Under the pieces are notes generated by a model. The model saw only the letters and a program-made list of their open reading frames with translations, was not told where the DNA came from and made no database searches. Source: Verrucomicrobiota bacterium (GTDB taxonomy: Bacteria > Verrucomicrobiota > Verrucomicrobiia > Limisphaerales > UBA9464). Taken from it: a stretch of DNA of 36,961 bases. Shown here piece by piece: positions 1 to 36,961 of the stretch. A program made the translations under genes and the position numbers. The stretch lies in contig WBXI01000014.1 of the NCBI GenBank assembly GCA_008933025.1, positions 1-36,961 of the forward strand, read 5' to 3'. Positions within the stretch are counted from its first letter, which is position 1. Every line of letters starts with the position of its first letter.

Positions 1-1
1 C

Positions 2-577
2 TACAACGTGGTAAACCATTTCGATTTCCAATACCTGCCGTGGCGGAAATGGGACAAGTACTACGACCCCGAAGGCATCCTCAGCACGTTCCCCGCGGTC
101 GCCTCGTGCCTGCTCGGCATGTTCGCCGGTTGGTTCCTGAAGGACGAGAAGCGCACGCCGGTGCGCCGTGCCGCGACGTTGCTGGTCGCCGGGGTGGTCC
201 TCGTGGCGCTGGGCTGGGCCTGGGATTCGCAGTTCCCCGTCATCAAGAAACTGTGGACCTCGTCGTACGTGCTCGTGGCCGGGGGTTACAGCGCGCTGTT
301 GCTCGGCGCGTTCTACTACCTGGTCGATGTCCGGGGATGGCAACGCTGGTGCCAGCCCTTCGTCTGGATCGGCCTGAACCCCATCGCCGTGTATCTCGCC
401 GGCAACCTGGTCAACTTCGACAACCTCGCCCAGCGGGTGGCCGGCGGGCCGGTCGCGGCCTTCTTCGACGGTTGGGTGCCGAACCTCGGCAGTCTCGTCC
501 TGGCCCTCGCCGGCATGGGTTGGGCGGTCCTTTTCGCGCGCTCGCTCCACCGCCGACGCCTCTATTTCCGACTCTAG
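2..577 (+). CDS. HGSNAT-like membrane acyltransferase, C-terminal part (5' end outside window)
   Basis: This is the last ~190 residues of a multi-pass membrane protein; the frame is open to the window edge, so the GTG at 8 in the ORF track is not the true start. It aligns along its whole length with the C-terminal half of the next gene: NHFDF, KWDKY, DPEGILSTFPA, FP[VI]IKK[LI]W and a final FLYRR/SLHRR membrane end are shared. Several hydrophobic segments are visible. The family (DUF5009 / heparan-alpha-glucosaminide N-acetyltransferase-like) moves acetyl groups from cytoplasmic acetyl-CoA to sugars across the membrane; the substrate here is unknown. It ends 7 nt before the next ATG, so the two are very likely co-transcribed. 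The family call is borrowed from the paralog, because the diagnostic N-terminus is missing. Confidence 0.85.
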   Translation, partial: YNVVNHFDFQYLPWRKWDKYYDPEGILSTFPAVASCLLGMFAGWFLKDEKRTPVRRAATLLVAGVVLVALGWAWDSQFPVIKKLWTSSYVLVAGGYSALLLGAFYYLVDVRGWQRWCQPFVWIGLNPIAVYLAGNLVNFDNLAQRVAGGPVAAFFDGWVPNLGSLVLALAGMGWAVLFARSLHRRRLYFRL

Positions 578-584
578 GAATCCC

Positions 585-1838
585 ATGCCGCCCCCCGTGA
601 CCAACGATCGTGCCATGCCCGTGCCGGAAACGTTGTCCGCCGCCGCGGATGGCACGCGACGCCTCGTCTCGCTCGATGTCCTGCGGGGTTTCGACATGTT
701 CTGGATCGTCGGGGGAGCCAGCCTGGTGTCGGCCTTGGGCAAGGCGGAAGAGGGCACGGTGCTGGGGACCGTGCGGCAGCAGCTCTCGCACGTGGAGTGG
801 GCCGGGTTCCACTTCTACGACATGATTTTCCCGCTGTTCGTGTTCATCGCGGGGGTGTCGATGGTGTTTTCGCTTTCGAAGGCGAAGGAGAGCGGGGGAC
901 GGGCCCAGGCCTTGCGGCGCGTGCTCGGGCGCGGGTTGCTGTTGTATCTCGTCGGCGTGTTCTATTCGGGGGGATTCAAGGACGGACTCGAGAACGTGCG
1001 GTGGCTCGGCGTCCTCAACCGGATCGCGCTCGCGTACACCGGGGCCGGCGTCCTGTTCCTGCTGCTGCCCCTGCGCGCCTTGGTGGCCGCGTGGGCCGGA
1101 CTGCTGCTGGGCTACTGGGCGATGATGGCCCGGGTGCCGATCCGCGACATCCGCCTCCAGACCGAGGTCGTCGAGAGACTCTCGGCCGAACGGGGCGGGA
1201 AGGGCGCCCGCGAACTCTATTTCGCGACCACCAACCGCGTGCGCGGCATGTACGAGCCGGGGTACAACGTCGCAAACCATTTCGATTTCGAGCATCTGCC
1301 GGGCAAGAAGTGGGACAAGTACTGGGACCCCGAGGGCATCCTGAGCACGTTCCCGGCGATCGGCACCTGCCTGCTCGGGGCGTTCGCCGGTCTGTTGCTC
1401 CGCCGCACCGACCTGCCGCCCACGGGAAAGAGCGTTTATCTGGCGATCGCGGGCATGGTGGTGCTGGCCATCGGCCTGCTCTGGGGACACGAGTTCCCGA
1501 TCATCAAGAAGATCTGGAGTTCCTCGTTCGTGTTCGTCGCGGGTGGCTGGAGCCTGATCCTCCTCGCGGGGTTCCACCAGGTCGTCGACGTGTGGAAGGT
1601 GCGTTGGTGGACGCCGCCCTTCCTGTGGATCGGCATGAACGCGCTGCCCGTCTACCTGTCCGCGAACATCCTCGGGACCAATGGCGGCTACCGCGCCATC
1701 GCGGAGCGCGTCCTGGGCGGGCCGGTGAAGGAATGGCTGGGAGCGGGCGGCCCGCCGGCGATCGCGATCGGCTCGTTGCTCCTGATGCTCTTGTTCGCGC
1801 GCTTTCTCTACCGGCGCGGGATCTTCCTCCGGCTCTGA
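585..1838 (+). CDS. HGSNAT-like (DUF5009) membrane acyltransferase
   Basis: A 417-residue multi-pass membrane protein. Near the N-terminus it has the family signature LVSLDVLRGFDMFWIVGG, followed by HFYDMIFPLFVFIAGVSM. This combination marks bacterial homologs of heparan-alpha-glucosaminide N-acetyltransferase (DUF5009/DUF1624 group), which transfer acetyl from CoA to amino sugars or glycan parts at the inner membrane. Roughly ten hydrophobic segments are spread over the length, with a soluble stretch around residues 190-250 (ERGGKGARELYFATTNRVRGMYEPGYN). The length is normal and the start ATG follows the previous stop by 7 nt. Its stop lies only 4 nt from the stop of the convergent large gene. 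The acceptor sugar cannot be read from sequence; a role in glycan use or cell-envelope sugar acetylation is inference. Confidence 0.88.
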   Translation: MPPPVTNDRAMPVPETLSAAADGTRRLVSLDVLRGFDMFWIVGGASLVSALGKAEEGTVLGTVRQQLSHVEWAGFHFYDMIFPLFVFIAGVSMVFSLSKAKESGGRAQALRRVLGRGLLLYLVGVFYSGGFKDGLENVRWLGVLNRIALAYTGAGVLFLLLPLRALVAAWAGLLLGYWAMMARVPIRDIRLQTEVVERLSAERGGKGARELYFATTNRVRGMYEPGYNVANHFDFEHLPGKKWDKYWDPEGILSTFPAIGTCLLGAFAGLLLRRTDLPPTGKSVYLAIAGMVVLAIGLLWGHEFPIIKKIWSSSFVFVAGGWSLILLAGFHQVVDVWKVRWWTPPFLWIGMNALPVYLSANILGTNGGYRAIAERVLGGPVKEWLGAGGPPAIAIGSLLLMLLFARFLYRRGIFLRL

Positions 1839-1842
1839 GCCT

Positions 1843-4800
1843 TCATTTCAGCGTCAGCACGAAGGACAGCAGGTCCGCGGCGTCTTTCCCCGACAGGCCT
1901 TCGAGCAAACCCTCCGGCATGACCGAGCCGCGTTGGAACGACGCGCGTTTCAACTCCGCCCGCGGGAACTTCTGGTCCTCGGTGTTCGGCTGCCGGACGG
2001 TCACCGACGCGGCGTCCTGCGCGGCCAGCATGCCCTCGACGACGTCGCCCGACTTCGTCTCCACGCGGAAGCGGCGGTAGCCGGCCTCCATGGCGGCGTT
2101 GGGCGTGATCACGTTCCGGAGCACGGCTTCGAGTCCATGCGCGCCGCCACCGTCGAGGGCTGGCCCGATCTTGCCACCCTGTCCCCCGAGGCTATGGCAA
2201 ACGGCGCAGGTCGCGGCGAAGACCTGGCGGCCATGGCCGGGGTCCCCGCCGCGGGCCGCGAGGGTCCGGAAACGCGCGAACTTGGTCTCCAATTCCCGGT
2301 ATTCCGCGTCGCCGATCACCGGCGGGACGTCCGACGTGCGTTCGATCCGCGCGCCACCGGAGAGCTTGCCCCATTCGGCACCGCGCCCGTGGTAGAGCAA
2401 TCCCGGCGCGCCCGGCGGCAGCGACACGTTCGCGGTCGCGCGGATCTCGTCGGCCGACCGGCACGTGTTCCAAACCCGGAATTCCGCGAAGTCGGCGGCA
2501 GTGCCGCCCGCCGCCGTCGAGTGCCCGACATCCAGATGCTCGAACACCCGCGTGTCGGTGCCCTTGCTGGTCCGGTCGAGTTCGCCGTTCAGGTGGATCG
2601 AGAAATGCCCGGCGACGTCGCGCGTGACGGCAACGTGCGTCCAGACGTCGGTCGCGGTGGCTTTCGACGCCACGACGATGTCGTGCGTGGGGGCGCCGAG
2701 ATAGGCGCGGAAATGGCCGTCGAAAAAGTTCAGGTCGAAGGATGGCCCGCCAAGGATCGAGTCGGCGTTGCCGATGCCGGGCTCCGGGCGGATCCAGCAC
2801 TCGACGGTGAACGGACCGTCGAGTCTGAGGTCGGTGGCGACGTAGTCGGCATCGGCGCCGGAGAGTCGCAGGACGGGTTGGAACAGGGCGCCGATCTCGC
2901 CGCGCAGGCGGGTCACGACCGGGTTGTCGGGCAAGACCGCGCCGAGTTTGTCGAGCAGGTAGGCGTCGAGATCGTCCCGGGTGATCGCGCCGGACTCGAT
3001 GGCGGCGACGAGTTGGCGGGCACCGGCCGGCGAGCCGGCGAGGCGATCGGCCGCGGGGCGGCGGAGCGCGGGGGAGAGGGAGGGCCAGAGTTCGAGGAGC
3101 GCGGCCGATGCGGCGTCGGACTTGGCGGCGGCGAGGGCGGACACGGCCTCGCGGCGCACGGGGTCGGCGCCGGTCGCGGCCAGACCCTTGAGCAGGTCGA
3201 TGGGGGTGGTGCCGGTCTCCCGGAGGGCGCGCAATGCGGCGGCCTGTCGTTCGGGAGTCACCTTCCCGTTGCCGGCGGCGGCGACCAACTCCGGACCGAG
3301 GCCCGCGAGGTGGAACCCGGAGGCGACCTTCACGAGCAAGTCCACGTTGGCGTCGGAAGGTTGGCTGGCCACGAGCCGGCGCGCCGCGTTTTCGAGCAAC
3401 GGGGGGAGTCCGTCGATGCCCTGGAGACGGGCCCGGTTGTCGTGGAGCAACTGGAGCGAGCCCGGGATGGAAAGGGCGGCCTCGAGCGTGGCGCGTGCGG
3501 CGGGTTCGTTGGGAACGGCCGCGACGAGGAGGAGTTCCTCGGTGGCCAGCGCGCGTCCGAGGGAGGGCAGGGCGGCGGCGAGTTGGCGGGCGCCATCGAT
3601 GCCCCCGAGGCTCAGCGCGGCAAAGGCCCGGGACTCGGGCGCGAGGTCGTCGCCGACGCGGACGAGCAGCGCCGCCAGCGCGTCGCGATGCCGCTCGAGC
3701 GTCGACCGGACGAGATAGCGTTCGAATTCCCGGAAGTATTGCGGTGCCTTGGGCCAATCGCCCGCGCGGGCCGTGGCGCCGGCATCGACCAACTGGCGGA
3801 GCGCGGTCTCGCGGACGGTACGCGTGGCCGGGTCGGTGGCGGCGGCGACGCGATCCAGGAGTTTGCCTAGCGAGCGGATGCCTTCCTGGCGGACGAGGCG
3901 GTCGGCGTTGGCAAGCGCCGTGGATGCGACGGCGGCGACGGCATTGGGGGCGGCGTCGCCGTCCGCGAGCACCCGGAGCAATTCCTTGCGGAACGATCGT
4001 TGCCGGGACTGGAAGAATAGTCGCGCGAGAACCTTGGGATCGGTGCGGCCCAGTCCTTCCAGCGCCCAGAGGCAGCGGATGCGGAGATCGGCGGGCAGGG
4101 AGACGTCGGAAAGCCACGCCGCGAGTTTCGGCGCGAGATCGACGGCGTTGCGGTCGACGATCTCCTGCCAGGCGGCGTTGACTTCCCACGTGTTGGCGGC
4201 GCGGAGATGGGCGGGCAATTCGGACGCCGGGATCCGGGCGAGGTCCGGGATGTCGGACCGGACGGGTTGCGATCGGTGGCGCACGCGCCAGATCCGGCCG
4301 CGGGTCTTGTCGCGGTCGGGATGGTTTCGCGGAACCTCGTTGTGGGAGATGACGGCGTTGTACCAGTCGACGATGTAGAGACAGCCGTCGGGCCCGAAGG
4401 CAATGGCGACGGGGCGGAACCACGGGTCGCCCGAGAGGACGAAGTCGGGAAGGTGCTCGAGTTGCCAGCCATTGCCGTACTGGTCGCCGGGGGCATCGCT
4501 GCCGCTGCCACGATGGAGCCGGATGGCCTGGATCTTCCGGGTGATGGGATTGGCGACGAAGAAGACGTCGCGCCAAGGGGCGGGGAAGCTGTCATTCCCC
4601 TCGCTGAACGCGAGGCCGCTGAGGCCGGTACCGCCCATCTCCATCTCGCCGGTCTTCGGGAAGGGCGGGGCGTAGGGCCGGGGGACGTCGTCGCCGCAGA
4701 GCGGGTACGAACCGCCCTCGACGAAGGGCATCAGGGGCCAGCCCTGGTCGTTGGCTTCCTGGATGAACATCTCGCCGTGGCGATCGAGCACGAGGCCCCA

Positions 4801-6123
4801 GATGTTGCAGGGACCCCAGCCGATGGTCTCGAAACGGGTGCCGCCGGGCTTGAAGCGCGCGAGCTTGGTCCTGTTGAACCCGGTGACGTTGCCGTCGGTT
4901 CCCTTGACGTTGGAATGGTTGAAGGCGCCCTGGGACAGCAGCATCCAGCCGCCCGGCGCGCGGGTGAACTGGTGCGGGAACAAATGGGAATCCTCGACGC
5001 CGAACCCGGTCAACACCGCGTCCTTCCGGTCCGCCCGGCCGTCGCCGTCGGCGTCCCGGTAGAAACGGACCTCCGTGCCGTATTGGGCGAAGGCCCCGTC
5101 CTTGTACGGCAGGACGCCGAGGGGCATGGCGACCCCCTCCGCGAACGTGCGGGGCTTCTGGGGGCCGGCATGCGTGGGCGTGTCGATCACCAGGATCCGG
5201 TCGCGCCCGCCGTTCGCGAAGAGCGCCTTGGCCTCCGCGGGCGATTCGTTGGCGTCGATCGGGTATTCGAGCGCGGTGGAAGTCCAGAGACGGCCGGAGT
5301 GGTCGAAGGCCAGCGGGACGTATTTCCCGCCGTCGGGTTCGGCGGCGACGAGTTCGACCGCGAAACCGGGCGGGACCGAGAAGGTGGGTCGTTGTTCCTC
5401 GGCCGAGAGCGGCGACGGATGCGGCGGCGCGGGGGGGACGGGCGCGCCGACGGGAAGCGGGTTGTCGGGAAGAACCTCGATCCGGATGTCCCGGAACGAG
5501 GCGACGGGCGAACCGCCGCCGTGGATCTGGAAGCCGATGCGGCCACCGGGCGCGATGGCGGGGTCGGGTTCGTAATGATCGACGCCGAGCACGCCGTTGA
5601 TCCAGGTGCTGATGCGGCGGCCGTCGGCGCGGACGTCGTAATCGTTCCAGTCGCCGCGTTTCAGGACCGCCTCGATCGACGCCATGTCGGACCAGGCGAG
5701 GACGCGGTTGCGACGGGACTCGTCGTAGAGGCTGGCCCACCAGGTGGGATCGCCGAGATCGCATTGGTAGCCGGCCATCTCGGAGTTGCCGGGGACGCGT
5801 TCGCTGCGGATTTGGACGCCGCTGTTGATGAATCCGTTGGTGCCCTGGATACGGAACTGGAGGCGCAGGACGAAATTGGTGTAGCGCCCGGTGGTGGCGA
5901 GGAATTCGTTTTGGCGGACGGTCTTGTCGGGCGCGCCGCCGACGATGGCACCGTCGCGGGCCTGCCACAGGTCGGGAGCACCCTGCCAACCGTCGAGGGA
6001 TTTCCCGTCGAAGAGCGGGACGACGGGATGGGACGGGGCCGGCGGGGCGGGGAAGACGGCGGACGACGACAGGGCGATCAGGGCCACGACGGGAAGGAAC
6101 CGGGCGCGGAGTGTCGAGGACAT
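1843..6123 (-). CDS. Exported DUF1080 + PVC-type membrane-bound dehydrogenase + HEAT + LamG + cytochrome c fusion protein
   Basis: A 1426-residue protein when started at the ATG giving MSSTLRARFLPVVALIALSS, a normal signal peptide. The ORF-track start 18 codons upstream lies inside the SOD terminator hairpin and is rejected. Visible order: DUF1080 / 3-keto-disaccharide hydrolase-like beta-jelly-roll (about 35-220: LFDGKSLDGWQG...GVQIRS...DWNDYDV), PVC-type beta-propeller dehydrogenase domain (about 245-620: FSVPPGFAVELVAAEP...AIAFGPDGCLYIVDWYN), alpha-helical HEAT-like repeats (about 630-1080), LamG/concanavalin-like domain (about 1100-1270: FTVECWIRPEPG), and a cytochrome c haem site CAVCH at about 1306 with a candidate Met ligand in VMPEGL. 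The family is typical of Verrucomicrobiota and Planctomycetota and is thought to act on sugars in the periplasm. The substrate is unknown; electron flow from propeller to haem is inferred from domain content. Confidence 0.92.
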   Translation of the reverse strand: MSSTLRARFLPVVALIALSSSAVFPAPPAPSHPVVPLFDGKSLDGWQGAPDLWQARDGAIVGGAPDKTVRQNEFLATTGRYTNFVLRLQFRIQGTNGFINSGVQIRSERVPGNSEMAGYQCDLGDPTWWASLYDESRRNRVLAWSDMASIEAVLKRGDWNDYDVRADGRRISTWINGVLGVDHYEPDPAIAPGGRIGFQIHGGGSPVASFRDIRIEVLPDNPLPVGAPVPPAPPHPSPLSAEEQRPTFSVPPGFAVELVAAEPDGGKYVPLAFDHSGRLWTSTALEYPIDANESPAEAKALFANGGRDRILVIDTPTHAGPQKPRTFAEGVAMPLGVLPYKDGAFAQYGTEVRFYRDADGDGRADRKDAVLTGFGVEDSHLFPHQFTRAPGGWMLLSQGAFNHSNVKGTDGNVTGFNRTKLARFKPGGTRFETIGWGPCNIWGLVLDRHGEMFIQEANDQGWPLMPFVEGGSYPLCGDDVPRPYAPPFPKTGEMEMGGTGLSGLAFSEGNDSFPAPWRDVFFVANPITRKIQAIRLHRGSGSDAPGDQYGNGWQLEHLPDFVLSGDPWFRPVAIAFGPDGCLYIVDWYNAVISHNEVPRNHPDRDKTRGRIWRVRHRSQPVRSDIPDLARIPASELPAHLRAANTWEVNAAWQEIVDRNAVDLAPKLAAWLSDVSLPADLRIRCLWALEGLGRTDPKVLARLFFQSRQRSFRKELLRVLADGDAAPNAVAAVASTALANADRLVRQEGIRSLGKLLDRVAAATDPATRTVRETALRQLVDAGATARAGDWPKAPQYFREFERYLVRSTLERHRDALAALLVRVGDDLAPESRAFAALSLGGIDGARQLAAALPSLGRALATEELLLVAAVPNEPAARATLEAALSIPGSLQLLHDNRARLQGIDGLPPLLENAARRLVASQPSDANVDLLVKVASGFHLAGLGPELVAAAGNGKVTPERQAAALRALRETGTTPIDLLKGLAATGADPVRREAVSALAAAKSDAASAALLELWPSLSPALRRPAADRLAGSPAGARQLVAAIESGAITRDDLDAYLLDKLGAVLPDNPVVTRLRGEIGALFQPVLRLSGADADYVATDLRLDGPFTVECWIRPEPGIGNADSILGGPSFDLNFFDGHFRAYLGAPTHDIVVASKATATDVWTHVAVTRDVAGHFSIHLNGELDRTSKGTDTRVFEHLDVGHSTAAGGTAADFAEFRVWNTCRSADEIRATANVSLPPGAPGLLYHGRGAEWGKLSGGARIERTSDVPPVIGDAEYRELETKFARFRTLAARGGDPGHGRQVFAATCAVCHSLGGQGGKIGPALDGGGAHGLEAVLRNVITPNAAMEAGYRRFRVETKSGDVVEGMLAAQDAASVTVRQPNTEDQKFPRAELKRASFQRGSVMPEGLLEGLSGKDAADLLSFVLTLK

Positions 6124-6155
6124 GGCCCGAGATTGGCCGAGGCCGCGCCCTGGAT

Positions 6156-6187
6156 AAAGAAAAACGCCGGGGGACATCCCCCGGCGT
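6156..6187 (-). terminator. Rho-independent terminator of the SOD gene
   Basis: A perfect 10-bp inverted repeat (ACGCCGGGGG / CCCCCGGCGT) around a 4-nt loop. Read on the minus strand it is followed directly by TTTTTCTTT. It lies 21 nt past the SOD stop and before the start of the next minus-strand gene, so it separates the two units and argues for the 6123 start of the large fusion gene. Confidence 0.92.
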
Positions 6188-6208
6188 GGCGGCGGTCGGC
6201 GGCGGGGC

Positions 6209-6931
6209 TCAGGCGGTCAGTTCGACGAAGCGCTTCTCGACGAAATCCCAGTTGATGACGTCGACGAAGGCCTGGACGTAGTCGATGCGGCGGTTCTGGT
6301 ACTTGAGGTAATAGGCGTGCTCCCAGAGATCCAGTCCGAGGAGTGCCTTGCGGCCGAACATGAGCGGGTTGTCTTGGTTGGGCATGGACTCGAGCTTGAG
6401 GCGCTTGTCGCTGCCGACCGAGATCCAGAGCCAACCGCTGCCGAAGAGCGACAGGGCTTTCTTGGCGAACTTCTCCTTGGCCTCCCCGGGATTGGCGGCC
6501 TCGAGGGCCTCGAGCAGCGCGCGGCCGAGGTCGTCGCCGGGTTCGGTGCCCTCGTTGCGCTTGAGCGATTTCCAGAACAACGAGTGGTTGTAGTGGCCGC
6601 CGGCGTTGTTGCGGACCGCGGTGCGGATGGACTCCGGGACTTTGTCGAGGCTGCCGAGCAGTTCCTCGACGGAAAGCTTCTGGAGTTCGGGATGACCGGC
6701 GAGGGCCTCGTTGAGCTTGTTGACGTAGGCCTGGTGGTGTTTGCCGTGGTGGATCTCCATCGTCTTCGCGTCGATCGACGGTTCGAGGGCGTCGAAGGCG
6801 AAGCCGAGCGGCGGCAGTTTGTGGGGGCCGGCAGGGGCCGGCGACTGGGCGAAGAGCCGGCCGCCGGCGAGCACGGCGGAAGCGGCGAGGGCGGAACGGA
6901 GGGCCTGGCGGCGATTGACGAGGATGTTCAT
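6209..6931 (-). CDS. sodA: Superoxide dismutase, Fe/Mn family, Mn-type signature, Tat-exported
   Basis: A 240-residue iron/manganese-family superoxide dismutase, which converts superoxide to hydrogen peroxide and oxygen. All four metal ligands can be placed: His in MEIHHGKHHQAYV, His in NNAGGHYNHSLFW, and Asp and His in GLDLWEHAYY. NNAGGH and NQDNPLM fit the Mn-type pattern rather than the Fe-type one (AAQ..N / NAATP). The N-terminus MNILVNRRQALRSALAASAVLAGGRLFAQ has a twin-arginine motif, a hydrophobic stretch and an AQ-type cleavage region, so export in folded form by Tat is likely. The ORF track shows this gene as the end of a 1935-aa antisense read-through; the true start is the ATG at 6931. 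It diverges from the histidine kinase gene with about 140 nt between starts. Confidence 0.95.
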   Translation of the reverse strand: MNILVNRRQALRSALAASAVLAGGRLFAQSPAPAGPHKLPPLGFAFDALEPSIDAKTMEIHHGKHHQAYVNKLNEALAGHPELQKLSVEELLGSLDKVPESIRTAVRNNAGGHYNHSLFWKSLKRNEGTEPGDDLGRALLEALEAANPGEAKEKFAKKALSLFGSGWLWISVGSDKRLKLESMPNQDNPLMFGRKALLGLDLWEHAYYLKYQNRRIDYVQAFVDVINWDFVEKRFVELTA

Positions 6932-7072
6932 GGACGTCGTGGATCGGTGGATGAAATCGGGAACCGCGGATGAGACGGGGGGAGGATTGCCCACGAGGGT
7001 GCGGGGCGCAAGTGCCCGGAAGGTGCGTTTGACACCCCGGCGGCGGAGCCGGAGGGTTCGCGGGACCGCACC

Positions 7073-10000
7073 ATGAGCAATTCCTCGAACCCGGGAATGG
7101 GAGGACCGCTGGACGATTTGGCGAACCTTGCCACGCAGGTGGCCCAGGTGTCGGCCACGGCCCTGGTGCTGTTCGACGAGGGACGGGCGCGCCTGGAAGG
7201 ATCGAACGGCCTGCAGTCGGAGGACGCGCGGGTGGCGGAGGAAGTGGCGCGGCTGACGCTGGGGGCGAACGAGTGGCTGGAGACGCGCGAATCGGGGGAG
7301 TTGCAGGGCAGTTCGTTCCGGTGGTTCGCGGGGATGCCGCTGGAACAATCCTCGGGTGGCAGGGCGGGGGCCCTGGTGGTGTTCGACCGGGTCCCGAGGC
7401 GACTGACGACGCGGCAGCGGGCGGCGTTGCAGACGGTGGCGCACGAGGCGGTCCTGCACCTCGAGTTGCGGCGGCACGCGACCTCGCTGGCGCGGACGCA
7501 CGAGGAACAGCGGCGCACCGAACTGGCGTTGCGGGAGCACGAGGCCTTCTACGAGGCGCTGGTGGAGAGCCTGCCGCAGAACATCTTCAGGAAAGACCTG
7601 AACGGGAGGTTCACCTTCGTGAACAATCGGTTCTGCGCGGTGCTCGGGGCCGCCCGCGAGGACATCCTCGGCAAGACCGACTTCGACTTTTTCCCGCGCG
7701 AACTCGCCGCCAAGTACCAGTCCGACGACCGCCGGTTGCTGCAGACCGGCGAGTTCTTCGAGACCACCGAGGAAAACGAGACCCCGGACGGCGAGCGGCA
7801 CTACGTGCACGTGATCAAGACGCCGATCCTCGATCCGAACGGCGAGCGGATCGGCATCCAGGGCATCTTCTGGGACGTGACGGTGGAACGGCACACCCAG
7901 GATGCCCTGGCGCACGAGCGGGACCTGCTCCGGGCGTTGCTCGATTACGCGCCGGACATCATCTACTTCAAGGACGCCCAGAGCCGGATCCTGCGCGCCA
8001 GCCGGGCGTTCGCGGCCAAGGTGGGGGTGGCGGATCCCTCGATGCTGGTGGGCCGGACGGACCACGATCTCTTCATGAAGGAGCACGCGGACCGGGCTCT
8101 GGAAGACGAGCTTACGATCCTGCGGACGGGCGTGCCGATCGACGGCAAGACGGAGAAGGAACTGTGGCCCGACGGCCGGGTGAACTGGGTGCTGACGAGC
8201 AAGCTGCCGTTGCGGGACACGCGCGGCAACGTGATCGGCACCTTCGGGATCTCGCGCGACATCACCGAGCTGAAGGCGGCGCAGGAGAAGCTGGAGCGCG
8301 CGGAGGAGAAGTACCGGAGCATCGTGGAGAACGCGGTGGGCGGCATCTTCCAGACGACGCCGGACGGCCACTACCTTTCGGCGAACCTGGCGTTGGCCCG
8401 GATCTACGGGTTCGAGACCGTCGAGGAACTGATGGCGAAGCGCACGGACATCGCGCACCAGGTGTACGCGGATCCGCGGCGCCGCGAGGAGTTCCGTCGG
8501 TTGCTGCAGGAAAACGACCGGCTGGAGGATTTCGAGAGCGAGGTTTTCCGGAAGGACGGCAGCGTGATCTGGATCTCCGAGAACGCCCGGGCGGTCCGCG
8601 ACGCGGCGGGGCAAATCCTCTACTACGAGGGCACCGTCTCGGACATCACCGAGCGCAAGCGTTCGGAGCGCGAGTTGCAGCAGGCGCGGGACGCGGCGCT
8701 GGCCAGCGCCAAGGCCCGGTCGCAATTCCTCGCGAACACCAGCCACGAGATCCGCACCCCGATGAACGCCATCATCGGGATGACCCGGCTGTTGCTCGAC
8801 ACCGCGCTGACGCCGGAGCAGCGCGACTATGCCGAGACCGTCCGCTCCAGCGCCGAGGCCCTGTTGACGATCCTCAACGACATCCTCGATTTCTCGAGGA
8901 TCGAGAGCGGCAAGCTGGAGTTCGAGTCGGCCGATTTCGACCTGAGGGAGTTGGTCGAGGACACGGCCGAACTGCTGGCGGAACGGGCCTTCAGCAAGGG
9001 GATCGAGTTCGCGGCGTGGATCGACCACGGGTTGCCGGCGGTGGTCCGGGGCGACGCGGGCCGCGTGCGGCAGGTGCTGACGAACCTGCTCGGCAACGCG
9101 GTGAAATTCACCGCGGCGGGCGAGGTCCTGCTGCGCGTCGAGCAGGTCGCGCGCGACGGCGACACGGTGCGGGTCCGCTTCGAGGTGCAGGATACCGGCG
9201 TCGGCATCGCCGCCGACGCGCAGGCGAAGGTGTTCGAGGAATTCACCCAGGCGGACGGGTCGACGACGCGCCGGTTCGGCGGCACGGGACTCGGGTTGGC
9301 GATCAGCCGGCAACTGGTGGACCGGATGGGCGGCGAACTCGGGTTGCAGAGCGAACCGGGCCGTGGCTCGACGTTTTGGTTCGTGGTGCCGCTGGGTCGC
9401 GTCGCGCCGCCCCCGGCGCAGCCCGGCTTGGACGGGCCGCCGGCCCGGGTGCTGGCGGTGGAGGACCATCCCGCCGCGCGCGAGACCATCGTGCACGAAC
9501 TGGCGGGCAGCCGGTTCCAGGTGGAGTGCGTGGGCACCGCCGCCGCCGCGCTGGACCGCATGCGGGAGGCCGCGGCATCGGGCCATCCGTTCGACGCCGC
9601 GTTGGTGGACCTCCAGTTGCCGGACATGGACGCGCTGACGCTGTCGCACGAGATCCATGTGTCGCCGGGATTGGAGCGCGCGCGGTTGGTGGTGGTGGCG
9701 CCGCTGGGCCAGCGCCTGGACCCCGGCCTGCTGCGCACCGTCGGCGTGTCGGCGCACCTGGTGAAGCCGGTGAAACGTTCCCGCCTGCTGGAGACGCTCG
9801 CCGCGGTGATCCGGGGCGACGACGCGGAGGCGCGGACCAGCTCGGCGACCGCGGTGGTGCCGCGCGCCGGGGGTTGGTCCGACATCCGGCTGCTGCTGGC
9901 GGAGGACAACGTGGTGAACCAGAAGGTGGCCCTGGCCCTGCTGAACAAAATCGGCCTTGCCGCCGACGTCGTGACCAACGGGCAACGCGTGCTCGAGGCG

Positions 10001-10681
10001 GTCGCCCGCCGCCCCTACGACCTGATCCTCATGGACTGCCAGATGCCCGAGTTGGACGGCTACGAGACGACCCGCCGGCTGCGGCGCGAGGAGGCGGACG
10101 GCACCTACGGCCGGCGGGCACCGCACTACGTGGTGGCGTTGACCGCCAATGCCATGGCCGGCGACCGGGAGAAATGCCTCGACGCCGGCATGGACGATTT
10201 CCTCACCAAGCCGATCGAGGTGGCCGCGCTCGAGTCCGCGATCCGGCGGGCGGTCGCTTTCCGCGATGCCGCCGAATCGCCGGTGGTTTTCCCGGAACCC
10301 GTGGCCAGGACGGCCGCCCCGCCGAGGGGCGATGCCGCCGCCCTGCCGGTGCTGGACATGGCCGTGCTCGACGCCTTGCGGGTGCCCGACGAACCCGCGG
10401 CCCTCGACGAACTCATCGACCTGTTCCTGGCGGACGCGTCCAAACGATGGTCGTCGATGGAGGACGCGGTGGCGCGGCGCGACGGCGCGGCGGTGCGTTT
10501 GCACGCGCACACGCTCAAGGGCAGCGCGTGCAATCTGGGTGGCTCCCGGCTCGCGGCGTTGTTGCAACCCGTCGAGGCCGCCGCCTCCGCCTCGGATTGG
10601 CCGGCGGTCGAACACGCGGTCGGGGAGGCTTTGGTCGCGTGGCGGCATTTCGTGGATGCCCTGCGCGCGGCCCATGGATGA
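7073..10681 (+). CDS. Hybrid sensor histidine kinase (GAF, 3 PAS, HisKA, HATPase, 2 receivers, HPt)
   Basis: A 1202-residue cytoplasmic-type hybrid kinase with no signal peptide or membrane segment. Order: GAF-like domain (about 15-135), three PAS domains (about 155-275, 280-405, 410-535), HisKA with SHEIRTPMNAIIG (phospho-His about 558), HATPase_c with NLLGNAVKFT, DTGVGI and GGTGLGLAIS, receiver 1 with phospho-acceptor Asp about 846 in LVDLQLPDMD, receiver 2 with Asp about 988 in MDCQMPELDG and Lys in LTKPIE, and a C-terminal HPt with HTLKGSACN (His about 1146). The architecture resembles BarA/ArcB-type phosphorelay kinases. Each module keeps its key residue; receiver 1 has Ala where Thr/Ser usually sits (VVVAPLG). 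No response regulator gene lies next to it, so its output partner is encoded elsewhere. The signal is unknown; cytosolic PAS/GAF sensing is inferred. Confidence 0.95.
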   Translation: MSNSSNPGMGGPLDDLANLATQVAQVSATALVLFDEGRARLEGSNGLQSEDARVAEEVARLTLGANEWLETRESGELQGSSFRWFAGMPLEQSSGGRAGALVVFDRVPRRLTTRQRAALQTVAHEAVLHLELRRHATSLARTHEEQRRTELALREHEAFYEALVESLPQNIFRKDLNGRFTFVNNRFCAVLGAAREDILGKTDFDFFPRELAAKYQSDDRRLLQTGEFFETTEENETPDGERHYVHVIKTPILDPNGERIGIQGIFWDVTVERHTQDALAHERDLLRALLDYAPDIIYFKDAQSRILRASRAFAAKVGVADPSMLVGRTDHDLFMKEHADRALEDELTILRTGVPIDGKTEKELWPDGRVNWVLTSKLPLRDTRGNVIGTFGISRDITELKAAQEKLERAEEKYRSIVENAVGGIFQTTPDGHYLSANLALARIYGFETVEELMAKRTDIAHQVYADPRRREEFRRLLQENDRLEDFESEVFRKDGSVIWISENARAVRDAAGQILYYEGTVSDITERKRSERELQQARDAALASAKARSQFLANTSHEIRTPMNAIIGMTRLLLDTALTPEQRDYAETVRSSAEALLTILNDILDFSRIESGKLEFESADFDLRELVEDTAELLAERAFSKGIEFAAWIDHGLPAVVRGDAGRVRQVLTNLLGNAVKFTAAGEVLLRVEQVARDGDTVRVRFEVQDTGVGIAADAQAKVFEEFTQADGSTTRRFGGTGLGLAISRQLVDRMGGELGLQSEPGRGSTFWFVVPLGRVAPPPAQPGLDGPPARVLAVEDHPAARETIVHELAGSRFQVECVGTAAAALDRMREAAASGHPFDAALVDLQLPDMDALTLSHEIHVSPGLERARLVVVAPLGQRLDPGLLRTVGVSAHLVKPVKRSRLLETLAAVIRGDDAEARTSSATAVVPRAGGWSDIRLLLAEDNVVNQKVALALLNKIGLAADVVTNGQRVLEAVARRPYDLILMDCQMPELDGYETTRRLRREEADGTYGRRAPHYVVALTANAMAGDREKCLDAGMDDFLTKPIEVAALESAIRRAVAFRDAAESPVVFPEPVARTAAPPRGDAAALPVLDMAVLDALRVPDEPAALDELIDLFLADASKRWSSMEDAVARRDGAAVRLHAHTLKGSACNLGGSRLAALLQPVEAAASASDWPAVEHAVGEALVAWRHFVDALRAAHG

Positions 10682-10750
10682 GGGTGCCCCGCGGATGGGA
10701 ACGGGGAACGCAAACTTGCCGCCGGTCTCCATGGGGGTACCGTCCCCGCC

Positions 10751-12196
10751 ATGACTCGATTCGGCATCGCCCGGGGTTCCCTCTTTGGGGGTGGCTGCTG
10801 GCTGTTGGTTTCGGTTCCCGCGCTCGCCCAGACCGTCAGCCACGCCACGATCGGGTTGACCGATCTGCTCGCCCGGTATGGCGCGGGCGCGCCGAACGGG
10901 TCCTCGGTTTCGGTTTGGCAGACGGAGGCCGGAGCCGCCGGCAGCACCTTCCCGGGGGTCGCCCTGAGTCCGGGTGAGTACGTTCCCTTCGACGGCAACG
11001 GCGTCAGCGGGCATGCCGCCGCCGTCGCCGCGGAGTTCTATGCCGCGGGGTCGGGCATCTCCCAGGCCGTCCCGTATGTCTGGACGATGAACGCGAACCA
11101 GTTCATCGGCGGCGGGGGCCTGAAGGCGGTTTCGTCCCTTGCGCCGGCGATCCCGGTCATGGTCGACCTGAACACCGGCCTCCGGTTGCCCCAACCCCAG
11201 GTGATGAACGCCAGTTGGATCGGTGGCGCGAATGCCGCGGATGGCTATACCGCGGCGGAGATCAATGCCGACGTGAACCGACGCCTCGATTTCCTGGTGG
11301 CCACCCGGGGACTCACCGCGGTCGTGGGCGTCGACAATGCCCCGTCGACCCCGGCCCCGCTCCTCGGCCAATCGTACAATGCGATCGCCGTCGGCCTGAG
11401 CAACCTGTCGGCCGCGCAGGGTTACTCGAACGTCGATGGCAACGGGCGCATGGTGGTCGACATCGTGGCCCCGACCAGCGCCACGAGTTACGCGACCCCG
11501 GCGGTCGCGGGGGCGGCCACGCTGCTGGTCGACCGCGCCAACAAGACGCCTCTGCTCGCGGATGCCGCGGATCCCATGGTCGTCCGCTCCCTGCTCATGA
11601 CCGGCGCCCGGAAACTGCCCGGATGGGAACACGGGGAAGCCGGGACCGCCGACGACGTGGTGCATCCGCTCGACAAGATCCAGGGAGCGGGCGAACTGCG
11701 CGTCAACAATGCGTACGACATCCTGATGGCGGGCGAAAAGGCGGCGGGCAGCCACAGTATCGGCTTGGGTTGGTCCCTGTCGTCGATCGCCAAGGACGGC
11801 ATCCAGTACTACTTCGTGGACAACCCGCATGCGGGCGGGACGCTGACGGCGACGCTGAACTGGAACCGCACCAGCGACGGCACGCCGGACGGGCGCGGGT
11901 TGATCGGGGGCGACGTCCTGGCGGACCTGAACCTCGAGGTGTTTGCCTCGGACGACGGGGACACGATCGGGGGGACGCTGGCGCGCAGCGCGAGCACGCT
12001 CGACAACGTCGAGCACATCTTCCTGTCGGGGTTGGGCGTCGGGCGCTTCGCGATCGCGGTCGAAGGCGTGGACGCGGCCGCCTACGCGTTGAGTTTCCAG
12101 GTGGTTCCCGAACCAACGACGCTGGGTGCGGGCGCGGGACTCGCGGTGCTCGGGGCGGTCTGGGCCTGGCGCCGTTCCGTCGGGGCCGGACGGTGA
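10751..12196 (+). CDS. PEP-CTERM protein with a degenerate subtilase (S8-like) domain
   Basis: A 481-residue secreted protein: signal peptide (to about PALAQ at 27), a long beta-rich region, and a C-terminal sorting tail VPEPTTLGAGAG, hydrophobic helix and WRRSVGAGR, the PEP-CTERM pattern handled by exosortase. The middle resembles a subtilase: SVSVWQTEAG where S8 enzymes have VAVIDTG, GVSGHAAAVA (His 88) for GHGTHVAG, VMNASWIGG (Asn 153) for the oxyanion Asn, NAIAVGLSN for the VIAVG strand, and DIVAPTSATSYATPAVAGAATLL (Ser 246) for GTSMATPHVAGAA. Asp is replaced by Gln 57, 31 residues before the His, close to the usual 32. It is therefore probably an inactive or altered protease fold. It follows the kinase gene by 69 nt on the same strand. 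A surface or biofilm-matrix location is inference. Confidence 0.85.
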   Translation: MTRFGIARGSLFGGGCWLLVSVPALAQTVSHATIGLTDLLARYGAGAPNGSSVSVWQTEAGAAGSTFPGVALSPGEYVPFDGNGVSGHAAAVAAEFYAAGSGISQAVPYVWTMNANQFIGGGGLKAVSSLAPAIPVMVDLNTGLRLPQPQVMNASWIGGANAADGYTAAEINADVNRRLDFLVATRGLTAVVGVDNAPSTPAPLLGQSYNAIAVGLSNLSAAQGYSNVDGNGRMVVDIVAPTSATSYATPAVAGAATLLVDRANKTPLLADAADPMVVRSLLMTGARKLPGWEHGEAGTADDVVHPLDKIQGAGELRVNNAYDILMAGEKAAGSHSIGLGWSLSSIAKDGIQYYFVDNPHAGGTLTATLNWNRTSDGTPDGRGLIGGDVLADLNLEVFASDDGDTIGGTLARSASTLDNVEHIFLSGLGVGRFAIAVEGVDAAAYALSFQVVPEPTTLGAGAGLAVLGAVWAWRRSVGAGR

Positions 12197-12205
12197 TCGG
12201 GGATT

Positions 12206-12667
12206 CTACGCCGACGGACTGTGGCGATGGATCCGGTCGAGGTACTCCGCGAGGAATTGTTTCGAGCAGGTGAGGCCCAGAAGGCGGCGCAGCAACGTCG
12301 ACGAGGACAACAGGTCGGCTTCGTAGCGTGCCATGGTGTAATGCACGTCTTCCGCGGATTCCGACCGGAGCAGGTGCTGGACGAGCACGAGTTCGCCCAC
12401 GAGGCGATTCCCACGGCCGGACTGGACGAGGAACCAGACGAGCGGGCGCCCGCGCCGCGGAAACATCCGGTAGAACAACCGGCGCTCGATCGGATTCCGG
12501 GCGAGGAACTGGCAGACGTCGTCGCCGATGACGGGGGCGGCTTCCGCCATGCCCGCCGAGAGATCCTGCCAGTTCTTGTCCTTCGACAAGGCGGGGTTCG
12601 GCGCGGTGATGAGATCGCGCAAGGTCTTTGCGGATCCCGCGGGACGCACATCGGGGTCTGTTGCCAT
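12206..12667 (-). CDS. Hypothetical protein, 153 aa
   Basis: Started at the ATG giving MATDPDVRPAGSAKTLRDLI, the product is 153 residues. The ORF-track version begins 73 codons earlier, but that stretch is Arg/Gly/Ser-rich low-quality sequence typical of non-coding high-GC DNA. The protein is soluble and mostly helical by appearance, with a short aromatic/basic patch (NPIERRLFYRMFPRRGRPLVWFLVQSGRGN) and a helical C-terminus. I do not recognise a family. It is convergent with the PEP-CTERM gene, leaving 9 nt between stops. A hairpin with an anti-Shine-Dalgarno-like loop lies about 50 nt upstream of the start. Confidence 0.65.
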   Translation of the reverse strand: MATDPDVRPAGSAKTLRDLITAPNPALSKDKNWQDLSAGMAEAAPVIGDDVCQFLARNPIERRLFYRMFPRRGRPLVWFLVQSGRGNRLVGELVLVQHLLRSESAEDVHYTMARYEADLLSSSTLLRRLLGLTCSKQFLAEYLDRIHRHSPSA

Positions 12668-12715
12668 GGACACGGCGATAATTCGACGGAACCGAACGCC
12701 GTGGACCAATGCCGT

Positions 12716-12738
12716 TCCCGGGGAGGAGGACCCCGGGA
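12716..12738 (-). promoter_or_regulatory. Hairpin upstream of hypothetical gene, loop UCCUCCU
   Basis: A perfect 8-bp inverted repeat (TCCCGGGG / CCCCGGGA) with a 7-nt loop, about 50 nt before the start of the 12206-12667 gene. In the minus-strand transcript the loop reads UCCUCCU, the complement of a Shine-Dalgarno sequence. No U-run follows, so it is not a normal terminator. A regulatory role is speculative. Confidence 0.35.
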
Positions 12739-12889
12739 GACAACGCCGGCCACCGCCGAGCGGCACCCAAAAAAATTGTTGATACCCTGATGGGCGGAAG
12801 CGCGCGAAACCGACGACGCACGAACCGAGCCCAGTTGACAGGTTTCGAGTTAGCTTGCCGGTCGCCCCGGCGTCAAGCGTCCGCATCGG

Positions 12890-14029
12890 TCAGTGCTTCA
12901 GTCCGGCGAAGAGGATGGCCAGGTCGATGACGAACAACAGCACGATGGTGACCTCGAGGATCATCATCCAGCGGTTCATCTGGTCGTGCTTCAGCAGTTC
13001 GTGCAGATCCGCGACGGCGCGGAGCTTGGCGTCGACCGAGCGATGCCAATCGCCGAGGTGAAAGCGGGAGGCGACGGTCTCGTAGACCCGGGCGACATGC
13101 CAGTCGCCGAAGAACTTGGTGATGTTGGAGAGCTCGTCGTTGAACCGGGTGAGATCCATGCGGAGCTCGCGGAGTTCGCGGATGAGGGCGGATCGGCCGC
13201 GGACGGCGGCACCGAGGTCGCGGTAGGTGCGTTCGAGGGACGAGTCGAGGATGCGGTCGTACGCCTCGAGTTCGGTCAACTGGAGGTTGGCGAGTTCGAG
13301 GACATAGAGCGTCTCTTCCCACTCCGAGGGATGGTCGACCACGAGGGCGGCATCCCAATCGATGACGGCGAGGTCGTCCTCGTAGTAACTGAGGTGGCGC
13401 GCGGTGGATTCGATGGCTTCCTGCCGCGAAAGGATTTGGTGGCCCTGCTCCTGGGTGAGGACGGCGGCGATTTCGCGGCGATGGGATTCGAGCCACGCCT
13501 CGGCACGGATGGGTTCGCCGTGGGCACCGGTCAAGGGACCACGGAAGCAGAAGACGGTATAGGCCTCCTCCTCGGCGATGCGGACGATGGGTCGGACGAT
13601 CAGGGGCGCGAGTTCCTGGCGGATGGACTCGGCGAGTTGGCGGACTTCCTGGTGGAGGATGCCGTCCCCGAACTCGAGGTCGTGATAGGCGACCAGTTCC
13701 GCGAGGCTGGACACCCGGAAGGGGACCCGGACCCGGATGCCGATGGCCCCGATGGGGAGGATGCGGACCTCGCGTTCGACGCGGACCGTTCCGTGGGGCC
13801 CGACGCGATCCTGCGGCGGGAGGCGGACCAGTTGGGGTTTGTAGAAGAGCAGGTGCCGGGGACCGCGGCGGGAGGCGTCGAGGTTGTGGACCGCGACGGG
13901 ATGGCCCAGAAGGGTGGCAATGGGTTCGCGGCCGAGTTCGTAGGCGATGTCGTACGCGAAGAGATAGACGATCTCGCCGGCAAACCCGCGTGCCGGAATC
14001 TCGGGTGGGGTCTCGGGCGTCGTCTCCAT
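12890..14029 (-). CDS. Membrane-anchored protein with RMD1/DUF155-like layout
   Basis: A 379-residue protein starting METTPETPPEIPARGFAGEIVYLFAYDIAYELGRE. The body is a mixed alpha/beta domain followed by a long helical part (about 240-350: LELANLQLTELEAYDRILDSS...RELRELRMDLTRFNDELSNI) and one C-terminal membrane helix (MMILEVTIVLLFVIDLAILFAG) ending in LKH. The order (alpha/beta N-terminal half, coiled helices, C-terminal hydrophobic helix preceded by a DLHELLKHDQMNRW segment) resembles RMD1/DUF155-type tail-anchored proteins of unknown biochemical role, but I see no decisive motif, so this is a weak suggestion. It probably faces the cytoplasm, anchored at its tail. It diverges from the CvpA-like gene with 265 nt between starts. 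Confidence 0.8.
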   Translation of the reverse strand: METTPETPPEIPARGFAGEIVYLFAYDIAYELGREPIATLLGHPVAVHNLDASRRGPRHLLFYKPQLVRLPPQDRVGPHGTVRVEREVRILPIGAIGIRVRVPFRVSSLAELVAYHDLEFGDGILHQEVRQLAESIRQELAPLIVRPIVRIAEEEAYTVFCFRGPLTGAHGEPIRAEAWLESHRREIAAVLTQEQGHQILSRQEAIESTARHLSYYEDDLAVIDWDAALVVDHPSEWEETLYVLELANLQLTELEAYDRILDSSLERTYRDLGAAVRGRSALIRELRELRMDLTRFNDELSNITKFFGDWHVARVYETVASRFHLGDWHRSVDAKLRAVADLHELLKHDQMNRWMMILEVTIVLLFVIDLAILFAGLKH

Positions 14030-14294
14030 GCGCGAAGTCTAGCCTCCACGGGCCTCGGCGGGAAGCCGCGGGGCGCGGGAGCGGGTATGCCCGGCTGCCG
14101 GACCGAGGAGACCGTCCGTGTGCCACCGCGGCCAGATCACCGGCGACGGGCGGCATCGCGATTCGGCGACCGGGTTGGGACGGCGGTGCGCCGCCCGGGG
14201 GCCGGTCGATCACGACGGTCCCGAGCTGCGTCGGCGCGTGGAAAGGATGCGAGAATTGGCGTGACTGGGTCGCGGTCCTTCCTAACGTGGCGCC

Positions 14295-15668
14295 ATGTAC
14301 GTCTGGCTGTTTGCGTTGCTCTTCGCGATGATCTTCGGGGCGTTGGGCTACGGTTCGGGAGCGATTCGGACCGCGGTGGCGCTGCTGGGAACGCTGATCG
14401 CGCTGGCGGTGATGGCGCCGCTGGGGAATCTGCTCCATGGCATCACGGACCGGATGACCGCGGACAACCTGGTGCTGCAATACGGCCTGCCGTACTTCCT
14501 GGCCTTCGTCTTCGTGTGGCTCGCGGTCTACGGCCTTGGTTTTCTGGCGCACCATCCCGTGATGATCCACTTCAAGTACCGCGAGGACGACGCCACGCGC
14601 GAGGGATTCAACCGCGTCAACCAGGCCGGGGGACTGGTGATCGGACTATTGATCGGCATGATCCTCTTCTTCGCGGTGGGCAAGCGGGTGTATGCGGGCG
14701 GTTACCTGACCGCGCAGACCACCGGGGAGGGCGCGAACGAGCCGACCTTGGTGAAGCTCGGGACGGCGATTCGCCGCCACATGGATTCCTCGGGTTGGGA
14801 CAAGGCGTTCGCGGCTTTGGACGAGACGCCGGCGCGGTTCTACGAGATTTCGGACATGCTGGGGCTGCTGTACGAGAACCCGGCCGCGCACGAACGGTTG
14901 CGCGACTACCCGCCGTACCTCGAGTACGAGGACAAGGCCGAGTTCACCGAGTTCGGCGCGGAAGACTTCAAGGACCTGCTCAAGAACAAGGCCGGGTTTT
15001 CCTCGGTCATCAACAGCGCCCATGGCCGCCCCTTGCTCGGCAACCAGGAACTCGTCGACGCGCTCTTGAAAACCGACCTCAAGGATCTCGAGGCTTACCT
15101 CCGCACCGGCGTGGCGCCGAAATACGCGGACGAGAAGATCCTGGGCCGCTGGCGCATCGACGTGAGCAGTGGGTTGCTCCAGACGCGTCGCCTGCACGGG
15201 ACGATCAGTCCTAAGGAATTCGCGGCGATGCGGATGATCTACTCCGCCGTGCTCGGCGGATTGCGCCTGAAAGTGCTCACCGACGGGAGATTCGTGACCA
15301 GTTCGGCCGCGTCGAAACCGGCGGAGGGATCGGACGCCGCGGCGGCCCCGGTGGCCGCGGTTCCCGGGCCGCCGGCGATGGATCCCAGTCTTTCGGCGCG
15401 CTATGGGATCGGGCGTGCCCGGCCCGGCGCGGGTGGGGCACCCGCCGTCGCCGCGGCGCCGGTCGCGCCCGCCACGCAGTTCAAATTGCCGAAGGTGAAC
15501 CTCAACGGGGTTGGAAGCTGGAAGCACACCGAGGGCAACAAGTACCGCGTCAAGCTTCCCGATGGCGGGGGCGCCGCCGAACTCGATGCCACCATCAACG
15601 ATCTCGGCCGCCTCGTCATGCCGAACCCGGCGCAGAAGCTCGCCTTGGTATTCGTTCGGGCGGGCTGA
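14295..15668 (+). CDS. CvpA-like membrane protein with long soluble tail
   Basis: A 457-residue protein. The first ~135 residues hold four hydrophobic helices (WLFALLFAMIFGALGYG, AIRTAVALLGTLIALAVMAPL, YGLPYFLAFVFVWLAVYGLGFLA, AGGLVIGLLIGMILFFAVG) with the small-residue/Gly pattern of CvpA (colicin V production) proteins. A soluble domain of ~200 residues follows, then an Ala/Pro-rich linker (about 335-400) and a C-terminal segment with FKLPKVNLNGVGSWKHTEGNKYRVKLPDGG. CvpA proteins are linked to envelope homeostasis in other bacteria; the soluble tail is an addition I do not recognise. The start is the ATG at 14295. No partner gene is adjacent; the gene converges on the sigma/anti-sigma unit, and the terminator between them serves the opposite strand. 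Confidence 0.8.
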   Translation: MYVWLFALLFAMIFGALGYGSGAIRTAVALLGTLIALAVMAPLGNLLHGITDRMTADNLVLQYGLPYFLAFVFVWLAVYGLGFLAHHPVMIHFKYREDDATREGFNRVNQAGGLVIGLLIGMILFFAVGKRVYAGGYLTAQTTGEGANEPTLVKLGTAIRRHMDSSGWDKAFAALDETPARFYEISDMLGLLYENPAAHERLRDYPPYLEYEDKAEFTEFGAEDFKDLLKNKAGFSSVINSAHGRPLLGNQELVDALLKTDLKDLEAYLRTGVAPKYADEKILGRWRIDVSSGLLQTRRLHGTISPKEFAAMRMIYSAVLGGLRLKVLTDGRFVTSSAASKPAEGSDAAAAPVAAVPGPPAMDPSLSARYGIGRARPGAGGAPAVAAAPVAPATQFKLPKVNLNGVGSWKHTEGNKYRVKLPDGGGAAELDATINDLGRLVMPNPAQKLALVFVRAG

Positions 15669-15722
15669 ACGGTCCCGCATGTCGACCGTCGACCCGCCGC
15701 GCGCGGTGGCACACGGAGGCGC

Positions 15723-15755
15723 AAAAAACGGGCGATCCCCCAAGGGATCGCCCGT
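15723..15755 (-). terminator. Rho-independent terminator of the sigma/anti-sigma unit
   Basis: A perfect 12-bp inverted repeat (ACGGGCGATCCC / GGGATCGCCCGT) with a 4-nt loop. On the minus strand it runs straight into a run of six T. It sits 21 nt past the anti-sigma stop and so closes the minus-strand unit; the plus-strand side has no T-run. Confidence 0.93.
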
Positions 15756-15776
15756 TCGCGTTACGAGCCCATCCCG

Positions 15777-16286
15777 TCACCGCCAGCCATTCCAGTGGAC
15801 GGGCATGACGGGCAAATCGGGAGGCGCAATGATGCTGGCCGGAAGACGGTTCGAGATCTGGGCGGGATCCACGGGGAAGAACTGCACCTGGTAGTGCACG
15901 CCGTCGGTGCGGTAGGGCCGGTCGTTGGCCAAGAGTCCGGACGACATCCAGGGACTGGGATCCATGCCGGCATTCGCGGGCGCGAAACCCTGCGGGTAGA
16001 CGGCCGTCTCCCCGGCGGTTTTGGCATGGTGCACGTAGATGCCGGCCACCGCGATCAGACCGATTCCGGCGCCGATCAGCGCATTGGCACCGACGAGGGC
16101 GGGACGCCCGGCAAAGAAACCCCGGACGCCGTCCCACCACCGTTCCGATCGCCGGGCTTCCTCCCGCTCGATGCGCCCGATGACCCCGGCGGAAAAATTC
16201 CGGAAGTATCCGGGCGGCGGCGTCTCGTGGCGTTTCAAGGCCACCAACCGCCGCACCTCGTCGAGTTCGTCGGGCATTTGTTCCAT
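15777..16286 (-). CDS. Probable membrane anti-sigma factor
   Basis: A 169-residue single-pass membrane protein. The N-terminal ~70 residues (MEQMPDELDEVRRLVALKRHETPPPGYFRNFSAGVIGRIE) form a short helical domain like the small anti-sigma proteins that follow ECF sigma genes in Verrucomicrobiota. One membrane helix follows (about 83-103, ALVGANALIGAGIGLIAVAGIYV), then a periplasmic tail of ~65 residues. No zinc-binding HxxxCxxC (ZAS) motif is present. The ATG lies 2 nt after the sigma-factor stop codon (TGACCATG), so the two are translationally coupled. The role is inferred from position and topology; no domain proves it. If the sigma gene is really inactive (see its in-frame stop), this protein may have no partner left. 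Confidence 0.75.
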   Translation of the reverse strand: MEQMPDELDEVRRLVALKRHETPPPGYFRNFSAGVIGRIEREEARRSERWWDGVRGFFAGRPALVGANALIGAGIGLIAVAGIYVHHAKTAGETAVYPQGFAPANAGMDPSPWMSSGLLANDRPYRTDGVHYQVQFFPVDPAQISNRLPASIIAPPDLPVMPVHWNGWR

Positions 16287-16288
16287 GG

Positions 16289-16936
16289 TCAGCGCAGAAA
16301 ATCCGAGAGCAACGCCTGCAACTGCTGGCGCGCGTAATACAACCGGGACCGCACCGTGCCGGGATTGCAGTTCAACACCCGCGCGATCTCCTCGTGCGGC
16401 ATGCCCTGGATGTCATGCATCGCAACCACGGCCCGATGTTCTTCGGACAGGCTGAGCATGGCGGCGTTCAATTTCTCCCCGAGTTCGCGCAGGTTCGCGT
16501 CCCGCCGGGGATTCTTGTGCGAGACCAACTGCACCATTTCGGGGTCGTGCTCGGCGTTGAAATCGAGATCGTTGAGGCTGACGTGAAGGGCCCGGTTGCG
16601 GCGTTGCTTGAGGTGGTTGAGCGTGTGGTTGACCGCGATCCGGTAGATCCAGGTGTAAAAGCTGCTGTCGCCCTTGAAGTTCTTCAGCGCCTTCCACGCT
16701 TTGACGAAGGCCTCCTACGCAAGGTCGTTGGCGTCCTCGTGGTTCGACGTCATGTGGTACACCAGCCCGTAGATCCGCTCCTGGTACCGGCGCACCAACT
16801 CGTCGAAGGCTCCGAGATCCCCGGTTCTCGCCGCCTCGACCAGGGTCCGCTCGCCGGAATCCTCCGCGGCAGGCACGGCGCGCCCGGTGGGCGTCGGTTC
16901 CGCGGTGGGCTCCATGAGGGTCGGGGCGAGCGTCAT
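16289..16936 (-). pseudogene. ECF RNA polymerase sigma factor with in-frame TAG stop
   Basis: Read through one stop, this is a 215-residue sigma-70 family ECF factor: region 2 (GAFDELVRRYQERIYGLVYHMTSNHEDANDLA-stop-EAFVKAWKALKNFKGDSSFYTWIYRIAVNHTLNHLKQRR) and region 4 (LSEEHRAVVAMHDIQGMPHEEIARVLNCNPGTVRSRLYYARQQL). The ORF track shows it as two pieces (16715-16936 and 16289-16537), but both are in the same frame, with one TAG at 16717-16715 between them. The family motif is D-L-[AT]-Q-E-[AV]-F, so the stop replaces a Gln codon (CAG to TAG, one base). All other sigma motifs are intact. It starts 6 nt after the polyprenyl synthase stop and ends 2 nt before the anti-sigma ATG. Possibilities are a fresh nonsense mutation, a base-calling error, or amber suppression; the sequence alone cannot decide. 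Confidence 0.9.
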
Positions 16937-16942
16937 GGGGAC

Positions 16943-17989
16943 TTAACCCCCCAAAGCGGAGGTTTGTTGCTCGAGAAAAGCCGTCAAAGCCACCAAGGCA
17001 TGGCGCTCCGGGGTCTCCTTCAGTTCGTCCAAAGCCTTCCGGGCCTCGTCGAGAAATCCCGCGATCACCCGGCAGGACTCGCCGCGAGCATCCACCGTCT
17101 CCAGCAATGCCCGCACCGCGGCGAAGGACGCCGGATCCCAACTTTCCAGCCATCCGATCATGCGGGCGACGTCTTCCGTTCCGGCACGCTCGAAGAACGT
17201 CAGCAGCGGCAACGTGACCTTGCCTTTGGCGAGGTCGGTGCCGAGCGATTTTCCCGCGTCGTCTTCCGCCCCGTAAAGGTCCACGCAGTCGTCGTAGATC
17301 TGGTAGGCGGTGCCCAGGGCCAGCCCAAACCGCCTCAAGGCAGCGCGTTCGGATTCCGTCCCCGAGGACAGCCGGCCGCCGAGTTCGCAGGCCAACGCGA
17401 ACAGTTCCGCCGTCTTCATCTCCAGCACCTTGAAATACTCGGCCCGGCCGAGGTTCCACCGGCGGCGGCGGTGGGTTTGCAGGATCTCCCCGGTGCATAC
17501 CACGTGGGTGGAAAGCGCCACCGCCCGGCAGATGTCCGGCGTCGAGAATCCCGCGGCCAGCTTCAACGCGTGCGCGAACAGGCAATCGCCCACCAAGACC
17601 GCCACGTCGGGGCCGCAATGCCGGGCCAACGTGGATCGACCCCGCCGCATCGACGCCCCGTCCATGATGTCGTCGTGGACCAAGGTCGCCAGATGGATCA
17701 TTTCGATGACCACCGCGAGGGTCACGTGCTCGTCGGTCTGGGGCCCGCAGGTCCCCGCGGCCAAGGCCACCAGCGTGGGGCGCAGTTGCTTGCCTTGGTT
17801 GGTCAGCGCGTACCGCGCGTACGAGGCGATTTCGGGCTCGAACGCATCCACCTGTTCGGCCAGACGCGCCGTCACCTGCTCCAGAAAGGCATGCGCGGGC
17901 CCCACGACTTCTTCCCACGCCGCACGGGTGCGGAAATTGGGGTCGGCTGGAATCGTCTCGGGATCGAGGCTCGGCGCGGGAACCGCCAT
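16943..17989 (-). CDS. ispB: Polyprenyl diphosphate synthase (trans-isoprenyl synthetase)
   Basis: A 348-residue all-trans polyprenyl synthase that adds isopentenyl diphosphate units to an allylic starter to make the long side chain of quinones. The first aspartate-rich motif is HDDIMDGASMRRGRST (DDxxD, about 125) and the second is YQIYDDCVDLYG (DDxxD, about 245). Other family marks are GKQLRPTLVALAAG near the N-terminus and GTDLAKGKVTLPLL after the second motif. The absence of bulky residues just before the first motif (LATLVHDD) fits a medium- to long-chain product (C35-C45), but chain length is not settled. It is the first gene of a minus-strand unit followed, 6 nt later, by the sigma factor. 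The gene symbol is the usual one for this family rather than proof of octaprenyl product. Confidence 0.93.
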   Translation of the reverse strand: MAVPAPSLDPETIPADPNFRTRAAWEEVVGPAHAFLEQVTARLAEQVDAFEPEIASYARYALTNQGKQLRPTLVALAAGTCGPQTDEHVTLAVVIEMIHLATLVHDDIMDGASMRRGRSTLARHCGPDVAVLVGDCLFAHALKLAAGFSTPDICRAVALSTHVVCTGEILQTHRRRRWNLGRAEYFKVLEMKTAELFALACELGGRLSSGTESERAALRRFGLALGTAYQIYDDCVDLYGAEDDAGKSLGTDLAKGKVTLPLLTFFERAGTEDVARMIGWLESWDPASFAAVRALLETVDARGESCRVIAGFLDEARKALDELKETPERHALVALTAFLEQQTSALGG

Positions 17990-18103
17990 CGGGAGCGGAC
18001 CTTAGGTTTGGTGTGCGTGCGGGTCAACCGTGCCGCTTCCGGGAGTTTCGTGGGCCCGCGACCGGATCTTCCTTTCGTGCCCCGGCCCTTGCAGGATCCC
18101 GCC

Positions 18104-19228
18104 ATGGTCTTCCGGCGCGTCGTTCCCCTGGTCTTGCTGCTGTCGGCGTGCGCGGCCTCCGCGGGAGCGCCTCGAGCCGTTGCCGAACGGGTCCCCGAAG
18201 ACGGGGTCCAACCCCGCGTCGCCGTCGGCCCGGATGGATCCGTCCATCTCGCCTACCTGCGCGGCGATCCCAAAGCCGCCGATGTGGTGGTCCGCCACCG
18301 GCCGTCCGGGGCGCGGGCTTGGTCCGCCCCCGTCACCGTGAATTCCCGGCCGGGAAGTGCCGTGACCATTGGTTCCGTGCGTGGCGCCCAGTTGGCCGTG
18401 GGCCGCGGCAACCGGTTGCACGTGGTCTGGAACGGTTCCCGGAATGCCGAGCCCAAGGCCCGGGAAGGCGACCCGGTCCTGTACGCGGCGCTGCCTCCCG
18501 ACTCCGGCACGCCGACCGCGCAGCGATGTCTCTCGGGCGACACCCGCCATCTCGACGGCGGGGCAGCGGTCGCCGCCGATTCCGCCGGCCACGTGTTTGT
18601 GGTCTGGCATGCCGCCCCGATGGACCGGGAAGGCGAGGACCAGCGCCGGGTGTATGTCGCCCGTTCCGACGACGACGGGATCCATTTCGCTCCCGCCATG
18701 CCGGTCCCCGAGGCCGCGGACGGCGTGTGCGGCTGTTGCGGGTTGCAAGCGGCGACCAGCGGCGACGCCCTGTTGGTCGTCTACCGCCGGGCGACGCGAC
18801 TCGTGGAACGCGGGATGACACTGCTTGTGTCCCGTGACCACGGGGTTTCCTGGAAACGGCAGTCGTTGGACGACTGGGCGGCGAACCAGTGCCCGATGAG
18901 CACCGCCGCGATCCTGCCCACGCAAGACGGCGCCTGGCTGGGTTGGGAGCATGCGGGCCACGTTCGGTTCGCGCCCTGGAATCCGACGACTGGGTTGGGT
19001 GCCGCGATGGATCTGGGAGGCGGCTCCAAGAAGCATCCCGCGCTGGCGCTCGATGCCGAGGGCCAACCCGTGGCGGCCTGGACGGCGGGAACCGGATGGC
19101 AACGCGGCGGCAGCGCCGGTTGGGCCCGTCTGCCGGCATTGGAAGCCGTGGGCACGATGGCGGGCGTGCCGGTGTGGGGAACGGTCGCCGCCTACCGCGC
19201 GGACGACGGGATCCACGTGCTGTATTGA
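18104..19228 (+). CDS. Sialidase-fold (BNR/Asp-box) lipoprotein
   Basis: A 374-residue protein. The ORF track opens it far upstream at 16394, but that part is antisense to the sigma and polyprenyl genes; the ATG at 18104 gives a clean lipoprotein signal MVFRRVVPLVLLLSACAAS with lipobox LSAC. The rest is a beta-propeller pattern with Asp-box motifs SRDHGVSW and SDDDGIHF and repeated [LV]HLAY/[LV]HVVW strands, as in sialidase-fold proteins. A Cys-rich patch, DGVCGCCGLQAA, plus a later NQCPMSTAAI recur in a group of PVC exo-alpha-sialidase-like proteins. The key arginine triad of true sialidases is not evident, so glycosidase activity is unproven; ligand or glycan binding at the outer membrane is equally likely. 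It diverges from the polyprenyl synthase gene (114 nt apart). Confidence 0.85.
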   Translation: MVFRRVVPLVLLLSACAASAGAPRAVAERVPEDGVQPRVAVGPDGSVHLAYLRGDPKAADVVVRHRPSGARAWSAPVTVNSRPGSAVTIGSVRGAQLAVGRGNRLHVVWNGSRNAEPKAREGDPVLYAALPPDSGTPTAQRCLSGDTRHLDGGAAVAADSAGHVFVVWHAAPMDREGEDQRRVYVARSDDDGIHFAPAMPVPEAADGVCGCCGLQAATSGDALLVVYRRATRLVERGMTLLVSRDHGVSWKRQSLDDWAANQCPMSTAAILPTQDGAWLGWEHAGHVRFAPWNPTTGLGAAMDLGGGSKKHPALALDAEGQPVAAWTAGTGWQRGGSAGWARLPALEAVGTMAGVPVWGTVAAYRADDGIHVLY

Positions 19229-19241
19229 ACTGGCGCGACCC

Positions 19242-19655
19242 TCAGGCGTGCGACAGGGGTTCGCCGCTCGGTCGCTCCACCAAGTGCAGGAGGTTGCCCT
19301 CGGGATCCTTGAAAAAGAGGACGCGTCCGCCGCCGCCGGCGGGCTTGATGGAATCCGGGAAGGCGACCCCGGCGTCGGCGAGTTGGTCGCGGGCGGCATC
19401 CAGGTTGCCGACCCGCAGCGCCAGATGCCGCAGACCCGAGACCGAGTTGTCGCCGGTGATGTCGGCGGCGGCGCGGGCGGACGGGTAGATCTCGAGGACC
19501 AGGCCCCCGGGCATCTCGACGAATACCGCGGGTCGCTGGAGTTCGTTCCGCCAGATCCGCCGCGCTCCGAACGTGCGTTCGTACCAATCGGCCAGTCCGG
19601 CAGGGTCCTGGGCGGCGAATCCGACGTGCTCGACGCGGCAAATCAACGGTTGCAT
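19242..19655 (-). CDS. VOC family (glyoxalase/dioxygenase-like) protein
   Basis: A 137-residue single-module vicinal oxygen chelate protein with the paired beta-alpha-beta-beta-beta pattern. Candidate metal ligands are His in RVEHVGFAAQ, Glu in GLVLEIYPS, His in LRHLALRVGN and Glu at the end of NLLHLVERP. Such proteins bind a divalent metal and act in glyoxal detoxification, fosfomycin resistance or ring cleavage, but nothing here selects one. I prefer the ATG giving MQPLICRVEHVGF; the ORF-track start adds 12 residues (MMHPGGGPYSRR) that are atypical for the fold. It lies 73 nt downstream of the LysR gene on the same strand and is convergent with the lipoprotein gene (13 nt between stops). 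Confidence 0.9.
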   Translation of the reverse strand: MQPLICRVEHVGFAAQDPAGLADWYERTFGARRIWRNELQRPAVFVEMPGGLVLEIYPSARAAADITGDNSVSGLRHLALRVGNLDAARDQLADAGVAFPDSIKPAGGGGRVLFFKDPEGNLLHLVERPSGEPLSHA

Positions 19656-19728
19656 GCGGCGGGAGTAAGGCCCGCCGCCGGGATGCATCAAGGACGAAGC
19701 TCCGAAGGCGGTGTTTTCGGCCGGACCT

Positions 19729-20652
19729 TCAGGGCTTGGGGGTGCCGAGGGCCGCGGCCGGGGCGAAGGTTCGGGCCCGGGTCTGGAACGCCTCGAGCAG
19801 GTTCTGCAGCAGCGGCGTGAGCTTGCCCCGCCACAACGCGCCGATCCGGATCGGGGGCAGTTCGGGAATCGGGATCGAGCGCAGCTTGGGATTCAGTTTC
19901 CGGTCGGGCAGGTCGAAGCCAAGCCCGATGCCGAACCCGTTGGCCGCATAGATCTCGATCAATTCGAGGCTGCTGACCTCGATCGACGCCGGCCACTCCA
20001 GCTCGCGCTTCGCGAGCATCTCGCGGAACACCCGCGGCAACGCCTCGTTGGCGGGCAGGGTGATCAACGGTTCCGTGGGTAACGATCCGTCCCCACCGGC
20101 GATCGCCTCGAGGATCTGGGCGGCGGTCTGGTACCGGCTCGTCTTGAGAACGATGAAATAGCCCCCCAGCGCGAGCAGCGGCGCGCTGTCGAGTCCCGAC
20201 GGCGGCCTGCCTTCGAGCACGGTGACGGCGAAGTCGATCTCGTGTCGTTCCAGCCACTGTTCGACCAGCGGTTGGTGGGCGTCGCGCAGGATGAGTTTCA
20301 GCCGGGGAAAGCGTTTGCGCACCAGTTGCAGCACCTCCGGCAGATGGTCGCGGAGGATCGCCGAGGGCGCCGCCATGCGGACGGTCTGGGTGACGCCACC
20401 GCGGAGTTTCTCGCCCACCGCCTCGACGTTGGAGAAGAACGGCCGGACAAACTCGTACAACTCCTGTCCCGCCGCGGTGAGTTCGAACGGGCGGCGGTTG
20501 AACAGTTTCAACCCGAGGTCCGACTCGAGTTGGAGGATCTGGCCCGAGACGGCCGGTTGTTGGATGCCGTAGGGGATGTTGCGCACGGCTTCCATGATCC
20601 CTCCGTGGCGGGCCACGTAGTAAAAGAGTTCTAGGTGGTGGATGTTCAGCAT
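19729..20652 (-). CDS. LysR family transcriptional regulator
   Basis: A 307-residue LysR-type regulator. The N-terminal winged helix-turn-helix reads MLNIHHLELFYYVARHGGIMEAVRN and IQQPAVSGQILQLESDLGLKLFNRRPFELTAAG, with the family's recognition-helix core QPAVSxQIxxLE. The remaining ~210 residues form the two-lobed effector-binding domain (start about VRMAAPSAILRDHLPEVLQLVRKRFP). It likely controls itself and neighbouring genes, perhaps the VOC gene that follows it 73 nt downstream, in response to a small molecule that cannot be guessed. It starts 204 nt from the divergent metallophosphoesterase gene; LysR proteins often bind such divergent regions. The unusual helix loop NIPYGIQQ differs from the common RLHVSQP but keeps the fold length. 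Confidence 0.93.
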   Translation of the reverse strand: MLNIHHLELFYYVARHGGIMEAVRNIPYGIQQPAVSGQILQLESDLGLKLFNRRPFELTAAGQELYEFVRPFFSNVEAVGEKLRGGVTQTVRMAAPSAILRDHLPEVLQLVRKRFPRLKLILRDAHQPLVEQWLERHEIDFAVTVLEGRPPSGLDSAPLLALGGYFIVLKTSRYQTAAQILEAIAGGDGSLPTEPLITLPANEALPRVFREMLAKRELEWPASIEVSSLELIEIYAANGFGIGLGFDLPDRKLNPKLRSIPIPELPPIRIGALWRGKLTPLLQNLLEAFQTRARTFAPAAALGTPKP

Positions 20653-20856
20653 GGGGGAGCGCCCCTTGTCTGGCCGCGGCGCGATCGAACGTCAAGCCGG
20701 TGGACACGCGCGGGTGCATGCGGGGCGCATCCCGGCCGCGTGGCCGGGTGCCGTGGCCGGCGCGGTCGATCCCGACGGCGGCACGATGCGTCCGTCGCAC
20801 CCGCGCCGAGAATTCGCCATCGCGGCCGGCGCGGGCGCGCCCTAGCGTGGTCCGCA

Positions 20857-21639
20857 GTGAAACTGCTGTTCATCGGCGACATCGTGGGCGAGCCCGGGCG
20901 TCGCGCCGTGAAAATCCTCCTGCCCGTGCTCCGGGAACGCCACGGCCTCGGGTTCGTGATCGCCAACGGCGAGAATTCGGCCGGCGGCAATGGCATCACC
21001 GCGGCCCTCGCCCAGGAACTCTTCCAGTCGGGCGTGGACGTGATCACCACCGGCGACCACGTCTGGGACCAGAAGGAGACCGCCGGATTGCTCGCCCGGG
21101 AACCGCGGGTGTTGCGCCCCGCCAATTATCCGCCGGGCGTCCCGGGCAACGGCAGCGTCGTCCACGCGCGTCCGGACGGGCCGCCCGTGGCCGTGCTGAA
21201 CCTCCAGGGCCGCACGTTCATGCCGGCGTTGGAAAACCCGTTCGTGCTCGCCGTCGCCGAAGTCCGGCGCCTGCGCGAAAGCACCCCGGTCGTGTTCGTC
21301 GATTTCCATGCCGAGGCCACGTCCGAAAAAATCGCGATGGGGCGGATGCTGGATGGCCAGATCTCCGGGTTGGTGGGCACGCACACGCACGTCCAGACCG
21401 CCGACGAATGGGTGTTGCCGCGCGGCACCGCCTATCTCACCGACGCCGGATTCACCGGGCCGCACGACGGCATTCTCGGTCGCGAGGTCGAACCCATCGT
21501 CCGGAGGTTCCTCACGAACATGCCCCAGCGGTTCGAGGTCGCCTCGGGACGGGTGCTGCTGCAGGGCGCGGTGATCGACATCGACGAGGCCACCGGCCTG
21601 GCCCGGGGGATCACCCGCATCTCGGAACCGCTGCCGTGA
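20857..21639 (+). CDS. ymdB: TIGR00282/YmdB-like metallophosphoesterase
   Basis: A 260-residue dinuclear-metal phosphodiesterase of the YmdB (TIGR00282) family. Metal-binding marks are all present: FIGDIVGEPG, ANGENSAGGNGI, TTGDHVWDQKE, VDFHAEATSEK and GTHTHVQTADE. In Bacillus the family member hydrolyses 2',3'-cyclic nucleotides and cAMP and affects biofilm and motility decisions; in this organism the role is inferred only from homology. It uses a GTG start at 20857 (VKLLFIGD): the ORF track opens it 74 codons earlier in Arg/Gly-rich non-coding sequence, and the family begins right at this M/V-K-[IL]LFIGDI. It stands alone between the divergent LysR gene and the convergent SGNH gene. Confidence 0.94.
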   Translation: MKLLFIGDIVGEPGRRAVKILLPVLRERHGLGFVIANGENSAGGNGITAALAQELFQSGVDVITTGDHVWDQKETAGLLAREPRVLRPANYPPGVPGNGSVVHARPDGPPVAVLNLQGRTFMPALENPFVLAVAEVRRLRESTPVVFVDFHAEATSEKIAMGRMLDGQISGLVGTHTHVQTADEWVLPRGTAYLTDAGFTGPHDGILGREVEPIVRRFLTNMPQRFEVASGRVLLQGAVIDIDEATGLARGITRISEPLP

Positions 21640-21834
21640 CGGCGGCGCGGCCGGACCGCCGCCGCCGCCGGGAAGTCACGCGATCGCGCCGGGGTCGATG
21701 GCATCGGCGGATGCGGGTTCCGCGTTCCCAATCCCCGTCTCGCATGGCGCTTCCCGGCGCACCCAACCCGCCCACCGCCGTCGCTTTCGGCATCCCGGCG
21801 CCTGGGCATGGTGTCCCGTCCGCCGGGTTCCGGC

Positions 21835-22524
21835 TCAGGGCCGGATGGCCTGGTAGATGGTCATCGCCATCAAGCGGGCGCCGGCCGCGTTCGGATGGAT
21901 CTTGTCCGGGAACATTTCGGGATGCCCGGACAGCGCGTCGTTGAGATCGATGACCGGGACCTTGTGCTTCTGGCAGACGTCCATGATGGACGGGACGACG
22001 CCGGTATCCATGACCTCGCGGTTGATGCCCCACCGCGTTTCGTAGACGGGCACGGGGACGCAGACCCAAACCTTGGTGCGGGGCTTGTGCGGCAACCCCT
22101 GGAAATGCGCGAGCAAGGCGACCAAATCCTGCTCGAACGCCGGCCGCCCCTTCCAGTTCTGCGGTTTGGTGTCGTTCGTTCCCAGCTTCAGGATCACCAC
22201 GTCGGGCGTCCACGCGGTCGCCGCCTTGAACTCGTCGGTGGTCCAGTACGGCAGGTCGCCCGTCTTCAGCAGGGTCGCGCCGCTCCGTCCGAAGTTCCGC
22301 ACCTCGAACGTGCCCCCGAGCATGCCGCCCAGCACGGTCGGGTAATTGTTGGTCTCGCGGTTCTCCACGCCGGCCCCTTGGGTGATCGAGTCGCCGACGC
22401 ACGCGACCCGGATCCTGCGGCCCTCGTAGTCCTCGGCGTGGACATGGGGCGGTTCGAAATGTTTGCAGCCCGACGCGACCCACACGAGGAGGACGAGCCA
22501 AAGCGAGCGGACGAGGAACTTCAT
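21835..22524 (-). CDS. SGNH/GDSL-type hydrolase lipoprotein
   Basis: A 229-residue lipoprotein: MKFLVRSLWLVLLVWVASGCKHFEPPH carries a signal with lipobox ASGC. The catalytic blocks follow in order: VACVGDSITQGAG (nucleophile Ser in block I), a Gly in RNFGRSGATL (block II), KLGTNDTKPQNW (block III Asn) and FPDKIHPNAAGARLM (Asp/His of block V). It is a typical periplasmic ester hydrolase, often acting on acetylated glycans. It is the last gene of a minus-strand run starting at 28292, 62 nt after the methyltransferase stop. Acting on sugars decorated by the neighbouring glycosyltransferase or methyltransferases is inference. The ORF-track start (23211) is a read-through over the methyltransferase and is rejected. 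Confidence 0.93.
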   Translation of the reverse strand: MKFLVRSLWLVLLVWVASGCKHFEPPHVHAEDYEGRRIRVACVGDSITQGAGVENRETNNYPTVLGGMLGGTFEVRNFGRSGATLLKTGDLPYWTTDEFKAATAWTPDVVILKLGTNDTKPQNWKGRPAFEQDLVALLAHFQGLPHKPRTKVWVCVPVPVYETRWGINREVMDTGVVPSIMDVCQKHKVPVIDLNDALSGHPEMFPDKIHPNAAGARLMAMTIYQAIRP

Positions 22525-22586
22525 GCGCGGCCGATTGTCCGCGTTCGCGCCGCGCGGGCAAGTGGCAAGGCGCGGGGCGCGGGGAA

Positions 22587-23357
22587 CTACGGTTTGCGCG
22601 CGACCACGAACGCGTTGAAAAGGCCGTACTTCAGCGGCGTGGCGTTGAGCAGCCACCCCAGGGCCCGCGGGACGTCCCGGTCGGTGCACTCGATCCGCTC
22701 GACGACACAGCCGTTGCGCCGGAGGAAGAAGGCGAGATCCAGCGCGTTCGTGCACACGATCGCGTCGTCGTCGGGCGCGAACGGTTGCTTGATGATCGGC
22801 GGCATGCGTTCGAACCGGACGGATTCCGGCGCCGCGCGCATCTGCCGGCGCCGGGCGAGCAAGGCGAGCAGGTTGCGCCACTTGTGGACGATGCCGCGCA
22901 TGCGCGGGTGGTAGTCGCGGAAGCCCAGCACGCGCAGGAAATTCGGGCTGCTCAGCACCACCCGGCCCCCCGGCGCGCACACCCGCACCGCCTCGCGCAC
23001 GAACGATTCCGGATCCTCGACGTGTTCCACCACGTTGAGCGCGCCCACCACCGCGAAATGCCCGTCGGGATAGGGAAGGCGCCGGCCGTCGTACAACACG
23101 CAACGTTCGGTGTGTCGGCGCGCGCGCTCGATGTTCGGCGCCGCCACGTCCACGCCGTGTGCCTCGATGCCGTCGCGCGCCAGCAGCGCCACGACTTGCC
23201 CGACACCGCACCCGATGTCGAGCACGCGCCCGCCGGGACGGTCCGGACGCAACGTCCTCGCGAACTTCGCGTAGAACGTCGCATCCCAGTTCGCGAGGAT
23301 GTCGGCATAGCCGGCATCGTCGCGGACATGGTCGAGATGGCTGGTCTGGACGCTCAT
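22587..23357 (-). CDS. Class I SAM-dependent methyltransferase
   Basis: A 256-residue Methyltransf_11/23-type enzyme. The SAM-binding motif is GGRVLDIGCGVGQVVALLA, with the acidic end of strand 2 in EAHGVDVA and motif II in DGHFAVVGALNVVEHVEDPESFV; a strand-5 motif is APGGRVVLSSPN. The C-terminal half (about 150-256) carries a substrate-binding helix region with FRDYHPRMRGIVHKWRNLLALL. The start ATG giving MSVQTSHLDHVRDD fits the family better than the ORF-track start 48 codons upstream. It follows the YfhO-like gene by 28 nt, inside the minus-strand polysaccharide-type unit. The substrate is unknown; a lipid-linked sugar or a similar envelope molecule is inferred from neighbours. Confidence 0.92.
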   Translation of the reverse strand: MSVQTSHLDHVRDDAGYADILANWDATFYAKFARTLRPDRPGGRVLDIGCGVGQVVALLARDGIEAHGVDVAAPNIERARRHTERCVLYDGRRLPYPDGHFAVVGALNVVEHVEDPESFVREAVRVCAPGGRVVLSSPNFLRVLGFRDYHPRMRGIVHKWRNLLALLARRRQMRAAPESVRFERMPPIIKQPFAPDDDAIVCTNALDLAFFLRRNGCVVERIECTDRDVPRALGWLLNATPLKYGLFNAFVVARKP

Positions 23358-23385
23358 GACGGGGTGCGGGGACGGATCCGGGGCC

Positions 23386-26061
23386 TCAAGCGCCCGCGGG
23401 GGTTGCCTTCCTGCCGGCATCGGGCCGCGCCGGGGCGCCGCGCGATCCCGGGAACGCGAGGAAGCCCGCGAGCGCGAGCGCGGCCACGCAGGCCGAGACA
23501 CTGACCCAAAGCGGCCGGGTGTCGGTCCGGAACCGGAACTCGACGGTGTGCTCGCCCGCGGGCACGACGACCGCGCGCATGATGTGGTTGGCCCGGAGCA
23601 GGGCGGCGGGTTGCCCGTCGATGGCCACGTTCCAGTCCTCGTGCCACCGGTCGTTGTCCAGCAACACGGCGGGGGAAGCCGACTGGGTTTTCACCACCAG
23701 GCGTTTCGGGGCGTAGCTCTCGATGCGGGCGGTGCCGTTGGTGGTCCCGGCGACCGGTTGGGCGCCGGGCGCGGTGGCCAGCAGCACCGTGCGGGTAGGA
23801 TCGAAGGCGGGATCCCGAAGCCGGACGAGGGTCTCGGCGTCGTTGGTGGATACCTGCCAGAGGGAATGGAGACCGACGCGCGGCAACGAACCGGTGAGCT
23901 CGAACAGCGCGTAGCGGCCGTTGGGATTCGCGACCGCGTCGAAATCGTCGGCCTGGGGATTCTTCAGGTCGGCGTCGGGCTTGGGCGCGAGATCGAAGCC
24001 GAGCCGGGGCACGAGCGGGCCGTTGGCCGGCGCGAAAGCCGAGTTGAGTTGGCCCTCGTAGGCGCGGGCCGCCATCAGGTAACGCGTCCCCGTCAATTGC
24101 CAGAACCGGCCCACGACGTGCAGGTCCCCCTGCGCCAGCTCGTTGGTCCGCGGTTCGAAGGCGCGGAGGAACGCCTCGTCGAGCGCCGGCATGCGCGGGG
24201 CCTGGATGATGTCGACCGTCTGGATGTTGTAGCGCTGGAAATGGTGCTCGAGCCAGAGGTTGTGCACGGCCGGCATGAGGCCGTCGTCCGGCGCCACCAG
24301 CAGTTGGCGCGTCGTCGGCAGGAGGCGCGCGGCGACCCGCGATTCGGCCGGTTTCCCGGCGAGGAAATCGATGACCACGTTGCTCTGGTAACGCCGCAAA
24401 TAGTCGTAGTGGATCACCCACGGCGTGTTCGCGTGGTAGAGGTCGACGGCCAGCAGGACCGCGAGGATCCACCACGCGGTGCGTGAGTTCGGCCCGGCAA
24501 AGGCGCCCGCGAACACCAGCGCGAAGGCCAGTCCGACGGCGCCGAGGAAACCGACGAACACCCCGATCTCCCAGAGGCTGTGCTGGACGATCCGCGGTGC
24601 CTGTTCCTTGGAGACGAGGGTCTGCAGATGGGCGACGAGGTCGGGTTGGTAGGACAGATAGGCGATCGCCGCGAGGACGGCCCCGATGACGACGACGAGG
24701 ATTCCCACGACGAACCGGCGTTCGACGACGGGGGTTTTGGCACCGGCCCACCAGGCGCGGAGCCGCGGGGCCAACCCAAGGTCGCGCCCGGCGACGCCCG
24801 CCAGATGCTCGCGGGCGAGGGCTTCCAGTCCGTGCGCGAAGAGGACGAGGGTCGCGAGATGGAACCCGTGCAGGAACTTCATCGGGATGCGCATCGTGCG
24901 GAAGAACGGGAGCGGGAAGACCAGATGGTAGAACGGCGCGTGGCGGCCGAAGGCGAACAGGAGCGAGACCACGGCGGCGATGGCCCAGAACCAGACGCGG
25001 CGGCGTTCGGTCTCGGTGAACGGCGACGGACCGCGTGCGAGGGAGCGGACCAGCGCCCACGCCGCGCCGACCAGCACCAGCACCCCGGCGTACTCGCCGC
25101 CGCCGGAAAACCGGTGCTGCGGATCGCCATCCGGCCCGACCGCGCCCCAATAGGCGCCCCCATCCGGGGTGTCCATCCGGTAGCCGAGGATGCCGGGGAC
25201 GGCGATGCGGACGATCTCGGCCTTTGGGAAACTCCAACCGGTGATGAACTCCCAGCGCTGGGCATCGGACTGGTTCTCGCCGATGGCGGCCACGCCCTTC
25301 ACGGAAGTGTTGATCAACGTGGTGATCGAGCCGAAGGCGATCCACCCGGCGGCGATCACGACCACGGCCAACTTCGAAACCGCCGACACCGCGCGTCGGG
25401 CGGCGTTGCCGTCCCGCGAGGTCCATTCGTTCCAAACCAAGGCCCCGGCGAAGTAGAGGCTGAGCAGGGCACCGGAATCGGCCGCTTCGGTGACATTGAG
25501 GCCGACGGCAAAGCCCGCGAGGACGATGCTGGCCCAAACCTTGCCTCCCGGTCCGTAGGCCAGCCCCAGGGCGGCGAAGATGCACGCCGCCGCGATGCCG
25601 CGGCCCGGAAGTCCCCAGCAGGCGTGCGAGAAGTAGTTCGAGTTGAGCGCGGCGGCGATCCCCAGCAACAGCGAGACCGGCATCGCGAATCCCATCCGCC
25701 GTCCGCAGAAGGCCGCCGCCGAGCCCAGCAGGAGCAACGACAACGGTGCGTACAACCGCGCGAAGATCTCGGGACCCCCGGCCAGCGTGCCGGCGATCTG
25801 GGTGAAATTCGGCGTGGCGGCGGGCGATTCCGTTCCCAGCCAATTCAAGTCCTGCCACACCCCCGTGAAAGCTCCCGGCAATTGCCCGGACGCCGCGCTG
25901 ATCACCCCCAGCGGACCGTCGTTCGAGAACAGGATGTGTCCCGGTTGGAGGACCCCGTGGAAGAGCCCGGCGAGCAGGAGGAGCAGGACGCCCGCTGTGA
26001 TGCCGAGTGTCCGCCGGGTGCCCGGCGTGCCGGCCCGCGTGTCCGATGCTGGTGTGGCCAT
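23386..26061 (-). CDS. YfhO-like large membrane protein
   Basis: An 891-residue integral membrane protein with about a dozen hydrophobic segments (for example GITAGVLLLLLAGLFHGVL, LYAPLSLLLLGSAAAFCG, FVVGILVVVIGAVLAAIAYLSY) and a large C-terminal soluble part (about 590-850: LLPTTRQLLVAPDDGLMPAVHNLW...VLLDNDRWHEDWNVAIDGQPA), then a last helix (PLWVSVSACVAALALAGFLAF). This is the layout of YfhO-type proteins, GT-C-like membrane proteins linked to glycosylation of lipids or teichoic-type polymers in other bacteria. HTVEFRFR and WVSVSACVAALAL at the end are typical of the family. The N-terminus SNDGPLG may be the acidic motif region. It lies 70 nt after the GT2 gene and 28 nt before the methyltransferase, in one minus-strand unit. 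Confidence 0.88.
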   Translation of the reverse strand: MATPASDTRAGTPGTRRTLGITAGVLLLLLAGLFHGVLQPGHILFSNDGPLGVISAASGQLPGAFTGVWQDLNWLGTESPAATPNFTQIAGTLAGGPEIFARLYAPLSLLLLGSAAAFCGRRMGFAMPVSLLLGIAAALNSNYFSHACWGLPGRGIAAACIFAALGLAYGPGGKVWASIVLAGFAVGLNVTEAADSGALLSLYFAGALVWNEWTSRDGNAARRAVSAVSKLAVVVIAAGWIAFGSITTLINTSVKGVAAIGENQSDAQRWEFITGWSFPKAEIVRIAVPGILGYRMDTPDGGAYWGAVGPDGDPQHRFSGGGEYAGVLVLVGAAWALVRSLARGPSPFTETERRRVWFWAIAAVVSLLFAFGRHAPFYHLVFPLPFFRTMRIPMKFLHGFHLATLVLFAHGLEALAREHLAGVAGRDLGLAPRLRAWWAGAKTPVVERRFVVGILVVVIGAVLAAIAYLSYQPDLVAHLQTLVSKEQAPRIVQHSLWEIGVFVGFLGAVGLAFALVFAGAFAGPNSRTAWWILAVLLAVDLYHANTPWVIHYDYLRRYQSNVVIDFLAGKPAESRVAARLLPTTRQLLVAPDDGLMPAVHNLWLEHHFQRYNIQTVDIIQAPRMPALDEAFLRAFEPRTNELAQGDLHVVGRFWQLTGTRYLMAARAYEGQLNSAFAPANGPLVPRLGFDLAPKPDADLKNPQADDFDAVANPNGRYALFELTGSLPRVGLHSLWQVSTNDAETLVRLRDPAFDPTRTVLLATAPGAQPVAGTTNGTARIESYAPKRLVVKTQSASPAVLLDNDRWHEDWNVAIDGQPAALLRANHIMRAVVVPAGEHTVEFRFRTDTRPLWVSVSACVAALALAGFLAFPGSRGAPARPDAGRKATPAGA

Positions 26062-26131
26062 CTGCCCGGAGGGTGGGCCATCGATTCCGCCTTAGGCAAC
26101 ACCTACGCGGCTGCCACCGGCGCGAGGACCG

Positions 26132-27088
26132 TCAGTAGCCCGGTCGCCCCGACACCCGGTCGCGCAACCAGACCACCAGTCGCGCGGCCTCCCATCGCGG
26201 GCGTCCCGCGATCCCAAGACCGATCCGGCGCGTCTCCACCGCCTGGGGCGGGTTGCTCGCAGCGAAAATCTGTGCCTTCACCACCGTCCGCGCCGCGAAC
26301 AGCATCTTCATCCGTTCCGCATGGAGGATGCGGGCCAATCCCCTCCGGCGGAGCAATGGCGCGATGCGTTGGATCGCCCGCCATTCGTCCCGGACGAAGG
26401 CCTCCAGGTTGCGGGCGTTGCGCGATGTCGCGTTGGTGGTGTGGAGCCGGATCCGGGTCAACCGCCGGCCGACCTCCACGAGTCGCCGGCATTCCGCCGC
26501 CAACTCCGCGTAGAACACGCAGTCGCCCACCTGCGGGAATTCCGTCGGGAACCGTGTCCGGAGCGCTTGTCCGCCGGTTTTCACCACGATCGACCCGCAG
26601 AAAACGGTCTGCAGTTCGCATTGTCGTCCGATGAATTCGGCATGGCTGATGTCGCGGACGGGAGCCACCGGGGCGGCCCCGATGTCCCGCAAGCGCCGCG
26701 ACTGTCCGTCGATGGCCTCGGCGAGGGAATACGCCAGGCTGGGCGCCGGCGCGGCTTCGAGCGGCGGAAGAAGGGTCTCGTAGAAATCGGGCGTCACCAG
26801 ATCGTCCGCCAGAAGGACGTGCAGGAAATCCGCCTCGGGCGCGGCCTCGAGGCATCGGTTCAGGTTCGGGAACAAGCCGAGATTGCGGGGGTTGGGGCGC
26901 CACTCCGCCCGGATGGCGGGGAACTCCGCGCAAAACTGGTCGAACAGGCCCCGCGTCCCGTCCGTGGACCCGTCGTCGATCACCACCACGCGGTCCGGGG
27001 CCCGGGTCTGGCGGCCCAGCGAGCGGAGCGTTTCCAGCAGGTACGGTTCCCCGTTGTAGACGGGAACGATGGCCAGGACCGAACTCAT
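26132..27088 (-). CDS. Family 2 glycosyltransferase
   Basis: A 318-residue GT-A fold glycosyltransferase. The N-terminus MSSVLAIVPVYNGEPYLLETLRSLGRQTRAPDRVVVIDDGSTDGTR shows the family-2 start with VPVYN and DDGSTDGT; the DxD-type metal/nucleotide motif is in LLADDLVTPDFYE. It transfers a sugar from a nucleotide donor to a growing glycan at the cytoplasmic face; donor and acceptor are unknown. The ORF track begins four codons earlier (MGSS at 27100); I prefer the internal ATG because the family starts directly with [SV]xxIVPVYN, but neither start has a strong ribosome site. It follows the zinc-cluster methyltransferase by 13-25 nt and precedes YfhO. Confidence 0.92.
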   Translation of the reverse strand: MSSVLAIVPVYNGEPYLLETLRSLGRQTRAPDRVVVIDDGSTDGTRGLFDQFCAEFPAIRAEWRPNPRNLGLFPNLNRCLEAAPEADFLHVLLADDLVTPDFYETLLPPLEAAPAPSLAYSLAEAIDGQSRRLRDIGAAPVAPVRDISHAEFIGRQCELQTVFCGSIVVKTGGQALRTRFPTEFPQVGDCVFYAELAAECRRLVEVGRRLTRIRLHTTNATSRNARNLEAFVRDEWRAIQRIAPLLRRRGLARILHAERMKMLFAARTVVKAQIFAASNPPQAVETRRIGLGIAGRPRWEAARLVVWLRDRVSGRPGY

Positions 27089-27113
27089 GGAAGAACCCAT
27101 CGGGAAGCGCGGA

Positions 27114-28292
27114 TCACTCGGCCGGGAACGCGGTGAGCCATTCGCCCTTCCATTGGGTGGTCTTGCGGATGATGTCGTCCCGGTAATTCCACGCGGTCAC
27201 CAGACACGCGGCGGGTGGTTGGGCGACCAATTGGCCGGGAGGCACGATGGGCGTGGCGCTGCGCGGGATGAAACGGCCGATGCGGAGCGGCGATTCGTCG
27301 ACGATGTAGGCGAATTCGAGCTCGGGGATCTGGGCGAGGTAGACCTTGGCACGTCCCGCCGCGCCGTAGGCCGCGATGGTCTGCCCTTGGGACTGCAGTT
27401 CGAGGAGACGGCGGACGGCCGGCACGCCGTGCCGTTTGGCATAGGCGCGGCGCAGGCGATCGAGTCCGCGCTGGGGACCGGGACAGGAAGGGGCGGGCGT
27501 GGGCCCCGAAACGCGCTGGAACCGCACCCGGATCGCGCCGCCGTGCATCGGGATCCGGGTGGTCTCGCGCCATTGGAATCCGCAGGCCGACACGCACGAC
27601 CCCAGGGCCGCCTCGCTCCACTCCGCCTTGTGCTCGTGGTAGATGGTGTCCCACTGCGCGCCCTCCAGCAGCGCGTCGAGGTCGTGGACCTCGATCCAGA
27701 ATTCGCCGCCGACCCGCAGCGCCACGGCTGCCGCGAGGAAGATCGCGCGCAGATCCGACACATGGGCGAGGCAATTGGACCCGGAAATGACGTCCACCTT
27801 GCCCGCCAGACCGGCGGCCTCGACGGCCTCCGTCGAAAACGGGCGGTGGATCAACTCGTAGTCCGCACCGCGGGCGGCCTCCAACGCGACGTCGCTCGGA
27901 TCGACGCCGATCCGCCGCCACGACGCGGGCAGGCGCCGCAGGAGGACGCCGTCGTTGCAGCCGATTTCGAGCACGGTCAGGGGATCCGCGCCGTGGTGCC
28001 GGCCGAGCAGTCCGGCGTAGTCCTCGAAGTGACGGACCAGCCCGGGGACGGTGGACGAGGCGTAGTTGTAGGTGGAGAAAAGCAGGCTGTCGGGGACATC
28101 CTCCAGGACTTGGACCAAGCCGCAGGCCGCGCACTCCATCCACGTCAAGGGAAGGAGCGGCGCTGCCAACGCCTCCGCCGCGGTCCGGCAAAAGGCGCCC
28201 GCCAGCGGCATCGGATCCAGCCGGAGCACCTCGTGCAGGCGACCGGGATCCGCATGGCAACCGCGACAGCGGTTGATCGGGGAAACGTCCAT
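27114..28292 (-). CDS. Zinc-cluster class I C-methyltransferase (sugar methyltransferase type)
   Basis: A 392-residue three-part enzyme of the NDP-hexose C-methyltransferase type (TylC3-like). The N-terminal cluster CRGCHADPG...MECAACGLVQ gives a CxxC...CxxC zinc site (Methyltransf_13). The SAM-binding core follows: TVLEIGCNDGVLLRRL, RIGVDPSDVAL, VDVISGSNCLAHV. The C-terminal part has QTIAAYGAAGRAKVYL, a Rossmann-like hinge typical of this family (Methyltransf_14), and ends TAWNYRDDIIRKTTQWKGEWL. Family members methylate C3 of a dTDP-4-keto sugar to give branched sugars, which fits a locus full of glycosyltransferases; the real substrate is not shown. It is the first gene of the minus-strand unit down to 21835. 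Confidence 0.92.
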   Translation of the reverse strand: MDVSPINRCRGCHADPGRLHEVLRLDPMPLAGAFCRTAAEALAAPLLPLTWMECAACGLVQVLEDVPDSLLFSTYNYASSTVPGLVRHFEDYAGLLGRHHGADPLTVLEIGCNDGVLLRRLPASWRRIGVDPSDVALEAARGADYELIHRPFSTEAVEAAGLAGKVDVISGSNCLAHVSDLRAIFLAAAVALRVGGEFWIEVHDLDALLEGAQWDTIYHEHKAEWSEAALGSCVSACGFQWRETTRIPMHGGAIRVRFQRVSGPTPAPSCPGPQRGLDRLRRAYAKRHGVPAVRRLLELQSQGQTIAAYGAAGRAKVYLAQIPELEFAYIVDESPLRIGRFIPRSATPIVPPGQLVAQPPAACLVTAWNYRDDIIRKTTQWKGEWLTAFPAE

Positions 28293-28609
28293 TCGCGCTG
28301 TCCTTCACCCGGCAGCCACCGGAGCGCAAGCCGCAATTTTCGGCGGACCGCCCCACGGACGCACCGCGACACGGCTTCCGCCCGAAGCACCGTCGGGGTG
28401 CGGCGGCACGAAGAATCGAATGCCCTGCGGGTCCCGGCAGCCGTCGCATGCCGTCCCAGGATTCCGCGGTTCGGTGCCCCTGGGTGGCGCCGCTTGATGG
28501 GCATCCTCGAAGACCGGGCTTGGATGCATGGGGGGCGGGTGGCCAGATTGGGGGTGTCGAGGCAAGCCGGCCGTTGGGCATGCATCGGGAAGCTCGTGAA
28601 AAAGGTGAA
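28293..28609. other. Divergent intergenic region, no gene seen
   Basis: 317 nt between the start of the zinc-cluster methyltransferase (minus) and the start of the GT-C gene (plus). The ORF-track extension of the GT-C gene (28448) covers part of it, but those residues do not resemble the family. Promoters for both genes should lie here, yet I cannot point to convincing -35/-10 pairs. A ribosome site AAGGTG precedes the plus-strand ATG at 28610. Confidence 0.6.
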
Positions 28610-30208
28610 ATGAATTCGGCAGATCGCATCCTTGGGCCGCGGGAAGAGGACCGCACGCCGGGCACGTGGACGGTCGGCGACTGGCGGATCCTCGTTCTTC
28701 TGCTGGGAGGTTTGTCCGCGATCTACCATTGGGTGACGCCCAGCGAGGTGGTCCATACCTGTGACCCGGCAGTCTACCTCAGCGGAGCAGAGTCCCTGAG
28801 CCAGGGGCACGGCTACGGATTCGTTGGGTGGGTGGACGAACCAAGGATCGGGCTTTACCCGCCCGGACATTCGTTCGCTCTTTCTTGGATCTGGAGGCTG
28901 CGGCCGGGCTTTCCGGACAATGCCGGCTATTTGGTGGGTTGGATGAGTTGGCTGGGGGCCGCCTCGATGACACTGGCGTTCGCCGTGCTCCGGCGGTTCG
29001 GGGTCCCGAGGGTTCCCGCGGTCATCGGGGTGGTCTTCATGGGGACGGCGCCGGTATGGTTGGCCACCATCAAGGCCCTGGGCTCGGAACCCCAGTTCCT
29101 GCTGCTTTGCCTTTTGGCCATGCTGCCGTGGGCCATGGGCCGGCCCAATTCATTCGCGGCACGGTGCTGGATCAGTGGCGTCGCCCTGGGGTTCGCCTAT
29201 CTGACCCGGAGCGCGGCCCAATCCTTTGGCTTGGCGCTGGTCCCCGTGGCGATCTGGTTGGTTTGTCGGCGGAAGGCGGTTGCCGCGACCGGTCTTTTGG
29301 CGCCCTTGGCTGCCTGCGCTGCATTCTGGCAGTGGCTTTCCTCAACCGGGATCCGATATCCCGAAATCTTCAAGGCCCATATGGGCGGCAGCGTTGCCGC
29401 CTACCTGCACGTCGTGAAGGGAAACCTCGGGGAGATCGCTCTGGGCCTGCCGTTCTGGCGTCTGGTGTGTCCGTACATCGGGTTTCTTCCGGGGATCGCG
29501 CGCCGATTCGGAGCCTTGCCAGGCACCCTCGTCTGGGTTGTCTCGTTCGGGTTGTTCGTGGTGTTCATGGCAATCCTCGTCAAGGCGGCGCTCCGGGAGC
29601 GCCGGCAATTCGTTCGGGTGATGCTATGGCTCGCGATTGTCTATGCCGCCCAGGTCGCGATGCTCCCGGTCCAGCCCGACCACTTCGGCCGCTTCGGCCT
29701 GCCCCTCTATCCTCTGGTGATCCTGCTCGTCTGGCAGGGGGTGAGGCACTCTTCCACGCAGAAGTGGCTTCTCTGTGGGTTCCTGGCTTTCTCGGCCGTT
29801 CTCAACGTCGCCTACCTTGTCCGGATGGACGACCGCGTCGCCCAGCGTCGGGCCCTTGCGGAAGTGCGGGAGGCCGCAGACTGGCTTCGGGCCAACACCC
29901 GGCCGGACGATGCCATCGGGATGGCCTGGGGGATGCCGTTTGCCCACGTCCATGGATGGTCTGGACGCCGGTTCATCGCCGATTATCTCGGCAATCCCTA
30001 CGAATCGGGAGAACCCGTGAGGCACCGGCAGCAGCGCCGGTTGCCGCCCCAATACCTCTTCGTCGACTCGCGAGCTCCCCGGGAGGAGGTGCCGCGGGGA
30101 CTTCTGAGTCTTCGCTTCGCCACCTCGCAGGATCGCTTCCGGATCTATCGGGTCGATCCAACCGTGGACGCTGCCTACCGAGCCGAAATCCGAAGCCGGG
30201 ACCGGTAG
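28610..30208 (+). CDS. GT-C membrane glycosyltransferase (ArnT/PMT family 39-like)
   Basis: A 532-residue multi-pass membrane protein of the GT-C fold. After an N-terminal helix (ILVLLLGGLSAIYHWV) comes the loop HTCDPAVYLSGAESLSQGHGYGFVGW...GLYPPGHSFALSWIW, with the conserved acidic residue, the A.SL..G.GY stretch and the YPPG motif of family 39/ArnT-like transferases that use polyprenyl-phosphate sugars. Nine or ten further helices follow, and a C-terminal soluble part with ADWLRANTRPDDAIGMAW and HGWSGRRFIADY. The start ATG at 28610 has a clear AAGGTG ribosome site; the ORF-track start at 28448 adds 54 unlikely residues. It is followed at once by the decayed ISL3 element. Confidence 0.9.
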   Translation: MNSADRILGPREEDRTPGTWTVGDWRILVLLLGGLSAIYHWVTPSEVVHTCDPAVYLSGAESLSQGHGYGFVGWVDEPRIGLYPPGHSFALSWIWRLRPGFPDNAGYLVGWMSWLGAASMTLAFAVLRRFGVPRVPAVIGVVFMGTAPVWLATIKALGSEPQFLLLCLLAMLPWAMGRPNSFAARCWISGVALGFAYLTRSAAQSFGLALVPVAIWLVCRRKAVAATGLLAPLAACAAFWQWLSSTGIRYPEIFKAHMGGSVAAYLHVVKGNLGEIALGLPFWRLVCPYIGFLPGIARRFGALPGTLVWVVSFGLFVVFMAILVKAALRERRQFVRVMLWLAIVYAAQVAMLPVQPDHFGRFGLPLYPLVILLVWQGVRHSSTQKWLLCGFLAFSAVLNVAYLVRMDDRVAQRRALAEVREAADWLRANTRPDDAIGMAWGMPFAHVHGWSGRRFIADYLGNPYESGEPVRHRQQRRLPPQYLFVDSRAPREEVPRGLLSLRFATSQDRFRIYRVDPTVDAAYRAEIRSRDR

Positions 30209-30258
30209 GGAGCCTTCGCTGTTTCTCCTGTGGCTGGAGGGTGTGGTAGAATGACCCG

Positions 30259-31098
30259 GACAGGATTCTGGAGAAGGCGTTCGCAGGGTGGCTGCAAATG
30301 GACGATCGGTTGGATGTGATGGTGACAGAGTGCTTGCTTCGGTGGTGCGCGAGACGGCCGATTTGTGGTCGAGCCCCCGGTGCCCCTAGCCCGCCGGCGA
30401 AATGTTCTGGGCGGTTGGTGACGATCACGAGCCGACGGCGCGGTCTGGATGCCTTCGGCAAATGGACCGAGATCCTCTGCCCCCTCACCAAGGCTCGCTG
30501 CGAGGACCGCTGGAACTCGAGGACCGTCACCGCCCCCCGCGAAGGCAAGGGCAAGAATGTCACCTGCGACTTCGGTCCCTTCCCCCTGACGCCGATGCGG
30601 AAGATGCCCGTGAAACGGGCCGGCGAGATCCTTGGAGGGGGCGACACCCGGTTGTGGCGCATGCTCATGGCGCACGTGCGAGATGCGCATGCGTCGGCCG
30701 ACTTCTCGAAGTTGGTGTACGTTGGGTTGGACGCAATGAACCGGCACAAGGGACACAACAATCGACCGTGTTCGCCGATCTGGAGGGCCGGCGGGTCCTG
30801 TTCGCGACCGAAGGCAAGGACCACTGGATGTTCGAGGAGTCCGCCCGGGAATTGGGGCGTCACAACGGACATCAGCACGCGAGCAGCCGTATCGCGATGG
30901 ACATGAATGGCCGCTGAGTACCGGAAAGGAATGGCGGAGGCCCCGGCCAAAAGCCCAGATGGTGCTCCACCCGTCTCATGGAAAGGCGCTGGTCGGCGGG
31001 GCAGTCGGCGCAGGAAAGCGCCGGGAGGACGCGGCTAAGTCGTCGCCAAAGGGCACGATGCACCTGTTCTTCGGGAAGAACCCGGAGAACCTGGGACC
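30259..31098 (+). pseudogene. Decayed ISL3 family transposase remnant
   Basis: A broken ISL3-type transposase spread over more than one frame. The first frame holds DRILEKAFAGW, then LDAFGKWTEILC...TAPREGKGKNVTCDFGPFPLTPMRKMPVKRAGEILGGGDTRLWRMLMAHV...VGLDAMNRHKGHN, which matches the usual ISL3 core (PWEGKGKHFT, MPVKRAGEIL, DTRLWRML, VGVDEMNRKKGHN). A one-base loss near 30763 moves the frame to TVFADLEGRRVLFATEGKDHW...RIAMDM. A second shift near 30910 gives AAEYRKGMAEA, and a third leads to AQMVLHPSHGKAL and GTMHLFFGKNPENL near 31070. The first two catalytic Asp residues survive; the C-terminal part with the last acidic residue is gone. No intact terminal repeats or target duplication were found. 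It ends abutting the stop of the FdtA-like gene. Confidence 0.85.
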
Positions 31099-31509
31099 TC
31101 ACTTCGGTCGCACTGCTTCTAAGAAAGCGTGGTAGTCGCGGTAGTAGTCGGTCTCGTCGTAAAAGTCGGACGCAAGCACAAGACAGACTGCTCCGGATGA
31201 AAAATTGCGGATTTCTCTCCAGACCATCGGGCCGACGTGGAGCCCGAGGTAGGAGCGATTGAGATGGAATGGCTTCTTCGTCTGGCCGTCGTCCAAAACG
31301 ATCTCGAAGCTGCCGGCCAACGCGATGATAAGTTGGTGCAACCGCTTGTGCGCGTGCCCGCCGCGATCCGACCCGCCGGGTACATCGTAAAGGTAGTAGA
31401 CCCGCTTGATCTCGAATGGCACATGACGATTGGCCTCGATGAACGTCAGGTTGCCCCGTGGGTCGGTGATCTTGGGCAGATCAACAAGGCAGCAATTGTC
31501 CAGGCCCAT
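31099..31509 (-). CDS. fdtA: FdtA/QdtA-type sugar 3,4-ketoisomerase (WxcM-like cupin)
   Basis: A 136-residue cupin, MGLDNCCLVDLPKITDPRGNLTFIEANRHVPFEIKRVYYLYDVP, then GGHAHKRLHQLIIALAGSFEIVLDDG with the two catalytic His (HAH), and GPMVWREIRNFSSGAVCLVLASDFYDETDYYRDYHAF at the end. This is the family that isomerises dTDP-4-keto-6-deoxyglucose to the 3-keto form, before a PLP aminotransferase adds an amino group at C3; FdtA and QdtA differ in the C4 configuration they produce and cannot be told apart here, so the symbol names the family. The ATG at 31509 matches the family start; the longer ORF-track version overlaps the upstream methyltransferase. It lies 37 nt after that gene, last in a minus-strand unit. 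Its likely partner is the aminotransferase at 35428. Confidence 0.93.
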   Translation of the reverse strand: MGLDNCCLVDLPKITDPRGNLTFIEANRHVPFEIKRVYYLYDVPGGSDRGGHAHKRLHQLIIALAGSFEIVLDDGQTKKPFHLNRSYLGLHVGPMVWREIRNFSSGAVCLVLASDFYDETDYYRDYHAFLEAVRPK

Positions 31510-31546
31510 GGCGATCAAAGGGTAGAGGGTCGGCAGGAGTGGGTAT

Positions 31547-32269
31547 TCATGGATCCCTGGGGGCACGGGCCACGACGTAAATCTCGGCTGCGATATCGGG
31601 GTAACGTTCCCCCAGTTGCATGAACGCGTCGAGCATGGCTGGAGTCCAGGACTCCTCGATCTGGGAATTCGAGACCGGCTTGAGCCAGTAGCCGCCAAAC
31701 ACCTCGATCCGGAGTCCGCTTTCGAGGAAGGCGTTTCGGAACGTCTCTGGATTGAATACCCGCCGATGGCCGTGGTGAAGGTCGGTCTCGTTCATCGCCT
31801 CCTCGAACGGCAATAGCCCCATGATCACCGCCGCCTGCCGGTGCAACGAGCGCGAGTTCGGCACCGCGGCCAAGACGCGTCCGTTCGGTGCCAGCCATTG
31901 TCGGACCCGTTGCAGGATGGACACCGGATCCAGCACGTGCTCCAGCACGTGCCCCAGAACGATGCTGTCGAACGTCCCCTCGGGGCGGAACTCCTCGAAA
32001 AGGCAATGCGCCACCTCGGCCTGTGGAAATCGAGAGCGGAGGCCCGCGCAGAAAGCGTCCGCGCCATCCACCAGCGTGAGTCTGTCCGCAAGCGCCGCCA
32101 AGTGGTGCGTCATCACGCCTTCGGCCGGCCCGAGTTCGAGCACGCTGCCGCCGCGGATGTGGCGGGAAAATATGCCCGCGCAATACTCGATCATCCGAGC
32201 ATTGGAGGGCCGCAGATACCAAGAATCCGCGGCAACGTTCTCCAGTCGTTCTTTTTCTTCCTTTGACAA
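31547..32269 (-). CDS. Class I SAM-dependent methyltransferase
   Basis: A 240-residue methyltransferase of the Methyltransf_23 type. The SAM site is GSVLELGPAEGVMTHHLA, with strand 2 ending DRLTLVDGADAF, motif II in FDSIVLGHVLEHVLDPVSILQRV and strand 5 in APNGRVLAAVPNSRSLHRQ. The C-terminal half has HHGHRRVFNPETFRNAFLESGLRIEVFGGYW, as in methyltransferases of sugar and lipid-linked glycan loci. It begins 19 nt after the HAD gene stop and precedes the FdtA-like gene by 37 nt, so it is probably in the same transcript. N- or O-methylation of the amino sugar made by FdtA and the aminotransferase is a reasonable guess only. Confidence 0.92.
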   Translation of the reverse strand: MSKEEKERLENVAADSWYLRPSNARMIEYCAGIFSRHIRGGSVLELGPAEGVMTHHLAALADRLTLVDGADAFCAGLRSRFPQAEVAHCLFEEFRPEGTFDSIVLGHVLEHVLDPVSILQRVRQWLAPNGRVLAAVPNSRSLHRQAAVIMGLLPFEEAMNETDLHHGHRRVFNPETFRNAFLESGLRIEVFGGYWLKPVSNSQIEESWTPAMLDAFMQLGERYPDIAAEIYVVARAPRDP

Positions 32270-32288
32270 AGCGAATGGTTCTCCACTC

Positions 32289-32933
32289 TCAGCTATCGGA
32301 CTTGCGCCCGGTTTCGGTGAGGAAAGCGCTCCAGGCGGCAGCTAGGTCAAGGTGAACCTGCTTCACCCCGGCTCGCGCCAGAAACGCCGCGCAGCGTTGC
32401 CCCCCACCCACGGAATAGAAGGGAACTCCGGCCGCCCTAGAAGCCCCGTAATCGGACTCTGTATCGCCGAAGAAAGCAACTGCTGAGAGATCGCGCAGAA
32501 CCGCTGCCTTTTCAGTCGCCGCCTCGTGTGGAGGCACCACCACCACCCCGTCCAACCAAGGCGATAAACCCAGCCGCTCCAGTTGTTGCGGCACCCATTC
32601 CCTTTGGCTTCGGGCGGTCACCACAATAAGCCGCCACCCAACCGCACGCATCGCTCCGAGAACCTCCGTCACCCCGGAGAAGACGGAGTCCAGCCCCAGC
32701 CAGAATGGTGCCTCGATTGAATATCGCCAAGACCTCGACGCGCGCCGGGCCGACGTGGGGTCGAACCCGAGTTGGACCAGGGCTTGCTCCGTCGATGCTC
32801 CGTTGCGCTTCAGTTCCCAAACCCGGCCCAGATCCACCCGCTCTCCGCATTGCGCCAGCACCGCCTGCAACACCGCCGATTGACGGGGTTCGCAACTGAT
32901 CAGAGTGCCGTCCAGATCGAGCGCCAGTTTCAT
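32289..32933 (-). CDS. HAD family hydrolase
   Basis: A 214-residue haloacid dehalogenase-type phosphatase. Motif I is LALDLDGTLIS (nucleophile Asp and acid/base Asp), motif II lies in LIVVTARSQREW, and motif IV in AVAFFGDTESDYGASRAAG. The cap between motif I and II is helical (CGERVDLGRVWELKRNGASTEQALVQLGF), as in phosphoglycolate-phosphatase-like enzymes. The ATG at 32933 overlaps the TGA that ends the ATP-grasp gene (ATGA), a sign of translational coupling, so the two enzymes probably work on the same pathway. The substrate, a sugar phosphate or similar, is not indicated. Confidence 0.93.
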   Translation of the reverse strand: MKLALDLDGTLISCEPRQSAVLQAVLAQCGERVDLGRVWELKRNGASTEQALVQLGFDPTSARRASRSWRYSIEAPFWLGLDSVFSGVTEVLGAMRAVGWRLIVVTARSQREWVPQQLERLGLSPWLDGVVVVPPHEAATEKAAVLRDLSAVAFFGDTESDYGASRAAGVPFYSVGGGQRCAAFLARAGVKQVHLDLAAAWSAFLTETGRKSDS

Positions 32934-33912
32934 CCCGGGTGGCCCATCAGAAATTCCGTGTACTGACGGGTCGCGAAATGCTCGCCTTCCAGGGGCCGGA
33001 AAAACCGCCGGGCATCCTCGCCCCACCAATGAGCGAACGAGGCGGCAAAGAAATCATTGCCCGTCAAGGTCGACATGGCTGTGGCAGCCCCCGGACGTGG
33101 ATTACGTCCGTCACGGCCCAACCCTGGGCGTTGCGCATCACCTGAAAGCAGAAGCTTCCGGACAGACTCAGCGCTCCGCCAATGGACTGGGCAATGCGGC
33201 TCAATTCCTCGTCGGAGAACAGCCTCGACTTGGTGGAGACCCCCGACTTGACCTCGATGCGTTCGCGGCACACGACGTGGCCAAATCCCATCGCCGGATC
33301 ACGGAATGCATCCACCGTCACCTCGGGTCCCGTGCAAATCTCCTGCACAATCCACTTGGTGGGTTGGTCGCCGACAAGCGCGGGAAGGTCTGCGGCCATT
33401 GCCCTTTTCGCGCCCCTGCTGCCAACCCCGTTGTTGGGCTTGAGAAAATATTCTTCCGCCGGAAACGGATGGGATGCCAGCGCCGTTCTGGGCACAGGCA
33501 CTCCGTGTCGCGAAAGTAGTTGGCCGAGCAGCCACTTGTCCGCACAGGCGCGGCTGGCCGCGAGTGGCGGAGCCATCACCGATACCGCTTTGGGTATGCT
33601 ACCGTCCGCGTGCAACCGTGCCGCCAGCGCAATTTCCTCGGGAAACAGGGGCAAATAGGTGTCCACCGCGAATCGTTCCAGAATTCCCAGAAGCGCCGCG
33701 GGAAACTCGGGAGACGACGAAAGAGGAACCTGTTGGAAGTCGTCGGCAAGCAGGCTGGAAGTCACCAAATGCCGCGGATGGATGTCCATTGTCACGACTC
33801 GCACCGACTGGCTCCAAGCACGCCGCAGCGCGCACACCGCGGCAAATGCCGTGCCCGCTCCCGCGGAGCCGATCAAAACGATCCGTGGTTTTCCGCCATT
33901 TGCCTGAACCAT
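32930..33912 (-). pseudogene. ATP-grasp enzyme gene with a one-base frameshift near 33103
   Basis: Two overlapping frames make one ATP-grasp ligase. The first (33912 down to about 33104) reads KPRIVLIGSAGAGTAFAAV...ADKWLLGQLLSRHGVPVPRT...FLKPNNGVGSRGAKRA...IVQEICTGPEVTVDAF...FCFQVMRNAQGWAVTDV; the second continues from 33103 as NPRPGAATAMSTLTGNDFFAASFAHWWGEDARRFF. Joined, they give the family's end VTDVNPRxGxxTAMS. The span of 983 nt plus one missing base gives exactly 328 codons, a normal length, so a single base is lost after GACGT. Such carboxylate-amine/peptide ligases serve in amino-sugar and polysaccharide loci. The last codons overlap the HAD start (ATGA). A real mutation or an assembly error are both possible. 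Confidence 0.88.
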
Positions 33913-34127
33913 ATTTCAATCCGCGAACGGGACCGCCATTGGGCCGAATCAAGTGCTTGTGAACTACCGGCCTGATTCCGAGGCCGATGGGACACCAAGT
34001 TGGTACCGCCGTCGAGGTGGGATGCGTCCGGTGAGCTGGGCGGCCCTGACCGTCGGTGCATGACATTTTGATTGGCAGGCCCGATGGCGGGTCGGCACGG
34101 TCTTTGGCTCTGGATCGCATCGTGGAA

Positions 34128-35078
34128 ATGCCTTTGGTCAGCGTGGTCATCGCCTCGTACGGGCGCGCCCAACTCGTTGCGCGCGCCGTGCGCAGCGTTC
34201 TCGCCCAAACCCATGCAAACGTCGAGGTGGTGGTTTCGGACGACGCCAGTCCCGACGACACGGTCGCGGTGTTGTCGACGATTCGCGACCCGCGGTTGCG
34301 CGTGAACGTGCAGCCGAAAAACGTCGGGGTCTGGGAGAACTGGACGGCCGCCCTTCGGATGGCGCGGGGCGAGTACGTCGTGTTCCTGGGCGATGACGAC
34401 CATCTGACGCCCAATTTCGTCGGATGCCATCTGGCGGTATTTGGCAGGCATCCGGACATTCACGCCGTGTTGTGTCCCATGGAAGAGCGGCTTCTGGAGG
34501 GTGGGTTGGTGCAAAGACTCCCGTCGCCGTTTCCGGGAGACGCCGTGGCAGGGCCAACCGAGATTGTGCGTCGGTTGTTGGGAGGGAAAATCTACGTCGG
34601 TGCGGGGATGTTCCGCCGCGACTTCGCGGTACGGGTATGGGAAGACACGCGTCCGGAGGGCATGGTGGCCGACTGGGGCTTGTTCATGCGCGGCAGCCTC
34701 GTCCAAGGGATGCGGGCGGCGGCTTGCGACGGATGCACCTACCTCAAGTTGGTCCATCCGAAGCAGCTCAGCAGTCTTCCTGTCGAGGTCACCACCTTGC
34801 TTGCGGAGCTCTGCGAAAGGATGGGTGCCATCGCGGCGGGCGCCTTTCCGGCCATCGCGAGCGAGTTGATGGCGCACGCGGCAGCCGAGCGAATCACCCT
34901 GGCCCGGCACCATGCCGCCGGCGGCGCGATGGACCGGTGCCGCCGCGAGCTTTGGCTTTCTTTCTCCATTCTTCCGGCGCAGCCCATGGTCTGGTCTCAG
35001 CTCGTCCAGTCGTACCTTTGGCCGGCGCGGATGATCCGGACCTCGAGACAACAGCGCCGGGGTTTGCACGGTGCCTGA
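34128..35078 (+). CDS. Family 2 glycosyltransferase
   Basis: A 316-residue GT-A fold enzyme: MPLVSVVIASYGRAQLVARAVRSVLAQTHANVEVVVSDDASPDDT shows the family-2 start, and ARGEYVVFLGDDDHLTPNFV the DxD region that binds metal and nucleotide sugar. An acceptor region follows (YVGAGMFRRDFAVRVW...MVADWGLFMRGSL), with the acid residue in ADWGLF as a candidate base. The ORF track starts 24 codons earlier (MHDILIGRP), which is less typical; MPLVSVVIAS is chosen. The donor and acceptor are unknown. It runs opposite to the ATP-grasp unit, with 215 nt between starts, and lies 349 nt before the aminotransferase, with the fdtA-like stub in between. Confidence 0.92.
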   Translation: MPLVSVVIASYGRAQLVARAVRSVLAQTHANVEVVVSDDASPDDTVAVLSTIRDPRLRVNVQPKNVGVWENWTAALRMARGEYVVFLGDDDHLTPNFVGCHLAVFGRHPDIHAVLCPMEERLLEGGLVQRLPSPFPGDAVAGPTEIVRRLLGGKIYVGAGMFRRDFAVRVWEDTRPEGMVADWGLFMRGSLVQGMRAAACDGCTYLKLVHPKQLSSLPVEVTTLLAELCERMGAIAAGAFPAIASELMAHAAAERITLARHHAAGGAMDRCRRELWLSFSILPAQPMVWSQLVQSYLWPARMIRTSRQQRRGLHGA

Positions 35079-35204
35079 GGTGGATCGGACCCGCCGCCGG
35101 AAGGGCTTGGCTCTCGACAGGTGCGGAGGGCGTTCCCTAGCCTCCGGACGGTTCGGGCGCTTCGATTCGCTCGAGGTCCAGCGTGCCATGGTTGCGAACC
35201 TTTC

Positions 35205-35384
35205 ATGACCTCCAGATTGGATGACTGCTCCCTGATCGGGCTGCCGATGGTGGTGGATTCCCGGGGTCTCTCGGTTTCCCGGATCCACCGCGGGATGGGT
35301 TGGGCCGATGCCGAGATGTTTGGCCTGCTGGCCAGCGATCTCACGTCGCGTCCTATTGGACCGTCATCACACGCAGTTCCATAG
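35205..35384 (+). pseudogene. Stub of a second FdtA-like ketoisomerase gene
   Basis: A 59-codon frame starting [31 protein letters not shown]. Its first ~25 residues align with the intact FdtA-like protein at 31099-31509 (LDNCCLVDLPKITDPRGNLTF): LD[DN]C, L, LP and DxRG are shared. The later stretch FGLLASDL resembles VCLVLASDF near the end of that protein, so the middle, with the catalytic His pair, appears to be deleted. The protein cannot be active. It lies directly upstream of the aminotransferase, on the same strand, where fdtA commonly sits beside fdtB. The rest of the 349-nt gap (35079-35427) holds no gene I can support. Confidence 0.65.
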
Positions 35385-35427
35385 GAATCGATACCGTACG
35401 ACCGGCCGGGGGAATCCGGCGATTTCC

Positions 35428-36534
35428 ATGATCAACTTTCTCAGTCTCAAGGACGTGAATGCCCGGTATCGCGACGAGTTGGTCGCGGCGGCCACCCGGG
35501 TCATCGACTCGGGTTGGTTCGTCCACGGCAAGGAACACGAGGCGTTCGAAAAGGAGTTCTCTGCTTGGCTCGGCGGCGGAATCACCGTCGGCGTCGCCAA
35601 TGGCCTCGACGCCCTGACGCTCGTGCTGCGCGCATGGAAACAGTCCGGGTTTTTGGCGTCGGGCGACGAAGTGATTGTGCCGGCGAACACCTATATCGCG
35701 TCGATCCTCGCGGTAACCGAGAACGATCTGGTGCCGGTGCTCGTGGAACCCGACGAACGCACCTACAACCTCGATCCGTGCCGCCTCGAGGCGGCACGGA
35801 CGCCGCGGACACGGGTGGTGTTGCCGGTCCACCTCTACGGGCAGGTTGCCGACATGCCGGCGATCGCCGCTTTCGCTTCGCGGCATGGCCTCCGTGTCCT
35901 CGAGGATTGTGCCCAGGCCCACGGGGCCGCCATCGATGGCATCCGGGTGGGCCTTTGGGGCGACGCGGCGGGATTCAGCTTCTACCCGGGCAAGAACCTC
36001 GGGGCCCTCGGCGACGGGGGCGCGGTCGTGACCCGCGACCCTTCCCTCGCGGACCACCTCCGGGCCCTGCGCAACTACGGATCGCACGTCAAATACCAGA
36101 ACCGATACCAAGGCCCGAATTCACGCCTGGACGAAATGCAGGCTGCCTTCCTGCGCGTCAAACTGCGGCATTTGGACGGGGAGAACCAATGCCGGCGGGC
36201 CGTTGCCCGGCGCTATCTCGACGGAATCCGGAACCCCCGCGTGGCGTTGCCCCCGGATGGCAGCGAAGCCGCCAGCCATGTCTGGCACCTCTTCGTGGTC
36301 CGGGTCGAATCTCGCGATCGATTTGTCGGGCACCTCGCGGATTCCGGAATCCAAACCATGATCCATTACCCGGTACCTCCCCACCTCCAGGCATGTTACC
36401 CGGGCCTGCACGGTTTGGACCTTCCGGTGACCTCCGCGATCCATCGCGAGGTGGTCAGCCTTCCGATGAGTCCGGTGATGGGGGAGTCGGATGGTCAAGT
36501 GGTGATCGATGCGGTGAATGCATATCGGGGCTAA
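35428..36534 (+). CDS. fdtB: DegT/DnrJ/EryC1 (FdtB/QdtB-type) sugar aminotransferase
   Basis: A 368-residue PLP-dependent aminotransferase of nucleotide-sugar pathways. Landmarks: [49 protein letters not shown] at the start, [41 protein letters not shown] with the Asp that holds the pyridine ring, and [20 protein letters not shown] with the Lys that binds PLP. The family transfers an amino group from glutamate to a keto sugar. With the FdtA-type isomerase it would give dTDP-3-amino-3,6-dideoxy-hexose; the symbol names this family and not a proved product. The ATG at 35428 is the family start; the ORF-track version adds 40 unlikely residues. Next to it on the same strand is the interrupted methyltransferase gene. 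Confidence 0.93.
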
Positions 36535-36600
36535 ATGCGCCGGTTTGGAAGCGCGTCGTTTCCGCCGATGTCTTTATCGGGTTGGGCAATCGATGAACAA

Positions 36601-36849
36601 ATGAACATCCAAGAATTGGTCAGGGCGCAGTTGAGAAAAAGACTCAGCCATTCGTTGAAACGGACGGTGAAGCACTGCGTTCTCAGCGGGTTGTATGGAA
36701 AGGACCTCCGGAAGTTGGCGGTGGCGTTTGGGACCGACAAGGAGGGGGGGCACCATTACGCCAAGCACTATCAGAACCACTTCGCAGCCTTGCGCAACAA
36801 GCGCCTGAACATCCTTGAAATCGGGGTGGGTGGTTATGAGCCGGTGTAA
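36601..36849 (+). pseudogene. SAM-dependent methyltransferase gene interrupted after its SAM motif
   Basis: A short frame MNIQELVRAQLRKRLSHSLKRTVKHC...LRKLAVAFGTDKEGGHHYAKHYQNHFAALRNKRLNILEIGVGGYE, then PV and a stop. It matches the beginning of a class I methyltransferase family found in glycan and antibiotic loci, whose next residues are normally DP.. GG.SLRMWK..FP. That continuation is absent from all three frames of the remaining ~110 nt of the window. The break falls right after GGYE, followed by a palindromic element, so an insertion, or loss of the rest, is the simplest reading. The rest of the gene could lie beyond the window edge, past the element. An earlier ATG (36535) abuts the stop of the aminotransferase; the 36601 ATG fits the family better. 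Confidence 0.75.
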
Positions 36850-36884
36850 GAAGCTTTCTGTAATTTGCTTTCCGGCTGCTCCCA

Positions 36885-36958
36885 CCCAACCCCTGCGGGG
36901 GAGGTGGAGCGATGGCGAGCGTAGCGAGCCGAGCGCAACCGACCCCGCAGGGGTTGGG
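36885..36958. repeat. Palindromic element at right edge (16-bp inverted repeat)
   Basis: A perfect 16-bp inverted repeat, CCCAACCCCTGCGGGG at 36885-36900 and its complement at 36943-36958, around a 42-nt loop that contains repeated GCGAGC words (GGCGAGCGTAGCGAGCCGAGCGC). It starts ~45 nt after the point where the methyltransferase gene breaks. The form is like small dispersed palindromic repeats (REP/MITE-like); no second copy is visible in the window, so the class cannot be confirmed. Confidence 0.75.
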
Positions 36959-36961
36959 GAC

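Follow-up and report, generated by a model that had tools for sequence, protein, structure and literature searches.

Does a TAG inside the frame of a bacterial sigma factor gene reflect a recent mutation, an error in the sequence, or a codon that the cell reads as sense? The window that we analyzed, 36,961 nt long, is a whole contig of a draft Verrucomicrobiota genome (4.47 Mb in 375 contigs, 86% complete), whose relatives are uncultured Verrucomicrobia, several of them labelled Pedosphaera or Limisphaerales. On the minus strand, positions 16936-16289 hold one frame of 215 codons that closes normally with a TGA at 16291-16289. Translation confirmed what a preliminary description of the locus had read as two open pieces of one frame, split by a TAG at 16717-16715. 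This TAG is codon 74, falls within sigma region 2, and is the sole internal stop; we found no second disabling change in the frame, neither a further stop nor a frameshift. The features of the locus are as follows.

16289-16936, minus strand: frame of 215 codons for an RpoE-like ECF sigma factor, broken by a stop at codon 74 (translation, profile matches, 112 orthologs aligned)
16715-16717, minus strand: the interrupting TAG (codon 74, sigma region 2), at a site that is Gln across orthologs (translation and ortholog alignment)
16715-16936, minus strand: N-terminal piece of 73 residues, the start of region 2, with no Pfam match when taken alone
16289-16714, minus strand: frame past the stop, with the remainder of region 2 (Sigma70_r2 positions 29-69) and region 4 (Sigma70_r4_2)
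16289-16537, minus strand: first possible in-frame restart past the stop, from an ATG, 82 aa, region 4 only (inspection of open reading frames)
16943-17989, minus strand: polyprenyl diphosphate synthase gene, intact, 6 nt upstream of the sigma frame (PF00348; conserved neighbor)
15777-16286, minus strand: intact gene, 2 nt past the end of the sigma frame, for a 169-aa protein with a single transmembrane (TM) helix that is a candidate anti-sigma factor (open reading frame, conserved position, structure model)

The frame is clearly that of a sigma factor. Read through the stop, it matches Sigma70_r2 with 71.2 bits (cut-off 24), and the piece past the stop matches this profile from position 29 and Sigma70_r4_2 with 57.2 bits, in agreement with the earlier proposal that regions 2 and 4 are preserved. 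TIGR02937, the ECF superfamily model in which region 4 lies close behind region 2, gives 120.5 bits against a cut-off of 42.9. Judged as an ECF sigma factor, the gene thus has region 2 and region 4, and fails in the continuity of its frame at the TAG. The nearest named family is the RpoE equivalog TIGR02939, yet the score of 158.8 bits is below its cut-off of 236.15, and the solved relatives are AlgU/SigH (PDB 6in7) and E. coli RpoE. A chance open frame is excluded, as by two-sided coding score this TAG ranks first of the 10,645 stop codons scored in 1.97 Mb of the genome, and 112 orthologs align across it.

In all 112 of these orthologs codon 74 encodes Gln (CAG or CAA), although some loci are the same gene taken from two collections and the distinct species are therefore fewer. 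The TAG does stand where a Gln belongs, one base away, as had been suggested. Conservation of the gene extends well beyond this codon: none of the 45 orthologs from the family contains an internal stop, and the gene was found in 28/28 family genomes with a completeness of at least 90%. The bin holds a single copy, its closest paralog being 38% identical. No conspecific genome was found that repeats the TAG at codon 74.

We favor, at slightly better than even odds (about 0.52), a single, very recent C-to-T change on this lineage that turned the Gln codon into TAG, which would make it a nonsense allele of the sampled strain or population. Such a change would have struck an otherwise intact and normally conserved RpoE-like ECF gene. 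Translation would stop at residue 73, inside region 2, releasing a fragment that lacks the rest of this region and all of region 4. Neither piece should be able to act as a sigma factor, so that no working copy would be made and the membrane-bound anti-sigma candidate would be left without its partner. This next gene would also probably be translated less, because translational coupling would be lost. We considered a split sigma factor made by re-initiation and rejected it: the frame contains no ATG, GTG or TTG between 16714 and 16537, and because the first in-frame start past the TAG, the ATG at 16537, leaves region 4 only, a restart could not rebuild region 2.

A natural loss of this kind would be unusual, because the gene is present in every one of the good-quality family genomes. 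This universality, in a gene that is otherwise undamaged, lends weight to a base error, or a mixed-strain consensus error in a metagenome-assembled genome, in which case codon 74 is really Gln and the gene is fully functional. The fragmented draft state of the source genome and the distance of one base between TAG and the codon of the relatives favor an error as well, and we assign it a substantial minority chance. On the other hand, this assembly has very few in-frame interruptions, as described below, and an error would require a separate cause for a nominal excess of replacements past the stop. There, the gene's own branch carries replacements and silent changes in a ratio of 11:13, compared to 1:11 on the sister branch (Fisher p 0.03); for the upstream gene, the ratio along this species' branch is 6:29. 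The p value of this excess is nominal, from small counts and one of several splits that we examined, and the excess weakly suggests a real mutation or a loss of constraint.

Replacements past the stop also bear on how old it could be. If the sigma factor were dispensable and its gene had been decaying for a long time, an excess over the sister lineage would be expected, and some of the changes are indeed to residues that are rare in orthologs (positions 162, 172 and 200). However, only 5/14 of the own-branch replacements past the stop are to residues rare at their column, far under the 12 expected if they were neutral. Because selection therefore acted on the gene during most of the branch, the stop must be recent or not real. 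The frame has also acquired neither a second stop nor a frameshift, its GC3 past the TAG is 0.86, and the partner gene in this genome retains its conserved N-terminal motif. To judge from these substitution patterns, either the species is much older than the stop or the stop is a base error, and we regard old decay as very unlikely.

The continued constraint past the stop could also be explained if the TAG were read through by a suppressor tRNA, by recoding or as a leaky stop, yielding full-length sigma factor, perhaps at a low level. The preliminary description had listed suppression beside recent decay and base error, and had proposed searching for an amber-suppressor tRNA and for other genes with an in-frame TAG; neither search gave a clear case. 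Among 38 tRNAs above the cut-off, from a genome that is 86% complete, none has a CUA anticodon, and both Gln tRNAs found carry the normal anticodons CTG and TTG. About 8 ordinary anticodons, such as Ile GAT and Cys GCA, are missing from the same list, consistent with incompleteness, and because the assembly lacks these tRNAs and 14% of the genome, a suppressor tRNA might still be hidden. The RF1 gene prfA is intact, scoring above its cut-off in an open frame, no match to the pyrrolysyl-tRNA synthetase PylS exceeds the cut-off in the genome, and TAG is an ordinary terminator that closes 155/756 training genes. The genome therefore uses the standard genetic code with RF1, and an altered code is not indicated. 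Additionally, the relatives all lack a stop at this position, and a conserved recoding signal is therefore absent.

Our scan for other interrupted frames covered all 10,645 stop codons that have at least 40 open codons on either side. The coding model was trained on open reading frames with the expected GC3 pattern; it replaced one built from the longest open reading frames, which had picked up antisense shadow frames. Simulated interruptions passed the thresholds of 0.3 and 0.2 in 38% and 63% of cases, and because the scan detects this share of them, widespread reading of TAG would have been seen. No other clear in-frame interruption was found in the approximately 2 Mb scanned at this 38-63% sensitivity. 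Likewise, no in-frame stop occurs in 57 ABC, 34 response-regulator and 16 other sigma-domain matches (107 in total). Most of the other top cases are gene ends: either a start codon follows closely, or the genes that flank the stop are unrelated. We examined five further high-scoring interruptions (L181, L194, L251, L157 and L193) and rejected two as gene ends between unrelated families (6PGD/ABC transporter and ABC/rhomboid). The remaining three have no Pfam match on either side, and L193 was set aside with an ATG just downstream of its stop. L251:725-2311 (plus strand) and L157:9745-10452 (minus strand), with a TGA and a TAG, are weaker stop candidates, each of which may be a gene end, a shadow frame or an interruption. 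A search of the literature for sigma genes with in-frame stops in metagenome-assembled genomes returned nothing. General amber suppression is not supported, and with no other clearly interrupted gene in the scan we consider read-through of the TAG improbable. A narrower variant, in which low-level translation across a real TAG in this one gene keeps the sigma factor scarce while RF1 and the standard code are retained, seems less probable still. Of the three options offered at the outset, recent decay and base error stand and suppression falls away. We conclude that the TAG at codon 74 is either an ordinary nonsense mutation of recent origin or a base error, and does not point to an altered genetic code.

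The surroundings of the gene also proved to be conserved. The 6-nt upstream spacing and the downstream coupling that had been described are both present, the latter as TGA-CC-ATG at the start of the next gene. A polyprenyl diphosphate synthase gene lies upstream of the sigma ortholog in 78/78 testable loci, and in 75/77 the ortholog is followed by a small open reading frame, of which 71 have a predicted TM helix. The order polyprenyl synthase, ECF sigma factor, membrane protein (15777-17989, minus strand) is thus kept across relatives, which suggests a link of the sigma factor with isoprenoid or envelope metabolism. Two long coding open reading frames adjoin the operon, at 12890-14029 (minus strand) and 14295-15668 (plus strand), without a Pfam match.

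In an alignment of the 169-aa protein with its relatives (loci L040-L076), a K-R-x-E-x-P-P-P core close to the N terminus is invariant. The family has no sequence match in Pfam, NCBIfam or the PDB. A structure model with a mean pLDDT of 67.7 predicts helices H6-19 and H27-59 followed by a TM helix, H62-92, a part in which the pLDDT exceeds this mean. Given these two predicted N-terminal helices, the single TM helix and the conserved position, it is plausible that the product is an anti-sigma factor.

Should the stop prove real, a sigma factor kept by all of the near-complete relatives would just have been lost from one strain of an uncultured Verrucomicrobia genus, which would show that the regulon can be dispensed with in certain conditions. 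A base error would matter for annotation only. In neither case does the TAG speak for amber suppression in this group, and a better lead than the stop codon is the conserved operon, which includes a candidate family of two-helix anti-sigma factors.

Known systems offer points of comparison. CnrY is described as binding through a two-helix plan (PMC7406223), and the two N-terminal helices predicted for the candidate, in this case preceding one TM helix, would fit such a Class II anti-sigma factor, although its sequence matches nothing in Pfam, NCBIfam or the PDB. Regions 2 and 4 of the sigma factor align end to end with RpoE-like ECF proteins such as E. coli RpoE and Pseudomonas AlgU/SigH, with the Gln of a D-x-A-Q-E-A-F motif at the position of the TAG. 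Unlike known RpoE, this frame has a stop and scores below the equivalog cut-off. Finally, ordinary recent nonsense alleles and draft-genome base errors share with this case a single substitution, no further decay and intact relatives; the sole difference is that the gene affected here is universal in its family.

Follow-up and report, generated by a model that had tools for sequence, protein, structure and literature searches.

The window, that is, the whole 36,961-nt stretch of Verrucomicrobiota DNA analysed here (contig C14), ends with an aminotransferase gene and a methyltransferase gene that breaks off where a multi-copy insertion sequence begins. The features at this end of the window are:

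35308-36534, plus strand: DegT/DnrJ/EryC1/StrS aminotransferase gene, upstream (PF01041, E = 7.2e-100)
36601-36839, plus strand: N-terminal piece of a class I SAM-dependent methyltransferase gene (alternative in-frame start at 36535), cut within the E codon of GGYE
36832-36839, plus strand: host flank GGTTATGA at the insertion point, not duplicated beside any of the genome's 13 right ends
36840-36961, plus strand: left end of an IS256-family insertion sequence (122 bp visible), one of 11 left ends in the genome
36840-36868, plus strand: left terminal inverted repeat GCCGGTGTAAGAAGCTTTCTGTAATTTGC; the right end read inward is GGCCGCGCAATTTTCTTTCTGTAATTT
36885-36959, plus strand: subterminal hairpin with a 16-pair outer stem, GA-rich internal loops and the core GGCGAGCGTAGCGAGCC at 36914-36930

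The last open reading frame of the window starts with ATG at 36601 (or at 36535), and its translation reads MNIQELVRAQ...LNILEIGVGGYEPV, ending ...NILEIGVGGYEPV. The GA of the E codon at 36838-36839 are the final methyltransferase bases, and the stop codon, TAA at 36847-36849, lies inside element sequence. A preliminary description of this DNA had noted that a methyltransferase frame stops right after GGYE and that a perfect inverted repeat follows about 45 nt on, and both observations are confirmed, the two arms pairing perfectly over 16 nt. The methyltransferase assignment is likewise backed by tblastn, in which 76 residues of the window piece aligned with 43% identity to a Nostoc plasmid gene annotated as a class I SAM-dependent methyltransferase. 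The 79 residues of this piece matched neither Pfam nor NCBIfam models, and a search of related loci gave one distant methyltransferase match, with none among 49 family relatives.

The genome has ten further matches to 36840-36961, each 99-100% identical to it as far as it extends, which makes at least 11 copies of the element. In this 375-contig assembly, all 11 left-end copies reach a contig end or stop a few bases short of one. Their flanks are unrelated outside the position corresponding to 36840, and the sequence is common from that same base onward. Therefore, the element starts at 36840 with GCCGGTGTAAGAAGCTTTCTGTAATTTGC, all sequence from there on is repeat, and the stop codon of the truncated frame belongs to the element. 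The genome also contains 13 matching right ends, all near contig ends, since assembly breaks at the repeat. These right ends carry the last ~27-32 transposase codons, which are all that is visible of the transposase in this genome since the inner part of the element was not assembled. Five left and right ends could be paired by common 9-bp duplications (CCCGCGATT, CGTGGTCCA, CACTCTCCA, CCTAGGTTT and CATCCGCCA), with six left and eight right ends remaining unpaired. The first base of all 13 right flanks is C, indicating a duplication of 9 bp, or of 8 bp if the C is part of the element. A C also lies nine bases before the element in 10 of the 11 left flanks (L001-L011), the exception being the window copy, which has a T.

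Matches to the window's element end were detected in 23 of 95 related genomes, some of them covering the hairpin part alone. Complete copies, read at four loci (L066, L068, L075 and L079), are 1,413-1,420 bp long with terminal inverted repeats and carry one IS256-family transposase. Their left ends have the form GCCGGTGTAAG...CTTTCTGTAA(A/T)TT, and their right ends read inward GGCCGCGCAATTTT(C/A)TTTCTGTAATTT. The 393-aa transposase of L066 scored 338 bits against NF033543 (IS256 family; cut-off 150) and 350.8 bits against PF00872 (E = 1.1e-104). The terminal inverted repeats are imperfect and have a subterminal TGTAA(A), with CTTTCTGTAA(A/T)TT in both element ends, and target duplications are present at L066, L079 and L075, a length of 8 bp fitting L066 and L079. 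Subterminal TGTAAA and 8-bp duplications have been reported for the IS256 family, as has copy-out/paste-in transposition through a circle (PMC7780238). These data indicate that the element starting at 36840 is an IS256-family (IS406-like) insertion sequence lying inside the methyltransferase gene.

The IS406 group is indicated by the best annotated relative listed in a plasmid collection, an IS406-family transposase with 59.9% identity; ISCth4, for whose family the 8-bp duplications and subterminal TGTAAA above were reported, is a further member of this group used for comparison (PMC7780238). An IS406-group copy on a Burkholderia multivorans plasmid (L227) has TTTCTGTAA in both ends, like the present element, and, at ~435-500, a long GTA-capped leader hairpin between its left end and its transposase, but its terminal bases differ and the covarying GA-rich core described below is absent in the same form from its leader. 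A Hydrogenophilus relative (L228) has no comparable long hairpin.

The inverted repeat of the window consists of CCCAACCCCTGCGGGG at 36885-36900 and CCCCGCAGGGGTTGGG at 36943-36958 around the loop GGCGAGCGTAGCGAGCC, and it starts 45 nt into the element. The preliminary description had presented CCCAACCCCTGCGGGG as the palindrome, but this string is one arm of it and is not itself palindromic. It had also offered two origins for the interruption, either a small mobile palindrome or a larger element whose start lies at this point, of which the second holds in the form of the IS256-family element from 36840. A stand-alone REP- or MITE-like palindrome inserted in the gene would account for the palindrome being multi-copy, as the search for further copies suggested in that description found it to be; moreover, L194 is an example elsewhere of a short element that has the two IS256-type ends but lacks a transposase. 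We nevertheless consider such an origin very unlikely, because in every copy compared host DNA meets the element 45 bp beyond the palindrome, and because right ends of this genome carry the last transposase codons. A REP or stand-alone palindromic element was accordingly rejected, the boundary of the element being outside the palindrome rather than at it. REP sequences with TnpA-REP (PMC2817692, PMC8266576) resemble the present case as palindromes repeated in bacterial genomes, whereas the palindrome here sits inside insertion-sequence termini and moves with them. It is thus the element's own subterminal hairpin, placed between the left terminus and the transposase gene, and no separate mobile element. 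The short L194 element, in which 2568-2642 and the following 100 bp hold an IS256-type left end, the hairpin and a right-end-like sequence with no transposase between, is a MITE-like derivative.

With the whole Nostoc methyltransferase as query, exactly two pieces were found in the genome, the one in the window and one on another contig, C226. The C226 piece, which has the matching orientation, starts right after an element right end and reads EIGSVDIIIDDGSHRNEHVIETFKILFP...; a methyltransferase C-terminus, for which the preliminary description suggested looking, does therefore lie beyond an element right end, on another contig. The two pieces align to residues 1-69 and to residue 126 onward of the Nostoc protein, respectively, giving homology to the annotated methyltransferase over both halves (tblastn and alignment), and the C-terminal piece has a sub-threshold match to PF13578. 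We infer that a single element lies between C14 and C226. Frames further along C226 look like dxr, cdsA and lysC, names that we assume from reading their translations. The gene adjoining the methyltransferase piece on C226 was not found in 18 relatives; with this result and the single distant methyltransferase match, synteny provides no confirmation of the join, and no assembled sequence runs from C14 to C226.

If the contig were chimeric, ending falsely at a repeat while the real genome keeps the methyltransferase gene whole, this would be in keeping with the position of all element ends at contig edges of the 375-contig assembly. Such an artefact is highly improbable, since the whole-protein search gives just two pieces, each beside an element end, and since target duplications match other left ends to right ends, as in real insertions. 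It is also improbable, if somewhat less so, that the two pieces were never one gene here and that C14 and C226 flank different copies brought to gene fragments by inter-copy recombination. The six left and eight right ends without partners would be expected if copies recombine or if the assembly, which is 86% complete, lacks parts, but the only two pieces in the genome are complementary halves in matching orientation.

Between the two pieces, ~56 codons (~168 bp) of the methyltransferase gene are absent. The target duplication for which the preliminary description suggested looking is present, at 8-9 bp, in the five own-genome pairs and at L066, L079 and L075, but none was found between the window flank and the C226 flank. 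The loss of these codons together with the duplication indicates that the site was remodelled after insertion, likely by an adjacent deletion or by two insertions followed by recombination. The main alternative, which we regard as possible but clearly less probable, is that two separate insertions ~170 bp apart hit the methyltransferase gene and that the short middle piece is present in the genome and lost from the assembly. Such a history would suit the ~56 missing codons and the lack of a common duplication; assemblies easily drop short pieces between repeats, and right ends outnumber left ends (13 to 11). It would, however, require two hits in one short gene, and the search with the full Nostoc protein did not find the middle piece.

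Overall, the locus is very probably explained by an IS256-family (IS406-like) insertion that split the methyltransferase gene, with subsequent remodelling of the site, C14 and C226 as its two inferred sides and the palindrome as the element's own subterminal hairpin. According to this model, the element would have inserted into the methyltransferase gene beside the DegT-type aminotransferase gene with its transposase reading in the same direction as the interrupted gene, and the hairpin would sit between the element terminus and the transposase start. Afterwards, a deletion beside the left end of the element, or recombination between two copies within the gene, would be the simplest ways to reach the present arrangement.

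The hairpin itself is strongly conserved in structure. Nearly all folded copies follow one plan, an outer stem of ~16 pairs or more and then short G-C helices, with GA-rich internal loops between these helices and a triloop cap that is mostly GTA; the hairpin of L115, a rearranged relic, is an exception. In a 23-sequence alignment, 96.3% of the cells in paired positions can pair, against a shuffled mean of 74.0%. Changes on both sides affect 129 cells, against a shuffled mean of 35.4, a value of 129 being reached in none of 500 shuffles. A model-fitted alignment of 52 rows gave 95.7% pairing, both-side changes in 23 of 26 pairs and 281 such cells against 70.6, but it is biased toward the model and four of its rows are weak second hits, which makes the 23-sequence alignment the cleaner test. 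Related sequences are treated as independent in all of these counts. The stem therefore covaries strongly around a conserved GA-rich core. G-U pairs and A-C mismatches in the stem, compared as signs of selection on RNA or on DNA, number 4 and 5 in the smaller alignment and 20 and 10 in the larger, model-fitted one, counts that favour neither of the two. No Rfam family matched the hairpins of six loci at E <= 5 (other hairpin loci were scanned at gathering thresholds), and the core string GCGAGCGTAGCGAGC had no match in the literature searched; the motif may nonetheless have been described.

With a covariance model at E <= 0.001, the hairpin was detected in 66 genomes out of 293 from the order, this genome among them. 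At the stricter E <= 0.0001, it was detected in 3 of 388 genomes across the phylum, two of which, again counting the own genome, belong to the same order. We inspected 48 hairpin loci, picked from element-end and covariance-model matches rather than at random, many of which end at a contig edge. IS256-type ends are present at 29 of them, 17 of these having an IS256 transposase downstream on the same strand. Ten loci have the hairpin at the 3' end of a transposase gene with an integrase core (rve), antisense to that gene; the label IS481-like used here for this type is based on one weak PF13011 match together with HTH and rve domains. These hairpins are:

L110, 2597-2672
L111, 1019-1094
L190, 898-973
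L200, 2564-2639
L204, 2565-2637
L205, 2492-2557
L206, 2595-2669
L207, 2483-2563
L213, 2515-2588
L214, 2505-2578

One further locus has the hairpin upstream of an IS110 transposase, one (L182) has its IS256 transposase reversed, and seven are unassigned. Across the order, related hairpins are thus found in IS256-type elements, IS481-like elements and possibly IS110 elements, in each case at one terminus. The IS110 case, L199 (2465-2539), is a weaker match (53.5 bits) located 186 nt upstream of the frame start of an IS110-family (DEDD) transposase. At L182 (G204:C30, 2480-2554), the core of the hairpin is directed away from the adjoining IS256 transposase, opposite to the usual arrangement. Two hairpins of IS256-type ends, both from the same genome, contain a group II intron (RF02001), at L073 (G037:C132, 2640-4605) and at L219 (G037:C180, ~1540); at L073, the left end of the element is also present in inverted form on the far side.

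Most IS256-type copies have ~80-113 nt between the end of the hairpin and the aligned start of the transposase. A search around the L066 hairpin for sigma-70-type promoters and intrinsic terminators found neither. In ISPpu9, a folded leader upstream of the transposase gene limits translation of the transposase, and a weaker structure gives 26-fold more expression; this leader, which two small RNAs control, has been proposed to hide the ribosome-binding site (PMC8450116). The present elements are similar in that a folded leader precedes the transposase gene, and different in that the hairpin is also antisense to rve-type transposases. Judging from its position and conserved structure, our best guess is that the hairpin may lower transposase expression from RNA reading in from outside, whereas its antisense placement relative to rve-type transposases argues against a purely leader-based role. 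We propose tentatively, with slightly less than even confidence, that the hairpin is an undescribed transferable module of insertion sequences, in which a covarying outer stem and a fixed core of GA-rich internal loops and triloop would occur at one terminus of unrelated families (IS256-type, IS481-like and possibly IS110) of one order with the core strand reading inward, and which would insulate the element from outside transcription or be bound by a host factor.

The insertion itself is an ordinary gene disruption, which accounts for the end of the window, for many contig ends and for the truncated-looking methyltransferase. The recurrence of the hairpin in unrelated insertion-sequence families is the most unusual part and is worth following. 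The hairpin is a potential marker for element ends in fragmented assemblies, and if it is kept by compensatory change across unrelated transposon families, this would point to a common self-control of the elements or to their control by the host.
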